DNA from: Tessaracoccus caeni
GTDB lineage: Bacteria > Actinomycetota > Actinomycetes > Propionibacteriales > Propionibacteriaceae
NCBI RefSeq assembly: GCF_029211185.1
Contig: NZ_JARGDO010000001.1
Coordinates: 345,414-409,413, forward strand
Length of the DNA stretch: 64,000 nt
Direction of reading: 5' to 3'
Part shown: one piece after another, positions 1 to 64,000 of the stretch
Layout: every line of letters begins with the position of its first letter
Position numbering within the stretch: the first letter of the stretch is position 1
Made by a program: the position numbers and the translations under genes
Notes under the pieces: generated by a model
Database searches by the model: none
Told to the model about the DNA's origin: nothing
What the model saw: only the letters and a program-made list of their open reading frames with translations

Positions 1-864
1 GCGAACCTCGGCGCGAGCGCGGTCGATCACCGGATGGGCGCGCAGGTCGGCGAGCACGTCGGCCAGCACCGCGTCGTCGCTGAGGTCGCCCTGGATGCGG
101 GCGAGCAGCGCACGATCCGCGGGGTCGTCGGAGTCGCTCAGCATCAGCACCGGCAGCGTGGGCACGCCCTCGCGGAGGTCGGTGCCGGGGGTCTTGCCGC
201 TGTCGTCGGAGAGGATGTCAAGCAGGTCGTCGCTGAGCTGGAACACCAAGCCCACCTCTTCGCCGTAGGCGGCGAGCGCGGAGCGCACCTCGTCTGAGAC
301 GTCCGCGACCATGCCACCGAACTGCGCCGAGGCGGCGATCAGCGAACCGGTCTTGTCGGCGATCACCTTGAGGTAGTGCGCCAGCGGATCCTCGCCCTCG
401 CCGGGGCCCCGGGTCTCCGCGATCTGACCCTGCACCAACCGGGCGAAGGTCTCGGCCTGCAGCAGGATGTAGTCCTTGCCGAGCAGGGCGACGAGCTTCG
501 ACGCCTGCGCGAACAGGAAGTCTCCCACCAGGATCGCCACGGAGTTGCCGAAGTACCGATTGGCCGACGGGGTGCCGCGACGCACATCGGCCTCGTCCAT
601 GACGTCGTCGTGGTAGAGGCTGGCGACGTGGGTGAGTTCCATCACCATGGCGGCCCGCAGCAGGTCGGCCTGGTCGGCCTCACGCTCCCCCACCTCTGCC
701 GAGAGGAACACCAGCATCGGGCGGAAGCGCTTGCCGCCCGCCGCGATGATGTGGGTCGACGCCTCGCTGACGAACTGGGAGTCGGCCTGGGCCGCCTCCA
801 GCAGTTGCGTCTCAAAGGTCTCCAGCAGGGCGTCTAGGCGCTCTGACAGGTGGGTATCCCCCAC
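1..864 (-). CDS. Polyprenyl diphosphate synthase (3' end outside window)
   Basis: Trans-prenyltransferase that extends allylic diphosphates with isopentenyl diphosphate, most likely to supply the menaquinone side chain. The 288 visible residues carry both Asp-rich metal motifs: DDVMD at 86-90 and DDLLD at 212-216, plus GGKRFRP near 43-49. The fifth residue before the first motif is Ala81, not an aromatic, which in this family fits a medium or long product. The start is GTG at 864 with AAGGAG a few bases upstream. It begins 17 bp after nuoN, so it is probably the last gene of the nuo operon. About 30-50 C-terminal residues are missing compared with usual lengths of 320-340. Chain length (GGPP, hepta- or octaprenyl) cannot be decided from sequence alone. 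Confidence 0.9.
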   Translation of the reverse strand, partial: MGDTHLSERLDALLETFETQLLEAAQADSQFVSEASTHIIAAGGKRFRPMLVFLSAEVGEREADQADLLRAAMVMELTHVASLYHDDVMDEADVRRGTPSANRYFGNSVAILVGDFLFAQASKLVALLGKDYILLQAETFARLVQGQIAETRGPGEGEDPLAHYLKVIADKTGSLIAASAQFGGMVADVSDEVRSALAAYGEEVGLVFQLSDDLLDILSDDSGKTPGTDLREGVPTLPVLMLSDSDDPADRALLARIQGDLSDDAVLADVLADLRAHPVIDRARAEVR

Positions 865-881
865 GAACACTCCTTATGGGC

Positions 882-2456
882 TCAGCGAACGAACTGCGAC
901 ATGCCGGCCAACAGGTCGAGCACGCCGCCCGGCACGAGGCCGAGCACCAGCGTAGCCGCAGCGCCCACGATAACCAGAGTCCACGTCCAGAGGGAGGGAA
1001 CGGCGACGGTGGCGGCGAGCTCCGGATCCGGCTCGCGGAACCACATCACCACGACCACCTTCAGGTAGAAGAAGGCCGCGACGACGCTGCACACCACGGC
1101 GGCGAACACCAGCCAGCCGAAGCCACCGGCGGCAGCGGCCTGGAAGACCGTCAGCTTGCCGATGAAACCGGCCGTCGGCGGGATCCCGGCGAGGCTCAGC
1201 AGGAACAGCGTCATGATCGCCGCGACGAAGGGGTTGGACTTGCCCAGCCCGCGCCACGCGTCGAGGTTGTTCGCCTCGCCGCCGGAGCGACGCACCATGG
1301 TGACGATCGCGAACGCTCCCAGCGTGGCGAGGCCGTAGGTGAGCAGGTAGAACACGATCGCGCTGACCGAGGTGACGCCAAGGTCGGCCCCCGCGACGGC
1401 ACCGGTGACGGCCACCAGCAGGAAGCCGGCGTGCACCACCGAGGAGTAGGCCAGCAGGCGCTTCACGTCGGTCTGCAGCAGGCCGATGGTGGCACCCACC
1501 AACATGGTGATCACCGCGACCACCGCGAACAGCGGCTGCCAATCCCAGCGCGCACCGCCGAGGCCGACGAAGAACACGCGCAGCAGCGCGGCGATCGCGG
1601 CGGTCTTGGTGGCGACGGCCATGTAGCCGGTGACCGGGGTGGGAGCGCCGGTGTAGACGTCGGGAACCCAGGTGTGGAAGGGCACGGCGCCGATCTTGAA
1701 CAGCAGGCCCACGGCGAGCATCACCAGGCCGGTGAGCAGCAGCACGTTGCTGCCGGTGCCGCGGTCGATGGCGTCGACGATGTCGACCAGCTTGAAGCCG
1801 CCGGAGAAGCCGTACATCAGCGCCACGCCGTAGACGAAGAACGCTGAGGCCAGCGAGCCCAGCAGGAAGTACTTCAGCGCGGCCTCCTGGCTCAGCAGCC
1901 GGCGACGACGGCCCATGGCGGAGAGCAGGTAGAGCGGCAGCGAGAACACCTCGAGCGAGACGAACATCGTGATCAGGTCGTTCGCAGCGGCGAAGACCAT
2001 CATGCCCAGCAGCGAGAACAGCAGGAGCGGGAAGACCTCGGTGTGCTCGCGCTTGAGCTTCACGGCCTCGCGCTCCAACGGGGAGCCGGGAACGGTGGCG
2101 GCCGACGCGGCGAAGGCCGACGTGCCGTCGCCCACACCCCGCTCGGCGAACACCGCGACGCCGCCGAGCCCGACGAGCAGCAGCAGGCCCCAGAACAGCA
2201 GGGTGGGCCCGTCGAAGGCGATGATGCCCATGCCGATCAGCCGGCCGGCCTCGAACTCGATGCCGTTCATCACGACGAAGCCGAGGGCGATGAGCACCGT
2301 GATGCCCGCGATGAAGCAGCCGGCGAGGTAGCGCACCGAGCGGGGCACGACGGCCTCCGCGACGATGCCGACGGCCGCGCCGATGAACACGATCAGCAAC
2401 GGAGCAAGCTGGAACCACTCCAGGGTGGGAGCTGCGATCTCCAGGAGGTTGATCAT
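882..2456 (-). CDS. nuoN: NADH-quinone oxidoreductase subunit N
   Basis: Antiporter-like proton-pumping subunit of complex I in the cytoplasmic membrane. The 524-residue protein is almost entirely hydrophobic, with about 14 predicted membrane segments. It contains the charged segment KRLLAYSSVVHAGFL typical of the Nuo L/M/N fold, with a conserved Lys in a broken helix. The start ATG overlaps the nuoM stop by 4 bp (ATGA), so the two are translationally coupled. It is the last nuo gene; the prenyl synthase follows after 17 bp. Confidence 0.96.
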   Translation of the reverse strand: MINLLEIAAPTLEWFQLAPLLIVFIGAAVGIVAEAVVPRSVRYLAGCFIAGITVLIALGFVVMNGIEFEAGRLIGMGIIAFDGPTLLFWGLLLLVGLGGVAVFAERGVGDGTSAFAASAATVPGSPLEREAVKLKREHTEVFPLLLFSLLGMMVFAAANDLITMFVSLEVFSLPLYLLSAMGRRRRLLSQEAALKYFLLGSLASAFFVYGVALMYGFSGGFKLVDIVDAIDRGTGSNVLLLTGLVMLAVGLLFKIGAVPFHTWVPDVYTGAPTPVTGYMAVATKTAAIAALLRVFFVGLGGARWDWQPLFAVVAVITMLVGATIGLLQTDVKRLLAYSSVVHAGFLLVAVTGAVAGADLGVTSVSAIVFYLLTYGLATLGAFAIVTMVRRSGGEANNLDAWRGLGKSNPFVAAIMTLFLLSLAGIPPTAGFIGKLTVFQAAAAGGFGWLVFAAVVCSVVAAFFYLKVVVVMWFREPDPELAATVAVPSLWTWTLVIVGAAATLVLGLVPGGVLDLLAGMSQFVR

Positions 2457-3961
2457 CGTCCGCCTTCCTTAGCCTGCGGGGTCGGATCCTCGATACCGGC
2501 GACGGCGAGCGACGCGTTGGCCGTCTCGTTCGCCTGCTCCATGAGCGGCTTCGGGAAGAAGCCGAACACCAGGAGCAGCACGATCAGCGGCGCCACCACG
2601 GCTCGCTCGCGCAGGTTGAGGTCGGATGTGATGTGTTCAGAGGTCTGCTTCGTGACAGGACCGGTCATGGTGGTCTTGTAGAGGCGCAGCACGTAGACCG
2701 CGGCCAGCACCATGCCGAGCGTGGAGACGGCAGTGAGCACCGGGTGACGCTGCCATGCTCCGGCCATCACCATGATCTCGCTGACGAAGGTGGACAGGCC
2801 CGGCAGGGACAGCGCCGAGAGCCCGGCGACCAGGAAGGTGCCGGCCAGCACCGGCGCCACCTTCTGCACGCCGCCGAAGGCGTTGATGTCCTGGCTGCCC
2901 CGTCGCCGGATCATGAACGACGCGATCAGGAACAGCGCTGCGGTCGAGAAGCCGTGGTTGATCATGTAGAAGATCGACCCGCTCATCGAGGCCTGGGTGA
3001 AGGCGAAGATGCCGAACACCATGAAGCCGAAGTGGCTGACCGAGGTGTAGGAGATGAGCCGCATGATGTCGGTGGAGGCGAAGGCCATGATGGCGCCGTA
3101 GAGCACCGAGACCACGGCCCACAGCAGGATCGCCGGCGCCGCCCACTGGGTGGCCTCCGGGAACACCATCAGGCAGATCTTGATCATGCCGAAGGTGCCG
3201 ATCTTGTCGAGGATGCCGACGAGCAGCGTCGACGAGCCGCCGGTGGCCTGCTCGGCGGTGTCGGGCAGCCAGGTATGCAGACCCGCCATCGGTGCCTTCA
3301 CCGCGAACGCGAAGAAGAAACCGACGAACAGCCACTTGCCGGTGGTCGACGCGAGGTCGAGCGCGGCGAGATCGCTGAGCAGGAAGCTGACCTGGCCCTG
3401 CTGCACGCCGACCGCGTACAGGCCCGCGACCGCGACCAGCATCACCAGGCCGCCGGCCAGCGAGTAGATCAGGAACTTGACGGCGGCCCTGCTGCGCTTC
3501 GCACCGCCGTAGCCGGCGATCAGGAAGTACATCGGGATCAGCGTCGCCTCGAAGGCGATGTAGAACAGCAGCACGTCGGAGGCCATGAACACGTACAGGG
3601 CGAAGCTCTGCAGCATCAGGGTGAGGCCGAAGAAGGCGCCGGTGCTCCAGCGCGCAGTCTCCTGCTCCCCCACTCGCCATTCGGCGAGCATCACGATCGG
3701 CACCAGGATCACGGTGAGCAGCACCAGGATGGCGCTCATGCCGTCGAGCTCCAGCGCGTAGTGCGCGCCGATGGCCTCGATCCACGGCACACCCTCGCTG
3801 AGGTTGGCGCCGGTGACCGACATCACGAAAGCCAGGACGCCGATGATCAGCGTGGTCAGCGCGAAGCCGAAGCCCACGAGCCGCGCGGTGTGGCCGCGAA
3901 GCACCGTCAGCAACAGCGCACCCACCAGGGGCAGCAGCGCGAGGATAGTCAGTAGAGGCAT
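2453..3961 (-). CDS. nuoM: NADH-quinone oxidoreductase subunit M
   Basis: Antiporter-like proton-translocating subunit of complex I. The protein has 502 residues with about 14 membrane helices and the motif LISYTSVSHFGFM around the conserved broken helix. The frame stays open upstream, but that stretch is a shadow of nuoL. I chose ATG 3961 (MPLLTILALLPLVGALLL) because it has a GGAG ribosome site about 6 bases upstream and gives the normal family length. It starts 14 bp after the nuoL stop and overlaps nuoN by 4 bp. Confidence 0.95.
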   Translation of the reverse strand: MPLLTILALLPLVGALLLTVLRGHTARLVGFGFALTTLIIGVLAFVMSVTGANLSEGVPWIEAIGAHYALELDGMSAILVLLTVILVPIVMLAEWRVGEQETARWSTGAFFGLTLMLQSFALYVFMASDVLLFYIAFEATLIPMYFLIAGYGGAKRSRAAVKFLIYSLAGGLVMLVAVAGLYAVGVQQGQVSFLLSDLAALDLASTTGKWLFVGFFFAFAVKAPMAGLHTWLPDTAEQATGGSSTLLVGILDKIGTFGMIKICLMVFPEATQWAAPAILLWAVVSVLYGAIMAFASTDIMRLISYTSVSHFGFMVFGIFAFTQASMSGSIFYMINHGFSTAALFLIASFMIRRRGSQDINAFGGVQKVAPVLAGTFLVAGLSALSLPGLSTFVSEIMVMAGAWQRHPVLTAVSTLGMVLAAVYVLRLYKTTMTGPVTKQTSEHITSDLNLRERAVVAPLIVLLLVFGFFPKPLMEQANETANASLAVAGIEDPTPQAKEGGR

Positions 3962-3975
3962 ATCTCCATTACTCC

Positions 3976-5886
3976 TTAGACCAGCTGTCCGAGCGCGACC
4001 ACGGTGGCGAGCACCAGCGATCCGACAACAAGGATGAGGCCGTAGCTGCGCACGTAGCCGTTCTCGGTCTTGCGCAGCACCGCACCGATACCCTCGGCCA
4101 GCGTCGCGCCGCCCATCGGGATGCCGTCGACGCCCTTGCGATCCGCCCAGGCGAGGCCGTCGGCGAGACCCTTGTAGGGACGGATGACGGCGTGCTCGTT
4201 GAACGCATCGCCGTAGAGGTCGGCGCGGCCGGCGAGCACCAGGGCGCTCCTCGTGCGCGGCTGATCCCGCGGGACGGTGCCCTTGTAGGTGTACCACCCG
4301 ATCGCGACGCCGATCGCCACCACCGCCAGCGCGACCAGGCCCACCGGGGTGAAGTTGATCAGGCTGGTCTCATGCGGGTGCGAACCGGTGGGAGCGGCGA
4401 GCCACCCCTGGATCCAGTTGTTCATGAACAGGCCCGCCACGAGCGACAGCACGGCGAGGATGATCAGCGGCACCGTCATGGTCAGCGGCGACTCGTGCGG
4501 ATGCACGTCCTCCTCCCAGCGCTTGGCGCCGAAGAAGGTCATCATCATCAGGCGCGTCATGTAGAAGGCCGTGACGCCGGCGCCGATCAGGGCCAGCACG
4601 CCGAGCGTGGTGCTCTCATGGAACGCCGTCTCGATGATGTGGTCCTTCGAGTAGAAGCCCGCGGTGAACGGGAACCCGATGATCGCCAGGTAGCCGGCGG
4701 CGAAGGTGAGGAAGGTGATTCGCATCGGCTTCGACAGGGCGCCGTAGTGGCGCATATTCACGTCGTCGTTCATGCCGTGCATCACGGAGCCGGCGCCGAG
4801 GAACATGTTGGCCTTGAAGAAGCCGTGCGTGATCAGGTGGAAGATCGCGAACGCCGCGCCCGCCGGGCCGAGGCCCGCTGCGAGCATCATGTAGCCGATC
4901 TGCGACATGGTGGATCCGGCGAGCACCTTCTTGATGTCGTCCTTGGCGGTACCGATCCAGGCGCCGGCCAGCAGCGTGACCGTGCCGACGATCGCGACGG
5001 CGGTGGTCGCGATCTCGGTCTGCGCGTAGATGGCGTTGGAGCGCACCACCAGGTAGACGCCCGCGGTGACCATCGTCGCCGCGTGAATCAGGGCCGACAC
5101 CGGCGTGGGGCCTTCCATGGCGTCCAGCAGCCAGGACTGCAGCGGCACCTGCGCCGACTTGCCGCAGGCACCGAGCAGCAGCATGAAGCCGAGCAGGGTG
5201 GCCCAGGCGGGGGTCAGCGAGGCAGCGCCGGCATTGACATCGGCGAAGGACGAGGAACCGAACCAGGCCAGCATGGTGAACACGGCCATCGCCATGCCCA
5301 GGTCGCCGACGCGGTTGACGATGAACGCCTTGTTGCCGGCGGCCGCGGCCGAATCCTTGTGCGCCCAGAAGCTGATCAGCAGGTACGAGGCCAGGCCCAC
5401 GCCCTCCCAGCCGACGAACAGCACCAGGTAGTTGTCGGCCAGCACCAGCAGCAGCATGGCGGCGATGAACAGGTTGAGGTAAGCGAAGAACCGGCGACGG
5501 CGCGGGTCGTGCGACATGTAGCCGATCGAGTAGATGTGGATCAGCGAGCCGACGCCCGTGATCAGCAGCACGAACAGGATCGAGAGCTGGTCGACCAGCA
5601 GCGACACGTTGAAGGTCCAGCTGCCCGTGGCGATCCACTCGTAGACGGGCACGGAGACCGCGCGCGCGTCCTCGGGGGCGCCGAGCATCTGGATGAAGAG
5701 CAGCGCGCCGATCGTGAAGGATGCGATCGGGGCCAGCGTGGCCAGCAGATGACCCCACGCGTCGGTGGCCTTGCCCAGCAGCAGGAGCAGGCCCGCCGAG
5801 GCGAGCGGAATCGCGATCATCAGCCAGGCCAGGCTGAACAGCCCGGTGGCCGGCGTCGCGGTGGTGATGGTTTCGAGGAGATGCAC
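3976..5886 (-). CDS. nuoL: NADH-quinone oxidoreductase subunit L
   Basis: Distal antiporter-like subunit of complex I, with the long lateral helix that runs along the membrane arm. The 636 residues give about 16 membrane segments. Visible family motifs include NRVGDLGM, GKSAQVPLQSWL, EGPTPVSALIHAATMV and KKVLAGSTMSQIGYMM, which hold the Lys and His residues of the proton path. It lies 13 bp after nuoK and 14 bp before nuoM. Confidence 0.96.
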   Translation of the reverse strand: MHLLETITTATPATGLFSLAWLMIAIPLASAGLLLLLGKATDAWGHLLATLAPIASFTIGALLFIQMLGAPEDARAVSVPVYEWIATGSWTFNVSLLVDQLSILFVLLITGVGSLIHIYSIGYMSHDPRRRRFFAYLNLFIAAMLLLVLADNYLVLFVGWEGVGLASYLLISFWAHKDSAAAAGNKAFIVNRVGDLGMAMAVFTMLAWFGSSSFADVNAGAASLTPAWATLLGFMLLLGACGKSAQVPLQSWLLDAMEGPTPVSALIHAATMVTAGVYLVVRSNAIYAQTEIATTAVAIVGTVTLLAGAWIGTAKDDIKKVLAGSTMSQIGYMMLAAGLGPAGAAFAIFHLITHGFFKANMFLGAGSVMHGMNDDVNMRHYGALSKPMRITFLTFAAGYLAIIGFPFTAGFYSKDHIIETAFHESTTLGVLALIGAGVTAFYMTRLMMMTFFGAKRWEEDVHPHESPLTMTVPLIILAVLSLVAGLFMNNWIQGWLAAPTGSHPHETSLINFTPVGLVALAVVAIGVAIGWYTYKGTVPRDQPRTRSALVLAGRADLYGDAFNEHAVIRPYKGLADGLAWADRKGVDGIPMGGATLAEGIGAVLRKTENGYVRSYGLILVVGSLVLATVVALGQLV

Positions 5887-5899
5887 TGGAGTTTTCCCC

Positions 5900-6199
5900 T
5901 TAGTACTTCATCAGGTTGACGTCGTCGACCGAGGCCGTGCGACGTGCGCGATAGACCGCCACGATGATGGCCAGGCCCACCACGACCTCCGCGGCGGCCG
6001 CGACCATGACGAAGAACGCCGCGATCTGACCGTCGAGGTTGCCGTGCTGGCGGGCGAACGCCACGAAGGCGAGGTTTGCCGAGTTCAGCATCATCTCGAT
6101 GCTCATGAACACGATCAGCGCGTTGCGGCGCAGCAGGAAGCCGGCGACGCCGATGGCGAACAGGATCGCCGACAGCACCAGCAGGGATCCGGTGGTCAT
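5900..6199 (-). CDS. nuoK: NADH-quinone oxidoreductase subunit K
   Basis: Small membrane subunit of complex I (MrpC-like fold), 99 residues with three membrane helices. The motif [11 protein letters not shown] carries the conserved Glu of helix 2 that takes part in proton translocation. The length is normal for the family. The start overlaps the nuoJ stop by 4 bp. Confidence 0.96.
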
Positions 6200-7017
6200 G
6201 CTTGCTCTCCTTCAGCGTCGGCGTCGGCCTGTGTGAGCGCCTTCAGCGTGGACTCGGTGGGGGCGCGCAACTCGTCGACATCCACCACCACGCCACGAGC
6301 CATGAGGGTCTTGGACAGCGACTTCTCGGCGACGGAGCCGTCGGGAAGCAGGGCCGGGATGTGGATGGCGTTGTGTCGGGCGAAGACGCCGGAGCTGGGC
6401 AGCGGGCCCGGGTGGGTTCCCTCCTCGACGTAGGCCTCGACGCGCTCGGCGGCGAGATCCTCCTGCGTCTTCTTCTCCTTGAGCTTCTCGCCGTGGGCCA
6501 GCACCATGGCGCCGACGGCCGCGACGATGATCAGCGCGCCGCTGATCTCGAAGGTGAGCACGTAGTCGGTGAACAGCAGGGCCGCGATCGACGGGATGTT
6601 GCCGTCCTGCGCAGCGTTGGCCTCAGCCAGGCCGACCGGCTCGCCGAGCACCGCGAGCTGGCCGACGGCGGCGATCAGCAGGATGCCCAAGCCGATCACC
6701 GCGACGGTGGCGGCGACGCGGTGGCCCTTGATCGTCTCCACCACGGAATCGGTGGCGTCGACGCCGATCAGCATCACGACGAACAGGAACAGCATCAGGA
6801 TCGCGCCGGTGTAGACGATGATCTGGATCACGAACAGGAAGGGCGCATCCTGGGCGGCGTACAGCACCGCCAGGCCCACCATGACGCCGGCCATCGCGAT
6901 GGCCGAATGCACGGGCTTGCGGGACAGCAGCAGCGCCAGGGCGCAGATCACGATGATCGGCGCCGTCGCCCAGAACGCCACGTCGGCGCCGGTGACCAGC
7001 GGAGTAAGGGTGATCAT
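6196..7017 (-). CDS. nuoJ: NADH-quinone oxidoreductase subunit J
   Basis: Membrane subunit of complex I, 273 residues. The first 180 or so form five hydrophobic segments, with the [20 protein letters not shown] region typical of NuoJ. A hydrophilic C-terminal tail of about 90 residues follows, including [20 protein letters not shown]. Such a tail is usual in actinobacterial NuoJ and absent from the shorter enterobacterial protein. It overlaps nuoI and nuoK by 4 bp each. Confidence 0.95.
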
Positions 7018-7565
7018 TTCGTCGCTCCTGAGGTGGCGCTACGGGTGTCGGGCTCACCGGTGGCGGGCAGGCCGAGGAAGTAGTCCTTCTCGTCGTCGCC
7101 CAGCCGGCGCGGATGCGGCGGCTGTTCCATGCCCGGCAGCAGCGGCGCCAGCAGATCCTGCTTCTCGTAGATCAGATCCTTGCGCGTGGAGTCGGCCAGC
7201 TTGAACTCGTTGGTCATCGTCAGCGCGCGCGTCGGGCAGGCCTCGATACACAGGCCGCAGAAGATGCAGCGCAGGTAGTTGATCTGGTAGACGCGGCCGT
7301 AGCGCTCCCCCGGCGAGAAGCGATCGTCGTCGGTGTTGTCCGCGCCTTCGACGTAGATCGCGTCGGCGGGGCAGGCCCAGGCGCACAGCTCGCAGCCCAC
7401 GCACTTCTCCAGGCCATCCGGCCAGCGGTTGAGCTGATGCCGGCCGTGGAAGCGCGGCATCGTGACCTTCTCTTTGCCCTTCTCGGGGTAGCCCTGCGTG
7501 AAGGGCTTGCGGAAGATCGTCCGGAGCGTGACGCCGAATCCGGCCCACGGATCGAAGAGTCCCAT
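7014..7565 (-). CDS. nuoI: NADH-quinone oxidoreductase subunit I
   Basis: Peripheral-arm subunit of complex I that carries two [4Fe-4S] clusters (N6a and N6b) passing electrons toward the quinone site. Two ferredoxin motifs are visible, [12 protein letters not shown] and [12 protein letters not shown]. The protein has 183 residues from ATG 7565 ([14 protein letters not shown]). The open frame continues upstream into nuoH sequence, but this start shares a base with the nuoH stop (TGATG) and gives the normal length. Confidence 0.95.
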
Positions 7566-8875
7566 CAGGATTCCTTCCCATCGGAGACGGCGACGGCGTC
7601 GGCCTCGTCGTGCGAGCCCTTGACCACGCCCGCGAACTCGGGCAGCACCTGACCCGGCCGCGGTGGCACGGGATAGCCGCCTTCGAACGGATCGAAGGTC
7701 TCGTTGTCGTAGACCTGGGGCTCGGGCTCGAGTTCCTGCGGATCGCGGCTGCCCACCAGCAGGTAGACGGCGAGGATCAGGATGATCGCCATCGGCATGG
7801 TGTAGTCGGGGGCGAGCCCCACCAGCACGATCCACAGCAGCGAGATCGGGATCAGCGCCTTCCAGCCGAGGTTCATGAACTGGTCGTAGCGGAACCGAGG
7901 CAGGGTGCCGCGCAGCCACACGAACACCGAGAACACCAGCTGGACCTTGACCATGAAGACGATCGGGCCGAACCAGGCGTTGTCAAGGAACGGGATCAGG
8001 TTGAGCGGCCACGGCATCAGGTAGCCGCCGAGGAACAGCGTCACGCAGAGCGCGGACACGGTGACCATGTTGATGTACTCCGCGAGGAAGTACATGGCGT
8101 AGCGGAAGCCGGAGTACTCGGTGAGGTAACCAGAGACCAGCTCGGACTCGCACTCGGGCAGGTCGAAGGGCGCGCGGTTGGTCTCGCCCACCATCGAGAT
8201 GAAGTAGATCACGAAGGCGGGGAACAGCAGCAGCGCGTACCAACCGGGCAGGCCCGTGTTGAATGTGATGTCGGTGAACGGGATCTGGCCCTGCAGCGTG
8301 ACCCGCTGGGCCTCGACGATCTGGTAGGTGGACATCGAGTTGGCCATCAGGAACACGCCCACCATGGACAGGCCCATCGCGACCTCGTAGGAGATCATCT
8401 GAGCCGTCGAGCGCACCGCGCCGAGGAAGGAATAGGTGTTCGACGACGCCCAGCCCGCGAGCACGATGCCGTAGATACCGATCGACGCGATCGCCATCAC
8501 GAACAGCGCCGCGACCGGAAGGTCGGTGGCCTGCAGCCGGGTCTCGATGCCGAACATGGTGACCTCACCGCCGAACGGGATCACCGTCCAGGTGGTGAAG
8601 GCGGCGGCGCCGGTGAGGATGGGGCCGAGGTTGAAGACGAACTTGTCGGCCTTGTTAGGCCGGAAGTCCTCTTTGAGAATCAGCTTCGCACCGTCGGCCA
8701 GGGCCTGCCCGAGGCCGAAGGGGCCGTTCATGATCGGGCCCAGCCGGTGCTGCATCTTGCCGACGAGGCGACGCTCGTACCAGACGTTGAAGATGGTCCA
8801 CAGCAGCAGGACGACGAAGAGCGCTACGACCTTGATCAGGACGAGCCACCACGGGTCCTGGAAGAAGATGTTCAT
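7565..8875 (-). CDS. nuoH: NADH-quinone oxidoreductase subunit H
   Basis: Membrane subunit that forms much of the quinone chamber at the arm junction. The 436 residues include about eight membrane helices and conserved quinone-site stretches ([34 protein letters not shown]). It is about 110 residues longer than enterobacterial NuoH. The extra part is a hydrophilic, Pro- and acid-rich C-terminal tail seen in other actinobacterial homologues. It overlaps nuoG by 4 bp and nuoI by 1 bp. Confidence 0.96.
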
Positions 8876-11286
8876 TCCTGGTCTCCTTCATCGATGGCGA
8901 CGGCGGCGATGGATACGCTCGCGCCTGGGGCGGCAGGAGCCCGCCCGAAGGCGCCTCCCGCGTTCATGGGCACCCAGACGACATCGTCGAGGATCGTCTC
9001 GGTGATGCCGACGGGAAGCAGCTGCTGGCGGCCGTTCGCGGTGATCTGCACCACCTCGGTGATGCCGTGCTTGTCGGCGGTGGCCTGGCTGAGCTTGGCC
9101 ATCGCCGGGCGCGCGGTGGCCCGCAGCGCCAGCTCGTAGTCGGTACCGCGGGAGGCGTCGATCAGCTCGTGCCAGGTGGCCAGCACGACACCCTCGGCCG
9201 CGCGGCTCGCTTCGACCTGCGGCGAAGCCGCACGCTGACCGTCCCAGGTACCCAACTCCTCCAGGTCGGCCATCGCCTCGACGGAGGTGCGGAAGCCCAG
9301 CTCCGAGCCCAGTGCGTCGGCCAAGGCAGCCAGGATGCGCAGGTCGGTCATGGGCGTCAGCTTCGCCTTGGTCACCAGGCGCACCGGCAGTTGGCGATGC
9401 TCCCAGTTGTGGAAGTGTCCGGCCTGCTCCTCGATCAGCGCCGCGGGGAAGACGACGTCCGCCCGCTCGGTCACTTCCGAGGTGCGCTGCTCGATGCTGA
9501 CCACGAAGTCGGCGGCCTCGAGACCGGCCAACGCGGCGGCGGGATCGGCCAGGTCGCCGGGCTCGACGCCCGCCACGACCAAGGCCTTGAGTTCTCCGGC
9601 GGCTGCGGCGCGGAACTGCTCGTCGGCCGTGAGCCCCTTGCCCGCGGGAAGAGCGGAGAGACCCCAGTGCGAGGCGACGTCGACGCGCGCGTCGGCCGCC
9701 TCCGCGGGGCGTCCGCCCGGCAGCAGGTTGGGCAGGCAGCCGGCGGCGATGGCGCCCATGTCGCCCGCGCGGCGCGGCATCCACGCCAGCCGAGCGCCGG
9801 TGGCGTCGGAGACCTCGCCTGCGGCGGTGAGCACGCCCGGGATGGTCCCGGCCCGCTCCCCCACCATGATCACGCTGTCGGCACCGAGCCCCTTGAGCGC
9901 GCGCAGGGTGTGCGCCTCCTCGCCGGGAACCGTGGGAACCAGCGTGGCCTTGAGCTTGTCGGAGCCCCGCGACGAGAACGGCGCGAGGGTGATCACCTTG
10001 AGTCCGGCCTTGCGGACCGCCTTGCGCAGGCGGAGGAACACGATGCCGGCCTCGTCCTCGGGCTCGAAGCAGACCAGAACGACCTGCTTGGCCTGCTCGA
10101 GATCGGAGTAGGTGACCGACTCGGCCAGTTCCTTGCCTGCCACGCGGGCGGCGATGAACTGGGCCTCCTCGCCCGAAGCCGGGCGGGAGCGGAAGTCGAT
10201 GCTGTTGGTGCCGAGCACGGCGCGCGCGAACCGGGAGTAGGCGTAGGCGTTCTCGACGGTCAGGCGACCGCCGGTCTGCACGCCGACCGCGGAGCCAGCA
10301 GCCTTGAGGCCGCGCACAGCCACGTCGACAGCCTCGGGCCAGCTCGCGGACTGCAGCACGCCGTCGCGGCGCACCAGCGGACGGGTCAGCCGGTCCTCAC
10401 CGCGGCCGTACATGAATCCGAAGCGGCCCTTGTCGCAGTTCCACTCCTCGTTCACCTCGGGGTTGTTGCCTGCCTGGCGCCGCTTCACCTGATGGTGACG
10501 ATGATCGGTGCGCAGCTCGCAACCGCCCGCGCAGTGCTCGCACGTGGTGGTGGTGGACTTCAGGTCGAACGGACGCGACTGGAAGCGGTAGGCCGCCGAG
10601 GTGAGCGCGCCCACCGGGCAGATCTGCACCACGTTGCCGGAGAAGTACGAGTCGTAGGGATCCTCTTCGTAGTGGCCCACCTGCTGCAGCGCGCCGCGCT
10701 CGACCAGCGCGATGAACGGGTCGCCCGAGATCTGCTCGGAGAAGCGGGTGCAACGCGCGCACAGCACGCAGCGCTCGCGGTCCAGCAGGATCTGCGCCGA
10801 GACGTTGACCGGCTTGGGGAAGGTGCGCTTCAGGTTGCCGTGGAAACGGGACTCGCTGGGGCCGTTGGCCAGCGCCTGGTTCTGCAGGGGGCACTCGCCG
10901 CCCTTGTCGCAGATCGGGCAATCCAGCGGGTGGTTGATCAGCAGCAGCTCGAGGATGCCCTTCTGGGCCTTCTCCGCGGCGGGCGACGACACCTGGGTCT
11001 TGACGACCATGCCTTCGGCCACCGGCATCGTGCAGGAGGCCTGCGGCTTGGGGAAGCCCCGGCCGTTGCCGGCGTCGGGAATATCGACCAGGCACTGGCG
11101 GCAGGCGCCGACCGGGTCGAGCAGCGGGTGATCGCAGAAGCGCGGGATCGCGGTGCCGATCATCTCGGCGGCGCGGATGATCAGCGTGTTCTTCGGGACG
11201 CTGACCTCCACCCCGTCGATGGTCAGCGAGACCAGATCGGGCTTAGGCACGACCTGGCCGGCGGACTTGCTGGTGTCGACGCTCAT
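8872..11286 (-). CDS. nuoG: NADH-quinone oxidoreductase subunit G
   Basis: Large Fe-S subunit of the complex I peripheral arm, 804 residues from ATG 11286 (MSVDTSKSAGQ). The N-terminal [2Fe-2S] ferredoxin domain shows CDHPLLDPVGACRQC, and further Fe-S motifs are CPICDKGGEC, CVLCARC and CPVGA. Next comes CEHCAGGC, followed 27 residues later by a fourth Cys. This CxxCxxxCx27C pattern is the ligand set of the extra N7 [4Fe-4S] cluster found only in some bacteria. The C-terminal 500 residues are a molybdopterin-oxidoreductase-like domain without an evident cofactor role. The start overlaps the nuoF stop by 4 bp. Confidence 0.95.
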   Translation of the reverse strand: MSVDTSKSAGQVVPKPDLVSLTIDGVEVSVPKNTLIIRAAEMIGTAIPRFCDHPLLDPVGACRQCLVDIPDAGNGRGFPKPQASCTMPVAEGMVVKTQVSSPAAEKAQKGILELLLINHPLDCPICDKGGECPLQNQALANGPSESRFHGNLKRTFPKPVNVSAQILLDRERCVLCARCTRFSEQISGDPFIALVERGALQQVGHYEEDPYDSYFSGNVVQICPVGALTSAAYRFQSRPFDLKSTTTTCEHCAGGCELRTDHRHHQVKRRQAGNNPEVNEEWNCDKGRFGFMYGRGEDRLTRPLVRRDGVLQSASWPEAVDVAVRGLKAAGSAVGVQTGGRLTVENAYAYSRFARAVLGTNSIDFRSRPASGEEAQFIAARVAGKELAESVTYSDLEQAKQVVLVCFEPEDEAGIVFLRLRKAVRKAGLKVITLAPFSSRGSDKLKATLVPTVPGEEAHTLRALKGLGADSVIMVGERAGTIPGVLTAAGEVSDATGARLAWMPRRAGDMGAIAAGCLPNLLPGGRPAEAADARVDVASHWGLSALPAGKGLTADEQFRAAAAGELKALVVAGVEPGDLADPAAALAGLEAADFVVSIEQRTSEVTERADVVFPAALIEEQAGHFHNWEHRQLPVRLVTKAKLTPMTDLRILAALADALGSELGFRTSVEAMADLEELGTWDGQRAASPQVEASRAAEGVVLATWHELIDASRGTDYELALRATARPAMAKLSQATADKHGITEVVQITANGRQQLLPVGITETILDDVVWVPMNAGGAFGRAPAAPGASVSIAAVAIDEGDQE

Positions 11287-12602
11287 CGCACAGCTCCTTC
11301 CGTCTCGGTGGCCCAGAGGGCGCTCTTCTCGTAGGGGAAAAGCTCCCGAGCCGGCGTGTGATAACCCGCCTCGAACTCGGAGCGGAAGTGGCGAATCGCG
11401 CTGGTCACGCAGGCGACGGCGCCATCGGCGAGGGCGCAGAACGACTTGCCGCCGATGTTGTCGCAGAGGTCGAGCACCTTGTCGACGTCGCCCTCTTCGG
11501 CCGTGCCGGCCTCGAACTTCATCAGCAGCTGGGTGAGCCACCAGGTGCCCTCGCGGCACGGGGTGCACTTGCCGCAGGACTCGTGCTTGTAGAACTCGAC
11601 CCAGCGCAGCGTGGTGCGCACCACGGAGACGGTCTCGTCGAAGATCTGCAGCGCCTTGGTGCCGAGCATCGTGCCCGCGCCGGCCATGCCCTCGTAGTCG
11701 AGGGGAAGGTCGAGATGCTCCTCCACCAGGATCGGCGTGGACGAGCCACCCGGGGTGAAGAACTTGAGCTGGTGCCCGTCGCGGATGCCGCCGGCCAGCT
11801 CGAGCAGCTGGCGCAGCGTGATGCCCATCGGCGCCTCGTACTGGCCGGGACGCTTCACGTGGCCGGAGAGCGAGTAGAGCGTCATGCCCTTCGAGCGCTC
11901 CGTGCCCATGGCCTGGAACCACTCCTTGCCGTTGTCGACGATGCTGGGCACCGACGCGATCGACTCGACGTTGTTGATCACCGTCGGCGACGCGTACAGG
12001 CCCGCGACGGCCGGGAACGGCGGGCGCAGACGCGGCTGGCCGCGTCGGCCCTCGAGCGAGTCGAGCAGCGCTGTCTCCTCGCCGCAGATGTAAGCGCCGG
12101 CGCCGGCGTGCACGATCACGTCGAGGTCGTAGCCGGTGCCCTGGATGTTCTTACCGAGGTAGCCGGCGTCGTAGGCCTCCTGGACCGCCTGCTGGAGGCG
12201 GCGGATGACGTGCAGCACCTCGCCGCGGCAGTAGATGAAGGCGTGGTTGGAGTTGATCGCATAGGACGCGATGATCACGCCCTCCACCAGGGTGTGAGGG
12301 CTGGCCATCAGCAGCGGCATGTCCTTGCAGGTGCCCGGCTCCGACTCGTCGGCGTTGACCACGAGGTACTTCGGGTTGGGGTTGTCCTGCGGCACGAAGG
12401 ACCACTTCATGCCGGTCGGGAAGCCTGCGCCTCCGCGGCCGCGGAGACCGGCGTCCTTGACGAGGTTCACCACGTCGGTGGGCTGCATGGCGAGCGCCTT
12501 GCGCAGCGCCCGGTAGCCGCCGGAGGCCTCGTAGCGGGAGAGCTTCCAGCTCTTGTCCTGGCCCCACTGGGAGCTCAGGACGGGGGTCAGCAGGTCGGTC
12601 AC
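11283..12602 (-). CDS. nuoF: NADH-quinone oxidoreductase subunit F
   Basis: NADH-oxidising subunit of complex I that carries FMN and the N3 [4Fe-4S] cluster. Visible motifs are GRGGAGFPTGMKW (NADH/FMN site), GAGAYICGEETALLDSLEG (FMN binding) and ESCGKCTPCREGT plus a later Cys for the cluster. The start is GTG 12602 (VTDLLTPVL), which overlaps the nuoE stop by 4 bp (GTGA) and gives the typical 439 residues. The longer upstream open frame is a shadow of nuoE. Confidence 0.95.
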   Translation of the reverse strand: MTDLLTPVLSSQWGQDKSWKLSRYEASGGYRALRKALAMQPTDVVNLVKDAGLRGRGGAGFPTGMKWSFVPQDNPNPKYLVVNADESEPGTCKDMPLLMASPHTLVEGVIIASYAINSNHAFIYCRGEVLHVIRRLQQAVQEAYDAGYLGKNIQGTGYDLDVIVHAGAGAYICGEETALLDSLEGRRGQPRLRPPFPAVAGLYASPTVINNVESIASVPSIVDNGKEWFQAMGTERSKGMTLYSLSGHVKRPGQYEAPMGITLRQLLELAGGIRDGHQLKFFTPGGSSTPILVEEHLDLPLDYEGMAGAGTMLGTKALQIFDETVSVVRTTLRWVEFYKHESCGKCTPCREGTWWLTQLLMKFEAGTAEEGDVDKVLDLCDNIGGKSFCALADGAVACVTSAIRHFRSEFEAGYHTPARELFPYEKSALWATETEGAVR

Positions 12603-13339
12603 TTCGCCTCCTCGGTGACGGCGGCCAAGACCTCGGCCGGATTCGGCGCGCTCCAATTGCGCTCCCGGGCGATCTCGACGCCGGCCAGCGACGCGTGACC
12701 CGCGGACGGGCCCTCGTCGGCGCGGCCGTCGGGGAAGCCTGCGAGCACGCGCTCGGCTCCGCGCCACGACGTGAGCACGGCGCCCCGCGAGGAGACCACC
12801 TCTTCGTCGTTGAGCAACCGGTCGATCAGCTCGTCGGTCTTGGCGGGGTCCATGTTGTCGAAGAACTCCCAGTTGACCATCATCACCGGCGCGTAGTCGC
12901 AGGCGGCGTTGCACTCGAGGCGCTCCAGCGAGACCTTGCCGCACGGGGTGGTCTGGTTCTCGTCGATGCCGAGACGCTGCTTGGCCCGCTCCATCAGTTC
13001 GTCGCCGCCCATCACCGCGCACAGCGCGGTGGTGCACACACCCAGGTGGTGCTTGCCGGCCGGGCGGCGCTTGTACATGGTGTAGAAGGTGGCCACGCCG
13101 GAGACCTGAGCGGTGCTGATGCCCAGGATGTCGGCGCACACCTCGATGCCCCGGGGGCTGATCCGCCCGTCGACCGACTGCACGAGGTGCAGCATCGGCA
13201 GCAGCGCCGAGCGGGCCTGCGGGTAGCGCCCGGCCAGCTCCTGCAGCTCGGCGATGGCGGTCTCGTCGATGTTGGTGGACTGATCGGAGTAGTCGACCGA
13301 ACCGGACTCGGGGAAATGGGATTCGAAGTGACCGCTCAT
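12599..13339 (-). CDS. nuoE: NADH-quinone oxidoreductase subunit E
   Basis: Thioredoxin-fold [2Fe-2S] subunit (cluster N1a) of the NADH dehydrogenase module. The protein has 246 residues. The four ligands are in CTTALC and, after a gap, [13 protein letters not shown]. The start is ATG 13339 ([13 protein letters not shown]), which overlaps the nuoD stop by 4 bp. An acidic, low-complexity C-terminal extension of about 60 residues makes it longer than the roughly 165-residue enterobacterial protein. Confidence 0.95.
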
Positions 13340-14688
13340 CGGTCGACACCTCCAAGAACGGGATCGAGGCTGGCCACGGCCACCACGACGTCGGACATCA
13401 TGCCGCCCTCGCACATGTAGGGAACGGACTGCAGGTGATTGAAGCCCGGGTCGCGGAAGTGCACCCGGTAGGGACGCGTGCCGCCGTCGGAGACCAGATG
13501 CACGCCCAGCTCGCCCTTAGGCGACTCGATCGCCTGGTAGACCTGGCCCACCGGCACCTTGAAGCCCTCGGTGACGATCTTGAAGTGGTGGATCAGCGCC
13601 TCCATGGACTCGCCCATGATGTGCTTGATGTGCTCGTTGCTGTTGCCCTGGCCGTCGGAGCCCAGCGACAGCTGAGCCGGCCAGGCGATCTTCTGGTCGC
13701 CCACCATGACGGGCTGGCCCTGGGTCTTCTCCAGACGGTCGGCGCACTGCTCGACGATCTTGAGCGACTCCCAGCACTCCGCCAGGCGGATCCGGAAGCG
13801 CGCGTACGCGTCGTTGCCCTCCCAGGTGATCGACTCGAAGTCGTAGGTCTCGTAGCCGCAGTACGGCTGCACCTTGCGCAGATCCCAGGGGAAGCCGGTG
13901 GCGCGCAGCGGCGGGCCGGAGACGCCGAGCATCATGGCGCCGGTCAGGTCCATCTTGGCGACGTTCTTCATGCGGCCGATGAAGATGGGGTTCTTGTTGC
14001 AGAAGGTGGCGTACTCGGGCAGGTGCCGCTTCAGCCAGTCGATGACGTTGCGCAGGTGCGAGATGCCGTCGTCGGGAAGGTCGTTGGCGACGCCGCCCGG
14101 GCGGATGTAGGCGTGGTTCATGCGCAGGCCGGAGAGGGCCTCGAGGAAGTCGAGGATCATCTCGCGCTCGCGGAAGGCGATGGTCATGACGGTCAGCGCG
14201 CCGATCTCCATGCCGCCGGTGCCCATGGCGACCAGGTGCGAGGCGATCCGGTTGAGCTCCATCACGAGCACGCGGATGACGCTGGCCCGCTCGGGGATGT
14301 CATCGGTGATGCCCAGCAGCTTCTCCACGGCGAGGCAGTAAGCGGCCTCGTTGAACAGCGGAGCGACGTAGTCCATGCGGGTGCAGTACGTGACGCCCTG
14401 CGTCCACGTCTTGTACTCCATGTTCTTCTCGATGCCGGTGTGCAGGAAGCCGATGCCGGGGCGGATCGAGGTGACGGTCTCGCCGTCCATCTCGAGGATC
14501 AGGCGCAGCACGCCATGGGTGGACGGATGCTGCGGCCCCATGTTGACGACGATGGTCTCGTCGCCGCGCTCGGCCTGCTCGTTGGCGATCTCCTGCCAGT
14601 CGCCGCCCTGGGAGAAGTAGACGTGATCGGCCGGCTTCTCACCCGGGGCCGCGAACGGATCGGCGGTGGTGTTGGCTTCGGTGCTCAC
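13336..14688 (-). CDS. nuoD: NADH-quinone oxidoreductase subunit D
   Basis: 49-kDa-type subunit of complex I that, with NuoB, forms the quinone reduction site. It has 450 residues. The motif [13 protein letters not shown] holds the His that lines the quinone pocket, and the hydrogenase-like large-subunit fold is evident along the protein. NuoC and NuoD are separate genes here, not fused as in Escherichia coli. It overlaps its neighbours by 4 bp on both sides. Confidence 0.96.
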
Positions 14689-15368
14689 GAGTAGGTCCTC
14701 CGGTTGTCGGGAGCGGGCACCTTGGCGCCCTTGTACTCAACGTCGACGCCGCCCAGCGGGTAGTCCTTGCGCTGCGGGTGACCCGACCAGTCGTCGGGCA
14801 TCAGGATGCGGGTGAGTGACGGGTGCCCGTCGAAGATCACGCCGAACATGTCCCAGGTCTCGCGCTCGTGCCAGTCGGCCATCGGGTAGGTGGCGACGAC
14901 GGAGGGCACGTGCGGATCCTCCTCGGGGCAGGTCACCTCGAGGCGCACGCGGCGATTGTGGGTGATGCTGAGCAGGTGGTAGGCGACGTGCAGCTCGGCG
15001 CCGGTCTCCTGCGGGTAGTGCACACCGGAGACCGAGACGCACGCCTCGAAGCGCAGATGCGCGTCGTCGCGGAACTGCTGCACCGTCTCCAGCAGCTGCT
15101 CGCGCGGCACGTAGATGGTCAGCTCGCCGCGGTCGAAGAGCACGCGAGCATCGGCCAGGGCCGGAACCACCTCGATCGCGCGAGAGTAGACCGCATCGGA
15201 GGGCTCGTCGAACGGCGGCTCGGTGCGGCCAGGCATCGAGAACTCGCGCCGCAGGCCGCCGTAGCCGGAGGTGTCGCCGCTGCCCCGCGACCACATGCCC
15301 TGCTTGCGGGCGAAGACCGGCCGGGAGTCGCCGGAGCCGGATACCTCGGGAAGGTTCTGCTCGGTCAT
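14685..15368 (-). CDS. nuoC: NADH-quinone oxidoreductase subunit C
   Basis: 30-kDa-type peripheral-arm subunit of complex I, 227 residues. The family signature region is present: [18 protein letters not shown] followed by [19 protein letters not shown]. The first 60 residues are hydrophilic and variable, as in other actinobacterial homologues. It overlaps nuoB and nuoD by 4 bp. Confidence 0.96.
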
Positions 15369-15919
15369 CGCATGAGCCCCTTCATCTCGATCGTGGCGGG
15401 CGCGACGAGAGCCTCTTGCTCGGCCTTCTCCTCGAGTTCGAGACGGTGGCCGCCGATGGGATCGTGCTGGACCATCTCACGCAGCTTGAACACCGCGTCG
15501 ATGAGCATGTCGGGGCGCGGAGGGCAGCCCGGCAGGTACATGTCGACGGGCAGGAAGTGATCGCAGCCCTGGATGATCGCGTAGTTGTTGAACATGCCGC
15601 CGGAGGACGCGCAGGCCCCCATCGACAGCACCCACTTGGGGTGGGGCATCTGGTCGTAGACCTGGCGGATGACGGGGGCCATCTTCTGGCTCACGCGGCC
15701 CGAGACGATCATCAGGTCGGCCTGGCGCGGCGAGGCGCGGAAGACCTCCTGGCCCCAGCGGCCGGCATCGTAGCGCGGCGTGCCGTAGGCCATCATCTCG
15801 ATCGCGCAGCAGGCCAGGCCCATGGTGGCCGGCCAGAACGACGCCTTGCGCAGCCAGCCGGCCACGCCCTCGACGGTGGTCAGCAGGATGCCCTGCGGAA
15901 TCTTGTCTTCGAGTCCCAT
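15365..15919 (-). CDS. nuoB: NADH-quinone oxidoreductase subunit B
   Basis: Subunit that carries the terminal [4Fe-4S] cluster N2, which reduces menaquinone. The protein has 184 residues. The ligand Cys residues are visible as the adjacent pair in LACCAIEMM, in MGACASSGG and in YLPGCPPRP. It follows nuoA after 16 bp and overlaps nuoC by 4 bp. Confidence 0.97.
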
Positions 15920-15935
15920 CGATACTCCTAAAGAA

Positions 15936-16295
15936 TCATTCCCAGTCGAGGCCGTTGCGGCGCAGGACGTAGAAGTAGGCGACGAACACCGCCAGGATGA
16001 ACACCAGCACGGAGAGCACCGTGAAGGTGCCCAGGATGTTGTGGGCCACGGCCCAGGGGAAAAGGAACACCAGCGCGATGTCGAAGACGATGAACAGCAT
16101 CGCGGTGATGTAGTACTTCACCGGGAAACGACCGCCGCCGACGGGCTGAGGGGTGGGCTGGATGCCGCACTCATAGGTGTCGTACTTGGCGCGGTTGTAT
16201 CGAGCCGGGCCGACGTTCACGCTCAAGATGATCGACACCACCACGAAAGCCGTGGCCAGGACCACCATTCCCACAATCGGGATGTATAGATTCAC
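15936..16295 (-). CDS. nuoA: NADH-quinone oxidoreductase subunit A
   Basis: Small membrane subunit of complex I near the quinone chamber, 119 residues with three membrane helices. The conserved loop [12 protein letters not shown] carries the Cys that marks the active/deactive switch region in this family. The start is GTG 16295. It lies only 30 bp after the menJ-type reductase stop and no terminator hairpin is evident between them, so the nuo genes may be read from the promoter of the upstream gene. Confidence 0.96.
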
Positions 16296-16325
16296 GTCGC
16301 TCAGACCTTTCCCTGATTCATCCAG

Positions 16326-17612
16326 CTAGACCGACGGTGCGACCTTGCACAGTGCGTTGATAATGCGGTCCATCGCGTCGCCGTCACGGGCGTCGGTCAG
16401 GTTGGCCAGCAGCTTATGCACGAAGCGCATCAGCGTCTTGCGCGGCAGGCCGTATTTCGTGCAAAGGCTCATGATTCGGGGTTCCCCGATCAATTTCGCG
16501 AAGATCGTGCCGAGCCGATAGTAGCCACCGAGTTCGTCCTCGAGACGAGTGGGGTAGCCTTGCAGCGCCCTCTCGGCGGACGCGGTGTTCACGCCCCGCG
16601 AGAGCGCCTCGGAGATGGCGTCGGCGGCGTACTCGCCGGACTCCATCGCCGCGGAGATGCCCTCGCCGTTGAAGGGGCTGGCCATGCCGCCGGCATCCCC
16701 CACCAAGACGAGGCCCCTGCCGTAGTGCGGCTTGCGGTTGAAGGCCATGGGGATGGCCGCGCCCTGCACCTTGCCCACGCGGTTCTCGTCGCGGAAGCCC
16801 CATTCCTCGGGGGTGCCGTCGAGCCACTGCTTGAGCATGGCGCGGTAGTCGGTCTTGCCGAAGCCCGTGGACGTGCTGACCACGCCGAGGCCGGCGTTGA
16901 TGGTGCCGTCGCCCATGGGGAAGATCCAGCCGTAGCCGGGCAGCAGATTGGACTCTCCGCGCTTGCCGTCCCACAGCTCCAGCCAGGACTCGAGGTACTC
17001 GTCGTCGTGGCGAGGCGAGGTGTAGTAGGTGCGCACGGCGACGCCCATGGGGCGGTCCTCGCGCTTGTTGATGCCCATGGCCACGGACAGCCGCGACGAG
17101 TTGCCGTCGGCGGCGACGACGATCGGCGCCCGGAACCGGGCGCCGTCCTTGGTGGTCACGCCGACGATGCGGCCGGTGCGCTCGTCGAGGATGGGCTCGG
17201 TGACGTTGGCCCCTTGGTGCAGCGTCGCCCCCGCGGCGACGGCATGATCGGCAAGGAGGTTGTCGAAGTCGCCGCGGTTGCGGCACAGCCCGTAGGGCGG
17301 GAAGTCGGTGAGGTCGGGCCACTCGAGCTCGAAAGGCTCTTCGCGACCGCCGTAGATACGCAGTCCTTTGTTATGCAGCCAGCCGGCCTCGACGGAGGTG
17401 TCGATGCCGAGCTTGGTCAGCGCACGGGTGGCGCGCGGAGTAAGACCGTCGCCACAGACCTTCTCACGAGGGAAGTGGGACTTCTCGAGGAGGGCGACGT
17501 TCACCCCGCGCTGCGCCAGGTAAGAAGCGGCCGTGGAGCCGCCTGGTCCCGCTCCGACGATCACGACATCCGCTTCGGTCGTCTCCCCGGCGGGTGCCTT
17601 GGGGTTGGACAT
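16326..17612 (-). CDS. menJ: Geranylgeranyl reductase family flavoprotein (menaquinone reductase MenJ type)
   Basis: FAD-dependent reductase of the geranylgeranyl reductase family. In mycobacteria MenJ saturates one isoprene unit of menaquinone; the same role is likely here given its place before the nuo genes. The 428 residues show the N-terminal dinucleotide motif VIVGAGPGGSTAA, the family signature CGDGLTPRA near 58-66 and the second FAD motif GDAGGMASPFNGEGI. The start is ATG 17612. Saturation of archaeal-type or carotenoid prenyl chains is the alternative role, but the menaquinone context makes this less likely. Confidence 0.87.
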   Translation of the reverse strand: MSNPKAPAGETTEADVVIVGAGPGGSTAASYLAQRGVNVALLEKSHFPREKVCGDGLTPRATRALTKLGIDTSVEAGWLHNKGLRIYGGREEPFELEWPDLTDFPPYGLCRNRGDFDNLLADHAVAAGATLHQGANVTEPILDERTGRIVGVTTKDGARFRAPIVVAADGNSSRLSVAMGINKREDRPMGVAVRTYYTSPRHDDEYLESWLELWDGKRGESNLLPGYGWIFPMGDGTINAGLGVVSTSTGFGKTDYRAMLKQWLDGTPEEWGFRDENRVGKVQGAAIPMAFNRKPHYGRGLVLVGDAGGMASPFNGEGISAAMESGEYAADAISEALSRGVNTASAERALQGYPTRLEDELGGYYRLGTIFAKLIGEPRIMSLCTKYGLPRKTLMRFVHKLLANLTDARDGDAMDRIINALCKVAPSV

Positions 17613-17659
17613 GCAGACTCCTAACAGCTTCGTCTCTTGCGAGTGGCTACGACCTGCCC

Positions 17660-17689
17660 AGTCTAGGGCTCGGCCAGGATTTCAGCCAA
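17660..17689 (-). promoter_or_regulatory. Probable promoter of the menJ-nuo operon
   Basis: Read on the minus strand, TTGGCT (17689-17684) and TAGACT (17665-17660) are separated by 18 bases, a good match to housekeeping -35 and -10 elements. Transcription would start near 17652 and give a leader of about 40 bases before the menJ start at 17612. No other promoter-like pair was noted upstream of the nuo genes. Confidence 0.45.
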
Positions 17690-17814
17690 CCCACGAACAA
17701 TTCGGTTAATTCCTATCCGACTAGGGCTTTTACCCCTACAGCCAGGACTTTGCCGGCCGTATTTTCGCCACATTTTCATTGCTTATTACTAGTTTACGTA
17801 GGAGACCCTCCCAG

Positions 17815-19122
17815 ATGCCCACCGCCCCCGGGATGCGCATGCCTCTGGTGCCCTATAAGGTCGGTCAAGTGACTCTGGAGTTCGGTAGTTCTCGGGTGCG
17901 TGCCACCACCGTGGCGATTGACGACCCCGGACCCCTCGAGCGCTTCCTGCCCGAGTCCGGCCCGTACGCCGCGTTCATCAGACGCGGCGAGGGCTTCATC
18001 GCACTCGGCGAGGTGGCGCGCTTCGAGACCGACTTCGCCGCTGCCGCCGACGTCTGGTGGAGCGAGATCAGCAAGCAGATCGACCACGATTCCGAGTTGT
18101 TCGGCATGGCCGGGACCGGTCCCCTGGCCCTCGGCAGCTTCACCTTCGACCCCGACCGCTCGCAGCACACCTCGGTGCTGAGCGTGCCGCACACCATCGT
18201 CGGTAAGCGCGACGGGCAGGCCTGGCTGACCGTCATGGAGCCCCAAGGCAGCATTCAGCTGCCGCCCGTCGGCGAGCCGCTGATCTCCCCCGTCGGCGTC
18301 ACCCTCCGGGACGGATCCCTGTCGGAGCGCGGCTGGGCGGACATCGTCAGCAACGTGATCGACCGGATCCGCGGCGCCCAGGTGCACAAGGTGGTGCTGG
18401 CCCGCGACCTGCTCGTGACCGCCGACGAGCCCATCGATCTCCGCCACCCGTACCGTCGCCTGCTGGAGGGCTACCCCACCACCTGGTGCTATCTGGTCGA
18501 CGGGATGATCGGCGCCACGCCGGAGTTGCTGGTCCGCCGGATCGGCGGCCTCGTGACCTCCCGCGTGCTCGCGGGAACGATCTCGGTGGAGCCAGAGCGC
18601 ACCGACGCGCTGAACAAGGCCGCCGAGCTCGCGCGTTCCGAGAAGGACATGGCCGAGCACGAGTTCGCGGTCAAGTCCGTGGCCGAGGCGCTCGCCCCCT
18701 ACTGCCCCGCGATGAACGTGCCAGAGACGCCGTCGGTGCTGCCGCTGCCGAACGTGCTGCACCTCGCCACCGATATCACGGGCGTGGCCTCGCCGGACGT
18801 CAGTTCCTTGGCCTTGGCCGGGGCGCTGCACCCGAGCGCCGCGGTGTGCGGCACCCCCACCCACCTCGCGCTCGATCTGATCAACGAGCTCGAAGGCCTC
18901 GATCGCGGCCGCTACGCCGGCCCCGTCGGATGGATGGACACCCAGGGCGACGGCGAGTGGGTGATCGCGCTGCGCGGCGGCCAGGTGCTGCCGACCTCCC
19001 CTGAAGAGATCCGGCTGTTCGCCGGCGCCGGCATCGTCGCGAACTCCCGCCCGGATGCCGAGGTCGCCGAGACCAACGCCAAGCTGGTCCCCATGCTCCA
19101 GGCCCTCGGCCTCGCCCCCTAG
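17815..19122 (+). CDS. menF: Isochorismate synthase
   Basis: Converts chorismate to isochorismate, the first committed step of menaquinone synthesis. The protein has 435 residues. Its C-terminal half is the chorismate-binding domain with GTISVEPERTD, SEKDMAEHEF, LHLATDITG, ALHPSAAVCGTP and GLDRGRYAGPVGWMD. The ATG at 17815 is preceded by TAGGAG at 17799-17804; an upstream in-frame ATG at 17779 lacks a ribosome site. It is divergent from menJ. A siderophore-type isochorismate synthase is possible in principle, but the men neighbours argue for menaquinone. Confidence 0.9.
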   Translation: MPTAPGMRMPLVPYKVGQVTLEFGSSRVRATTVAIDDPGPLERFLPESGPYAAFIRRGEGFIALGEVARFETDFAAAADVWWSEISKQIDHDSELFGMAGTGPLALGSFTFDPDRSQHTSVLSVPHTIVGKRDGQAWLTVMEPQGSIQLPPVGEPLISPVGVTLRDGSLSERGWADIVSNVIDRIRGAQVHKVVLARDLLVTADEPIDLRHPYRRLLEGYPTTWCYLVDGMIGATPELLVRRIGGLVTSRVLAGTISVEPERTDALNKAAELARSEKDMAEHEFAVKSVAEALAPYCPAMNVPETPSVLPLPNVLHLATDITGVASPDVSSLALAGALHPSAAVCGTPTHLALDLINELEGLDRGRYAGPVGWMDTQGDGEWVIALRGGQVLPTSPEEIRLFAGAGIVANSRPDAEVAETNAKLVPMLQALGLAP

Positions 19123-19135
19123 TCGCTCGTGTAAC

Positions 19136-19170
19136 GATGAGGAGCCGGGCACGCAGCCCGGCTCCTCATC
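19136..19170. terminator. Strong bidirectional terminator hairpin
   Basis: GATGAGGAGCCGGGC at 19136-19150 pairs perfectly over 15 bp with 19156-19170 around a 5-base loop. It lies between the convergent ends of menF and the membrane protein gene at 19192. There is only a weak T-rich tail (TTCGTT) on the plus side. Confidence 0.8.
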
Positions 19171-19191
19171 TTCGTTCGATCAGCTCAGCTG

Positions 19192-20847
19192 TCAGCGCTT
19201 GTTGCGCTGGACCTGGATCTTCTTCCGGTCGGCGGCCAGACCCGCTTGGGCGGCCTTCTGCTCGGCGAGGATCCGCTTGCTCTCCTCCTGCTGGTCCATC
19301 ATCGACTCGCGGTCCATGCCAGAGCTCAGGATGCTGAACGCGATGGCCGCGATCAGGATGCTGACCCACAGCGGAAGCCCGAGCACCAGCGGCAGCGTCA
19401 CCAGCGCGATCATGTCGATGCCGCGCAGCATCGAGAACATCAGGCCCGGGGGCATGGCGCCGAAGCCCGTCGTCACCAGCGGACCCTGGTAGGAGGCCGG
19501 CTTGGCCGAGATCCAGCGCACCGCGCCGAGGAAGCCGCCGAGGGCCGCCACCAGGGACGAGGTGATGGCCTCGTAGACGGAGCCCTGGGCGCCGCCCGCG
19601 ACTCCGAGGAAGGCCGGCGAGATGGCACCGCCCCAGACCAGGGCGAGCACCCCAGGAACAACCATGCAGGCCTGGCGCACCTTGGCCGCCGAGAACGGGA
19701 AGCAGCGCTGGAGGCCCTTCGTGCGGCTCATCACGCGCAGCTGGTTCATGAACGGCACCAGCGCGATCATCAGCACGATCGCGGAGATCGTGACGTTGAT
19801 CGTCGTCATGCCGAGCGCGTGCACCGCATAGGGCGCCACCGCCGACAGCGCCAGCATCAGCAACGGCTTGGGATAGCGCCACAGCCGCTGCACGTCGCGC
19901 ATCACCAACGCCGTCGCCCCCTTGCCTGAGCCCCGGGTGGGACGCACATGGCCGCGTTCGCGCGACTCGTGCTCGACGAGGATGTCGCGGATCAGCGCGA
20001 ATTCCAGGGCGAAGGCCGCACCCTGCATGCCGGAGAGCAGCGCGCCACCGGAGGTGAGGCGCTGACGACGGATGCCTCGCAGGCGCAGGTAGCCGACGAT
20101 GCCGCCCACCACGAGCAGCACCAGGCCCACGCCTCCGACGATCAGCTCGAGTTCGAGGTTGAGCGACGGCAGGTGCGCGGCGTCGACTCGACCGGCAGCG
20201 GCCAGCACCAACAGGCTCAAGGTGCCTACGACGAGCAGGCCCAGCAGCCACTGCAGCAACCGCACCAGCCATCGTCGCTCGATGCCCTGTTCGGCTGCCG
20301 CGAGCGCCGCGAGGCCGGCGGCCCCCAAGCCTGTGGCCAATGCCCACAGCCCCACCTGAACCAGCGACGAGCCGACCAGGGCCGCGACCAAAGCGGCCAG
20401 CACCGCGCCGCCGGCGAAGGCCACGACGATGGCCGAGACGAGGCGTCCGGCCAGCAGGCGGCGTCGATCGGCGGTGCCATCCATCAACCAGAAGCCCTCA
20501 GCAGCGCTCGCCAGGATGGGGCCGAACATGTGACAGGCGGCCAGCGTAATGGCCAGCACCGCGGCGACGGCGGCCCACGGCAGCAGGCCACGGGCAGCCA
20601 CGCAGCCGTCGGTGTCGCACGCGGCGGCGTTGCTCTGGGCCTGGATGATCGCGTTGACCAGCATCGCGCCCAGCACGATCACCGAGAAGGCCATCACGTA
20701 GCCGTCGGACAGGGCCTGCCAGATCGAGCGGTCGGCGCGCCCGCGCCGCCAGTCGCGCATCAGGAGCTTCAGCTCCTTCTCGTGGACCTGACCGATGGGG
20801 CCGAACTTGGCCTCGTCGGAGATCGCTTCGAGTTGATCGTCGCTCAC
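19192..20847 (-). CDS. Multi-pass membrane protein, putative ABC transporter permease
   Basis: Function unknown. The 551 residues form roughly 10-12 hydrophobic segments, starting after a hydrophilic N-terminus (VSDDQLEAISDEAKFGP) and ending in a charged tail with KKIQVQRNKR. No conserved catalytic motif was recognised. The GTG start at 20847 overlaps the stop of the ATPase gene by 4 bp (GTGA), so the two almost certainly form one transporter. The general layout resembles ABC-2-type exporters, but the substrate is not evident. The longer upstream open frame is a shadow of the ATPase. Confidence 0.75.
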   Translation of the reverse strand: MSDDQLEAISDEAKFGPIGQVHEKELKLLMRDWRRGRADRSIWQALSDGYVMAFSVIVLGAMLVNAIIQAQSNAAACDTDGCVAARGLLPWAAVAAVLAITLAACHMFGPILASAAEGFWLMDGTADRRRLLAGRLVSAIVVAFAGGAVLAALVAALVGSSLVQVGLWALATGLGAAGLAALAAAEQGIERRWLVRLLQWLLGLLVVGTLSLLVLAAAGRVDAAHLPSLNLELELIVGGVGLVLLVVGGIVGYLRLRGIRRQRLTSGGALLSGMQGAAFALEFALIRDILVEHESRERGHVRPTRGSGKGATALVMRDVQRLWRYPKPLLMLALSAVAPYAVHALGMTTINVTISAIVLMIALVPFMNQLRVMSRTKGLQRCFPFSAAKVRQACMVVPGVLALVWGGAISPAFLGVAGGAQGSVYEAITSSLVAALGGFLGAVRWISAKPASYQGPLVTTGFGAMPPGLMFSMLRGIDMIALVTLPLVLGLPLWVSILIAAIAFSILSSGMDRESMMDQQEESKRILAEQKAAQAGLAADRKKIQVQRNKR

Positions 20848-21485
20848 TGGGCGCCCTCCAGCCGCACCTCGCGGGCCCCGATCGCCTTGATGAGGCTGGG
20901 CTCGTGGCTGGCCAGCACGATCGCCAAGCCATCGCGCATGTCGTTCTTCAGCCGGCGACCGAGCCACTCCACGCCCTCGACGTCGAGGCGCTGCTCGGGC
21001 TCGTCGAGCACCAGCAGCCGGCGCGGTCGGACCAGGGCCGTGGCCAGCGCGAGACGGCGGCGCTGACCGGAGGAAAGGGTGGTGGGCAGCTGGCCCGCCT
21101 GCGGAACGAGCTGCACCTCGTCGAGCACCTCGTCGACGAGGGCATCGGGGTCTTCCAGGCCGTGCGCCCGGGCGAGCAGGTCGAGGTGCTCCACGACGGC
21201 GAGGTCGGGGAAGAAGTCGAGGTCGTCGATGACGGTGGCCACGTCCTGCCGGATCTGGGGGTTCGCCTCGTTCATCCGGTTCCCGCACACCATCACGGTG
21301 CCTTCGTCGGGTCGGTCCGCCCCCACCAGGCAGCGCAGCACGGTGGACTTGCCTGCGCCGTTTCGTCCTGTCAGCGCCACCGCCTCCCCTGCTTTGACGG
21401 TGAGGTTGAATCCCTCGACGATGGTTACCGGCCCGTAGGCCTTCTTGAGGTTCGTCACCTCGAGCACGACGTCTTTCTTAGCCAC
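20844..21485 (-). CDS. ABC transporter ATP-binding protein
   Basis: ATPase of the two-gene ABC system. The protein has 213 residues with Walker A GRNGAGKST, signature LSSGQRRR, Walker B LLVLDEPEQRLD and switch His in LASHEPS. The short length is typical of simple exporter ATPases. The GTG at 21485 (VAKKDVVLEVTNLKK) follows a GGGGGAG stretch about 10 bases upstream. It is divergent from menG. The substrate is unknown; the position between menF and menG may be chance. Confidence 0.88.
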   Translation of the reverse strand: MAKKDVVLEVTNLKKAYGPVTIVEGFNLTVKAGEAVALTGRNGAGKSTVLRCLVGADRPDEGTVMVCGNRMNEANPQIRQDVATVIDDLDFFPDLAVVEHLDLLARAHGLEDPDALVDEVLDEVQLVPQAGQLPTTLSSGQRRRLALATALVRPRRLLVLDEPEQRLDVEGVEWLGRRLKNDMRDGLAIVLASHEPSLIKAIGAREVRLEGAQ

Positions 21486-21553
21486 GGGCCCTATTCTCCC
21501 CCATCCTCCCAAGGCTGACGAACCGAGCGTCCGCGCGTCCTCGGATGCCCGTT

Positions 21554-21574
21554 GTCGGTGAGGGGCGTTAGGCT
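21554..21574 (+). promoter_or_regulatory. Leaderless-type promoter of menG
   Basis: GTCGGT (21554-21559), 9 bases, then TAGGCT (21569-21574), 7 bases, then the menG ATG at 21582. A -10 element this close predicts that transcription starts at or next to the start codon. The same arrangement occurs before the genes at 30941, 34534 and 56551. Confidence 0.5.
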
Positions 21575-21581
21575 GCTTCTC

Positions 21582-22280
21582 ATGGTTAGTGAGGCGAGGG
21601 CGACCCTGGAAAAGCGCCACGGTGATGTGCAGCGCATGTTCGACGGCGTGGCCAAGCGCTACGACTTCATGAACTCCGTGATGAGTGCCGGGCAGGATCG
21701 CGCGTGGCGCCGCGCCACCGTGGAGGCCATCGCCCCGCGTGCGGGCGAACTGGTGCTGGATCTGGCCGCCGGAACGGCCAAGTCGTCCGCTGCCATCGCC
21801 GAACAAGGCGCGCGGGTGACGGCCGCCGATCTCTCCTACGGCATGCTGCACGAGGGCCTGGAGCAGTTCCCCCACCTCGACTTCGTCAACGCCGACGCCT
21901 TGGCGCTGCCCTTCGACGACGAGGTCTTCGACGCCGTCACCATCAGCTATGGCCTGCGCAACATCGACGACACCGCGGCCGCGCTCGCCGAGATGCGCCG
22001 CGTCACCAAGCCGGGCGGGCGTCTCGTCGTCAACGAGTTCTCCACCCCCACCAACGGCGCCTTCCGCTACGTCTACGACCACTACCTGCCCGTCGCGCTG
22101 CCCGCTATGGCGAAGCTGTCGAGCAACCGCGTCGCCTACGAGTACCTGGCGGAGTCGATCCTCGCGTGGCCCAGCCAGCGCGAGCTTGCCGTCGTGATGG
22201 CGGAGGTCGGATGGGTCGACGTCGAGTGGCGCAATCTGTCCGGCGGCATCGTGGCCCTGCATCGCGGCTGGAAGCGCTGA
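21582..22280 (+). CDS. menG: Demethylmenaquinone methyltransferase
   Basis: SAM-dependent C-methyltransferase (UbiE/MenG family) for the last step of menaquinone synthesis. The protein has 232 residues. It shows the family N-terminus [20 protein letters not shown] motif [13 protein letters not shown] and C-terminal [13 protein letters not shown]. The ATG at 21582 is preferred over an upstream in-frame start at 21552 because a -10-like TAGGCT sits between them, which would exclude the longer form. No ribosome site precedes it, fitting a leaderless message. The nuclease gene follows within 4 bases. Confidence 0.92.
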
Positions 22281-22283
22281 GCC

Positions 22284-23969
22284 TTGGATCCCCGGATCGT
22301 GCTGGACGCGTATGCCGCGAGGAGCTGCCCCGTCAAGACCTACAACGCGTTCGACCCCTTCGTCGAACAGCCCTCGGTGCCCGACGACGAGTCGCTACGG
22401 GAGTCCTTTCAGGGCGGGCGGGCGTACCGGGAGCTGGTGCTCGACCATCTGGCCGCCAACCCCGATGCCGTGGATCTGCGTGAGTGCGATCCGGCTGCCC
22501 GCCAGTCGCAGACCCTGGCTGCCCTCGCCGCGGGGGCGAGCGTCGTGGTGGCTCCCAAGCTGCCGGCCGATCGTGAGGGCGGGCGATCGGGCCAGCCAGA
22601 TGCCCTGGTGCGCGACGACGGCGCTCCCGACGAGGCGCCCGGCTATTGGCCGCTGAAGGTCAAGCCCTATCGCGTCACCGAGAAGGAGACCGGCTCCACG
22701 CAGTTGCTGGGTTCGGTCGCCGATTCCATCGCCCGTCGCTCCCCCACCCCCGGCTTGCGGTTCCGCTCCTACCGCGAAGGCGTGCTGCTGGAACTGGCCC
22801 ACCACTGGCGCATGCTGGAGGCACTGGGCTACGCGACCCACACGCCGTGGGCGTGCGTCGTCGGGCAGTCTCGCAACCCCGATTCGAAGCCGCGCGGCAC
22901 CTGGCTGCTGCTCAGCAACAAGTTCATCCGCACCTTCTCCCGCACCGCCGGATACAAACTGCGCTCACCGCTCGAGCGCTACGACCACGAGTTCCGCTTC
23001 CGCCTGCACGTCGCCGAGAGCGCCATCCAGCACACACCCGACGACGACGCTCCGCCCGTGGTGCGCCCCATCCGAGTGAAGGAATGCGAGTGGTGCCCCT
23101 GGTGGCAGGTGTGTCTGCCGCGGATGGACCGCGACGACCTGTCGCTGCGGATCTCCAAGGCGCCTTTGGACGTGCGGGAACTCCAGACGCTCGCCGGCTT
23201 GGGCATTCACACGGTCCCTCAGCTGGCCGAGGCCGATATCGACGCGATCCTTCCCGCCTATCTGCCCCAGACCACGCACCGCGACCGCTCCGAGCAGCGC
23301 CTCCGGCAGGCCGCGCGCCGCGCCCGGATGCTGGCCAAGAACGTCTCGCTGGAGCGTATCTCCACCGAACCCATCGCGGTGCCGCGCGCCACCGTCGAGG
23401 TGGATCTGGACATCGAGACCAACGACGACGGCCTGGTCTATCTGTGGGGCGCCCTGGTCTCTGCTCCCGGAGAGTCGCCGCGTTACGTTGCGTTCTCCCG
23501 CTTCGAGGCCCTGCGCAACAGCGACGAGGTGCGTCTTGCGGAGGAGTTCGCGGAATGGCTCTGCGCGCTGCACGACGAGCACCCGGATCTCCTGGTCTAT
23601 CACTACTCCGACTACGAGACGGTGCACCTGCGCCAGCTCTCGCAGCGCTCGCGCAACCCTGCTTTGAAGGAGGCCGTCACGCTCATCCCCGACCACTTCG
23701 TCGATCTGTTCCGCTATACGCGCGACAACTTCGTCGGGGTCGATGGCTTGGGTTTGAAGGTGGTCGCCACCGAAGGGGCCGGCTTCCATTGGCGCGACGA
23801 GGAACCCGGCGGACTGGCATCGATCGCCTGGTTCACCCAGGCCATCAGCGACCCCGACCCGGCCGTCCGCGAGGCCGCCCGGATTCGGGTGATGCAGTAC
23901 AACGAAGACGACGTCCGCGCCACCCTGGCCCTCCGCGAGTGGTTCGACCACATCGACGCAGACGCCTGA
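22284..23969 (+). CDS. TM0106-type RecB-like nuclease with RNase H-like domain
   Basis: Putative nuclease of the TM0106 family, 561 residues from TTG 22284, or 556 from GTG 22299. A Cys near residue 15 (RSCPVKTYN) and the trio CEWCPWWQVC near 265-280 match the split four-Cys Fe-S arrangement of AddB- and Cas4-like RecB nucleases. A short HhH-like stretch follows (LAGLGIHTVPQLAEADI). The C-terminal part has DEDD exonuclease-type acids: DLDIET, YSDYETVHL and YNEDDVRATLAL. The exact PD-(D/E)XK residues of the first domain are not clear. It is three bases after the menG stop and likely cotranscribed. The cellular role is unknown. Confidence 0.8.
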   Translation: MDPRIVLDAYAARSCPVKTYNAFDPFVEQPSVPDDESLRESFQGGRAYRELVLDHLAANPDAVDLRECDPAARQSQTLAALAAGASVVVAPKLPADREGGRSGQPDALVRDDGAPDEAPGYWPLKVKPYRVTEKETGSTQLLGSVADSIARRSPTPGLRFRSYREGVLLELAHHWRMLEALGYATHTPWACVVGQSRNPDSKPRGTWLLLSNKFIRTFSRTAGYKLRSPLERYDHEFRFRLHVAESAIQHTPDDDAPPVVRPIRVKECEWCPWWQVCLPRMDRDDLSLRISKAPLDVRELQTLAGLGIHTVPQLAEADIDAILPAYLPQTTHRDRSEQRLRQAARRARMLAKNVSLERISTEPIAVPRATVEVDLDIETNDDGLVYLWGALVSAPGESPRYVAFSRFEALRNSDEVRLAEEFAEWLCALHDEHPDLLVYHYSDYETVHLRQLSQRSRNPALKEAVTLIPDHFVDLFRYTRDNFVGVDGLGLKVVATEGAGFHWRDEEPGGLASIAWFTQAISDPDPAVREAARIRVMQYNEDDVRATLALREWFDHIDADA

Positions 23970-24038
23970 CGCCCCCCTCGTCACGAGCCAGTGTCACCCC
24001 ACACACCCCTCAGGACACGAGCCGGTGTCACCCCTCAC

Positions 24039-24102
24039 GCTCTTTGAGGTGCGGAGGCGTCGGGCGAGGAACGAGCCCCAAAGCCGAAGCCTCGAAAAGA
24101 GC
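24039..24102 (+). repeat. Hairpin repeat copy 1 (64 bp, long form)
   Basis: Begins GCTCTTTGAGGTGCG and ends GCCTCGAAAAGAGC, so its ends form an imperfect inverted repeat. It matches the copy at 33280-33343 at 60 of 64 positions. Compared with copy 2 it carries about two dozen additional internal bases. Confidence 0.85.
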
Positions 24103-24144
24103 TGGCGTGACCTTTGGCAGAGACTGCCGTTTGGCTGCCAGCCG

Positions 24145-24181
24145 GCTCTTTTCGAGGCTCGTTCCTCGCACCTCAAAGAGC
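24145..24181 (-). repeat. Hairpin repeat copy 2 (37 bp, short form)
   Basis: Begins GCTCTTTTCGAGGCTCG and ends GCACCTCAAAGAGC. Read on the minus strand it equals copy 1 with two internal segments removed, which leaves a compact hairpin. It is inverted relative to copy 1, 42 bp away. Confidence 0.85.
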
Positions 24182-24212
24182 GTCATCAGTGCTTCGCGCT
24201 CGCCCTAACTGT

Positions 24213-24241
24213 CGAGGCTCGTTCCTCGCACCTCAAAGAGC
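24213..24241 (-). repeat. Hairpin repeat copy 3 (left-truncated)
   Basis: Identical to the right part of copy 2, from TCGAGGCTCGTTCCTCGC through CCTCAAAGAGC, but the left GCTCTT end is replaced by unrelated sequence. Confidence 0.75.
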
Positions 24242-24255
24242 GTCGGGATGGTCAC

Positions 24256-24301
24256 GCTCTTCGAGGTGCGAGGCCGCTCGCGGCCGAGCCTCGAGGAGAG
24301 C
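24256..24301 (+). repeat. Hairpin repeat copy 4 (46 bp), probable terminator of the phosphatase gene
   Basis: Starts GCTCTTCGAGGTGCG and ends GAGCCTCGAGGAGAGC with a GGCCGC-TCGC-GGCC centre. Its reverse complement matches the copy at 33481-33526 at 44 of 46 positions. It ends 6 bp from the alkaline phosphatase stop, where a 3' hairpin would be expected. Confidence 0.85.
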
Positions 24302-24306
24302 GTCTG

Positions 24307-26265
24307 CTACTTGAGCTTCGTGCTATTCGAAACCTTCAGCGTCTTCGTCACCGACTTCGACGACGAGGTCGACTTCGCCGTATCGCCCGAAGGCTTGAAC
24401 GACACCGTCACCTTGTACGAGCCCTTCTTGCTGATCTTCGGCAACTTCACAGACACCGCACCCTTCGCAGACGACGACACCGACTTGGTGACCGTCTTCC
24501 CGTTCACCTTCACCGTGACCTTGCCCGTGGGCTTGCTCGTCGCCGCAGAAGACACCGCAACCTTGATCGTGGCCTGCTTGCCCTTGGCCACCAACGACGG
24601 CACCGACACCTTCACCGACGCCACAGCCTTCGACACCTTCACCGACGTCGACGTCTTCGACACCGACGCGTAACCAGCCTTCGAACCAGTCACTTTCACG
24701 CTGATCTTCTTACCCACATCAGCAGAGGTCAGCTTGTACGCCGTACCAGTGGCACCCGAGATCGCCTTGCCGTCGCGCAGCCACGAGAAGGCGTAGGACG
24801 CAGCCGGGTTCCAGGACTTGACGGTGGCGCGAAGCGTCTTTCCGACGGTAGCCGTTCCGAAGATCGTCGGAGCCGAGGCCTTGCTGAAGGTCTTGACCTC
24901 GGGCTCCGGCTCGGGCTCGGGATCTTCCTTGTCAGCCCAGGCGGAGGTCAGCAGCCACTGGGCCATCTCGGTGTTGTCGAGGTAGTGGCCGCGGATGGGA
25001 TCACGCTGGTCCGCGAGCGTGTTCAGCGCGTCCGACCCGGCTCCGTGGAAGAAGAAGGGCGCGAGCTGGTTGGTGTGGTTGCCCGAGTTCCAGGACACGT
25101 CCGGGTACTGCTTGATGGCATCCCAGGTGCCGGCGGTGGGACCGTTCAGGTAGCCGGTCTCATGGTCGGCGGTCACGACGACCAGGGTCTCGTCCCAGCT
25201 GGAGTTGGTCTCCACCCAGTCGATGACGGACTCGACGGCGCCGAAGAACTCGATGGTCTCCTCGGCGTTGCGGTCGGTCTGGTTGGCGTGGCCGGTCCAG
25301 TCGATGGCACCGCCCTCGACCATCAGGAACAGGCCGTCCTCATCGTCGTCGAGCACGTTGAGCGCGCCCTCGGTGAGGGTCGCCAGCTCGGGCACGTCGT
25401 TGCGCTCGGCGCCGACGGCGCGGGCCTGCTGCAGGGTGGAGCGCACCTGGGGCACACCGAAGACCTTCTCGGGGGTCTGTCCGGTGGTGAGCGCCTCGAA
25501 GGCCGCCTTGTCCTCGATGAAGGTGTAGTCGGTCTTCCCGGTGGTCAGACGCTCCCAGTCGGCCTGGCTCACGTAGCCGAAGTCGCTGTCGGCGGTGGGC
25601 TGGTGGTTGTCGTCGAAGTACGGGTGGCCCGCTCCGATCACGACGTCCATGAAGCCGGAGAGCTGCTCGTTGGCGAGCGCCTGCAGGTTCTGGCGCGACT
25701 CGTTGTGCGCCGAGTAAGCGGCCGGGGTGGCGTGCGAGAACTGAACGCTGGAGACGACGCCGGCGGACTTGCCGAGCGACTTGGCCCGCTGCGAGAGGTT
25801 CTCGAGCACCTTGCCATCCTTGTCAACGCCGATGCCGGCGTTGTAGGTCTTGTGGCCGGTGGCCATGGCGGTGCCGGCAGCGGCCGAGTCGGTCGGGTTG
25901 TCCTTGATCCACTCGAAGTCGGTCCAGGCCTTGCTGGGGTCATAGACCGGGCCGTCAACCCAGTGGGTGGACATGCCCACCAGATCCCAGCTCTGGAAGC
26001 CGGTCGTCGGGCGCGGCGAGTTGCTGCCCGCCGGGTTGACCTTGTGATCGCCGCCGGTGATCACCTGGTAGTGGGTCTTGCCGGTGAGCACCTCGTTGGC
26101 CAGGTCGACGTGGTTGTAGCCCATGCCATCGCCGATCAGGACGATGACGTTCTTCGGGGACACGGGTCCGGCCGCGGAGGCGGTCAACGGAACGAACGCA
26201 GAACCGGCGACGATCGCAGAGGCCGTGAGGGCCCCCGTCAGAAGCCTGGTGGGTGAGGGTGACAT
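24307..26265 (-). CDS. phoA: Secreted alkaline phosphatase with C-terminal Ig-like domains
   Basis: Hydrolyses phosphomonoesters outside the cell to scavenge phosphate. The protein has 652 residues. The start ATG 26265 (MSPSPTRLLTG) has GAAAGG about 9 bases upstream and gives a signal peptide ending near ASAAG. The catalytic core spans about residues 35-450: GDGMGYNHVD (metal), DSAAAGTAMATG with nucleophile Ser near 127, EGGAIDWTGHA and TADHETGY. Two immunoglobulin-like domains follow at roughly 460-545 (TATVGKTLRATVKSW) and 548-650 (GKVTVKVNGKTV), rich in Ser, Lys and Val and probably for contact with the cell surface. No sortase motif is seen; the protein ends in NSTKLK. A candidate PHO box lies upstream. 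Confidence 0.92.
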   Translation of the reverse strand: MSPSPTRLLTGALTASAIVAGSAFVPLTASAAGPVSPKNVIVLIGDGMGYNHVDLANEVLTGKTHYQVITGGDHKVNPAGSNSPRPTTGFQSWDLVGMSTHWVDGPVYDPSKAWTDFEWIKDNPTDSAAAGTAMATGHKTYNAGIGVDKDGKVLENLSQRAKSLGKSAGVVSSVQFSHATPAAYSAHNESRQNLQALANEQLSGFMDVVIGAGHPYFDDNHQPTADSDFGYVSQADWERLTTGKTDYTFIEDKAAFEALTTGQTPEKVFGVPQVRSTLQQARAVGAERNDVPELATLTEGALNVLDDDEDGLFLMVEGGAIDWTGHANQTDRNAEETIEFFGAVESVIDWVETNSSWDETLVVVTADHETGYLNGPTAGTWDAIKQYPDVSWNSGNHTNQLAPFFFHGAGSDALNTLADQRDPIRGHYLDNTEMAQWLLTSAWADKEDPEPEPEPEVKTFSKASAPTIFGTATVGKTLRATVKSWNPAASYAFSWLRDGKAISGATGTAYKLTSADVGKKISVKVTGSKAGYASVSKTSTSVKVSKAVASVKVSVPSLVAKGKQATIKVAVSSAATSKPTGKVTVKVNGKTVTKSVSSSAKGAVSVKLPKISKKGSYKVTVSFKPSGDTAKSTSSSKSVTKTLKVSNSTKLK

Positions 26266-26357
26266 ATAAGCGCCTTTCGCACTCGGTTGCTTGAGCACTC
26301 TCATGCAAACCTCGCCCGGCTAACGCTCGTTCGTCTCCGCGTGACGGTGGACGGACG

Positions 26358-26379
26358 GATGGATGAACAAACGGTGACC
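26358..26379 (-). promoter_or_regulatory. Candidate PHO box upstream of the alkaline phosphatase gene
   Basis: On the minus strand, GGTCACCGTTT is followed directly by GTTCATCCATC. These are two 11-bp units that resemble the GTTCACC-type direct repeats bound by PhoP in streptomycetes. It lies about 93 bp before the start codon. Two units is the minimum expected, and the match is by eye only. Confidence 0.35.
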
Positions 26380-26382
26380 GCG

Positions 26383-27936
26383 CTACCGACGTTCGCGAGG
26401 CACGCGGGCGACGATGAACTCGCGGCGCCCGGCCAACTCGCGATCCAGCGCCACGACATCGTCCACTTCGACGGCGTCCCAACCCAGCGAGCGCGCCACC
26501 GAGGCCAGATCGAGCCCCTGCGGGGTACCGAAGACGCGCTCGAAGGCATCTGCGTATTCGGGCGCGCCCTGTTCGAGCGAGGAGAAGATGGAGCCGCCGT
26601 CGTCGTGCTGCACCACAATCCTGAGCTCCGCTCGATGCTCGAGCGGCGGGCGCACCAAGGCGCCGAGGTCGTGCTGCAGGGTGAGATCCCCGAGCAGCAT
26701 CGTCGTGCGACGCCCCGTCGCCAGCGCGATGCCCGACGCGGTGGCCACCACGCCGTCGATGCCGGCCAGCCCGCGGTTGGCGTAGACGGGGAAGCGGTTC
26801 TCGGAGATGGGGGCCTGGTCGGCATCGCGTACGCAGTTGCTGGAGCCCAGCACCAGGTTCTCGTCGCTCCCCAGCGCCGTCAGCACGCGCTGCGCCACGA
26901 CGGGACCGTGGAACCCGGCCTCGTCCCGATCGGCGGCGACGAGACGATCAGCCGCCCGCCACTCCTCCAGCCATCCGGGATCGCCGGGCTCGGCCAGCAC
27001 GCGGTCCGCGACGAGCGCGGCGTTGGTTCCGGGATCGTTCCAGTATGCCTGGGCGGAGACGACGATCAGTTCCACCTCCGGCCGGGCCAGCAGCGCGGAG
27101 ACCGGGCGCGACAACGTCGGATGCCCGAAACAGATCACCCGCTCGATCCGATCTCCCAGATCTTCGCTCAGCAGCGTCTTGTAGTTGGCGATAGCCGCCT
27201 CGCCGAGCCGCGCGTTGCTCGAAGGCTCCGCGAGCAACGGGAACCCGCACACCTCAGCGAGCGCCCGGGCCTCTGCGCCGACGGCGGGAGTCGCGTCGCC
27301 GGCCAGCACCACGGTGCGCGGCGCATCCTCCAGCTCGACGACGGGGCCGGGCTGCGAGCGGGCGATCCTGGCCACGCGCGGCGACACGTCGGGGATGGGG
27401 CCGGCCAGCGGCGGCTCGAACTCCACGTTGAGCTGCACGGGCCCTGGCTGGCGGGTTCGCGCGCCGGCTGCGAGGGCCGCGGCGCGCTGCACCCCCGCGC
27501 TCCAGGACGCATCGTCGCCGGAGGCGGACGACAGCCGCACGACGCCCAGCGCCGACGGCCCGAACGTCCCCGCCTGATCGGCGGTTTGGTTGGCTCCGGT
27601 GCCCACCAGATACGACGGTCGGTCGGCGGTGACGGCGAGCAGCGGAACGCCCGCGGCGCGAGCCTCCATGGCGGCGGGCGCGAGGTTGGCGACGGCGGTG
27701 CCGGAGGTGGCGCACACGGCGACCAGGCGTTCGGAGGCCTTGGCGAGACCCAAGGCGAGGAATCCCGCGACGCGCTCGTCGGCGCGCACGTGCAGCCGCA
27801 GCCTGCCCTCAGCGTCGGCGCGATGTGCGGCCAGCAGAAGGGGCGCATTGCGCGACCCGGGCGAAGCCACCAAATCGGTGACCCCGCACCCGATCAGTGT
27901 CTCAACCACCACCGCCGCCAGTCTCGGACTACTCAC
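26383..27936 (-). CDS. menD: SEPHCHC synthase
   Basis: Thiamine diphosphate enzyme that condenses isochorismate with 2-oxoglutarate in menaquinone synthesis. The protein has 517 residues. The N-terminal motif is VASPGSRNAPLLLAAH, followed by ADERVAGFLALGLAK with the catalytic Glu. The ThDP/Mg site is seen in GIDGVVATASGIAL and LLGDLTLQHDLGAL. The GTG 27936 start (VSSPRLAAVVVETLI) overlaps menC by 8 bp; the longer open frame upstream is a menC shadow. It is the last gene of the menE-A-C-D run. Confidence 0.94.
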   Translation of the reverse strand: MSSPRLAAVVVETLIGCGVTDLVASPGSRNAPLLLAAHRADAEGRLRLHVRADERVAGFLALGLAKASERLVAVCATSGTAVANLAPAAMEARAAGVPLLAVTADRPSYLVGTGANQTADQAGTFGPSALGVVRLSSASGDDASWSAGVQRAAALAAGARTRQPGPVQLNVEFEPPLAGPIPDVSPRVARIARSQPGPVVELEDAPRTVVLAGDATPAVGAEARALAEVCGFPLLAEPSSNARLGEAAIANYKTLLSEDLGDRIERVICFGHPTLSRPVSALLARPEVELIVVSAQAYWNDPGTNAALVADRVLAEPGDPGWLEEWRAADRLVAADRDEAGFHGPVVAQRVLTALGSDENLVLGSSNCVRDADQAPISENRFPVYANRGLAGIDGVVATASGIALATGRRTTMLLGDLTLQHDLGALVRPPLEHRAELRIVVQHDDGGSIFSSLEQGAPEYADAFERVFGTPQGLDLASVARSLGWDAVEVDDVVALDRELAGRREFIVARVPRERR

Positions 27937-28915
27937 CCCGGCCCCCCTCGATCTCCTCACCCACGATACGGGCCACGCGCCAGAGCCGCTCGAACCAGCG
28001 GCGCTTCGTCGGGCCTGTCGCACGGACGGCCGCCAGGCGATCGTCGTCGACGACCACTTGCCCCACCAGGAGCGAGCCCTCGACGGGCACCAGCGGCGCG
28101 CGCGTCACGTCGGCGCTCAGCAGGTTGGCCGTCTCCAGCCCGCAGTCGAAGGGCAGTTCCGGGAGCGCGGCGGCCAGCGCGACCCCCGCGCACAGCCCCA
28201 CCGAGGTCTCCACCGCACTGGACACCACGACGGGCATCGCGAGCTGCTCGGCCACCTCGAGGCACCGTCGGACTCCCCCGATGGGCTGCACCTTGAGCAC
28301 GGCCAGGTCGGCCGCGTCGAGCGCGCGTACCCGCAGCGGATCCTCGGCCCGCCGGATGGACTCGTCGGCAGCGATCGGCACCGCGATATCGCGCGCGCTC
28401 AGCGCACGACGCAACTCGGCCAGCTTCTCGACGGTGGCGCAGGGCTGCTCTGCGTACTCCAGGCCGAACGTCGAGAGCTCGCGCAGTGCCTGCGTCGCCT
28501 CGGCGAGGCTCCAGGCCCCGTTGGCGTCCACCCGGATCCGCGCCCCCGGCCCCAGCGCGGCGCGCACCGCCGCCACCCTGGCCACGTCGTCGTCGAGGCT
28601 CTGCCCAGTCTGGGCCACCTTCACCTTGGCCGTGCGACACCCCGCCGCGCGCGCTCGCTCAGCCGCGGCCTCGGGCGGCAAGGCCGGCACGATGGCATTG
28701 ACCGGCACCACCTGGCGCACCGGCGGGGGAAAGCCGCGATGCGCAACCTCCAGGGCGGCCCGCAGCCAGGTGGCGGCTTCGTCATCCGCGTACTCCTCAA
28801 AGGGGCTCCATTCGGCCCATCCCGCCTCGCCGCGGAAGAGCACGCCCGTGCGCCGATCGATCCCGCGGAACGGCACGCGCAGCGGGATGTCGTAGACCAC
28901 GACGTCACGGATCAC
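27929..28915 (-). CDS. menC: o-Succinylbenzoate synthase
   Basis: Enolase-superfamily dehydratase that forms the aromatic ring of o-succinylbenzoate. The 328 residues show the expected residues: KVKVA (general base Lys), VDANGAW and YAEQP and IAADES (metal ligands Asp, Glu, Asp), and VLKVQPIGG (second Lys). The start is GTG 28915 (VIRDVVVYDIPLRVPF), which overlaps the menA stop by 4 bp (GTGA). Confidence 0.93.
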   Translation of the reverse strand: MIRDVVVYDIPLRVPFRGIDRRTGVLFRGEAGWAEWSPFEEYADDEAATWLRAALEVAHRGFPPPVRQVVPVNAIVPALPPEAAAERARAAGCRTAKVKVAQTGQSLDDDVARVAAVRAALGPGARIRVDANGAWSLAEATQALRELSTFGLEYAEQPCATVEKLAELRRALSARDIAVPIAADESIRRAEDPLRVRALDAADLAVLKVQPIGGVRRCLEVAEQLAMPVVVSSAVETSVGLCAGVALAAALPELPFDCGLETANLLSADVTRAPLVPVEGSLLVGQVVVDDDRLAAVRATGPTKRRWFERLWRVARIVGEEIEGGRGE

Positions 28916-29790
28916 GCGATCAGCGCCCCGATCAGCAGGCCCAGGCCGATGCCGATCTCGGCGAAACCGGTGGACTGGATCACCGGGATCAGGCCGCGCC
29001 CCATGGCCCCGCCCAGCACGATCCGCAAGGGCTTCGCCAGCAGCGCGCAGCCGGCCAGGGCGAGCAGGCACCACCAGGACGTCAGCGCGGCGACACCGAC
29101 GACGCTCAGCACCGACAGCACGCAGAGGCCGGCGAAGAACAGCCGCGTGCCCCGGTCGCCCAGCCGAACCGCCAACGTGTTCTTGCCGGTCTGGCGATCT
29201 GTGGGGATGTCGCGCAGGTTGTTGGCCACCAGGATCGCGGAGGCCAAGGCTCCCACGGAGGAGCCGGCCAGCCAGGCGTGCGGCGGCGCGCCCAGCGTCT
29301 GCACATATCCCGTGCCGACCGTCGCGACGAGCCCGAAGAAGACGAAGACGAAGATCTCGCCCAGCCCGAGATAGCCGTAAGGCTTGCTGCCTCCGGTGTA
29401 GAACCAGCCGGCGAGGATGCAGGCGACGCCCACCGCCAGCAGCCACCACTGCCCGATCAGCACCACCACGATCAACCCCGCCAGGGCGGCGACGCCGAAG
29501 CTGAGGAAGGCCGCGGCCTTCACCGCCTTGGGCGAGGCCAGCCCCGACGCGACCAGCCGGGTGGGGCCGACGCGCTGGTCGTCGGTGCCGCGCACGCCGT
29601 CGGAGTAGTCGTTGGCGTAGTTGACTCCCACCTGCAGCGCGAGCGCCACCGCCAGGCACAGCGCCACCAGCAGCGGATCGACGGCATCCTCCAGCGCCGC
29701 GAGCGCGGTGCCGGCGAGGATCGGGGCGACGGCGGCGGGCAAGGTGCGCGGTCGCGCGCCCATCACCCAGGGACGAATGGAGTCAGTCAT
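28912..29790 (-). CDS. menA: 1,4-Dihydroxy-2-naphthoate polyprenyltransferase
   Basis: UbiA-family membrane enzyme that joins the prenyl tail to 1,4-dihydroxy-2-naphthoate. It has 292 residues with about eight or nine membrane helices. The two Asp-rich motifs are NYANDYSDGVRGTDD and NNLRDIPTDRQTGKNTLA. Its prenyl substrate probably comes from the synthase at the left edge of the window. It follows menE by 12 bp and overlaps menC by 4 bp. Confidence 0.94.
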   Translation of the reverse strand: MTDSIRPWVMGARPRTLPAAVAPILAGTALAALEDAVDPLLVALCLAVALALQVGVNYANDYSDGVRGTDDQRVGPTRLVASGLASPKAVKAAAFLSFGVAALAGLIVVVLIGQWWLLAVGVACILAGWFYTGGSKPYGYLGLGEIFVFVFFGLVATVGTGYVQTLGAPPHAWLAGSSVGALASAILVANNLRDIPTDRQTGKNTLAVRLGDRGTRLFFAGLCVLSVLSVVGVAALTSWWCLLALAGCALLAKPLRIVLGGAMGRGLIPVIQSTGFAEIGIGLGLLIGALIA

Positions 29791-29802
29791 GGCAGGAGCA
29801 CT

Positions 29803-30867
29803 TTACTGACTGCTCCGGACATTCCCACGCTCGGCCTCCTCCCGCAGCGCCGCGCGGTCGGGTTTTCCGCCTTCGGTGCGCGGCAACTCGGGCAGTCGCA
29901 GCAGTTGCCGCGGCAGCGCCGGCCGGGGCAGCGCCCCGCTAAGCCGTTCCCGCCAGGCGGCGAGGTCACCGGAGGTGGCGGCCAGCACGATCCGCACGCC
30001 CCATTCGTCGTCGGGCACCGCGATCACCTCGGTGTCGACGTCGATCCGCTGGGCGGCGGCGCGCAGGGCGGCGAGGTCGACGTTGGTGCCTCCGGTGATC
30101 ACCACGTCGTCGAGGCGTCCGCCGATCTCCAGCCGGCCGTCGACGATGCGCCCCCAGTCGCCGGTGCGCAGCGCCCCGTCGACGAGCACCTCCGCCGTGA
30201 GATCCTCGCGCCCGAGGTAGCCGTCGAACAGGGTGGGGCCGCTCAGAGTGACGCGGCCCGCACCCTCGGGAGCGCGTTCGTCGGGGAGGATGCCGACCTC
30301 GACCCCGGGCAGCGGTGCCCGGTCGTAGACGATGCCGCCGCAGGTCTCGCTCATGCCATAGGTCTCGACCACCCGGATGCCGGCAGCTTGGGCGGCCGCC
30401 CGCAGCCCGGGCGCGAGCGCTGCTCCCCCCACCAGCACCGCGTCGAAGCGAGCCAGCGAGGCGGCGCGTGCCGGCTCACGCACGGCCCGGTACAGCTGGG
30501 TCGGCACCACCGAGATCGCGTTCAGCCCCGGCGTTGGGCTCAGATCGTCCAGGTCCGACGACGCGAACCTCACTCCGCGGCCCAGATGACCCCGCACCAG
30601 CACCATCAAGCCCGCCACATACCGCGGAGCCAACGCCAGGTGCCAGGTGGCCGGGCCGCCCAGCCAGGCGGTCGTGGCGTCCGCAGCCGCGATCATCGCC
30701 CGCCGCGACAGCAGAACCAGTTTCGAGGCGCCCGCGGATCCGGAGGTCTGGACGACCGCTCCGTAACCAGCCGCCCCCGACTCGGGCGCACCGTCGGCCA
30801 GCCACACGCCGTCTCCACCGCGCAGCATTTCCGCGACGGCGCGGTCGATGGCGGGGATGGTCGGCAT
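29803..30867 (-). CDS. menE: o-Succinylbenzoate-CoA ligase
   Basis: Acyl-adenylate-forming ligase that activates o-succinylbenzoate with CoA. The protein is short for the superfamily (354 residues). It shows P-loop QTSGSAGASKLVLLS, VETYGMSETCGGI, GDWGRIVDGRLEIGGR and the catalytic Lys in RTEGGKPDR. I chose ATG 30867 (MPTIPAIDRAV); a GTG at 30906 is in frame and also possible, and neither has a strong ribosome site. It is the first gene of the menE-A-C-D run and is divergent from the gene at 30941. Confidence 0.88.
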   Translation of the reverse strand: MPTIPAIDRAVAEMLRGGDGVWLADGAPESGAAGYGAVVQTSGSAGASKLVLLSRRAMIAAADATTAWLGGPATWHLALAPRYVAGLMVLVRGHLGRGVRFASSDLDDLSPTPGLNAISVVPTQLYRAVREPARAASLARFDAVLVGGAALAPGLRAAAQAAGIRVVETYGMSETCGGIVYDRAPLPGVEVGILPDERAPEGAGRVTLSGPTLFDGYLGREDLTAEVLVDGALRTGDWGRIVDGRLEIGGRLDDVVITGGTNVDLAALRAAAQRIDVDTEVIAVPDDEWGVRIVLAATSGDLAAWRERLSGALPRPALPRQLLRLPELPRTEGGKPDRAALREEAERGNVRSSQ

Positions 30868-30913
30868 CGGAACAGCATATGAGGTGGCGCGGATAAGCGG
30901 CGCCACAGCCGCA

Positions 30914-30934
30914 GTCGGAGGCGGGCACTAGACT
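30914..30934 (+). promoter_or_regulatory. Leaderless-type promoter
   Basis: GTCGGA (30914-30919), 9 bases, TAGACT (30929-30934), 6 bases, then the ATG at 30941. No ribosome site is present, so a leaderless message is likely. Confidence 0.5.
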
Positions 30935-30940
30935 CGGGGT

Positions 30941-31186
30941 ATGGCCCGCGTTCTGCTCATCCTCGCCGTCGTCATGCTGACGATCTACTGCACCGTCGAA
31001 GTCGCGCAGTCGCCGAGGTATGCCGTGCGCGTGATGCCGAAGTGGTTGTGGGCCTTCGCCGTGATCGCCATTCCCGTGATCGGGCCGATCTGCTGGCTGC
31101 TGGCCGGGCGGCCGGTCCGTCAGGCCCCTCCTGGCGGCTACCACGCCCCGGACGACGACGACGATTTCCTGCGCGGGCTGCGCTGA
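30941..31186 (+). CDS. Small two-helix membrane protein, PLDc_N type
   Basis: 81 residues with two hydrophobic segments (about 4-20 and 36-57). The RYAVRVMPKWLWAFAVIAIP and IGPICWLLAGRP parts resemble the PLDc_N domain, a short membrane anchor common in actinobacteria and often found without a phospholipase. The acidic C-terminus contains DDDDD. Function unknown. It is probably transcribed as a leaderless message, divergent from menE. Confidence 0.8.
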   Translation: MARVLLILAVVMLTIYCTVEVAQSPRYAVRVMPKWLWAFAVIAIPVIGPICWLLAGRPVRQAPPGGYHAPDDDDDFLRGLR

Positions 31187-31261
31187 TCCTCGCCGAACCT
31201 CCCGATCAGTACACCCGCTCATTTGGTGTTGCCAACTTCGCCTGAGCACCCTGCCCGGTTC

Positions 31262-31267
31262 TAGGCT
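31262..31267 (+). promoter_or_regulatory. -10 element of a leaderless-type promoter
   Basis: TAGGCT, 6 bases before the ATG at 31274, with no ribosome site between. The upstream GTCGGW element seen at four other genes is missing here. Confidence 0.4.
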
Positions 31268-31273
31268 GGGGCC

Positions 31274-32098
31274 ATGAGCAACGCGTATGGCACCCCCCGC
31301 AAGGCCGTCATCCTCGCCCGTGGCCTCGGCTCCCGGATGCGAAAAGACGCAGAGGGTGTGTCCCTCAGCAGCGAGCAGCAGGCCGCCGCCGACGCCGGCG
31401 TGAAGGCCATGATCTCCATCGGTCGTCCTTTCCTCGACCATGTCATCTCCGCGCTCGCCGACGCGGGCTTCGTCGAGATCTGCCTGGTGATCGGCCCGGA
31501 GCACGACGTCATCCGCAATTATTACGACGCCCTCGAGAAGTCTCGGGTCAGCATCAGCTACGCCGTGCAGGAGGAGCCGCTGGGCACCGCCAACGCCGTG
31601 CTCGCGGCCGAGGAGTTCGCGGGCGACGATCGCATCCTGGTGATCAACTCCGACAACTACTACCCGACGGAGGCCCTCACCCTGTTGGCTGACGTACCGG
31701 GCTCGGCCCTGGTGGGCTTCGAGCGGGAGGCCATGCTGGCCTCGTCGAACATCGCCCCTGACCGGATCGCCGCCTTCGCGCTGGCCACCGCCGACGCCGA
31801 CGGCAACCTCGACGAGCTGGTGGAGAAGCCCGATCAGGCCACCATCGAGCGACTCGGCGCCGACGCCGTGATCTCGATGAACTGCTGGCTCTGCACGCCC
31901 GCCATCTTCCCTGCCGCCCGCGCCATCCCGTTGTCGGCGCGCGGCGAGTACGAGATCACCGACGCCGTCCGTGCCGCCATCGCGGCCGGCGACCCCTACC
32001 GCGTGGTGCGCGCCGCCGTCGGCGTGCTGGACATGTCGAACCGCGGCGACATCGCCTCCGTTGCCGATGCCCTGGGCGATCAGGACGTGATCCTGTGA
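31274..32098 (+). CDS. Sugar-phosphate nucleotidyltransferase-like protein
   Basis: Likely transfers a nucleotidyl group to a sugar 1-phosphate. The 274 residues have the nucleotidyltransferase fold signature at the N-terminus, but the usual GGxGTRL loop reads ARGLGSRMRKD. A second motif, EEPLGTANAVLAAEEF, and the metal-site stretch VINSDNYYP near 120 match the family. ELVEKPD follows near 190. It overlaps the next gene, a galactokinase-like kinase, by 4 bp. The pair probably phosphorylates a free sugar and then activates it to a nucleotide sugar. Which sugar cannot be told. Confidence 0.75.
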   Translation: MSNAYGTPRKAVILARGLGSRMRKDAEGVSLSSEQQAAADAGVKAMISIGRPFLDHVISALADAGFVEICLVIGPEHDVIRNYYDALEKSRVSISYAVQEEPLGTANAVLAAEEFAGDDRILVINSDNYYPTEALTLLADVPGSALVGFEREAMLASSNIAPDRIAAFALATADADGNLDELVEKPDQATIERLGADAVISMNCWLCTPAIFPAARAIPLSARGEYEITDAVRAAIAAGDPYRVVRAAVGVLDMSNRGDIASVADALGDQDVIL

Positions 32099-33288
32099 TC
32101 CGCTGGTTCGTGCCGGGCCGACTCGAGGTGTTCGGCAAGCACACCGACTACGCCGGCGGACGCTCGATCCTGGCCGCCGTGGATCGCGGCGTCACCATCG
32201 AGTTGAGTGACTTCGACGGCCCCGGCATCGTCGCCACGTCCACGGCGGTGTCCGGCGAGATCACGGTGCTCCCGCACCAGGATCTGGATCTGCCGGCCGG
32301 CCACTGGGGGCACTACATCAAGGCCGTCGCCGATCGGCTGGTGCTGAATTTCGGCGAGATCAAGCCGGCCAGGATCGCCGTCGACTCGACGCTGCCGCTC
32401 GCCTCCGGCATGAGTTCGTCGTCGGCGCTGGTGGTGGCGGTCGCGCTCGCCCTGATCGACCACAACGGTCTCCGCGAGGATCCCCGCTGGCTGGCCACTG
32501 TGTTGGACGACGTCGACCTGGCCGGCTACATGGCCTGCTTCGAGAACGGGATGCCCTTCAAGGAGCTGGCCGGTTTCAAGGGGGTGGGCACCTTCGGCGG
32601 GTCCGAGGACCACACCGCCATGCTGTGCTGCCGGGAGAATCAGCTGTCCGAGTTCAGCTTCTGCCCCATCGTCGAGCGCGGGGCAGTGGATTTCCCCGAC
32701 GAGTGGAGCTTCGTCGTCGCCGTCTCCGGGGTGCTGGCCGAGAAGACCGGCGACGCGCTGGAGGCCTACAACGACGCCTCGCTGCTCGCCCGCGAACTCG
32801 TAGAGGAATGGAACTCGGCCACCGGTCGCGACGACGCCGTGCTGGCCGACGCTCTGGCCACCGAAGACGGCCTGGAGGGGATGCGCGCCATCGCCGCCTC
32901 CGACCCCGAACTGGTGGCCCGTCTGAACGCCTTCGTGACGGAGTCCGAGGTGGCCATCCCCCGCGCGATGGAAGCCTTCCGGACCCGAGACTTGAAGGCC
33001 CTGGGCGACGCCGCCGATCTGTCCCACCGCAACGCCGATGCGACGCTGGGCAACCAGATCGCCGAGACCAACGCCCTCCAGGAGCTGGCCCGCGGACTCG
33101 GCGCACACGCCGCAGCGGGCTTCGGCGCCGGTTTCGGCGGCTCCGTCTGGGCCCTGATCGAGACCGACAAAGCCGAAGACTTCGCCGCCCACTGGCTGGC
33201 CGCCTACAAAGCCCAGTTCCCGGAACCCGGCTCCCGCGCCACCACCCTCGTCACCCGCCCCGGCCCTGCGGCCCACCGCGCTCTTTGA
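32095..33288 (+). CDS. Galactokinase-like GHMP kinase
   Basis: ATP-dependent sugar kinase of the GHMP superfamily, 397 residues. Motif 1 is PGRLEVFGKHTDYAGG near 7-22 (galactokinases have GRxNLIGEHTDY). Motif 2 is LASGMSSSSALVVA near 102-115, the ATP loop. FGGSEDHTAML supplies the probable catalytic Asp, and motif 3 is GFGAGFGGSVWAL near the end. The start is GTG 32095, within the 3' end of the nucleotidyltransferase. The Glu-to-Lys change in the sugar-binding signature suggests a substrate other than plain galactose. The last codons and stop (GCT CTT TGA) lie inside a dispersed repeat. Confidence 0.82.
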   Translation: MIRWFVPGRLEVFGKHTDYAGGRSILAAVDRGVTIELSDFDGPGIVATSTAVSGEITVLPHQDLDLPAGHWGHYIKAVADRLVLNFGEIKPARIAVDSTLPLASGMSSSSALVVAVALALIDHNGLREDPRWLATVLDDVDLAGYMACFENGMPFKELAGFKGVGTFGGSEDHTAMLCCRENQLSEFSFCPIVERGAVDFPDEWSFVVAVSGVLAEKTGDALEAYNDASLLARELVEEWNSATGRDDAVLADALATEDGLEGMRAIAASDPELVARLNAFVTESEVAIPRAMEAFRTRDLKALGDAADLSHRNADATLGNQIAETNALQELARGLGAHAAAGFGAGFGGSVWALIETDKAEDFAAHWLAAYKAQFPEPGSRATTLVTRPGPAAHRAL

Positions 33289-33343
33289 GGTGCGCAGGCT
33301 CCGGGCGAGGAACGAGCCCCGAAGCCGAAGCCTCGAAAAGAGC
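33280..33343 (+). repeat. Hairpin repeat copy 5 (64 bp, long form)
   Basis: Same length and 60 of 64 bases identical to copy 1. It starts inside the kinase gene: its first nine bases, GCTCTTTGA, encode Ala-Leu-stop. Confidence 0.85.
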
Positions 33344-33394
33344 CACCGCAAGAATCCGCAGAAACCCAGCCACCACGCCGATCAGCAAAAACGC

Positions 33395-33442
33395 TCCAGT
33401 GGGAGAAGTTCCACCACAGACGGGGGAACTTCTCCCACTGGA
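33395..33442. terminator. Perfect 18-bp inverted repeat, terminator of the CDF gene
   Basis: TCCAGTGGGAGAAGTTCC at 33395-33412 pairs without mismatch to 33425-33442 around a 12-base loop. On the minus strand the stem is followed by GAGCGTTTTTGC, so it reads as an intrinsic terminator for the metal transporter gene, and it may also stop the convergent kinase transcript. Confidence 0.75.
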
Positions 33443-33480
33443 ACCAACTCGTCGCTTGATCCCTGCCTTACCTCGCGCTG

Positions 33481-33526
33481 GCTCTCCTCGAGGCTCGGCC
33501 GCGGGCGGCCTCCCACCTCGAAGAGC
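33481..33526 (-). repeat. Hairpin repeat copy 6 (46 bp)
   Basis: Starts GCTCTCCTCGAGGCTCGG and ends CACCTCGAAGAGC; 44 of 46 bases match the reverse complement of copy 4. A truncated copy, GCACCTCGAAGAGCGTCA, follows at 33538-33555 and runs into the stop codon of the CDF gene. Confidence 0.85.
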
Positions 33527-33553
33527 GTAGGTGGGGGCGCACCTCGAAGAGCG

Positions 33554-34459
33554 TCAGAGGTGCATGTCGTCATAGGAGCGCGGGTCTTCGATGGGTTCCA
33601 GGTGGCCTGAGATCTTGAGGTCGGGGTACTCCTGGTGGATCACGTCGATCAGGTCTTCCATGGCGTCGTGGCCCTTCTGAACCGACCACCTCCCCGGCAC
33701 CAGCATGTGCATCTCCATGAACTGCCAGCGTCCGCTCTCGCGGGTGCGGAAGGCGTGGAACTGGATCTCTTCGGAGCTGTGCTCGGCCAGGATCGCCCGG
33801 AGCCGGTCGTTGTCCTCCTTGGGCAGCGAGATGTCCATCAGACCCTCCGACGATTCCTGCAGCAGCTTCCACCCCATCCACAGGATGTTCAGCGTGACGA
33901 GGATCGCGAGGATCGGGTCGAGGATCTCCCAGCCGGTCAGCACCACCAGGCCGATGCCCACCAGCACTCCCACCGAGGTGATCAGGTCGGTCATCAGGTG
34001 GTGACCGTCGGCGCGCAGCGTGATCGAGTTGTACTTCTTGCCGGCCCGGAGCAGCACCAGCGCGACGGCGCCGTTGAGGAGCGCGGCCACCAGCGAGATC
34101 ACCATGCCGAGGCCCAGCGCCTCGAGCGGTTGGGGGCTGAGCAATCGCTGGACGGCGAAGTAGATGATGAAGATCGCGGCGACGAAGATCAGCGCGCCTT
34201 CGATGGCGGACGAGAAGTACTCGGCCTTGGTGTGCCCGAAGTGGTGGTTCTTGTCGGCGGGGCGCGCCGCGATCCGGAGCACGATCAGCATCATGATCGC
34301 GGCCGCCAGGTTGACCAGCGACTCCGCCGCATCCGACAGCAGACCCACAGAGCTGGTCACCCACCAGGCGCCCGCCTTCAGCACGATGGTGACCACCGCG
34401 GTGGCGATGGACAGCCAGGCGAACTTGGTGAGGTCGACGGCCGAGGTGGTTTGATTCAC
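33554..34459 (-). CDS. Cation diffusion facilitator metal exporter
   Basis: Proton-coupled exporter of divalent metals (Zn, Co, Fe or Mn class). The protein has 301 residues with six membrane helices. The metal-site motifs are SDAAESLVN in helix 2 and DGHHLMTDLITS in helix 5, which match the DxxxD/HxxxD tetrad except that helix 2 ends in Asn. A His-containing segment (NHHFGHTKAEYFSS) follows helix 2. The C-terminal cytoplasmic domain runs from about 210 to 301. The metal cannot be assigned from these motifs alone. It is convergent with the kinase gene and divergent from the lipase gene. Confidence 0.9.
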   Translation of the reverse strand: MNQTTSAVDLTKFAWLSIATAVVTIVLKAGAWWVTSSVGLLSDAAESLVNLAAAIMMLIVLRIAARPADKNHHFGHTKAEYFSSAIEGALIFVAAIFIIYFAVQRLLSPQPLEALGLGMVISLVAALLNGAVALVLLRAGKKYNSITLRADGHHLMTDLITSVGVLVGIGLVVLTGWEILDPILAILVTLNILWMGWKLLQESSEGLMDISLPKEDNDRLRAILAEHSSEEIQFHAFRTRESGRWQFMEMHMLVPGRWSVQKGHDAMEDLIDVIHQEYPDLKISGHLEPIEDPRSYDDMHL

Positions 34460-34506
34460 TGCTCAACCTTCGCGCACGCCGCCAGCGCCTGCAAGCCTCG
34501 TCGACT

Positions 34507-34527
34507 GTCGGTCCCGCCACCTAGACT
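34507..34527 (+). promoter_or_regulatory. Leaderless-type promoter of the patatin-like gene
   Basis: GTCGGT (34507-34512), 9 bases, TAGACT (34522-34527), 6 bases, then ATG 34534. There is no ribosome site. Confidence 0.5.
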
Positions 34528-34533
34528 CGATGC

Positions 34534-36006
34534 ATGGCCAGTGAGCATCGTCAGGGATGGTTCGGACTACCGTGGTTCGGCGTGAAGCCCCAGGAGGAAG
34601 TGGTCTCCTGCGTGCTGTCCGGCGGCGGCTCGCGTGCCAGCTTCCAGATCGGCGCCCTGGAGTACCTGTACCGGCACGATCCTTTGTTCACCCCGACGGT
34701 GTTCGTGGGCACCTCGGCCGGCTCCATCCTGGCGGCGGGCCTGTCTCAGTACGCGAAGCGCGCCGACCAGCTCGCATGGGTGCATCGCATCGACGACGTG
34801 TGGTCGGCCATGACGTCGTCGGACGACATGTTCACCCCGCGCCGGTGGTTCGCGAAACTCCAGACCGACGGCCCGTCGTGGCTCGACTTGGTGACGCCCA
34901 AGCCTCCGGAGCCACCCAAAGCACCGGCCAAGCCGCTGCTGCCCTTCCTCCGGCCCGAGACGCCGCTCCCCCTCTCCCCCGATACGCCTACCGATCCATG
35001 GGAGTGGGCTCTCTCTCCCGACAAGGAGCTGCGGGCCGAGTGGTCGCTGGAGACGCTGAGTTCGCTGATGGGCGGGCTCCGACAGCTGCCGCGCATCGGC
35101 ACCGACCTCAACGCCATCTGGCACGGCGCCGAGCGTTCGCGTTCCCTCTACCAGCCCGGGCCCGTGCTCAAGCGCCTGCTGGAGCCCGAGACCTTCGATC
35201 CAGAAAAGGTGGCGTCCTCCGGCATGACGCTGCGCCTGGCGATGGTGGCGCTGGAGTCGGGCGAGCTTAGGTTCATGACGGAGACCGGCGAGCTGGTCGA
35301 TCGCGATAACCGTCCGATCGGCACCAAAGCGGATCTCTTGACCACCGGCGTGCTGGCCTCCTGCGCCATTCCCGCCGTGTTCCGCCCTGTTCCGATCGGC
35401 GACGAGCACTACGTCGACGGCGGCGCGCGCGAGAACCTGCCGGCCGAGCTGGCCATCGGCCATCTGGGTGCATCGCGCAACTACGTCGTCTCCTCGCAGA
35501 CCATCGGTCTGGAGCGCGGCCGGAGCATGGCCACCGCCGACCTGTTCAGCATCGTGATGCGCTCCACGGAGATCCTGATCGATGAGGCCGGCCGCGACGA
35601 GCTGGCCTACGCCTACTCCGCCGGCGCCGTCGTGATCCACCCTGAGATCTCCGTGCACTCGTCGATGACGGTGCACCCCGGGCTGATCCAGATCAACCGC
35701 GACTACGGCTGGATGCGAGCCGCCGAACGGGTTCTCGGCCTGGGTGCGGCTGAGCGCGAGCGTCACGCGGCGATCACCAGGCATCGCGTCGAGTGCGTCC
35801 AGTGGGAGGAGCGCTACGCGATCGACCCCACCCCTGAGGCCCTCGCCGAGGTGGGCCGCCGCAAACGTGACCTAAGACAGCTGGTGACCGGCTCCACCAC
35901 CGGAGCCCTGCCCCCGCATGCCGACTCCTGGTGGACCGGCTTCGAGGCCCACCCCGACCCCATCGACGCTCAGCCGTTCTGGATCCCCACTCGCCACGCC
36001 CTTTGA
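34534..36006 (+). CDS. Patatin-like phospholipase
   Basis: Putative lipid acyl hydrolase with a Ser-Asp dyad, 490 residues. The oxyanion motif is SGGGSRASFQIGAL near 29-42, the nucleophile Ser lies in GTSAGS near 67-72 and the catalytic Asp in DGGAREN near 295. A Pro-rich insertion sits near 120-150 (KPPEPPKAPAKPLLP). No signal peptide or membrane segment is visible, so it probably acts inside the cell. It is divergent from the CDF gene. The last codons (CTT TGA) again form part of a repeat-like CCCTTTGAGGG. Confidence 0.85.
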   Translation: MASEHRQGWFGLPWFGVKPQEEVVSCVLSGGGSRASFQIGALEYLYRHDPLFTPTVFVGTSAGSILAAGLSQYAKRADQLAWVHRIDDVWSAMTSSDDMFTPRRWFAKLQTDGPSWLDLVTPKPPEPPKAPAKPLLPFLRPETPLPLSPDTPTDPWEWALSPDKELRAEWSLETLSSLMGGLRQLPRIGTDLNAIWHGAERSRSLYQPGPVLKRLLEPETFDPEKVASSGMTLRLAMVALESGELRFMTETGELVDRDNRPIGTKADLLTTGVLASCAIPAVFRPVPIGDEHYVDGGARENLPAELAIGHLGASRNYVVSSQTIGLERGRSMATADLFSIVMRSTEILIDEAGRDELAYAYSAGAVVIHPEISVHSSMTVHPGLIQINRDYGWMRAAERVLGLGAAERERHAAITRHRVECVQWEERYAIDPTPEALAEVGRRKRDLRQLVTGSTTGALPPHADSWWTGFEAHPDPIDAQPFWIPTRHAL

Positions 36007-36023
36007 GGGCGCCCCCCACTCAC

Positions 36024-36064
36024 GCTCTTCGAGGTGCGGAGCGCAGCGGAGCCTCGAGGAGAGC
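36024..36064 (+). repeat. Hairpin repeat copy 7 (41 bp)
   Basis: Starts GCTCTTCGAGGTGCGGAGC and ends GGAGCCTCGAGGAGAGC, so the ends pair. A fragment, TCGAAGAGCGTGACC, follows at 36073-36087. It lies 17 bp after the lipase stop and is probably a terminator. Confidence 0.8.
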
Positions 36065-36137
36065 CCCCGATGGTCGAAGAGCGTGACCTGCAACCTAACC
36101 TAGGGGCATGCGCGTTTCACCTACCAGGGAGGAAACG

Positions 36138-36626
36138 GTGCATAGCGGACCCACGGGTTTCGACAACTTCGTCCGGCAACGCGGGCGTGCGCTGTGGCGT
36201 GCCGCTTTTCTACTGACCGGAGATTCGCACAAGGCGGAGGATCTCGTCCAGACGGTGCTCGCCAAGACCTATCCGCACTACCGCGGCGACGATGGGGCGT
36301 TCGAGGGCTACGTCCGCACCGCGTTGTATCGCACCTATGTGTCCTGGTGGCGGCGGCGTTGGAAAGGCGAGGTTCCCAGCGAGGAGCTGCCGGAATCGCC
36401 CGAGATGGGCGAAGCGTCGCGCTCGGCTCGCCTCGACCTGCTGCGCGCGATGGCCGAGCTGCCCAAGGTCCAGCGCGCGGTGCTGGTGCTGCGCTACTTC
36501 GAGGACTGCACCGTCGCCGAGGTGGCGGAGCGCTTGGGGATGTCCGAGGGCACCGTGAAATCCCATTCCTTCCGGGCGCGCGAGGCGCTGCGGCAATCGG
36601 TTCACTTGAAGGAGGAAGCCCGATGA
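36138..36626 (+). CDS. SigE-family ECF sigma factor (copy 1)
   Basis: Alternative sigma factor, 162 residues from GTG 36138, which has GGGAGGA 5 bases upstream; an upstream ATG at 36108 is in frame but less well placed. Region 2 reads AAFLLTGDSHKAEDLVQTVLAKTY, then YRTYVSWWRRRW, the hallmark of the actinobacterial SigE-type family. Region 4 is LPKVQRAVLVLRYFEDCT with the HTH AERLGMSEGTVKSHSFRAREAL. Its stop overlaps the next start (ATGA), and that gene encodes a membrane protein that is the obvious candidate anti-sigma factor. A second copy lies at 40286. Confidence 0.9.
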   Translation: MHSGPTGFDNFVRQRGRALWRAAFLLTGDSHKAEDLVQTVLAKTYPHYRGDDGAFEGYVRTALYRTYVSWWRRRWKGEVPSEELPESPEMGEASRSARLDLLRAMAELPKVQRAVLVLRYFEDCTVAEVAERLGMSEGTVKSHSFRAREALRQSVHLKEEAR

Positions 36627-37795
36627 ACGACGAAGAGCTGAGGCACGCGCTGGAGGCCCTTCCTCCGCAGGATCCCGAGATCGACGGCTGGGCGAAACGC
36701 GCCCGCCGCACCAGCCAGACCCGACGGGGCGTGGCCGCCGCCGCGGTGCTGATCGTAGGCCTGGGACTGCCTGGCCTATACCTGGCCAACGCCTGGCAGT
36801 CGGGGCACCGTCCGGTGGCTCCTGACGTGCTGGCCACGCCGTCCCACATCCCGCAACTCACCCCGACGTCGCCCGGCGAGGATGCCCCCGGGGTCATCGA
36901 GAGCACTCCGCCTCCTAGCACCCAGATCGTCCTGCCGCCCGTCGACGAGATGACTGGCGTCGTCGCGATCCGTTCCGTGGAGGGCACCGACGAAGCCGAA
37001 CTCTGTGCCGTGGACATCGAGTACCCAGACGGCGGAGACCCGCCCGTCTGCGAGGGCCCCACCCTGAAGGGCGACTTCTCCTGGGACGACCTTCACCAGG
37101 CGGGCTACACCGTCTCCCACGACTCCGGCGTTAGCTGGACCGAAAAGGACATCCGCGTCTACGGCTACTACGACCCCATGGATGGCCCGCTCGGCTCGTT
37201 CACGCTAGCCGGCCCAGTTGCCGTAGAGGCCACCTCGCCCAGCAGCAAGAGCCACGAGCAGCCGACCAGCACGTATTACCACCCCCTGTCTCTCTGCGGG
37301 GATCCGGTTCGCACGAAAACAGGCCATGAAGAGGACTGGCAGGTGGGCACCTGGGCCTTCACCGACGCGATCGAGGTGGCTGAGAAGTCCAGTGGGTACG
37401 TCGAATGGTGGCTCGGTGCCAACGACTACTTGAACGTCGAGGTCGAGCCCGGCACCGACGTCCGCGCCCTTGAGAACGAGCTGGGCGCCGCCTGGGGTGG
37501 GCCGATCTGCGTCGGCATCAGCACCCGACTCGGCGCGGAGGCCGAAGAAGCGGTCTCACGGCTCCTTGAGACCTCCATGCCGGCCGCACACGTTGCTGGA
37601 GTCGGAACGCTCAACGAGCCGGGAGAGGCGCGCGTCGCCGTCACCATCTGGGGATACGACGCCGACCTGGCCGGGTGGTTTCGTGCCTTGCACAGCCCTG
37701 AGCTCGAGAAGCTCGACAGCTTCACCCTCACCGTCGACTTCGTCCTGACCCCCGTGGGCACATCCCTCGATCCCATCAGAATCGTCACCCGCTGA
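36623..37795 (+). CDS. Single-pass membrane protein, putative sigma regulator (copy 1)
   Basis: Function not recognised. The 390 residues have a short cytoplasmic N-terminus (about 1-35, with WAKRARRTSQTRR), one membrane helix near 37-57 and an external domain of about 330 residues after a Pro/Thr-rich linker. Cys residues in AELCAVDIEYPDG, PPVCEGP, SLCGDP and GPICVG could form disulfides. It overlaps the sigma gene by 4 bp, as expected for an anti-sigma factor, but no zinc-binding anti-sigma motif is seen in the short cytoplasmic part. Copy 2 at 40789 has the same layout with low similarity outside the membrane region. Confidence 0.75.
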   Translation: MNDEELRHALEALPPQDPEIDGWAKRARRTSQTRRGVAAAAVLIVGLGLPGLYLANAWQSGHRPVAPDVLATPSHIPQLTPTSPGEDAPGVIESTPPPSTQIVLPPVDEMTGVVAIRSVEGTDEAELCAVDIEYPDGGDPPVCEGPTLKGDFSWDDLHQAGYTVSHDSGVSWTEKDIRVYGYYDPMDGPLGSFTLAGPVAVEATSPSSKSHEQPTSTYYHPLSLCGDPVRTKTGHEEDWQVGTWAFTDAIEVAEKSSGYVEWWLGANDYLNVEVEPGTDVRALENELGAAWGGPICVGISTRLGAEAEEAVSRLLETSMPAAHVAGVGTLNEPGEARVAVTIWGYDADLAGWFRALHSPELEKLDSFTLTVDFVLTPVGTSLDPIRIVTR

Positions 37796-37869
37796 TCGGA
37801 CCGCAACGGCTTCTGACCTCCAGAGCGTGTTGACCTATGAAACAAGACTCCCTGCTACTAGGAGACCTC

Positions 37870-38961
37870 ATGCATCTTCCTCGCCTCGCCGCCGCTGCGG
37901 TTCTCCTCATCGGGCTCGTGGGCTGCTCGTCCCCAGACCCGGCGGCGCCGGACACGCCGCCAGCAACGACGGGATCGGTCTCGTCGGCCGCTCCCTCAGC
38001 ATCGCCGGATTCGGATCCCAGCGCGGAGCAGCAGCCCAGCATGCCGTTCGACCCCTACCTCGCCGTCATTGACTCGTCCAGGCAGCAAACCCATCAGGAG
38101 ATAGCCGACGAGACCAATCTCATGGAGGAGACCATCGCGAAGTGCATGCGCGAGCAAGGCTTCGAGTACCTCCCCAAGGTCGTCACCGTCGAGGACGTGG
38201 AAGCCAGCGAAGCCGAGCGCGACGCGGCCGAGGCGGGCACCGATGCCTACGGTCGTCCCCCTGGATACGGAACGGTGGACTACGCCAAGAAGTACGGATA
38301 TGGGAGTCCTGATCTCCCCGATGACGAGGACACGAGGGAGGAGCCCCGCATCAATCCGATCCTGGAGAAGGAGTGGGCCTATCTCGACTCTCTCACGCAG
38401 TCCGAACGCGAGGCCTGGGAAACAGCGCTGTCGGGAGATATGAGCAACCCCCTCTACGACGAGGACGGCAACGCCTACTGGGACATGACCACTCAAGGAT
38501 GCTACGGGGAGGGATACCAAGCCATCGACGACGACGAGGTCCACGTCTACGACGATCCGGCCTTCACCGATCTCCTCGAGGCGCTCTCCTTCGCGGAGCC
38601 CGCCCCCGACAACGACAAGGACTTTGCGGCGCTGGAGAAGGAGTGGTCGAGTTGCATGTCCGACGAAGGGTTCTCCTTCCCGCGGCGCCAGGACGCAGCG
38701 ATCACTGTCGAGAACGAGCAAGACGCGCTCTGGCCGCGCGGCGCCGATGGCAAACCCGATCCGGCACAGGAGCCCACCGAAGAGGAACTCGAGCGGTTCT
38801 TCGTCGAGTACGAATTGCCCGTCGCGATCGCCGACGCCACCTGCGCGGAGGGCATCGACTACGACGACCGGCTTCGCGACATCACCGTCGCCTTCCAGGA
38901 GCGCTTCATCAAGGAACACCAGGACCAGCTCGACGACCTGGTCCTCCGATACGGCGAGTGA
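37870..38961 (+). CDS. Lipoprotein with paired CM...GF motifs (paralogue 1)
   Basis: Surface lipoprotein of unknown function, 363 residues. ATG 37870 follows AGGAG and gives MHLPRLAAAAVLLIGLVGC with lipobox Cys19. The mature part carries KCMREQGFEYLP, DYAKKYGYGS, a central Cys (TQGCYGEGY), EKEWSSCMSDEGFSFPR and DATCAEGIDYDDR. These four Cys residues recur in the neighbour at 39026, which suggests two disulfide-closed modules. The protein is very acidic. It sits between two sigma-factor pairs. Confidence 0.8.
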   Translation: MHLPRLAAAAVLLIGLVGCSSPDPAAPDTPPATTGSVSSAAPSASPDSDPSAEQQPSMPFDPYLAVIDSSRQQTHQEIADETNLMEETIAKCMREQGFEYLPKVVTVEDVEASEAERDAAEAGTDAYGRPPGYGTVDYAKKYGYGSPDLPDDEDTREEPRINPILEKEWAYLDSLTQSEREAWETALSGDMSNPLYDEDGNAYWDMTTQGCYGEGYQAIDDDEVHVYDDPAFTDLLEALSFAEPAPDNDKDFAALEKEWSSCMSDEGFSFPRRQDAAITVENEQDALWPRGADGKPDPAQEPTEEELERFFVEYELPVAIADATCAEGIDYDDRLRDITVAFQERFIKEHQDQLDDLVLRYGE

Positions 38962-39013
38962 GCGGATTCTGAGTCCAGCCCCAGGGCTGAGGTGGGCTCC
39001 GGTGCCGCGTGGC

Positions 39014-39019
39014 TAGGTT
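39014..39019 (+). promoter_or_regulatory. -10 element of a leaderless-type promoter
   Basis: TAGGTT, 6 bases before ATG 39026, and no ribosome site between. A TCCGGT one base out of register replaces the GTCGGW element seen at other genes. Confidence 0.4.
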
Positions 39020-39025
39020 CGTGCC

Positions 39026-40129
39026 ATGAACACGCCTCATTGTCTCCGTCTCGGCATCGCGGCGGCGGCCGTACTGAGCATCGGGCTGGCTGGTTGCTCC
39101 AGCGCGCCCCAGGAAAAGACGGACTCTCCGGAGCCATCGACCCCGCAGGCGACAGCGACAGCGACCGAGACGGCGCCCGAGTCCGTCGATGAGCTGTTCA
39201 CCATGCCGCTCGACCCGTACCGTGCGGTCACCGGCAGCCTGGCCAGTCTCGACGCCGAGAAGATCGCCGCCGACCTCACCCGAGAGAACGAGCTGCGCGC
39301 GCAGTGCATGCGCGAGCAGGGCTTCGAGTACTTCTACACCCCAGCCACCGCCGAAGAGGTGTTGTGGGAACTGGGCCGTTCCAGGCAAGCGGCACCGACG
39401 ACATGGGACGACTACGGCACGGTGACCTTCGCCAAAAAGTACGGCTATGGCTCCGTCCACTACCCCGACGTCGAGGAACAATCCGTCCCTGATGTCGAAG
39501 TCCCGCAAGGCCCGGACCCCGAGACCGAGTACCTCGAATCGCTGAGCGAGTCAGACCGTCAGGCCTGGGATGCGGCCCTGTACGGCGACCCCGAGAGCCG
39601 GCAGCCGAGCGAAAACGGCGAGACGCCCGACCCTGATGCCTGGAAGTCGGAGGGCTGCCGGGGCTGGGCCGAGCACGAAGCCACTGGCGGCAAGATGAAG
39701 GCCATTGACGACCCTGAGTTCGCCGAGTTGATCGACGCCATCTTCAACGCCACAGCCACCCCTGACAACGACGAAGACCTCGCGACGCTGGAGAAGGAAT
39801 GGTCGCAGTGCATGGCGGCCGATGGCTTCTCCTTCACCTCTCGCCAGGACGCCGCCTTCACCATCGAGGAAGAGGCCGACGCCTTGTGGCCGCGAGACGC
39901 AGACGGCAAGCCCGACGACGACCGGGAACCCAGCGAGCAGGAGCTGGAACGGTTCTTCACCGAACGGGAGCTTCCCGTCGCGGTGGCCGACGCCACCTGC
40001 GCCGAGGGTATGGACTACAAGAAGCGCCACTCCGTGATCCTGGTGGCCTTCGAGCAGCGCTTCATCGACGAACACAAGAAACAACTCGACGCCCTGATGC
40101 TCACCTACGGCACTGAGAGCACCAGCTGA
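39026..40129 (+). CDS. Lipoprotein with paired CM...GF motifs (paralogue 2)
   Basis: Paralogue of the lipoprotein at 37870, 367 residues. The signal peptide ends in SIGLAGC with Cys24. The same landmarks occur in the same order: QCMREQGFEYFY, FAKKYGYGSVHYP, EGCRGWAEHE, EKEWSQCMAADGFSF, DALWPRDADGKPDDD and DATCAEGMDYKKR. Function unknown; no enzyme motif is visible. It looks like a tandem duplicate that has diverged and gained its own promoter. Confidence 0.8.
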   Translation: MNTPHCLRLGIAAAAVLSIGLAGCSSAPQEKTDSPEPSTPQATATATETAPESVDELFTMPLDPYRAVTGSLASLDAEKIAADLTRENELRAQCMREQGFEYFYTPATAEEVLWELGRSRQAAPTTWDDYGTVTFAKKYGYGSVHYPDVEEQSVPDVEVPQGPDPETEYLESLSESDRQAWDAALYGDPESRQPSENGETPDPDAWKSEGCRGWAEHEATGGKMKAIDDPEFAELIDAIFNATATPDNDEDLATLEKEWSQCMAADGFSFTSRQDAAFTIEEEADALWPRDADGKPDDDREPSEQELERFFTERELPVAVADATCAEGMDYKKRHSVILVAFEQRFIDEHKKQLDALMLTYGTESTS

Positions 40130-40285
40130 GCCCGGTGCCGTGGATAACGCTGGGAATATGGCGCGGCCTGTACCTATTTCCCACGCCTCGCCGGATAGCC
40201 AGCGCTATCCACCAGCATTGGACCAGCGCCCCCCAGGTGCAAGGAAACTGGGGGCTCAGAGCGTTTATAGGGCATGGAGGTGGCG

Positions 40286-40792
40286 ATGCGCGAGACGGCG
40301 GCCCGGTTCGACCGGTTCGTCGCGTCGCGCGGGGGCGACCTGTGGGTTGCCGCCTGGCTGCTGACGGGTGACGCGCAGCACGCGGAAGACCTGGTCCAGA
40401 CGGCGCTGCTCAAGTGCTACGGACGGTTCTCATCCTTCGACGCGGAGTCGGCTTTTGAGGCCTACCTGCGCACGACGATGTACCGCACCTACGTGTCGTG
40501 GTGGCGACGGCGCAGTTGGCGCTCAGAGGTGCCGGCCGAGGTGCGCCCCGACGCCCATGGCGCCACGCCGGCCGAAGATGCCGATCTGCGCGAGGATCTG
40601 CGCCGGCACCTGACCGCGCTGCCACGAGCGCAACGAGCCGTGCTGGTGCTGCGTTACGTCGAGGACAAGACCGCCGTCGAGACCGCTCGCATCCTCGGCA
40701 TGCCCGAGAACACCGTCGCCTCCCACACCCGGCGCGCGCTGGCCGCCCTGCGCGCCGCCGATGGGATCGAGGAGCTGAGGAGCGCGCCATGA
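40286..40792 (+). CDS. SigE-family ECF sigma factor (copy 2)
   Basis: Paralogue of the sigma factor at 36138, 168 residues. I chose ATG 40286, which has GGAGG at 40276-40280, over the in-frame ATG 40274. Region 2 reads AAWLLTGDAQHAEDLVQTALLKCY and YRTYVSWWRRRSW. Region 4 has LPRAQRAVLVLRYVEDKT and ILGMPENTVASHTRRALAAL. Upstream, GGAAAC at 40243 followed by CGTTTA near 40262 loosely resembles an ECF promoter, though the spacing of 13 is short. It overlaps the following membrane protein gene by 4 bp. Confidence 0.9.
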   Translation: MRETAARFDRFVASRGGDLWVAAWLLTGDAQHAEDLVQTALLKCYGRFSSFDAESAFEAYLRTTMYRTYVSWWRRRSWRSEVPAEVRPDAHGATPAEDADLREDLRRHLTALPRAQRAVLVLRYVEDKTAVETARILGMPENTVASHTRRALAALRAADGIEELRSAP

Positions 40793-41976
40793 ACAAGCCA
40801 CTGACCGACGACCTGCTGGGCTTGGTCCCCCAACGCCCTGACCCCTCTAGCTGGGGTCCGCGCGTGCGCCGCGCGAAGACCCGGCGTCGTGCCCTGGGAG
40901 GCATAGCTATGACCGTGGCCGTCCTCGGCACCGCGGTCGCCCTGTCGAACACGCTCGGCACCCACGGCCCACTCATCGCCACACCCGGACCATCCCAGAC
41001 GAGCTTGGCGCCTGCTTCGACCGAGCAACCGACACCATCTCCCTCAGCCACGACCGCCGTCCCGCCAAACCATAAGCTCACCTCCGAAGAGCTGCTCGCC
41101 CAGCCGAACGGGCTGATACCCGAGGCCTGCGCCGCACTCACCGACTCGCCAGAGGCCTTCTCACCGCCACCCGCCGACGGGCTACCTACGGGTGCCGACC
41201 GAGTCTGGCTCTGCGGGGATCCGGCCAGCGTCACCGGCGACGCCAGTTGGATAGGTCCGCAGGAAGCACTGACGACCGACCCCGACCGAGTTGCGCGCGT
41301 CTACAACACCCTCCCCGGCACGGACGCCCACCTCGGCTGCGACGGCGATGCTGGGCTTGGATATCGAGTCGTGGTCGACTACCCCGACCAGCGGATCGCC
41401 TTCGACGGAACCGTGGCTAACTGCCAGACCGTGGGCGACCGTCGAGGAGGCGAGGAGTTCATGAATGACCTCACCGCCTTGTGGGACGCCCAGCGGACAG
41501 CCGCTCCCCCGACATTCACCTCAACCGAAGGCATCTGCAACTTTGCGGATATCGCGCGTCTCAACTTCGTCACGATGGACATCAATTTCCTCGGCTGGGG
41601 AAACCGGAGCTTCTTCCATCGGGTACCCAGGGAGACGCTGACCAGAGGCGTGCTCTGCGGCGTTGACTTCGACGACACGATCCCCTCGGTCCTCGGCGTG
41701 AGCGAGATGTGGCTGCCCGACCAAGTATTAACGGAACTCACAACAGCAGAACTCGCCGCCCCGCCGCAAGAACGCACTGACGAGCCCATTCTTGAGGCCT
41801 ATCTCGTGCTGTTGAACGAGGCCGGGGATCCCGTCACCTACCGCATCAGCCGCGACGGCGGCGTTCTCATCAACGCCAACAAACCTTGGGATTGGGTCGG
41901 AACCTGGTACCCCTCATCCGATGTCGCAGATCAATGGAGCGCGACGCTGGAGGCGGCAGGAATCGTTCCCGAGTAG
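40789..41976 (+). CDS. Single-pass membrane protein, putative sigma regulator (copy 2)
   Basis: Counterpart of the protein at 36623, 395 residues. It has a cytoplasmic N-terminus of about 35 residues (SWGPRVRRAKTRRR), one membrane helix near 36-56, a Ser/Thr/Pro linker at about 60-95 and an external domain with several Cys (PEACAAL, VWLCGDP, HLGCDGD, VANCQT, EGICNF, GVLCGVD). WLCGDP here and SLCGDP in copy 1 may be a shared core. No known family was recognised. The overlap with the sigma gene suggests it controls that sigma factor in response to an outside signal. Confidence 0.72.
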   Translation: MNKPLTDDLLGLVPQRPDPSSWGPRVRRAKTRRRALGGIAMTVAVLGTAVALSNTLGTHGPLIATPGPSQTSLAPASTEQPTPSPSATTAVPPNHKLTSEELLAQPNGLIPEACAALTDSPEAFSPPPADGLPTGADRVWLCGDPASVTGDASWIGPQEALTTDPDRVARVYNTLPGTDAHLGCDGDAGLGYRVVVDYPDQRIAFDGTVANCQTVGDRRGGEEFMNDLTALWDAQRTAAPPTFTSTEGICNFADIARLNFVTMDINFLGWGNRSFFHRVPRETLTRGVLCGVDFDDTIPSVLGVSEMWLPDQVLTELTTAELAAPPQERTDEPILEAYLVLLNEAGDPVTYRISRDGGVLINANKPWDWVGTWYPSSDVADQWSATLEAAGIVPE

Positions 41977-41991
41977 GCCGAATTCCCCCAC

Positions 41992-42210
41992 CTATGAGGC
42001 GGATGCCCGCACGGCATTCGCCAGCATGGCGGAAATCTGCTGGCCGGTGTAGTGGACCGGCCCGGCCGCGTCGGGAATGGATGAATACGCGACGAGGACA
42101 AAGGCGATACACACGCCGATCAGGCTCAGCAGGGCGATGACGCGCGCAACCGCACGACCGGTGGAAGATCGTCGGACTGGACCTGGTGCTGGAAACGGGA
42201 TCCCTGTCAT
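41992..42210 (-). CDS. Possible small single-helix membrane protein
   Basis: 72 residues with one strong hydrophobic stretch (VARVIALLSLIGVCIAFVLV) and no recognised domain. The ATG at 42210 lacks a clear ribosome site. It is the only open frame in this gap that looks like protein. It could be a chance frame, but the clean helix and position between two convergent-free units favour a real gene. Confidence 0.4.
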   Translation of the reverse strand: MTGIPFPAPGPVRRSSTGRAVARVIALLSLIGVCIAFVLVAYSSIPDAAGPVHYTGQQISAMLANAVRASAS

Positions 42211-42556
42211 CGTGACGCCCTATCTACGCTGGAAAATCGACGTTGAGGGAGATTGGGTTTTATGGTAAGCCGCGCTTTTGTTTTAACGGAGCACGACGCG
42301 CTGACAAAAAGAAAATCGGCCACGACAACAGATCCAGCGGGCAAAGTCGCATTCATTTCTGTGCTCATGCCCCGTGCCTCCTCGTCTGGTTCTCGACGGT
42401 GCTCACGCTACGGCGCGCCACCGACAGTTCGTAAGCACCCAGAGTCCCCATCGTCTCCGCCCTGGGGAGGACCCAGGTGGTGTCAGCCCCTGACCCTTGT
42501 CTCCAGGGATAGGCTGATGCATCCCGTCACACTCGGAATCGTCGGAGGTCACAGCC
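42211..42556. other. Intergenic region with an AT-richer patch
   Basis: About 346 bp without a supported gene. Bases 42230-42370 are clearly richer in A and T than the surroundings (TTTTGTTTTAACGG, CAAAAAGAAAATCGG). The right part holds TAGGCT at 42510-42515, a possible -10 element for the GH13 gene, whose ribosome site GGAGG is at 42544-42548. An open frame starting at 42253 looks protein-like for only about 40 codons. Confidence 0.6.
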
Positions 42557-43792
42557 ATGTCATGGAGCGAGCACGCGATCTGGTGGCACGTCTACCCGCT
42601 GGGGGCCTGCGGCGCGCCGATCCGCGAGCCCCATCCGGAGCCCGGGCACCGGCTGAACAGGCTGCTCAACTGGCTCGACTACGCCACCGAGCTCGGCACC
42701 TCCGGTCTGCTGCTGGCTCCGGTCTTCGCCTCATCGACGCACGGCTACGACACCACCGATCAGTTCCGCATCGATCCCCGACTGGGTGACGACGCCGACT
42801 TCGCCGCCCTCATCGAGGCCTGCCATTCCCGAGGCATGAAGGTGGTGCTCGACGGGGTGTTCAGTCACGTCGGACGCGAGCATCCCGCAGTCGCGGCTGC
42901 GCTGGCGAACGGTCCGGATTCCCCCGAGGCCGAGCTGTTCGACATCGACTGGCAGCACCCGGATGGCCCGCAGCCGCGCGTCTTCGAGGGCCATGGCGCC
43001 CTGGTACGGCTCAACCACGCGTCGCAGCGAGCCCGCGACTACACCGTCGACGTAATGAACCACTGGATCGAGCGCGGGGCCGACGGCTGGCGGCTGGACG
43101 CCGCCTATTCGGTGGACAACGCCTTCTGGGCCGACGTCCTGCCGCGGGTGCGCGAGCGCCATCCGCACGCGTGGTTCCTCGGCGAGGTGATCCACGGCGA
43201 CTACCCCGCCTTCGTCGAACAGTCCACCGTCGACACGGTGACCCAGTACGAGCTGTGGAAGGCGATCTGGTCGAGCCTCAAGGAACGCAACTTCTTCGAG
43301 CTCGACTGGACGCTGCAGCGCCACAACGAGTTCTTGCAGACCTTCGTGCCCCAGACTTTCATCGGCAACCACGACGTCACCCGGATCGCGTCGACGGTGG
43401 GCCAGGACGGCGCCATCCTCGCGCTCGCGATCCTGATGACGGTGGGAGGCATCCCGTCGGTCTACTACGGCGACGAGCAGGGCTTCACCGGCGTCAAGGA
43501 GGAGCGGGCCGACGGGGACGACGCAGTGCGCCCGCCGCTGCCGGACTCCCCCGCCGATCTGCTGCCCTTCGGCCGGCACGCGCACCGGGCCTACCAGGAG
43601 TTGATCGGGCTACGCCGTCGCAACCACTGGCTGACCCGGGCGACCACCCGGTCGCTGGCGCTCACCAACACGCACTACGTGTATCAGGCCGAGGCCGACG
43701 GCCAGCTGCTGACCGTCGAGCTGCTGCTCGACCACGACCCCGCCGAGGTCGTCATCCGAGATCGCGACGGCCTCGAACTCTGGCGAAGCTGA
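42557..43792 (+). CDS. GH13-family alpha-glucan/sucrose-acting enzyme
   Basis: Alpha-amylase superfamily glycosidase or transglycosidase, 411 residues, no signal peptide, so probably cytoplasmic. The barrel motifs are visible in order: VVLDGVFSHVG, DGWRLDAAY (nucleophile Asp near 181), FLGEVIHGDY (acid/base Glu near 210) and FIGNHDVTR. The protein begins WWHVYPLGACGAP, a variant start seen in a subgroup of actinobacterial GH13 proteins. Substrate specificity is not clear. It is convergent with the GH32 gene, the two stops lying 6 bp apart. Confidence 0.87.
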   Translation: MSWSEHAIWWHVYPLGACGAPIREPHPEPGHRLNRLLNWLDYATELGTSGLLLAPVFASSTHGYDTTDQFRIDPRLGDDADFAALIEACHSRGMKVVLDGVFSHVGREHPAVAAALANGPDSPEAELFDIDWQHPDGPQPRVFEGHGALVRLNHASQRARDYTVDVMNHWIERGADGWRLDAAYSVDNAFWADVLPRVRERHPHAWFLGEVIHGDYPAFVEQSTVDTVTQYELWKAIWSSLKERNFFELDWTLQRHNEFLQTFVPQTFIGNHDVTRIASTVGQDGAILALAILMTVGGIPSVYYGDEQGFTGVKEERADGDDAVRPPLPDSPADLLPFGRHAHRAYQELIGLRRRNHWLTRATTRSLALTNTHYVYQAEADGQLLTVELLLDHDPAEVVIRDRDGLELWRS

Positions 43793-43798
43793 GCGGGA

Positions 43799-45226
43799 TC
43801 AGGCGACAGGAACCGCGACGGTGACGCTCGCGACCACCTGACCGCCCACGCCTTCGACGGTGACGCCATCGCCGGCTGCGACGTCGACCACGCTGCTGAG
43901 CGTCGCCAGGCCGTCGTCGGCGAAGATCTCGACCGAGTTCACGTCCGCCCACAGGGTGAGCTGGATCAGAGAGCCACCGGAAGTGGGCATCATCTGCATG
44001 GCCCGGAAGCTGTCGGGGAACTGGGGGCCGACGGCCGAGCGATCGAGCGTGACCTCGCCGGTGCCGCGGTCGTAGCCGAGCACGACGCCGCCGTATCCGT
44101 CGGCATCATGTCGCAGTCGGACGCGAGCGCCCGTGGCGTCGCCAAGATCGAGCGTGATCTCAACTAGAGCGCACTCAGGCACCGACAGGGGCAGCCGCGT
44201 AGGGGCAGCCCCGACGGGCTCCCTGGCGTCGGCCACCGTCTCCACCTCAGGCGCGATGGGGGTCTGACGCAGCGCGACGCGCCCGTCGACGGAAGCCAGC
44301 GACAACCGGCGCGCCAACGTCATGGTGCCCCGACGCGGCTCCTCCGGAATCACCGGCAGCTCCCGGCCGTAGATCCAGTTGCACATCCACCCGATCAAGG
44401 TGCGCTGCTCGTCGGGCAGCCCGAAGAAGGTGACGCCCGCGTAGTTGTCGCGACCGTAGTCCAGCTGGGTGGAGCCGCCGTCGGGAACGAAGGTCGTCCC
44501 GTCGAACGATCCGACGAAGTAGATGCTGCCGAAACCGCCCACCACTGGCGCCATGCCGAGGCTGATGATCAGCACCCACTTCTCCACCCCGTCCACGACG
44601 AGGGGGAACAGGTCCGGGCATTCCCAGATGCCCTCGCCGACCTCGGGGGCGGCGAACTCCGACAGCAGGCTCCACTCCCGCAGGTCGTCGGAGCGGTAGA
44701 ACACGACGCGCTGCTGGACGGCTTCGACGGCGGCCAGCACCCAGTACTCCCCCGCCTCGCCGCGGTAGCGCAGCACCTTCGGGTCGCGGAAGTCGCCCGA
44801 TTGACGATCGAGCACGGGGTTGCCCTCGTAGTCGGTCCAGGTGTATCCGCCGTCGTGGCTGTAAGCGATGGCCTGCGCCTGGTGCCGGCGGTTCGGCGCG
44901 TGCGCGGTGTAGAAGGCGAGGAGGGCAGGTCCGAAGCCGGCCACGCCGTTCTCATCCCACACGATCGATCCGGAGTAGACCTCGCGCTCGTCGTCGTAGC
45001 GCAGGGCGACGGGGTGCTCGTCCCAGGTGACCAGGTCGGCGCTGGAGGCGTGGCCCCAGCTCATGTATCCGTGGTCGCAGCCGTTGGGGTTGTACTGGTA
45101 GTACAAGTGGTAGCGCCCCTCGTGGAAGACGAGTCCGTTGGGGTCGTTCATCCAGTTGCGTTGCGGCGAGAAATGGATGCGCGGCATGCCGCCGAAGACG
45201 GCGAGGCGGGCGGGCGCGGTAGTCAC
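43799..45226 (-). CDS. GH32 beta-fructosidase
   Basis: Cleaves terminal fructose from sucrose, inulin- or levan-type oligosaccharides. The protein has 475 residues. The nucleophile is Asp28 in WMNDPNG, the stabilising Asp is in FRDPK near 147 and the acid/base Glu is in ECPDLF near 198. A C-terminal beta-sandwich domain follows from about 330. There is no signal peptide, so it acts on imported sugar. The start is GTG 45226. It is next to the sugar ABC operon and LacI gene, which together suggest fructo-oligosaccharide use. Confidence 0.92.
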   Translation of the reverse strand: MTTAPARLAVFGGMPRIHFSPQRNWMNDPNGLVFHEGRYHLYYQYNPNGCDHGYMSWGHASSADLVTWDEHPVALRYDDEREVYSGSIVWDENGVAGFGPALLAFYTAHAPNRRHQAQAIAYSHDGGYTWTDYEGNPVLDRQSGDFRDPKVLRYRGEAGEYWVLAAVEAVQQRVVFYRSDDLREWSLLSEFAAPEVGEGIWECPDLFPLVVDGVEKWVLIISLGMAPVVGGFGSIYFVGSFDGTTFVPDGGSTQLDYGRDNYAGVTFFGLPDEQRTLIGWMCNWIYGRELPVIPEEPRRGTMTLARRLSLASVDGRVALRQTPIAPEVETVADAREPVGAAPTRLPLSVPECALVEITLDLGDATGARVRLRHDADGYGGVVLGYDRGTGEVTLDRSAVGPQFPDSFRAMQMMPTSGGSLIQLTLWADVNSVEIFADDGLATLSSVVDVAAGDGVTVEGVGGQVVASVTVAVPVA

Positions 45227-45318
45227 AATGACCTACTTTCGATGTCGCGAGGAAGAGGTAAGACCAGGATCGGGCGATTGCGGAGCGAGCCTACCCGAAT
45301 GGCGTCGGGTCAAATGAC

Positions 45319-45351
45319 GGACCCGGCCGGCGCGAGCCGCCGACCGGGTCC
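45319..45351. terminator. GC-rich hairpin, probable terminator of the sugar ABC operon
   Basis: GGACCCGG at 45319-45326 pairs with CCGGGTCC at 45344-45351, with an inner CGGC/GCCG helix and GCGA loop. It has no T-run, as is common in high-GC actinobacteria. Confidence 0.5.
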
Positions 45352-45372
45352 TGTACTAGGGGTGGGTTAGAG

Positions 45373-45526
45373 GTTCCGCAGGTAGGTGGTGCCGTAGCGA
45401 GGACGTGCTGGATGGATGACATGGCAAGACGGAGAACGAAACTGCCATTGGACATGCCAGTGAGTTCGACAACGAAGCCAGGTCGCCATCCAGTGCGCCG
45501 CAGTAGGTGCCACCTGCCTGCGGAAT
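45373..45526 (+). ncRNA. Candidate structured non-coding RNA
   Basis: As plus-strand RNA, 45374-45393 pairs with 45506-45525 over 20 bp, with three G-U pairs and no mismatch. 45404-45415 pairs with 45486-45497 over 12 bp with two G-U pairs, and 45418-45425 with 45477-45484 over 8 bp with one mismatch. A small TTCG-ACAA-CGAA hairpin lies at 45465-45476. All five wobble pairs would be A-C mismatches in a minus-strand transcript, so the plus strand is favoured. The outer stem is followed by AATCTCTTATTT, which could end transcription. It matches no RNA family I recognise. A DNA inverted repeat without RNA function is the alternative. Confidence 0.4.
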
Positions 45527-45529
45527 CTC

Positions 45530-46363
45530 TTATTTGCCCGCGCCGGCCGTGAGGCCTTCGCGAAGCGGGTTCTGCCCGAAGATGAACACGATCAGAGCCG
45601 GGATCATCGAGAGCACGACACCGGCGAGCACCGTCGAGACGCTGCCCGTGCCGAGGTTGCCCTGGAGCGACACCAAGCCGAGCGGCAGGGTGAAGTTCTG
45701 CTCGCTGATGGTCATGATCAGCGGGCGGAAGAACTCGTTCCAGTGGTAGTTGAACGCCAGGATCCCGACGATCGCCAGGCCAGGAGTCGCCAACGGCATG
45801 TAAATGCTGAAGAACGTCTTCCAGGGGCCCGCGCCGTCGATCTCCGCGGCCTCGCCCAGCTCAGCCGGCAGGCCCATGAAGTACTGCCTCATGAGGAAGG
45901 TGCCGAACGCGGTGGGCAGAGCGGGGATGATCAGCGCCAGGAGCGTGTCGGCCAGGCCCATTCCGCGGATCAACATGAAGACGGGCACGATCGTCACCTG
46001 CATCGGCACCATCATGGTGGCGAGCACAAGGCCGAACAACAGGTTCTTGGCCTTGAACTGGAACCGCGCGAACACGTAGCCCGCCATGGCGGCGCTCAGC
46101 ATCTGTCCGACGGCGACGAGCAACGTCACCAGGGCGCTGTTCCAGAAGAACAGCCAGAACGGAACCCGGTCGAAGACGTCCTGGAACGCCGAGAACCCGA
46201 CCATGGTCTTGCCGGTCTCCACGTCGGTGGGTGTGAGCGCCGTGTAGGCCGTCCACACCATCGGGCCGAGCGTCAGGAACGCGCCGATGGCGAGAAGGAG
46301 GTACTTGCCGACCTTGCCCAGCTTGAGCGCGGGCGATTTCTTGTCTACTGCTTCGATTGACAT
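45530..46363 (-). CDS. Carbohydrate ABC transporter permease (MalG type)
   Basis: Membrane subunit of a binding-protein-dependent sugar importer (CUT1 class). The 277 residues form six helices, with the ATPase-contact EAA loop GEAAEIDGAGPWKTF. The ATG 46363 (MSIEAVDKK) follows GAGGGG by about 6 bases. It is the last gene of the SBP-permease-permease operon. No ATPase gene is present, so a shared MsiK-type ATPase encoded elsewhere probably energises it. Confidence 0.92.
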   Translation of the reverse strand: MSIEAVDKKSPALKLGKVGKYLLLAIGAFLTLGPMVWTAYTALTPTDVETGKTMVGFSAFQDVFDRVPFWLFFWNSALVTLLVAVGQMLSAAMAGYVFARFQFKAKNLLFGLVLATMMVPMQVTIVPVFMLIRGMGLADTLLALIIPALPTAFGTFLMRQYFMGLPAELGEAAEIDGAGPWKTFFSIYMPLATPGLAIVGILAFNYHWNEFFRPLIMTISEQNFTLPLGLVSLQGNLGTGSVSTVLAGVVLSMIPALIVFIFGQNPLREGLTAGAGK

Positions 46364-46373
46364 GTCGGACCCC

Positions 46374-47291
46374 TCACCCGTAGAAGACGTAACGCTGGCT
46401 GAGCTTGAACTGGACCGCCGTGACAACCATGATCAGCAGCGTCAGCACGATGCCGATGGCGGAGGCGCCACCGAAATCGAGCTGCCGGAAGGCCGATTCG
46501 TAGATCACCATCACTGCGGTTCGCGTCTCGTCACCGGGCCCGCCACGGGTGAGAACCCACGGCTGGTCGAAGATCTGCAGCGCGTTGATGATCGCCATCA
46601 CCGACGCGACCAGCGTGGTGGGGCTGATCAGCGGGATGGTGATGTGACGGAACTGGGACCAGCCCGTCGCCCCATCGATCGACGATGCCTCGTAGACCTC
46701 CTTCGGGATGCCCGCGATGCCGCCGATGAACAGCAGGAACGTCAGGCCGAAGTTCTGCCACACGTAGACGATCAGCACGACGACCTTGGCACCGAAACCG
46801 GTGGTCAGCCACCCGATGGGGGCGACGCCGAACCAGCCGAGGAAGTGGTTGATCAGGCCGAACTCCTGGTTGAACAGGTAGCTCATGATCAACGACACCG
46901 ACGCGGCCGACAGGATCAGCGGGAAGAACAGCGCCGAACGGAAGAAGTTGCGCAACCAGCCCGGCATCTTGGACTGGACGAGCAGCGCCAGCATCAGCGC
47001 CACGAGCAACTGGATGACCACCGCGACGGCGACGAAGCCGATCGTGTTGAGGAACGACACCCGGATGGTCGGGTTGGTCGCCATCTGCGCGAAGTTGTCG
47101 AAGCCGACGAACTCGGGCGAGGTGATGATGTCCCAGCGGAAGAAGGCCAGGACCGTGGACCCGATGATCGGCACGAAGCTGAATAGGCCGAGGCCCACCA
47201 GGGTCGGCGCGAGGAACACCCAGATCAGCTTGCCGTTCTTACGCGACAGCGCGTCACGCTTGGGACGGTTGTTGGTTGCAGTCGCAGACAT
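46374..47291 (-). CDS. Carbohydrate ABC transporter permease (MalF type)
   Basis: Partner permease of the same importer, 305 residues with six helices and EAA loop YEASSIDGATGWSQF. The N-terminus is hydrophilic (RPKRDALSRKNGK). Its start ATG shares one base with the stop codon of the binding-protein gene, and it ends 10 bp before the MalG-type gene. Confidence 0.92.
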   Translation of the reverse strand: MSATATNNRPKRDALSRKNGKLIWVFLAPTLVGLGLFSFVPIIGSTVLAFFRWDIITSPEFVGFDNFAQMATNPTIRVSFLNTIGFVAVAVVIQLLVALMLALLVQSKMPGWLRNFFRSALFFPLILSAASVSLIMSYLFNQEFGLINHFLGWFGVAPIGWLTTGFGAKVVVLIVYVWQNFGLTFLLFIGGIAGIPKEVYEASSIDGATGWSQFRHITIPLISPTTLVASVMAIINALQIFDQPWVLTRGGPGDETRTAVMVIYESAFRQLDFGGASAIGIVLTLLIMVVTAVQFKLSQRYVFYG

Positions 47292-48673
47292 CAGCGTCCT
47301 CCCAATGCGATCTCAAGGTCACGCTGCATGGTGTCCAGACCACGCTTCACGCCGGCCTTGCCGTTGGTGATCGTCGAAACGACGTTCTTGACCAGAGCCG
47401 ATTCGACCGCCGCCTGCTGCGGCGGGGCCGGCATGGGGCCCGTGGTCGGGAACTTCTCGAGCGTGTCGTAGAAGACCTGCCAGTGCTTGGGACCGATGCC
47501 CGCACCGTAGAGCTTGTCGTTGAGCGACTTGCGTGGGAGCGACGAATCCGGCTTGGGATGTGCGATCGACATTCCCTCGACGGAGACGCAGTACTTGATC
47601 CACTGCCACGCCTCTTCCTTGCGCTCCGATGTCTCCATCATCGCGTAGCCGCCGGCACCGAACTGGTGACGCTGGCTGCGCATCTTCGGGAAGAAGGTGA
47701 CGTCGTAGTCCTCATTCGCGAAGCCCGCGTCATGGAGGCCCTGCGCCCAGAAGCCGCCGGCCGCCGTCATGCCGACCGATCCCCGCGAGAACAGCGCGAC
47801 GAGCTCGTTGCCGCCACCCTGGGCCGGATTGGCGGCGAGCCGCTCCTCCACCAGAGCCTGCAGCACCTCGAAGGTCTCGACCGTGCGCTCATTCGTCGCG
47901 TTGGCGCCCTCCCAGAGGTAGCCACCGCCGCGCGGGGTCTCATTCGGGTAGAACTTCTCCCACAGCCACTCGCCACCGGGAGCCTTCTCCTCGGTGACGA
48001 AGCTGGCGTCGTTGATGTAGAGCCACGGAACCACGCCGCCCCAGAGCCGGTTGTTCCAGAAGTACGGAAGGAAGGTTCCCTCCGCGCCGTCCTTCATGGC
48101 CCTGGCCAGGGTGAAGAAATCGTCGATGGTCCAGTTGTCATCGGGCCTGCCCATGCCGGAGCGCTCCAGCGCCTTCGTGTTGTAGAACACGTTCGCGGCG
48201 TTGAAGTTGTCCGGCAACTGGAACAGGTTGCCCTTGTACATGAACGCTTCGATGAGCGATGGGTGCACGTCGTCGAAGTACTCGTGCATATCGGCAGCGT
48301 CCCGCTGGACGAACTCGTCGATGGGGTAGGCCATCCGCGAGGCGAAGAGCTGCGTGCCCTCCGTCGCGACGGTCACGACATCCGGCGGGGTGCCTGCCGC
48401 GATCATGGTCAGGATCTTGGCGAAGTAATCGCCCCAGTCCTGCCCTTGGATGGCCACGAGCCTGACGGCAATATTGGGGTGCAGTGCCCGGAAGCCGTCG
48501 ACAAGCCCCTGGCGCGCTGCCGCGTCCTGTTGCGTGCCGAAAAGCGCGATGGTCAGCGCTTCGTCACGGCGCCCGGGAATATCGCCTCCCGTGAGCCGTG
48601 GCCAGGAAATCGCTGTTCCAATCGCACCCAGCCCGGCCAGTCCTATGACTGCCCTGCGACCTAGGTCAACCAC
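47291..48673 (-). CDS. Extracellular sugar-binding protein
   Basis: Solute-binding protein of the CUT1-type importer, 460 residues. The GTG 48673 start has GGAGG upstream; a longer frame reaches 48727 without a ribosome site. The N-terminus LGRRAVIGLAGLGAIGTA has twin Arg and a hydrophobic core but no lipobox Cys, so export by the Tat route is possible. The family fold is evident from TIALFGTQQDAAARQGLVDGF and AAGTPPDVVTVATEG. The sugar is probably the substrate of the nearby GH32 enzyme. Confidence 0.88.
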   Translation of the reverse strand: MVDLGRRAVIGLAGLGAIGTAISWPRLTGGDIPGRRDEALTIALFGTQQDAAARQGLVDGFRALHPNIAVRLVAIQGQDWGDYFAKILTMIAAGTPPDVVTVATEGTQLFASRMAYPIDEFVQRDAADMHEYFDDVHPSLIEAFMYKGNLFQLPDNFNAANVFYNTKALERSGMGRPDDNWTIDDFFTLARAMKDGAEGTFLPYFWNNRLWGGVVPWLYINDASFVTEEKAPGGEWLWEKFYPNETPRGGGYLWEGANATNERTVETFEVLQALVEERLAANPAQGGGNELVALFSRGSVGMTAAGGFWAQGLHDAGFANEDYDVTFFPKMRSQRHQFGAGGYAMMETSERKEEAWQWIKYCVSVEGMSIAHPKPDSSLPRKSLNDKLYGAGIGPKHWQVFYDTLEKFPTTGPMPAPPQQAAVESALVKNVVSTITNGKAGVKRGLDTMQRDLEIALGGR

Positions 48674-48729
48674 CTTGTTGCCTCCTTCGTTGGAGAACCG
48701 GCCCTGGTGAGCCGGTAGTGAGGCCAAAC

Positions 48730-48745
48730 GCTAAATGCATTCAGC
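48730..48745. promoter_or_regulatory. Candidate LacI-family operator
   Basis: GCTAAATGCATTCAGC is a 16-bp near-palindrome (one mismatched pair) between the divergent binding-protein and LacI genes, 57 bp before the former. Its centre is GC, not the CG usual for LacI-family sites. Confidence 0.45.
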
Positions 48746-48859
48746 ACGACGAACCTAACAGCTGTGAGTGCCTCGGTCAACCGTTTTCTGAACACGTCGG
48801 CGTTGTGCTTGCCGCCCTGCGTAGGCTGTGCGGAAACGACCAGCGACGAGGGGGGTGCC

Positions 48860-49879
48860 ATGCCAGGGACCAACCGTCGCCCGACGCTGGCCGACGTGGC
48901 CGCCGCCTCCGGCATGTCCAAGTCGGCGGTCAGCATGATCTTGAACGAACGGCCCGGCTCCCGCCTGTCCCCCGAAGCCACCGCGCGGGTGAAGGAAGCG
49001 GCGGAGTCACTCGGCTATCGCGCCAACCCGGCGGCGCAGAGCCTTCGCTGGGGCAAGACCCGCACCATCGGTTTCGTCTCCGACATGGTGACGGTGACCC
49101 GTTTCGCCTCGGGCATGATCAACGGCGCGCTCCAGGTGGCGCGCTCGCACGACCACACCGTGCTGATCGCCGAGACGGAGGGCGAGCACGACCGGATCCA
49201 AGAAGAGATCGTCTCGATGGTGGACCGGCGCGTCGACGGGATCGTCGTGGCGCTGATGGCCGCGCGGCTGATCGACGTGCCCAAGATTCCGAAGGACGTG
49301 CCCCTGGTCATCGTGAACGGGCTCACGGCCAGCGACCATCCCAGCGTGCTCCCGGAGGAATACAACGCCGGTCACAGCGTCGCCTCGGCTCTCATCCATG
49401 CCGGCCACACGCGCATCGGCATCATCGGCGACCTTCCGTCGGTGGCCGACAATCTGCGGGCCTCCGCCGCCATCCCCGAGCGCTTCCGCGGCATCGACGA
49501 CGCGCTGGGCTCTGCCGGAATCCTCGCGGAGCGGGTTGCCGTGCCGCACTGGACCCCAGGGATCGGCTACGAGAAGGCTCTTCACCTGCTCGGAGAGCAC
49601 CCCGAACTCACGGCCATCATCGCCGCCAACGACAGCATCGCCTTCGGCATCTACCAGGCCGCACACCGCCTGGGCGTCGACATTCCCGGCGATCTCTCGA
49701 TCGTCTCGTTCGACGACGAGGAGTTGGCCAGCTATCTGCGCCCCGGACTCACCACCGCACGCCTGCCCTACAAGAAGATGGCCCAGATCGGCATGGACAT
49801 GGTGCTCGGCCACCGCGATCTGGCGCACGAGCTGGTCCCCATGCCGTTGGTCACCCGCGACTCGGTGCGCACCCTCTGA
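48860..49879 (+). CDS. LacI-family transcriptional regulator
   Basis: Sugar-responsive regulator, 339 residues. The N-terminal HTH is TLADVAAASGMSKSAVSMIL followed by the hinge ANPAAQSLR, and the sugar-binding domain follows (TIGFVSDMVTVTRFASGM). ATG 48860 (MPGTNRRPTLADVA) has GAGGGGGG upstream; the open frame to 48764 lacks support. It is divergent from the sugar importer operon and probably represses it together with the GH32 gene. Confidence 0.92.
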   Translation: MPGTNRRPTLADVAAASGMSKSAVSMILNERPGSRLSPEATARVKEAAESLGYRANPAAQSLRWGKTRTIGFVSDMVTVTRFASGMINGALQVARSHDHTVLIAETEGEHDRIQEEIVSMVDRRVDGIVVALMAARLIDVPKIPKDVPLVIVNGLTASDHPSVLPEEYNAGHSVASALIHAGHTRIGIIGDLPSVADNLRASAAIPERFRGIDDALGSAGILAERVAVPHWTPGIGYEKALHLLGEHPELTAIIAANDSIAFGIYQAAHRLGVDIPGDLSIVSFDDEELASYLRPGLTTARLPYKKMAQIGMDMVLGHRDLAHELVPMPLVTRDSVRTL

Positions 49880-49897
49880 AACCAGCCGCCCCCAGCG

Positions 49898-51625
49898 CTA
49901 TCTCGCGCGCCATGCCGCCCACAGCTGAGCGTAGGTGCCGCCGTCGGCGAGCAGTTCGTCGTGCGTGCCGGCCTCGACGATGCGCCCGGCCTCCATGACG
50001 ACGATCCGGTCGCAGCCGGCGGCCTGCGAGAGCCGGTGCGCGATCACGAGGCCCGTGCGTCCGGCGAGCACCGCCTCGGACGCCCGGTCGAGCTGCCCGG
50101 CGTGCGCGGAACCCGCCTCTGCGGTGGCTTCGTCGAGGATCGCGAGATCGGGGTCGGCGAGGAGCAGACGAGCGAGTGCCACCTGCTGCGCCTGCGCGTC
50201 GGTGAGGGTGTGGCCCCCGAGCCCGACGACGGTGTCCAGCCCGTCGGGGACGACATCGAGGATCGCCGCGGCACCGGTGGCCTCCATCGCCGCACGGATC
50301 TCACCATCGGACGCCTCGGGTGCGGCGAGGGTGAGGTTGTCGCGGAGGGTGCCCGCGAACACGTGCACCTCTTGAGTGATCACCACGGTGCGGCCGGGCC
50401 GGGCCACGGTCCCCGAGTCAGGCGGATGGATGCCGGCGAGCACGGCGGCCAGCGTGGTCTTACCTGCTCCTGAGGCACCGACCACCGCGACGTGCTCGCC
50501 GGGCGCGATGTCGAGCGTGACGCCGTCGAGCACCCGGGGACCATCGCCATAGCGAAAACCGATGTCGTGGAGGCGAACGGCCACGCCCGGGGCGGCAGGC
50601 ATCGCCGGTTCTTCCGCGGTATCCGGGATGGTGACCACGCCGATCATCCGGTTCAGCGACGCGAGGGCGGACTGCAGCGTGTCTATGACGAACATCAGCT
50701 GGTTGACCGGCCCGAGGAGGCGCAGCACGAGCAGCATCGCGGTGGTCGCACCGCCGACGGTCGACGCGCCGCGATCGATGAGGACGAAGCCCACCACCAG
50801 CACCGAGACCAGACTCAGGCACTCGCCCACGTTCAGGCGCGCGTTGAGCATGCTCTGCACGGTGCGCGCCCTCAGCGACCGCACGGCGACGGCCCACGAC
50901 GCGGTCATCACGGAGCGGTGCCGCTGCGCTCCCAGCCCGAAACCGAGCACGGTGGCAAAGCCGCGCTGGGACTCGAGGATCTGCTGCGCCCGAGCGCTCA
51001 TCGCTTCGCGCTCCGCTCGATACGCCTGCGGTCCGACGCGCAGGTACCACCGCATCGCGAGCGCGTAGACGGGCAGCACGACGGCGAACGCGGACGCGTA
51101 CGGCCATTCCAAAGCCGCGAGCCCGCCGAGTGAGACGACGATGGTGAAGACGGTGACGCCGAGCACCGGGATCACCGTGGGCGCCGCGTCGGCGACGGCG
51201 GTGACGTCGTCGCTGGATCGGGAGATCAGATCCCCGGTGCCGGCCCGCTCGACGAGGTGCTGCGGAAGCACCATGGCGCGCCTGACGAGTTGCTCCCGCA
51301 GCGTAGCGAGCATGGCGTGGTAGGCGCGAGTGGCGAGCACGATCGTCGCTGCGGTGCCGAGCGCGCCGAGCAGCGCCGAGGCCAGCATCACCGCCGTGAC
51401 CGTCAGCACGGTGCCCATATCGGCGGCCCCCTCCCGCACCCGATCGACGAGATACCCCACGGCCACCGGCGGGAGGAGATCGACCGTGGTGCTGAGGACG
51501 CCCAGCGCCCCGACGGCGGCGAGCCTGGCCCGGTATCCGCGGGTGAGCCGCCAGACCTCGACCGCCGTCTCCCGCGCCCCGGCGACGGGCAGCGCGTGAT
51601 CCGTCGTCCCCGATGCCCCGCTCAT
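49898..51625 (-). CDS. ABC transporter half-subunit with intact Walker motifs
   Basis: Fused membrane/ATPase half-transporter, 575 residues: six helices in about 30-310, nucleotide domain from about 340. Walker A is GASGAGKTT, Walker B LAILDEATAEA and the switch His is in VIAHRLS. The signature reads LTDAQAQQ instead of LSGGQ. Its partner at 51622 has the reverse pattern, so the two form one heterodimer. In this iron cluster the closest functional model is the mycobacterial IrtAB pair, an exporter-fold siderophore importer, but export is possible. It overlaps the partner by 4 bp. Confidence 0.88.
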   Translation of the reverse strand: MSGASGTTDHALPVAGARETAVEVWRLTRGYRARLAAVGALGVLSTTVDLLPPVAVGYLVDRVREGAADMGTVLTVTAVMLASALLGALGTAATIVLATRAYHAMLATLREQLVRRAMVLPQHLVERAGTGDLISRSSDDVTAVADAAPTVIPVLGVTVFTIVVSLGGLAALEWPYASAFAVVLPVYALAMRWYLRVGPQAYRAEREAMSARAQQILESQRGFATVLGFGLGAQRHRSVMTASWAVAVRSLRARTVQSMLNARLNVGECLSLVSVLVVGFVLIDRGASTVGGATTAMLLVLRLLGPVNQLMFVIDTLQSALASLNRMIGVVTIPDTAEEPAMPAAPGVAVRLHDIGFRYGDGPRVLDGVTLDIAPGEHVAVVGASGAGKTTLAAVLAGIHPPDSGTVARPGRTVVITQEVHVFAGTLRDNLTLAAPEASDGEIRAAMEATGAAAILDVVPDGLDTVVGLGGHTLTDAQAQQVALARLLLADPDLAILDEATAEAGSAHAGQLDRASEAVLAGRTGLVIAHRLSQAAGCDRIVVMEAGRIVEAGTHDELLADGGTYAQLWAAWRAR

Positions 51626-53364
51626 TGTTTCGCCCTTCCGGACGCGGACGCGGGCACGTCATCGAGGACGTCGACGACGCGGTCACAGACGGCGAGCAGC
51701 GCTGGCGATCCGGTGATCAGCACCGTCGAGCGACCCGTGCGGACGCCGCGCAACCGCGCCGCGATCACCTGCTCGGTGACGGAGTCCACCGCCGTGGTCG
51801 GATCGTGCAGCACCAGCACGGGCGCGTCGGTCGCCAGCGCCCGAGCCAGCGCGACCCGCTGACGCTGGCCGCCGGAGAGACGGTTGCCGTTCTCGCCCAC
51901 CGGAAGGTCCAGATCGGCCGCGAAATCGTCGCAGGCCGCCGCTCTCGCTGCGTCCTCCAACGCCCCGAAGGCACCGGCGGACATGGCCAGGTTGTCGCGG
52001 ATCGTGCCGGTGAACAGCGTCGCCCGGTGTGGCGCAACGGTGACCCGAGAACGGTAGTCGGCCACGCTCAGCTCCCTCGGCAGAGTCCCGTCGAGCAGCA
52101 CCTCGCCCTCGTCGGCGGACCATGGATCCAGCAGGACGGTGGCGACGCGCCCGGCGGTCAGGTCGTCGGCGCGCAACCCGACGACCTCCCCCGGAGCCAC
52201 CCGAATCCTCGCACCGGAGACGGCGACATCCAGCGTTGGCATCAACGTGTCCCCGGGCCGCCAGACGTCGTCCGTTCCGGGGGCGACGACGCCATGGACA
52301 CGCAGGGCATCGAGGATGCGCGCGGACGAGGCCCGGGCACCGGCGAAGTTGGGGATCGACGCGCGCGCGATCGCCTCGACCTGCGGCAGCAGCGCTTGGG
52401 TCAGGCCGATGGCGGCGATCAGTTCGCCGATGGTCAGCCACCCGCCCACGGCGAGCCAGCCCGCCAGCCCCATCACCGTCGCCACGAAGGCGCCGCTGAC
52501 GACGCCCGAGCCCACCAGGAACCGGCCGAGAAGGCCGGCGTTGCGGATGGCCCCGACGAGCGTCTCCTGACTCGCATCCCGGTAGCGCCTGGTGGTCTCA
52601 GCCTCAGCCTGCACTCCCTTGACCACGCGGTAGCCGGTCACCAGATCCGTCGCCCGTCCGACGGTGCTGGCGAGCAGGCGCTGGTACTCGCGCGTGTCGC
52701 GGGAGAACCGCTCGCTGAGGATGCCCATCAGCCACACCGCGACGGGCGCTCCCACCAATGCGACGAGCCCGAGGAGCCAGTGGGTCGCCAGCAGCGAGGC
52801 GGCGATGAACCCGATGGCCACGATCCTCGACACCGGCAGCACCACCAGGATTCCAGCGTTGGCCAGACGCAGGACGTCGTTGGTCATCAGGGAGACGATG
52901 GTGCCGTCCGGCGCCTGAGCGCTCCGGCCCATCGGATGCAAGACGCGGGTCGAGAGGGTGCTGCGCAGCCGGTGCTGCAGCACCTGCACCGCGTAGGCCG
53001 TGAGTCGATTCGTGAACTTCGCCGCCACCGTCAGGACGATGTACAGGGCCACCAGCGCACCGGTCCATAACGCCAGCTGCCCCGCGTCGCCGGTGGCCAG
53101 GGCACGGTCGATCGCGAGCCCCATCACGACAGGGACGGCGGACTCTCCCACCTGCCACACGATCGCCAGCAGCATCGCGGGGACGGTGACCCGAGGCAGC
53201 GAGAAGATCACGCGAGCCAAGAACCGGCCCGGCGTCGTCCCCTCACCGGCCTCGAAAGGTCGGGCCTCGAGCGGCTCAGCGGGGCCGTCCAAGAACACCG
53301 GCAGCCAGCGCGTCAAAGGCCCCCGCCCCAGCCCGGTTGGGTCGGCGTCACGGCGACGGGTCAC
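51622..53364 (-). CDS. ABC transporter half-subunit with degenerate ATP site
   Basis: Second half-transporter, 580 residues from GTG 53364, which overlaps the esterase stop by 4 bp. The membrane domain lies at about 50-340. In the nucleotide domain the Walker A loop is gone (VGLRADDLTAGR in its place), Walker B reads VLVLHDPTTAVDS without the catalytic Glu, and the H-loop reads LITGSPALL without His. The signature LSGGQRQR is intact. It should therefore complement the Walker motifs of the neighbour to give one working ATP site. An N-terminal extension of about 45 residues precedes the first helix. Confidence 0.88.
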   Translation of the reverse strand: MTRRRDADPTGLGRGPLTRWLPVFLDGPAEPLEARPFEAGEGTTPGRFLARVIFSLPRVTVPAMLLAIVWQVGESAVPVVMGLAIDRALATGDAGQLALWTGALVALYIVLTVAAKFTNRLTAYAVQVLQHRLRSTLSTRVLHPMGRSAQAPDGTIVSLMTNDVLRLANAGILVVLPVSRIVAIGFIAASLLATHWLLGLVALVGAPVAVWLMGILSERFSRDTREYQRLLASTVGRATDLVTGYRVVKGVQAEAETTRRYRDASQETLVGAIRNAGLLGRFLVGSGVVSGAFVATVMGLAGWLAVGGWLTIGELIAAIGLTQALLPQVEAIARASIPNFAGARASSARILDALRVHGVVAPGTDDVWRPGDTLMPTLDVAVSGARIRVAPGEVVGLRADDLTAGRVATVLLDPWSADEGEVLLDGTLPRELSVADYRSRVTVAPHRATLFTGTIRDNLAMSAGAFGALEDAARAAACDDFAADLDLPVGENGNRLSGGQRQRVALARALATDAPVLVLHDPTTAVDSVTEQVIAARLRGVRTGRSTVLITGSPALLAVCDRVVDVLDDVPASASGRAKQ

Positions 53365-54602
53365 GCCGCGCCTCCGGATGGCCTCGCGACGTCCGCGGGG
53401 GCGGGGAAACACCAGCGCAGTGCGTCGCCGAAGAGCCCTCGCCACCAGGCGTAGTCGTGGCCGCCGGCGAACTCCCGGTAGTAGGTGTCGTAGCCCTTGT
53501 CGACGAGCACCTGGTCCAGCCACCGGCTGTGCGTGAGAGAACCCTCCAACTCGCCCACGTCGTGGAAGACGCGGACGGGCGCGCGATCAGCGGCCTTGTA
53601 GTCGGCCATCAGCGTCGGCATGGGAACGCGACGCCGCAGCTCGCCTGCGCCGGTTCCCCACCTGAGGTCAGGATGGTAGCCGCACGACGGCGACTGAAGG
53701 ATGGCGTTGCCGAACGCCTCCGGGTGGTGCAGCGCCGTCCATCCGGCGCACAGACCGCCGAAGCTCTCGCCGGCCAGCGCCACGTCGGCGGGGTTCCGCG
53801 ACAGCGGATACCGGCTGCGGAGCCACGGCAGCAGCTCGTCGACCAGCATCCGAGAGAAATCGGCGTTGCACAGCAACTCCTTGTATCGCTCCGACCCGAG
53901 CTGGTCGACGAGCACCACCGCGCAGGGCCGGATCGCGCCAGCCTCGACGAGCGCGTCGCGAACGCTCGGCGCGCTATGCTCCGGGGTCCCGTCCAGCTGG
54001 ATCACGAACGGCAGCGGGCCGTCATCAGAAGATGCGCCCGGCGGCATCGACACCCAGATCCGGCGTTCGTTTCCCAGGATCTCGCTCGCCAGCACGGCGG
54101 GCTTCGGCATCGTGGCAGGCCGCGCTTCGGCACGATCGAGCCAGGGCAACGGCTCCGCGTCGGGCAGCGTCAGCACCGACGAGCCAGAGAACCTCGGCTC
54201 GGAGTATTCGGAGAACGGCGGCGGCGGATTGAACGGGTCGGGAGCCTGTTCGTCCTCGCCAGTCGGTCCCTGTCGCGTGAACACGTAGCCGAAGCGCAGA
54301 TCAGAACGCATCCGCAGGGTGAGGACGCGAAACGGTGTCCCCGCCACCGCCGCGAACTCCTCCTCGATCGTGTTGCGGCCGATGATCGGGCCGATCACCA
54401 GCGAGAGGCGGGTCGTCGTGTCGGACCCGGGCTCATCGACGAACGTCACCTCCACCTCGCCATCGGCGACCCGCTCGATGAGCGGTACGCCCGCCTCCGC
54501 GAGATGGTGGCGGAACCGCTCCGGATCCCATTCTCCGAATGACAGCTTCTGGACGGCGGCGCTGGCCGTGTCCACCGTCGTCGCCGCGTCGCGCGGACTC
54601 AC
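53361..54602 (-). CDS. Fes-like siderophore esterase
   Basis: Hydrolyses ester-linked ferric siderophores in the cytoplasm to release iron. The 413 residues comprise an N-terminal Fes-type domain (about 1-160, with SEYSEPRFSGSS) and an alpha/beta hydrolase domain. The nucleophile Ser is in LAGESFGGLCAG near 277 and the His in GGHDYAWWRGLF near 383. It overlaps both neighbours by 4 bp within the uptake operon. The enzyme implies that the imported siderophore is of the catecholate tri-ester type, which is inference. Confidence 0.87.
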   Translation of the reverse strand: MSPRDAATTVDTASAAVQKLSFGEWDPERFRHHLAEAGVPLIERVADGEVEVTFVDEPGSDTTTRLSLVIGPIIGRNTIEEEFAAVAGTPFRVLTLRMRSDLRFGYVFTRQGPTGEDEQAPDPFNPPPPFSEYSEPRFSGSSVLTLPDAEPLPWLDRAEARPATMPKPAVLASEILGNERRIWVSMPPGASSDDGPLPFVIQLDGTPEHSAPSVRDALVEAGAIRPCAVVLVDQLGSERYKELLCNADFSRMLVDELLPWLRSRYPLSRNPADVALAGESFGGLCAGWTALHHPEAFGNAILQSPSCGYHPDLRWGTGAGELRRRVPMPTLMADYKAADRAPVRVFHDVGELEGSLTHSRWLDQVLVDKGYDTYYREFAGGHDYAWWRGLFGDALRWCFPAPADVARPSGGAA

Positions 54603-55462
54603 GCCTGCTCGTCCTGCTCGACGGGCGAGTGCACGCTATGGCCTGCGGATCTCGGCCGGGTGCGGTCGCGACCGAGCGGCACCACCTGCGGGCTGCCAAC
54701 CACCGGATCGGGAACCACCACGCAGCGCAGGCCGAAGACCTCCTCCACCAGTTCCGCGGTCACGATCTCCTCCGGAGGCCCCTCGGCGACGATCGCGCCG
54801 TCCTTCATCGCGATCAGATGCGTGCCAAAACGGGCCGCCTGGTTCAGATCGTGCAACACCGCGACCAAGGTGTGGCCCACCTGGTTGAGGTCGGTGAACA
54901 GCTCCAGCAGGTCGATCTGGTGCGTGATGTCCAGGAAGGTGGTGGGCTCATCGAGCAGCATGATGTCGGTGTGCTGCGCGAGCGCCATGGCCACCCACAC
55001 TCGTTGCCGTTGACCGCCCGACAACTCGTCCACCAGGCGACCGGAGAGCTCGGTGATCGTGGCCTGTTCCATCGCCCGAGCCACCGCCTCCTCGTCGTCT
55101 TCGGTCCACTGCCGGAACATCCCCTGGTACGGATAGCGGCCACGGGCCACCAGATCAGCGACGGTGATGCCGTCCGGAGCGATCGACGTCTGCGGCAGCA
55201 GTCCGATCCGGCGGGCCACTTCTTTGGTCTTGTAGGACTGGATGTCCGCCCCGTCCAGGACCACGTGCCCGACGCTCGGTTTCAGCAACCGCGACAGTCC
55301 GCGCAGCAGCGTCGACTTGCCACACGCATTCGGCCCGACGATCACCGTGAACGACTTGTCCGGAATGGACACCGACAGGTTCTGGGAGATCACTCGCTTG
55401 TCGTAGCCGATGGTCGCCGCGTCCACCTGGAGGCGTGCGGCGTCGGTCTGGGGTGCATTCAT
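54599..55462 (-). CDS. Iron-siderophore ABC transporter ATPase (FepC/FecE type)
   Basis: ATPase of the siderophore importer, 287 residues from ATG 55462 (MNAPQTDAARLQ). It has Walker A GPNACGKST, Q-loop LLPQTS, signature LSGGQRQR, Walker B MLLDEPTTFLD and switch His in LHDLNQA. The typical RGRYPYQGMF of FecE-like ATPases is present. The longer open frame upstream is a permease shadow. It overlaps the permease gene and the esterase gene by 4 bp each. Confidence 0.94.
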   Translation of the reverse strand: MNAPQTDAARLQVDAATIGYDKRVISQNLSVSIPDKSFTVIVGPNACGKSTLLRGLSRLLKPSVGHVVLDGADIQSYKTKEVARRIGLLPQTSIAPDGITVADLVARGRYPYQGMFRQWTEDDEEAVARAMEQATITELSGRLVDELSGGQRQRVWVAMALAQHTDIMLLDEPTTFLDITHQIDLLELFTDLNQVGHTLVAVLHDLNQAARFGTHLIAMKDGAIVAEGPPEEIVTAELVEEVFGLRCVVVPDPVVGSPQVVPLGRDRTRPRSAGHSVHSPVEQDEQA

Positions 55463-56505
55463 AGGCGTTTCCTCGCTTCGGTGAAGAGCAGGTATCCGAG
55501 GTAGCCGCCGCCGAGCATGACCGTGATGATGCCGACGGGCAGCGGGGTTGGGGCGATGTGCTGGGCGATGTAGTCCGCCGTCAGGCACAGCAGCGCACCG
55601 ACGAAGGCGGCGGGCGCGAGCGTGATCCCCGCCGTGCGGGTGAGGCGTCGGGCGATCTGCGGCGCGACCAGCGAGATGAATGCGATCGGCCCGGACGCGG
55701 CGGTGACAGTTGCGGTCAGCGCGACGCCCACCACGATGAGCGCAAGCCGAACCGCGGACACGCGCACTCCCTGGGACGCGGCCGCGTCGTCGCCGAGTTC
55801 CAGCTGCCGCATCGGCCGGCCCAACGTAGCGGACAGCGCCAGGAGCACCGCGATGCAGATCCCACCAATCGCCACCTGGGTCCACGACACGCCGTTGAGC
55901 GACCCGGCACCCCACGCGGCGGCGGACATCGCCTCCTCCAGTTCGGCCTTGAGGATCAGCCAGGTGTTCACCGATCCCAGCATGGCGGAGACGCCGATGC
56001 CGACGATGATCAGCCGGAACCCCTGCACCCCGCGCCGGTAAGCCAGCAGATAAACGACGAGGGCCGTGGCCATGCCACCCAGCAGCGCGCCGGCAGCGAC
56101 CTCCAGGTAGGTGCCGCCGATGACCAGGATCACGATCAGCGCTCCGGTATAAGAGCCCGACGAGAACCCGATCACATCCGGCGACGCGAGCGGGTTGCGC
56201 ATCAACGACTGGAACACCGCGCCGGACACACCCAACGCGGAACCGAACACCACGGCGGCGGTCACCCGGGGCAGCCGCCATTCCACCACGATCTCGTGCA
56301 CCAGCCCGGTCTCGTCCCCGGCCAACGCGGAGATCACCTGTCCGGGGCTGAGCTGGTACGAGCCCGTCATCAGCGCGAGCACCGCCATGCCGGCCACCAC
56401 GATCGCGAGCGCCGCACAGACGACGATCGAGCGCCACTCGAGCCGCACCGCGACGCCACCGCGCCGGAGCACCAGCATCCGTCGTCCGAAGTCCACCGCG
56501 CTCAT
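55459..56505 (-). CDS. FecCD-type siderophore permease (second subunit)
   Basis: Membrane subunit of the siderophore importer, 348 residues with about ten helices. Family stretches are WRLPRVTAAVVFGSALGVSG, RNPLASPDVIGFSSGS and GPIAFISLVAPQIARRL. ATG 56505 (MSAVDFGRRM) has AAGGG upstream. It is separated from the other permease gene (57269) by the oppositely oriented toxin-antitoxin pair, so it may need its own promoter or long readthrough. Confidence 0.93.
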   Translation of the reverse strand: MSAVDFGRRMLVLRRGGVAVRLEWRSIVVCAALAIVVAGMAVLALMTGSYQLSPGQVISALAGDETGLVHEIVVEWRLPRVTAAVVFGSALGVSGAVFQSLMRNPLASPDVIGFSSGSYTGALIVILVIGGTYLEVAAGALLGGMATALVVYLLAYRRGVQGFRLIIVGIGVSAMLGSVNTWLILKAELEEAMSAAAWGAGSLNGVSWTQVAIGGICIAVLLALSATLGRPMRQLELGDDAAASQGVRVSAVRLALIVVGVALTATVTAASGPIAFISLVAPQIARRLTRTAGITLAPAAFVGALLCLTADYIAQHIAPTPLPVGIITVMLGGGYLGYLLFTEARKRL

Positions 56506-56523
56506 CCGACACCCTTCCGCACC

Positions 56524-56544
56524 GTCGGACCGGCGCCGTACGAT
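56524..56544 (+). promoter_or_regulatory. Leaderless-type promoter of the toxin-antitoxin pair
   Basis: GTCGGA (56524-56529), 9 bases, TACGAT (56539-56544), 6 bases, then ATG 56551. It lies in the 45-bp gap that also holds the start region of the divergent permease gene. Confidence 0.5.
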
Positions 56545-56550
56545 GGAACT

Positions 56551-56871
56551 ATGACAACGCTCACCCCGACCCGCCGCAGTGTGGAACTGCGTGCGCTGCT
56601 CGAAGAACACCGCGCGGAACTGAACGCGGTCTTCGACCGGTACGGCGTGAAGAACGTCAGGCTTTTCGGATCGGTCGCACGCGGAGAGGCCGACGATGAC
56701 AGCGACATCGACCTGCTTTTCGAGCGCCCCGACGGCATGGGCCTGCGCAAGATGAGTCGCGTCGAACGAGAGATTTCGGATGTACTCGGCGTAGCGGTGG
56801 ATCTTGTTCCCGATGCTTCACTGCTCACGACGGTTCGCGCAACGGCCCTGACAGATGCGGAGCGGCTGTGA
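56551..56871 (+). CDS. mntA: MntA-type nucleotidyltransferase antitoxin
   Basis: Minimal nucleotidyltransferase, 106 residues. The GSx10DxD motif is complete: Gly40-Ser41, then Asp52 and Asp54 (LFGSVARGEADDDSDIDLLF). In the HepT/MntA systems studied elsewhere the enzyme adds AMP groups to a Tyr of the toxin and so neutralises it. The start is ATG 56551. It overlaps the toxin gene by 4 bp. Confidence 0.87.
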   Translation: MTTLTPTRRSVELRALLEEHRAELNAVFDRYGVKNVRLFGSVARGEADDDSDIDLLFERPDGMGLRKMSRVEREISDVLGVAVDLVPDASLLTTVRATALTDAERL

Positions 56872-57218
56872 GTGCCACCGAGACCCAGCGGATCATGGTG
56901 GCGCTCGAACATCTGAACGTGCTCCACCGGCACCTGGCGGCGGGCAGTTTCAACGACGAAGTAGTGACCGATGCCGTCAGCATGCGACTGTCCGCCGCCA
57001 TCGCCGCGATACATGACGGCGACCCTGCGCTGGGGATCCGCCTTTTCAAAGACGAATGGCAAGACATCTGGGGCATGCGCAACCGGATCGCCCACGGCTA
57101 CATGACGACCGACCCAGAGATCATCATCGATAGCGTCAACAATGACCTCCCCGATTTCGAGCAGACTCTGCGGGCAGAACTCAACCGGCTCACCAGCGAC
57201 TCGTCCGCCACTTCCTGA
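56868..57218 (+). CDS. hepT: HepT-type RNase toxin
   Basis: HEPN-domain ribonuclease toxin, 116 residues from GTG 56868. The RX4HXY motif is exact: Arg71, His76 and Tyr78 in RNRIAHGY. The Tyr is the residue AMPylated by MntA in characterised pairs. The two genes lie opposite to and between two siderophore permease genes. Activity is predicted from motifs only. Confidence 0.87.
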   Translation: MSATETQRIMVALEHLNVLHRHLAAGSFNDEVVTDAVSMRLSAAIAAIHDGDPALGIRLFKDEWQDIWGMRNRIAHGYMTTDPEIIIDSVNNDLPDFEQTLRAELNRLTSDSSATS

Positions 57219-57268
57219 ACATGCGTTACGCCACGCGAGACGTGGACCCAGCGCAGTCCGACCGTCGT

Positions 57269-58312
57269 TCATAGTCCGCTCGCTCTCTTCCGTCGGACCA
57301 GCGCGATCAGCACCGGGGCGCCCACGAACGCAGTGACGATGCCGACCTGGAGTTCACTCGGACGGATCACGACCCGGCCCAGGATGTCCGAGGCCAGCAG
57401 CAGGCTCGGAGCGAGCAGGATGCTGTAGACGAGGATCCACCGCTGGTCGGGCCCGACGAACCACCGAGCCACGTGCGGCACCATCAGCCCGACGAATCCG
57501 ATCGGCCCGGCGATCGCCGTCGCCCCGCCCGCCAGCAGGGTGAGCGCGATGATCGTGAGAACCCGGGTGCGCGCCAAGCTCACGCCCTGGGCCGTGGCCA
57601 CCTCGTCACCGAGCGCCATGGCATTGAGCGAACTCGACACCACGAAGGCCAGGATCAGAGCCACCCCGAAGAACGGCAGGATCGGCCACACCACGTCGAG
57701 CGGGCGTCCCACGATCGAACCGGCGTTCCACGAGCGCATCGCATCGAATGCATCAGAGTTGGTCAGCTGCAGCGCCTCTCTTGCGCCGCCGAGCACCGCC
57801 CCGACGCAGACCCCGGCGAGCACCATCACCACCGGCGACTGGCCGCGTCTCGTCGACCCCAGAGCGATCACCATGAGGGTCACGACCAGCGCACCGAAGA
57901 ACGCGAACCACATGTAGCCAGAGATATCGCGGACGCCGAGCAGGCCCACCGCCACCGTCACCGCGAACGAGGAACCCGCGTGAACGCCGAGGATGCCTGC
58001 ATCGGCCAGCGGGTTCCGAGTCAGCGCTTGGATCAACATCCCCGAGACCCCCAGCGCGATCCCCACCACGAGGCCGACGATGGTGCGCGGCAGCCGGTAG
58101 TCGCGGATCGCGAACTGGTCGATCTCCGCGGACGGATGGAACAGCGCATCCCATACCACAGACGGCGGGATCGCCTTCGACCCGATCATCACGCTGAGGA
58201 CGACCAGGACAAGCAGTGCCACCGATGCGACAACCAGCCCGAGCACACGGCGACGCGGTCCGGGCGCCGTCTTGGCGCCCGGACCGTCCTGTCGCAGGGT
58301 GAGAGCTGTCAC
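57269..58312 (-). CDS. FecCD-type siderophore permease (first subunit)
   Basis: Membrane subunit of the siderophore importer, 347 residues with about ten helices. Family stretches are RDYRLPRTIVGLVVGIALG, RNPLADAGILGVHAGSS and GPIGFVGLMVPHVARWF. It overlaps the binding-protein gene by 4 bp and is followed after 50 bp by the end of the toxin gene on the other strand. Confidence 0.93.
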   Translation of the reverse strand: MTALTLRQDGPGAKTAPGPRRRVLGLVVASVALLVLVVLSVMIGSKAIPPSVVWDALFHPSAEIDQFAIRDYRLPRTIVGLVVGIALGVSGMLIQALTRNPLADAGILGVHAGSSFAVTVAVGLLGVRDISGYMWFAFFGALVVTLMVIALGSTRRGQSPVVMVLAGVCVGAVLGGAREALQLTNSDAFDAMRSWNAGSIVGRPLDVVWPILPFFGVALILAFVVSSSLNAMALGDEVATAQGVSLARTRVLTIIALTLLAGGATAIAGPIGFVGLMVPHVARWFVGPDQRWILVYSILLAPSLLLASDILGRVVIRPSELQVGIVTAFVGAPVLIALVRRKRASGL

Positions 58313-59346
58313 TCCTTGGCGGGCAGGGTCGCCAGCGCAGCGTCGAGCGAGTCGAGGTACTGCAGGACAGGCCCGTAGGTGCTGTTACCGGGGCAGAAGA
58401 CTCCAAGCGCACGACCGGACTTCACCGCGGGCAACTCCTTCCAGGTGTTGGTCTCGACCACCGGCTGGAAGGCCTCCGTCGGATTGCCCTCGGCGTCGAC
58501 GGGGTAGGTGATCACGTCGTAGTCGGACAAGCTGCTGAGCTGCTCGAACGGCAAGGCAGTCCAACCCAACGGGTCTTCGCCCTCAGCCGCCTCGGGGAAG
58601 TCCATGCCGATGTCGTCCCGGGCGATCTCCACGCAACCGAAGTCGGTGATGGAGAAGGTGCCGGGATCGGCGTTATTCCAGCGGGTGACCTCGACGAACG
58701 ACGTCTCGGCGATGATCGTGCCGTAGGTCTCCTGGATCTTGGCGACGCGCTCCTCGAACTCCGCCTTCTGTACGCTCAGCGTGTCCCCGACGTTGCCGGC
58801 CTCAGCGAGTGCATCGGCGAGGGCCTTCCACTCGACGTCCAGTCCCCAGAAGGCTGTCGGGGCGATCGCCTCCAGCTGCTTCTGGAGCGGCTCGAACTCA
58901 GAAGCTGGGAACTGCGCAAGGATGAGGTCCGGCTCCAGGCTTGCGAGCTGCTCCATATCCACCTCGTCCGCGCTGGAGGCGAGGACGGTCGCCGCCGTGT
59001 ACGTGGCCCTCTGGTCGTCGGGAAGAATGCCGAGATCAGACTCACGCACCTCAGTGACACCCACAGGCTTGCCGCCCAGGTCGATGAAGGTGAGCGTCGT
59101 GTTGCCAATCGTGACGACCCGCTGCGGGTCGGCGGGAACCTCGATGGAGCCGTTGTCGGCCTCGATGGTGCGGGTCTCGTTCACGCTCGGGGTTTCGCTC
59201 GCGGTGCCGGCGGGCGTTTGCGACGTGGTTCCGGCGGGGTCGGCGGGAGTCTCTTCGGGGCCGCTTCCGCAAGCCGTGAGAACGAGGGTTGCGCTCAGGA
59301 TCGCAGCAGCCGCAGCGGCACGCTGGGTTCTACGGGGAGTGGTCAT
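58309..59346 (-). CDS. Iron-siderophore-binding lipoprotein
   Basis: Periplasmic-type binding protein anchored by lipid, 345 residues. The signal peptide ends in LVLTAC with lipobox Cys26, then a Pro/Thr/Glu-rich linker (to about 55). The FecB-like fold follows: RVVTIGNTTLTFIDLGGKPV, LASLEPDLILAQFP. It delivers the ferric siderophore to the FecCD permeases. The gene starts 32 bp after the stop of the siderophore-interacting protein gene. Confidence 0.92.
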   Translation of the reverse strand: MTTPRRTQRAAAAAAILSATLVLTACGSGPEETPADPAGTTSQTPAGTASETPSVNETRTIEADNGSIEVPADPQRVVTIGNTTLTFIDLGGKPVGVTEVRESDLGILPDDQRATYTAATVLASSADEVDMEQLASLEPDLILAQFPASEFEPLQKQLEAIAPTAFWGLDVEWKALADALAEAGNVGDTLSVQKAEFEERVAKIQETYGTIIAETSFVEVTRWNNADPGTFSITDFGCVEIARDDIGMDFPEAAEGEDPLGWTALPFEQLSSLSDYDVITYPVDAEGNPTEAFQPVVETNTWKELPAVKSGRALGVFCPGNSTYGPVLQYLDSLDAALATLPAKE

Positions 59347-59378
59347 GGAGGGTCTTCCTTCTCTTGATGTGGGTGGGG

Positions 59379-61244
59379 TTAGTGAGTGTCGGCAGGCACG
59401 AGTTCGTAGATGGCGGTGCCCCAGCCGACGGTGTGCGTGGTTTTCGTGACAAGCCCGGCCCGGGCGATCACGGCGTCGAGTTCCTCCGCGGTGCGCAGGC
59501 CCGAGCCGTGCACAGTGAGGGCGAGCAGATCGGCTTCGCCGTCGTGCTCGTCCAGGTCTTCGGTGTCGAACAGGTCTTCGATCAGCAGCACCCGGCCTCC
59601 CGGCAGGAGGTTCTCGGCCGCGCGACGCAGCGCGTGGGCGGCATCGGCGTCCGGCAGGGGCTTGAGGACACGGCTGATGAACACCGCATCGGCGGCCGGG
59701 CTGGGCTCGAAGAGGGACTGCTCCACCACGTTCACCCGCCCGCGCTGGGCCTCGTCAGGGATGGTGTCGGGCAGGTCGCGACGCAGCCAGTCGGCCTGGG
59801 CGGGCAGCGCACAGATCGTCACCTGGAGGTCTGGATGGGCGGCCACGAACTCCTGGCTCAGGATGCTCGCGCCAGCAGAATGGAGAACCAGCTGCTGAAC
59901 TCCGGCGAGCAGATCGGACTCGGCGATCGAGACGGCCAGCGCGGATTGGAACCCCGCCAGGCGGTCCAGGTAGCGATCCTCGTACTCCTGCTCGGCGCGC
60001 ACCTCGGCGAACGTCTGCCCGGTCACCGACTGGTAGGAGGCGCGTCCGGTGCGGATCGACTCGGTGAGCCCGAAGATGCCCAGCGTCTCGCGGCCCAGCA
60101 CGCCGGCGGGATGCAGGGAGTCGACCGTGAAGTCGTTGGTCAGCACCTCGCCCAGTGCGCTTAAGCGGTAGCGTCCGGGCTCGGCCTCAGTGACCAGGCT
60201 CAGCGTGTGGAGGTAGCGCAGCAGCTTTCCGAGCGCCCGTTCGTCGGCCCCAGCCTTGGCGGCAAGCTCCGCCACGGTAGTCACCCCGCGCGAGATCAGG
60301 TCGGGAATCCCGAGCTCGACGGCGGTGCGGATCGCGACCGGAGGGATCAACTCGGTGAGGTCGTGGATCTGCTGGAACGGGGTCTTGTACTTCTCCGGGT
60401 CGGGCATGGCTGCGTCCTCCTCGGAGAGGATGACCTCGCCGCGGCGCCAGTACCCGGTGAACTCGATGTCGGGCTTCGGCATGCCGCGCTCCTCGACCAG
60501 GTGGCGACGCAGGTCGCGCACGGCGGTGCGCTCCCCTGCCACCCACGCGAAGGGCCGCCCCTCCCACCAATCGGTGTACTTCACGGCGTCCACCAGCAGC
60601 GTGACCGTGCCCGCCTCGGCACCGTGACGCACGAGCCAGGTCACCTCGACGCCGGGAAGCTCGCGCAGCCGCTGCCGGTGATCGTCCTCGGCGACCTCGA
60701 TGAACACCTGCGCTCGGGCGTCGGCAGGAAGCTCGTCGAGCAGACGGCCGATCGCCGGGAGCGCGGTGTCGTCGCCGGCGACAAGGAACCAGTCGACGTC
60801 CGTCGGGAACGACTTGGAGCTGCTGGGACCGCTGAAGTAGGCGCGGTCGCCAGGCTGTGCGCGGTACGCCCACGTGGTCCCGGTGCCCACGCCGTGCTTG
60901 ACGAAGTCCACGTCCAACTCACCGGCAGCCGGATCCCAGCGGCGCACCGTGTAGTCCCTCGACAACGGACGGCGATCTTTGGGGGCAATCAGCTTGACCG
61001 CCCCCTGCTCCGGAAGCACCGGCTCGCTCTCCCCCGGATAGGGGAAGTACAGCGAGAGGTCGTCGTCGAACCCCGGCGAATCGAAGGCGGGCTGCGGGAA
61101 CCCGTTGGCCGAAGTGAACGCACGCAGTTGCTCGCCAGCCAGCGTGACCCGGCGCATCCCAGGGGTCAGATCAATGACCCGGACCACCTCGGCCTCCCGC
61201 AACGTCAGGGGATGCACGGTGAGCCGGCGGGAAGTCTTCGGCAT
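59379..61244 (-). CDS. Siderophore-interacting protein fused to a methyltransferase-like domain
   Basis: 621 residues in two parts. Residues 1 to about 285 are an FAD-dependent siderophore-interacting protein (ferric-siderophore reductase): RDYTVRRWD for FAD, FLVAGDDTALPAIGRLLDEL, FAWVAGERTAVRDLRRHLV and FTGYWRRGE. Residues 290-621 look like a plant-type O-methyltransferase: a winged-helix part (RTAVELGIPDLI, YRLSALGEVLTNDF) and a SAM-fold part (ENLLPGGRVLLIEDLF). The SAM glycine loop is replaced by VLHSAGASILSQEF and the usual catalytic LHDW by LKPLPD, so the second domain may not be an active methyltransferase. It is first in the uptake operon, behind the iron box. Confidence 0.85.
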   Translation of the reverse strand: MPKTSRRLTVHPLTLREAEVVRVIDLTPGMRRVTLAGEQLRAFTSANGFPQPAFDSPGFDDDLSLYFPYPGESEPVLPEQGAVKLIAPKDRRPLSRDYTVRRWDPAAGELDVDFVKHGVGTGTTWAYRAQPGDRAYFSGPSSSKSFPTDVDWFLVAGDDTALPAIGRLLDELPADARAQVFIEVAEDDHRQRLRELPGVEVTWLVRHGAEAGTVTLLVDAVKYTDWWEGRPFAWVAGERTAVRDLRRHLVEERGMPKPDIEFTGYWRRGEVILSEEDAAMPDPEKYKTPFQQIHDLTELIPPVAIRTAVELGIPDLISRGVTTVAELAAKAGADERALGKLLRYLHTLSLVTEAEPGRYRLSALGEVLTNDFTVDSLHPAGVLGRETLGIFGLTESIRTGRASYQSVTGQTFAEVRAEQEYEDRYLDRLAGFQSALAVSIAESDLLAGVQQLVLHSAGASILSQEFVAAHPDLQVTICALPAQADWLRRDLPDTIPDEAQRGRVNVVEQSLFEPSPAADAVFISRVLKPLPDADAAHALRRAAENLLPGGRVLLIEDLFDTEDLDEHDGEADLLALTVHGSGLRTAEELDAVIARAGLVTKTTHTVGWGTAIYELVPADTH

Positions 61245-61317
61245 GGTGAAGGCGAGCCTTTCTGATCTACGTCGGGCGTGGGCCGCGCCCCACCGTCAGC
61301 GGAGCGCCCTGCTAACC

Positions 61318-61336
61318 TTAGGTAACCCTTACCTCA
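61318..61336. promoter_or_regulatory. DtxR/IdeR-like iron box
   Basis: TTAGGTAACCCTTACCTCA is a 19-bp imperfect palindrome close to the known DtxR/IdeR consensus (TTAGGTTAGSCTAACCTAA). It sits between the divergent SIP and AraC genes, next to a second half-site CTAACC at 61312-61317, and would cover promoter elements of the SIP operon. It predicts repression when iron is plentiful. Confidence 0.75.
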
Positions 61337-61357
61337 AATGGTGTGCGAAAACTGCCG

Positions 61358-61363
61358 TATAGT
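61358..61363 (+). promoter_or_regulatory. -10 element of the AraC-type regulator gene
   Basis: TATAGT, 9 bases before ATG 61373, gives a message with no or a very short leader. The iron box lies 21 bp upstream, near the -35 region, so iron could control both directions. Confidence 0.45.
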
Positions 61364-61372
61364 TAGGGAACG

Positions 61373-62968
61373 ATGCTTTCGAACCACTTCCTCCCGGGCA
61401 CCGGCACGCCACCACCCATTCCAGGGGCACGCTCGGTATGGGATGGGTATCGACGCCGCGCGATGGTGTATTGGGTGCGCACCGGCGCCGCCCATGTGCG
61501 CCTCGACGATGCTGGGGCATTTCGCCTCACCGCTGGTGAGGGCATCTGGATTCCCGCAGACGGCTGGACTCATCGCGAGATCGTCACCGAGCCAGGTACC
61601 GTCGCATTCCCACTGGCGTCCCCGCTCGCTCCGGTATCGGGTGCCGAGCCGATGGCGTTCGACGTTCCCGACGCTTGGCAGGACTGGTTGATCCAGCACT
61701 TCAACCTCATGGTGACGCCTCTCCGGGACACCGGCTACTCCCAAGATCGGCTCCTTGCCCTCCTTCGTGGTGCTGGTACACGACCGCCGGGGGCACCGCA
61801 TCGCGGAAGCCCCCCGGCTTCCGTACTCGAGCCGCCGTCGATGCCGAAAACCGGTGGCGCGAGAGCTGCGGCCGAGGAACTGCTCCGCGACCCGGCACTC
61901 GACCTCACCGTCGACGAGTGGGCGGCGCGGGTGCTATCCAGCCCTCGCACGCTGCGCCGCACCTTCCTCGCCGACACCGGCCTCACCTTCGAGCAGTGGC
62001 GGCAGCGTTGCCGGCTGAGCGCGGCCGTGGAGTTCCTGGTGGCGGGCTACGGCGTAGACCAGGTGGCCGCGCGAGTGGGCTTCGCCAGCCGCAACGGCTT
62101 CACTCGCGCATTCAAACAGCAGTTCGGCGCAACCCCGCACGAGTTCAGCCGCGAGCTACCTGCCCACCCGACTGTCGGCGGGCCATCGCAACGCGTGCTG
62201 GCCGCACGTCAGGCCGACAGCCTGCTGCAACTGGTGCGGTGGCGTGACACGCCGATCGTCGCACCGGAGACGATCCCACCCACCCGCACGGCGCCGCACA
62301 CCAACGACGTGCACGTGCTCAGCTGGGTGTATCGCGGCAGCGGCTACCTGGATATCGGCGATCGGCGCCTTGAGCGTCGGCAAGGCGTCGCCACCTGGAT
62401 CCCGGCCGGCGTCGAACACGTCACCGGCCTTCACCAAGGGTCCATCTCACTGCCCATCGGAACCGTCGGAACCGACGCTCTACAGCTGACTGAGCCGCTC
62501 CAGGCGAGCTTCTCCCGAGCCTGGGACGACTACCTCATGTTCTGCGCCATCAGCGCTCGGTCACGGCTGCGGTCGGACGACTACGACCCCACCCACATCC
62601 TTGGCCTGTTCGAAGAGCAACTCGCGACGCAGCGCGCGTTGACGGTGCCGATGCCCACCGACCCCCGCGCGAGGGAAGCGGCCACGCAGTACCTACGCCA
62701 CATCGGCACGTCATGGGGATCAGACGCGTTCGACGTACCGGCCCCCGTGCATCGAGTCTTTCGTGAGCAGACCGGCATGACTTTCTCCCGCTGGTCCTAC
62801 GCCGCCCGGATGCGGATGGCCCGAGACCTGCTGGCCGGAGGCGCAAAACCGAGCGCCGTCGCCCGCCGAGTGGGCTACGCCCACCTCCCGACGTTCAGCA
62901 CCGCGTTCTCCCGCTTCCATGGCCTCTCGCCCCGCGAGTACCAGGAGCACCACCTGGTCGAGAGCTGA
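61373..62968 (+). CDS. AraC-family regulator with internal duplication
   Basis: 531 residues built as cupin-HTH-cupin-HTH. Cupin 1 (about 25-100: VYWVRTGAAHVRLDDAGAF, GEGIWIPADGWTH) and HTH 1 (about 162-261: VDQVAARVGFASRNGFTRAF) are repeated as cupin 2 (about 308-375: LSWVYRGSGYLDIGDRRL, GVATWIPAGVEHV) and HTH 2 (about 436-528: PSAVARRVGYAHLPTFSTAF). The first helix-turn-helix of HTH 2 is poorly conserved. Usual family members have about 280-300 residues, so this is a doubled protein. It is divergent from the siderophore uptake operon, which it most likely controls, perhaps with the siderophore as ligand. Confidence 0.87.
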   Translation: MLSNHFLPGTGTPPPIPGARSVWDGYRRRAMVYWVRTGAAHVRLDDAGAFRLTAGEGIWIPADGWTHREIVTEPGTVAFPLASPLAPVSGAEPMAFDVPDAWQDWLIQHFNLMVTPLRDTGYSQDRLLALLRGAGTRPPGAPHRGSPPASVLEPPSMPKTGGARAAAEELLRDPALDLTVDEWAARVLSSPRTLRRTFLADTGLTFEQWRQRCRLSAAVEFLVAGYGVDQVAARVGFASRNGFTRAFKQQFGATPHEFSRELPAHPTVGGPSQRVLAARQADSLLQLVRWRDTPIVAPETIPPTRTAPHTNDVHVLSWVYRGSGYLDIGDRRLERRQGVATWIPAGVEHVTGLHQGSISLPIGTVGTDALQLTEPLQASFSRAWDDYLMFCAISARSRLRSDDYDPTHILGLFEEQLATQRALTVPMPTDPRAREAATQYLRHIGTSWGSDAFDVPAPVHRVFREQTGMTFSRWSYAARMRMARDLLAGGAKPSAVARRVGYAHLPTFSTAFSRFHGLSPREYQEHHLVES

Positions 62969-63055
62969 GCAGAGGGTCAAGGCGGAAGACCTCCGACCGC
63001 CCCAGAATCGGACCGGCTGGGTCGATGTCCGCTGTCGTTGGCCCAGTTTCGATGA

Positions 63056-64000
63056 TCACCCAGCCTTCCGAGCCTCGCGGATGAGCAACCAGATCAGATA
63101 CAGCCCGCCGAGGCAGACCGTCACGAGGCCCACTGGCACTGCGCGATAGAGCTGCGCAATCACTCGGGACAGAAAATGGGCACCGCTCAGGAGCGCGGCT
63201 CCCATGCAACCCGCTGATATGACAGATACCCCCGGCGTGCGAGTGATCCTGCGCGCGAGTTGTGGAGCGGCGAGGGCGACGAACCCGATCGGCCCGGCAG
63301 CAGCAGTCACCAACGCCGTGCTTGCCACGCCGGTCACGAGCAAGGCGAGCCGGCAACGGCCAGCATGTACGCCTTGCGCGAGCGCGGCGTCGTCACCAAG
63401 CTCTAGCTGCCGTAGCTCGGGCGAGAGGAACCCTGCCACGGCGAGGACGACAAGCCCGATGATCAGCGACGGGACGAGGCTTTCCCAGGAGACGCGTGAG
63501 AGTGATCCCGCACCCCAGAACCCGACGGCCATCGCATCTTCGATATCGGCTCGGGTGATCAGATAGGAGTTCAGCGAGCCGAGCGCGGCGGAGACTCCGA
63601 TACCCACGACGATGAGCCGAAATCCTTGCACTCCGCGCCGATAGGCGAGGACGTAGACCAAGAAGGCAGTCAGGAGTCCCCCGGCGATCGCCGCAGAAGC
63701 AATCGACCAGTACCCGGTTGACCCGACCAAGACGATGGTGACCACGACGGCGGTGTACGAGCCGGCGTCGAAGCCGATCACATCAGGCGATCCCAAGGGA
63801 TTGCGGGTGAGCGACTGGAAGATCGCTCCGCCCACCCCCAGCAGTGCGCCGAAACAGACAGCGGCAACAGCGGACGGAAGGCGCCACTCGACGACGACCA
63901 TCCAGTGGCGGTCATCCCCCTGCCCGAGGAGAGTCCCGATCACCTCTCCCGGAGACATCGGGTACTCCCCGATGCCGATCGCCAGCACCGCAAGCACGAC
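63056..64000 (-). CDS. FecCD-type siderophore permease (5' end outside window)
   Basis: Third siderophore permease, about 314 visible residues with stretches WRLPSAVAAVCFGALLGVGG, RNPLGSPDVIGFDAGS and GPIGFVALAAPQLARRI. The start lies beyond the right edge, since the frame continues to the last base. It resembles the permease at 55459 more than that at 57269. It probably belongs to a second importer operon reading in from the right, and is convergent with the AraC-type gene. Confidence 0.9.
   Translation of the reverse strand, partial: VVLAVLAIGIGEYPMSPGEVIGTLLGQGDDRHWMVVVEWRLPSAVAAVCFGALLGVGGAIFQSLTRNPLGSPDVIGFDAGSYTAVVVTIVLVGSTGYWSIASAAIAGGLLTAFLVYVLAYRRGVQGFRLIVVGIGVSAALGSLNSYLITRADIEDAMAVGFWGAGSLSRVSWESLVPSLIIGLVVLAVAGFLSPELRQLELGDDAALAQGVHAGRCRLALLVTGVASTALVTAAAGPIGFVALAAPQLARRITRTPGVSVISAGCMGAALLSGAHFLSRVIAQLYRAVPVGLVTVCLGGLYLIWLLIREARKAG

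Follow-up and report, generated by a model that had tools for sequence, protein, structure and literature searches.

Overall organization of the locus

The locus described here raises the question of why two sigma factor genes, each followed by a membrane protein gene, enclose a pair of lipoprotein genes, and whether the six products act together. In the window (the whole 64-kb stretch of DNA that was analyzed), the first-pass annotation had proposed a duplicated cassette in the order sigma1, mem1, lip1, lip2, sigma2 and mem2. All six open reading frames were found in this order on the forward strand at the coordinates below, and the 4-bp overlap described for each sigma/membrane pair was ATGA in both cases.

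36087..36119, + strand: predicted ECF promoter of sigma1-mem1 (CAACC at 36091, 16-bp spacer, GCGT at 36112)
36138-36626, + strand: sigma1, SigE-family ECF sigma factor (GTG start; TIGR02983; Pfam sigma70 regions 2 and 4)
36623-37795, + strand: mem1, putative anti-sigma/sensor (short basic cytoplasmic tail, one helix, MEM1-type outer domain; 4-bp overlap with sigma1)
37800..37832, + strand: candidate ECF promoter of lip1-lip2 (CAACG-N16-GCGT)
37870-38961, + strand: lip1, four-cysteine all-helical lipoprotein of the LIP family (lipobox LVGC, family alignments)
39026-40129, + strand: lip2, LIP-family lipoprotein (48% identical to lip1; all-helical AlphaFold model, mean pLDDT 83.8)
40236..40268, + strand: candidate ECF promoter of sigma2-mem2 (CAAGG-N16-GCGT)
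40274 or 40286 to 40792, + strand: sigma2, SigE-family ECF sigma factor (TIGR02983)
40789-41976, + strand: mem2, putative anti-sigma/sensor (tail and helix of the mem1 kind, MEM2-type outer domain; 4-bp overlap with sigma2)

An alternative in-frame ATG of sigma1 at 36108 falls within the predicted promoter. The sigma2 start at 40286 is likelier than that at 40274 because it is preceded by a Shine-Dalgarno-like GGAGG. Our literature searches found no description of this sigma/membrane/lipoprotein arrangement.

Sigma factors and their membrane partners

The two sigma factors, previously regarded as being of unknown family, were found to be members of the TIGR02983 SigE-family ECF sigma factors, with no difference from that family; sigma1 and sigma2 scored 167.2 and 151.8 bits, respectively, above the curated cut-off of 141.55. 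Both also matched PF04542 and PF08281/PF04545 above cut-off, the ECF criterion used being sigma70 regions 2 and 4 in a protein about 170 aa long, and all 40 related sigma factors scanned matched TIGR02983 at E ≤ 1e-38. A full-text literature search on the name TIGR02983 found no paper. In the sigma tree, sigma1 clustered with four sigma factors whose partners are of the MEM1 type (support 0.968), and sigma2 with eleven whose partners are of the MEM2 type (support 0.737); sigma1 and sigma2 are not sisters, and the tree contradicts tandem duplication of the entire cassette. As the sigma factors lie in different clades and the outer domains of mem1 and mem2 differ, the proposed duplication holds only for the lipoproteins, which are tandem paralogues.

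Each membrane protein was predicted to contain a single helix and has cysteines in its outer domain (four in mem1 and six in mem2), as had been described. The reported lack of a known anti-sigma domain was also borne out, since neither mem1 (P0002) nor mem2 (P0006) matched a curated anti-sigma model in Pfam or NCBIfam; nothing in these collections exceeded the cut-off, and P0006 showed a sub-threshold TAT signal match. Of 44 related membrane genes in 25 loci, drawn from this genome and others of its genus, 36 lay directly 3' of a sigma gene, and 28 of these 36 had the exact -4 bp spacing. These counts place the coupling in the genus beyond chance, and the sigma and membrane genes form a conserved, translationally coupled pair. 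A helix was found in 34 of the 36 sigma/membrane pairs and was predicted to start at residue 35-43 in these 34, and the short basic cytoplasmic tail was conserved across the pairs. Profile comparison of the mem1 and mem2 types gave an alignment confined to match columns 2-115 of a 3-sequence profile, a stretch covering the tail, helix and linker. Matches to mem2 were present in 38 of 293 genomes of the order, 24 of them in the genus, its own genome included.

Class II (CnrY-like) anti-sigma factors are encoded beside an ECF sigma gene and have one helix and a cytoplasmic tail of <50 residues. The mem-type genes share this gene context, helix and tail length, which is suggestive of a putative anti-sigma role but not sufficient to assign it. 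A single-sequence structure model of mem2 was too poor for use (mean pLDDT 36.6). The mem1 and mem2 types were also considered as relatives of the lipoproteins and rejected, as profile similarity was absent (hhalign probability 0.1% and 0.2%).

LIP family and its genomic neighborhoods

The LIP family is all-helical, carries no existing annotation and has four invariant cysteines (C94, C211, C262 and C325 in 71 aligned sequences), with the lipobox cysteine present in at least 90% of the 71. The window lipoproteins share the lipobox, the four cysteines and the all-helical fold, the last as seen in the lip2 model. None of the LIP members scanned matched Pfam or NCBIfam above cut-off. A Foldseek search of the PDB gave no match at E ≤ 0.001, from which fold novelty does not follow; the top VIA-align Z-score was 4.4, and the top sequence match (E 0.081) covered the signal-peptide region. 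LIP matches occurred in 144 of 394 genomes of the class at E ≤ 0.001, many of them weak. The closest match to lip1 outside its own genome, among 147 genomes of the taxonomic family, showed 31% identity, and a related-locus search with lip1 alone confirmed no relative. Histidine-kinase sensor domains encoded beside LIP operons have cysteine stretches that look alike by eye, and were rejected as LIP homologues at an hhalign probability of 0.8%. Additionally, a small protein with a single hydrophobic segment at its N terminus adjoins LIP in 41 of 205 clusters, and 24 of these 41 form one similarity group.

We found that LIP genes often stand at the head of MacAB-like exporter operons, a point absent from the first-pass annotation. 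An MFP label lay within two genes downstream of LIP in 96 of 144 clusters and in 19 of 62 clusters of a class-wide sample, against a background of 2 in 592 distant genes. These labels and the locus gene calls came from a custom script with small HMMs, which miscalled some starts and low-GC genes. L218 and L069 were removed as duplicates before the count of 144, and removal of further overlapping or near-identical loci gave 94/141 for MFP, 12/141 for sigma and 17/59 for MFP in the class set. In this genome, another contig, C81, carries an exporter operon (MFP-like protein, ATPase and MacB permease) behind three further LIP lipoproteins; the same-genome exporter behind three LIP genes (L047) matched PF12704, PF02687 and PF00005, and its MFP-like protein matched PF01471 only. 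In two genomes of the genus (L173 and L174), an exporter operon and a sigma/MEM2 pair are divergently oriented; in L173 the operon matched the HlyD and MacB families, and L174 was read through its near-identical sequence.

A sigma gene was located within three genes upstream of LIP in 12 of 144 clusters, whereas 0.4-0.9 would be expected from a thin background, or 1.5-3 as estimated from 28 sigma genes in about 3,900. A second set of sigma factor, one-helix protein and LIP was present in the same genome. Furthermore, the LIP domain forms the outer part of a one-helix protein encoded directly after a sigma gene in L057/L058 and L190; L057 and L058 are from one genus and count as one lineage, giving two fusion lineages in total. 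The L190 sigma factor scored 174.9 bits against TIGR02983, and over 255 aa its fused LIP domain shares 85% identity with the lipoprotein at the head of the neighboring, divergent exporter operon. On the basis of the 12 clusters, the two fusion lineages and the promoter-like sites at sigma1, sigma2 and lip1, the lipoprotein-sigma association exceeds chance. It is nevertheless a minority context, because no sigma gene lay within three genes upstream in any of the 62 clusters sampled across the class, and no LIP-family gene occurred in 20 same-genus stretches carrying sigma/membrane pairs. No LIP-family gene was found at the C33, C17 and C66 pairs of this genome either, and sigma/membrane pairs therefore usually function without LIP.

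Promoter-like sites

Promoter-like sites were present in three of the four gaps. With a 23-site matrix that excluded the window sites, the sigma1 site ranked first of 127,936 positions, the sigma2 site eleventh (gap P 0.010) and the lip1 site twenty-fifth (P 0.008 for the 74-bp gap), the gap P values being uncorrected for the five gaps tested. This matrix gave no site between lip1 and lip2 (P 0.31), and the two genes are thus probably co-transcribed. It was built from 23 of 38 non-window upstream regions, some near-identical, and left out one site whose spacing was 15 bp (L158_5) along with those that scored about 7 or lower. With a stricter matrix of 14 exact non-window sites, sigma1 ranked second in the window, and the lip1 and sigma2 sites, which lack the CC that is otherwise conserved in the -35 element, were not outstanding.

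CAACC-N16-GCGT was found in 15 of 40 sigma upstream regions, while any such pair reached at most 5 in 10 shuffles that exchanged non-overlapping dinucleotides; this seed was picked after enumeration. The excess is consistent with autoregulation of the sigma genes. Allowing one mismatch, it was not enriched in the window (15 found vs 21.7 expected). The extended TGCAACC-N16-GCGT had three matches genome-wide, located at sigma1, inside an ORF, and ahead of the MFP-like gene in the exporter operon that follows LIP genes on C81, where the predicted promoter is at C81:117911. In the genome-wide matrix ranking, only the sigma1 and MFP-like gene sites are independent of the matrix; four of the top own-genome sigma sites are among the 23 and high by construction, and lip1 was taken from a miscalled start, so that its P of 0.77 is irrelevant to the real gap. 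The LIP genes of L044, L047 and L048 had no good site (P 0.06-0.96). The broad pattern GCAAS-N17-GCGTNT, which was shaped on the window sites, is not specific as such, since it gave 11 genome matches vs 8 for its reversed control; four precede sigma1, lip1, sigma2 and the C66 sigma gene, and seven lie inside ORFs. AAC/CGT is a general ECF promoter type, and similar sequences are given for S. coelicolor SigE targets (PMC6767563); because of this generality, another ECF sigma factor could use the window sites. Taken as shared signals, the sites suggest that the switches, the lipoproteins and one export pump may form a single cell-surface response.

Proposed mechanism and alternatives

We tentatively prefer, at a little short of an even chance, an envelope response under ECF control, in which the lipoproteins would be induced by the sigma factors and act as receptors for a ligand related to an exporter. 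In this mechanism, mem1 and mem2 would be short-tail anti-sigma factors anchored in the membrane. With their basic cytoplasmic tails they would hold sigma1 and sigma2, a binding suggested by the observed pairing, gene order and tail conservation, and their differing outer domains may sense different inputs. Each activated sigma factor would transcribe the sigma-mem operon that encodes it, and lip1-lip2 and the C81 exporter operon would be transcribed by sigma1, sigma2 or both, as predicted from the computed sites. LIP lipoproteins may be surface receptors for a compound handled by MacAB-like exporters; next to the two sensors, lip1 and lip2 would act as receptors or scavengers induced by sigma and would feed back on the signal, a role to which the exporter neighborhoods and the LIP domain fused to sigma-linked membrane proteins elsewhere point. 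Of the two-branch sensing system proposed earlier, the coupled pairs and the lipoprotein-sigma link were retained; the simple duplicated cassette was not. Conservation of the six-gene order was not supported, as the six genes occurred together in none of the lipoprotein loci opened.

A co-sensor role is somewhat improbable; in it, ligand-loaded lip1 and lip2 would touch mem1 and mem2 and trigger release of the sigma factors. CnrX, a separate membrane-anchored sensor acting on CnrY, is a model for this idea, which agrees with the placement of lip1 and lip2 between the pairs and with the LIP fusions to sigma-linked one-helix proteins in L057, L058 and L190. CseA is a lipoprotein precedent, as its loss raises sigE promoter activity (PMC6767563). 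However, mem1 and mem2 each bring a large outer domain of their own, lip1 resembles a regulon member, and the 20 same-genus stretches and the C33, C17 and C66 pairs lack LIP. It is less likely still that the lipoproteins are outputs only, with a protective or immunity function (e.g., against a small secreted protein) and no part in sensing. The promoter-like site ahead of lip1 and the small protein adjoining LIP, with its one large similarity group, are consistent with this, but the two lineages in which the LIP domain is fused to sigma-linked membrane proteins suggest a receptor role. Chance proximity of two unrelated sigma/membrane pairs and a lipoprotein pair is quite improbable. In its favor, the six-gene order was absent from all other loci opened, sigma1 and sigma2 are not sisters and no LIP lies near other pairs of the genus, but the second set in the same genome, the excess of upstream sigma genes over expectation and the sites in three of four gaps argue against it.

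Returning to the sigma-induced receptor mechanism, the locus offers a concrete hypothesis for TIGR02983 sigma factors, which would have anti-sigma partners of the short-tail type and a promoter as predicted here; their proposed targets include a lipoprotein family without annotation and a MacAB-like exporter. A broader and more doubtful proposal is that LIP represents a new receptor domain, widespread in actinobacteria and interchangeable between an exporter lipoprotein and the outer domain of a sigma-linked sensor, so that pump and switch would recognize the same ligand; the window would be a split-gene version in which two sigma branches converge on one receptor pair. The LIP fusions to sigma-linked proteins make the receptor role directly testable.

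Comparison with known systems

CnrY has one membrane helix, and in anti-sigma factors of class II (the CnrY-like kind) the tail binds to domains sigma2 and sigma4 of the sigma factor. In the CnrH-CnrY complex, two CnrY helices are described as wrapping round CnrH (PMC7406223). Like this class II system of Cupriavidus metallidurans, the window combines an ECF sigma factor with an anti-sigma factor (small CnrY; putative for mem); unlike CnrY, the mem proteins have large outer domains; the likeness drawn here is one of features. The sigE-cseABC system of Streptomyces coelicolor, as described in PMC6767563, similarly pairs an ECF sigma factor with a surface lipoprotein, CseA. CseA works beside a two-component system, whereas the six window genes encode none; Pfam and NCBIfam detected no kinase or response regulator among the six proteins.

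A MacAB-like (YknXYZ-type) operon of MFP, ABC ATPase and MacB_PCD/FtsX permease was not found in the window. None of its 54 predicted genes carried an MFP or MacB-permease label, and three ABC-ATPase labels were located at 49.9-55.5 kb. The window differs in this respect, by label, from the SigW-controlled YknWXYZ of Bacillus subtilis, described as a MacAB-like four-component transporter (PMC3498285, PMC4887032). As described there, the operon consists of an accessory protein, an MFP, an ATPase and a MacB-like permease under ECF control, which resembles the control proposed here for the LIP exporter; YknW is a Yip1-family protein, whereas LIP is a lipoprotein.

Six genes of the cassette

The six open reading frames of the cassette were present as the first-pass annotation had described them, all on the forward strand, and an ATGA overlap joined each sigma gene to its membrane gene:

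36138-36626, + strand, sigma1, sigma factor
36623-37795, + strand, mem1, one-helix membrane protein, putative anti-sigma/sensor
37870-38961, + strand, lip1, lipoprotein
39026-40129, + strand, lip2, lipoprotein
40274/40286-40792, + strand, sigma2, sigma factor
40789-41976, + strand, mem2, one-helix membrane protein, putative anti-sigma/sensor

The GTG codon at 36138, chosen as the sigma1 start in that annotation, was preferred over the upstream ATG at 36108, because the latter falls inside the predicted promoter. All six products had been placed outside known families. This had to be corrected for the sigma factors, which both exceeded the cut-off of TIGR02983 (SigE-family RNA polymerase sigma factor; 167.2 and 151.8 bits), and was borne out for mem1, mem2, lip1 and lip2, which gave no curated-family match over cut-off. 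A literature search by the name TIGR02983 returned no paper. The T. caeni genome (4.16 Mb, 82 contigs) contained 28 sigma70 region-2 matches. Immediately before the cassette and in the same orientation lies a patatin-like phospholipase gene (PF01734; 34534-36006), and three predicted genes with ABC-ATPase labels from our own HMM are located at least 8 kb downstream on the minus strand (49898-55462).

Sigma/membrane-protein pairs

T. caeni carries further pairs of a sigma factor and a one-helix protein, two on contig C33 and one each on C17 and C66; their sigma factors are 56-67% identical to sigma1. Of the 44 membrane genes in 25 loci of this genome and the genus, 36 came immediately after a sigma gene, 28 of these 36 with the exact 4-bp overlap; the other eight lay at a contig edge (one), behind another membrane gene (five) or behind an unlabelled gene (two). 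All 40 sigma factors of these loci, plus one on contig C5, matched TIGR02983 at E <= 1e-38, the E-value being used for the 40 and bit cut-offs being read in that set only for sigma1 and sigma2. The predicted helix began at residue 35-43 in the 34 pairs where a helix was predicted. By hhalign with three sequences of each type, the mem1 and mem2 types were homologous in the tail, the helix and the linker (96.6%); their outer domains differed. Judged from sequence, a short conserved tail with exchangeable outer domains is as expected for a putative short-tail anti-sigma factor with variable sensors. The class II anti-sigma factor CnrY is described as wrapping two helices round its sigma factor (PMC7406223); the mem proteins show a likeness to this class rather than membership of it.

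With the T. caeni genome included, mem1 matched 17 of 293 genomes of the order (15 in the genus) and mem2 matched 38 (24 in the genus), many of these matches spanning the tail or one part only. Several loci of the genus (L155-L161 and L171) carried arrays of two or three pairs, some with two successive membrane genes behind one sigma gene.

The cassette had been read as duplicated, which held for the paralogous lipoproteins but not for the sigma/membrane halves. Among the LIP genes (the lipoprotein family of lip1 and lip2) found in the T. caeni genome, lip1 and lip2 were mutual closest relatives at 48% identity, the next closest showing 37% to lip1 and 41% to lip2. In a tree of 44 sigma factors, sigma1 grouped with four sigma factors partnered by MEM1-type outer domains (support 0.968) and sigma2 with eleven partnered by the MEM2 type (support 0.737); two further MEM1-labelled pairs were placed elsewhere. 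Duplication of the whole cassette was rejected, as sigma1 and sigma2 sit in separate groups of this tree.

LIP family and its neighbourhoods

Four cysteines were invariant across 71 aligned LIP sequences, and the AlphaFold model of lip2 was all-helical (mean pLDDT 83.8); PDB searches with LIP gave no convincing match. With the T. caeni genome included throughout, lip1 alone as query matched 22 of 147 genomes of the family, and the LIP profile matched 92 of 391 genomes of the order and 144 of 394 of the class; near the threshold many matches were weak and some covered only the signal-peptide end.

The neighbourhood counts (see table) showed that linkage of LIP to an exporter is common and that linkage to a sigma gene is a minority context.

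Neighbours of LIP clusters. MFP, membrane fusion protein; labels come from our own small HMMs.
Neighbour; all clusters; without overlapping or near-identical loci; class-wide set
MFP label, within 2 genes downstream; 96/144; 94/141; 19/62
Response regulator, within 2 genes upstream; 26/144; 24/141; 12/62
Same-strand sigma gene, within 3 genes upstream; 12/144; 12/141; 0/62

A rerun of the count gave the same result. The MFP-labelled gene was usually followed by genes for an ABC ATPase and a permease of the MacB type, the exporter families being checked on few proteins only; at the LIP-exporter locus of contig C81, the ATPase and the MacB/FtsX permease were matched, and the MFP-like protein matched only the peptidoglycan-binding domain PF01471. 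Expected upstream sigma genes numbered about 0.4-0.9 from the local background (one per 505 distant genes) and 1.5-3 from 28 sigma factors in roughly 3,900 genes, the gene number being estimated. Nine of the 12 sigma-linked clusters came from the taxonomic order to which the window belongs, and three were from Nonomuraea and Streptomyces. The T. caeni genome held a second set of sigma factor, one-helix protein and LIP (C11:177.8-180.1 kb), its sigma factor below the TIGR02983 cut-off at 121.7 bits.

A small protein of 95-190 residues with one N-terminal hydrophobic segment adjoined 41 of 205 LIP clusters (e.g. L187:5529-7607, L198:7779-8195 and several of L326-L385); 24 fell into one similarity group, five into another and four into a third that looked peptidoglycan-binding by eye. 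It is possible that this protein is a ligand or partner of LIP. In many large-genome relatives (L177-L184, L212, L213, L276, L369-L379), genes for a response regulator and a histidine kinase stood next to, and divergent from, the LIP, MFP, ATPase and permease genes. The sensors of 11 such kinases (about 300 residues, several cysteines) were considered as LIP relatives and dropped, as they had no profile similarity to LIP.

LIP domains fused to sigma-linked membrane proteins

At L057 and L058 (one genus) and at L190, the protein directly after the sigma factor consisted of a cytoplasmic tail, one helix and an outer LIP domain. The L190 sigma factor was a full TIGR02983 member (174.9 bits), and that of L058 was below cut-off (77.0 bits). 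The fused LIP domain of L190 was 85% identical over 255 residues (DNA, 89% over 750 bp) to the lipoprotein heading the divergent exporter operon, which suggests that the fused sensor and the exporter may recognise the same ligand. The fused protein was matched in one of eight genomes of its family. The shared outer domain (L190:6984-9791) looks like the product of recent duplication or gene conversion.

Promoter-like sites and proposed mechanism

Enumeration found CAACC-N16-GCGT in 15 of 40 sigma-gene upstream regions, any such pair reaching at most 5 in 10 shuffles. This motif is of a general ECF type; compare the SigE targets listed for S. coelicolor (PMC6767563). In window scans, a matrix from 14 exact non-window sites ranked the sigma1 site second and did not pick out those of lip1 and sigma2, which depart from the pattern in the -35 element. 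A broader matrix (23 non-window sites) ranked sigma1 first, sigma2 11th and lip1 25th of 127,936 positions (uncorrected gap-wise P of 0.0008, 0.010 and 0.008), with nothing in the lip2 gap (P 0.31) or behind mem2 (P 0.63). Five of the six best among 217 genes tested at T. caeni loci were sigma genes, four of which had supplied sites to this matrix; the remaining one was the MFP-like gene in the C81 exporter operon, which is positioned behind three LIP genes. TGCAACC-N16-GCGT occurred three times in the genome, before sigma1, before the C81 MFP-like gene and inside an open reading frame (reversed control, one); TGNCAACC-N16-GCGT had two occurrences, each upstream of a sigma/MEM2 pair that was itself a source of matrix sites (control, none). 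The case for these sites is weakened by their lack at the other LIP genes of the genome, by the -35 departures at lip1 and sigma2 and by the general ECF type of the motif.

An ECF-controlled envelope response comprising the sigma factors, the mem proteins, lip1-lip2 and the C81 exporter is our best explanation, held tentatively. What the sequence analysis shows is the family assignments, the coupling of the genes, the conserved tail, the linkage of LIP to exporters, the fusions and the promoter-like sites. The mem tails would inhibit sigma1 and sigma2, the outer domains would act as sensors, and activation would induce the sigma-mem genes, lip1-lip2 and the C81 exporter; LIP may bind an exporter-related ligand. 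Alternatively, the pairs and lipoproteins could be chance neighbours without a functional tie. LIP genes were absent from 20 same-genus stretches with sigma/membrane pairs and from beside the C33, C17 and C66 pairs; because of this, and of the failure of the 14-site matrix at lip1 and sigma2, we place the envelope response slightly short of an even chance rather than at one, and regard chance adjacency as improbable rather than highly so.

Parts of the envelope response, not the whole, have precedents. In B. subtilis, SigW is reported to control yknWXYZ, a MacAB-like four-component pump against SDP toxin (PMC3498285, PMC4887032), and the lipoprotein CseA is described as dampening the SigE system (PMC6767563). 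Listed titles and abstract openings on ECF sigma factors and their classification, lipoproteins, MacB, YknX, CseA and Propionibacteriaceae gave no description of the LIP family or the present gene arrangement. In two same-genus genomes (L173:138-6072, L174:5735-11653), a sigma/MEM2 pair was divergent from an exporter operon carrying a Met/Gly/Ser-rich lipoprotein that resembled LIP over the signal peptide only.
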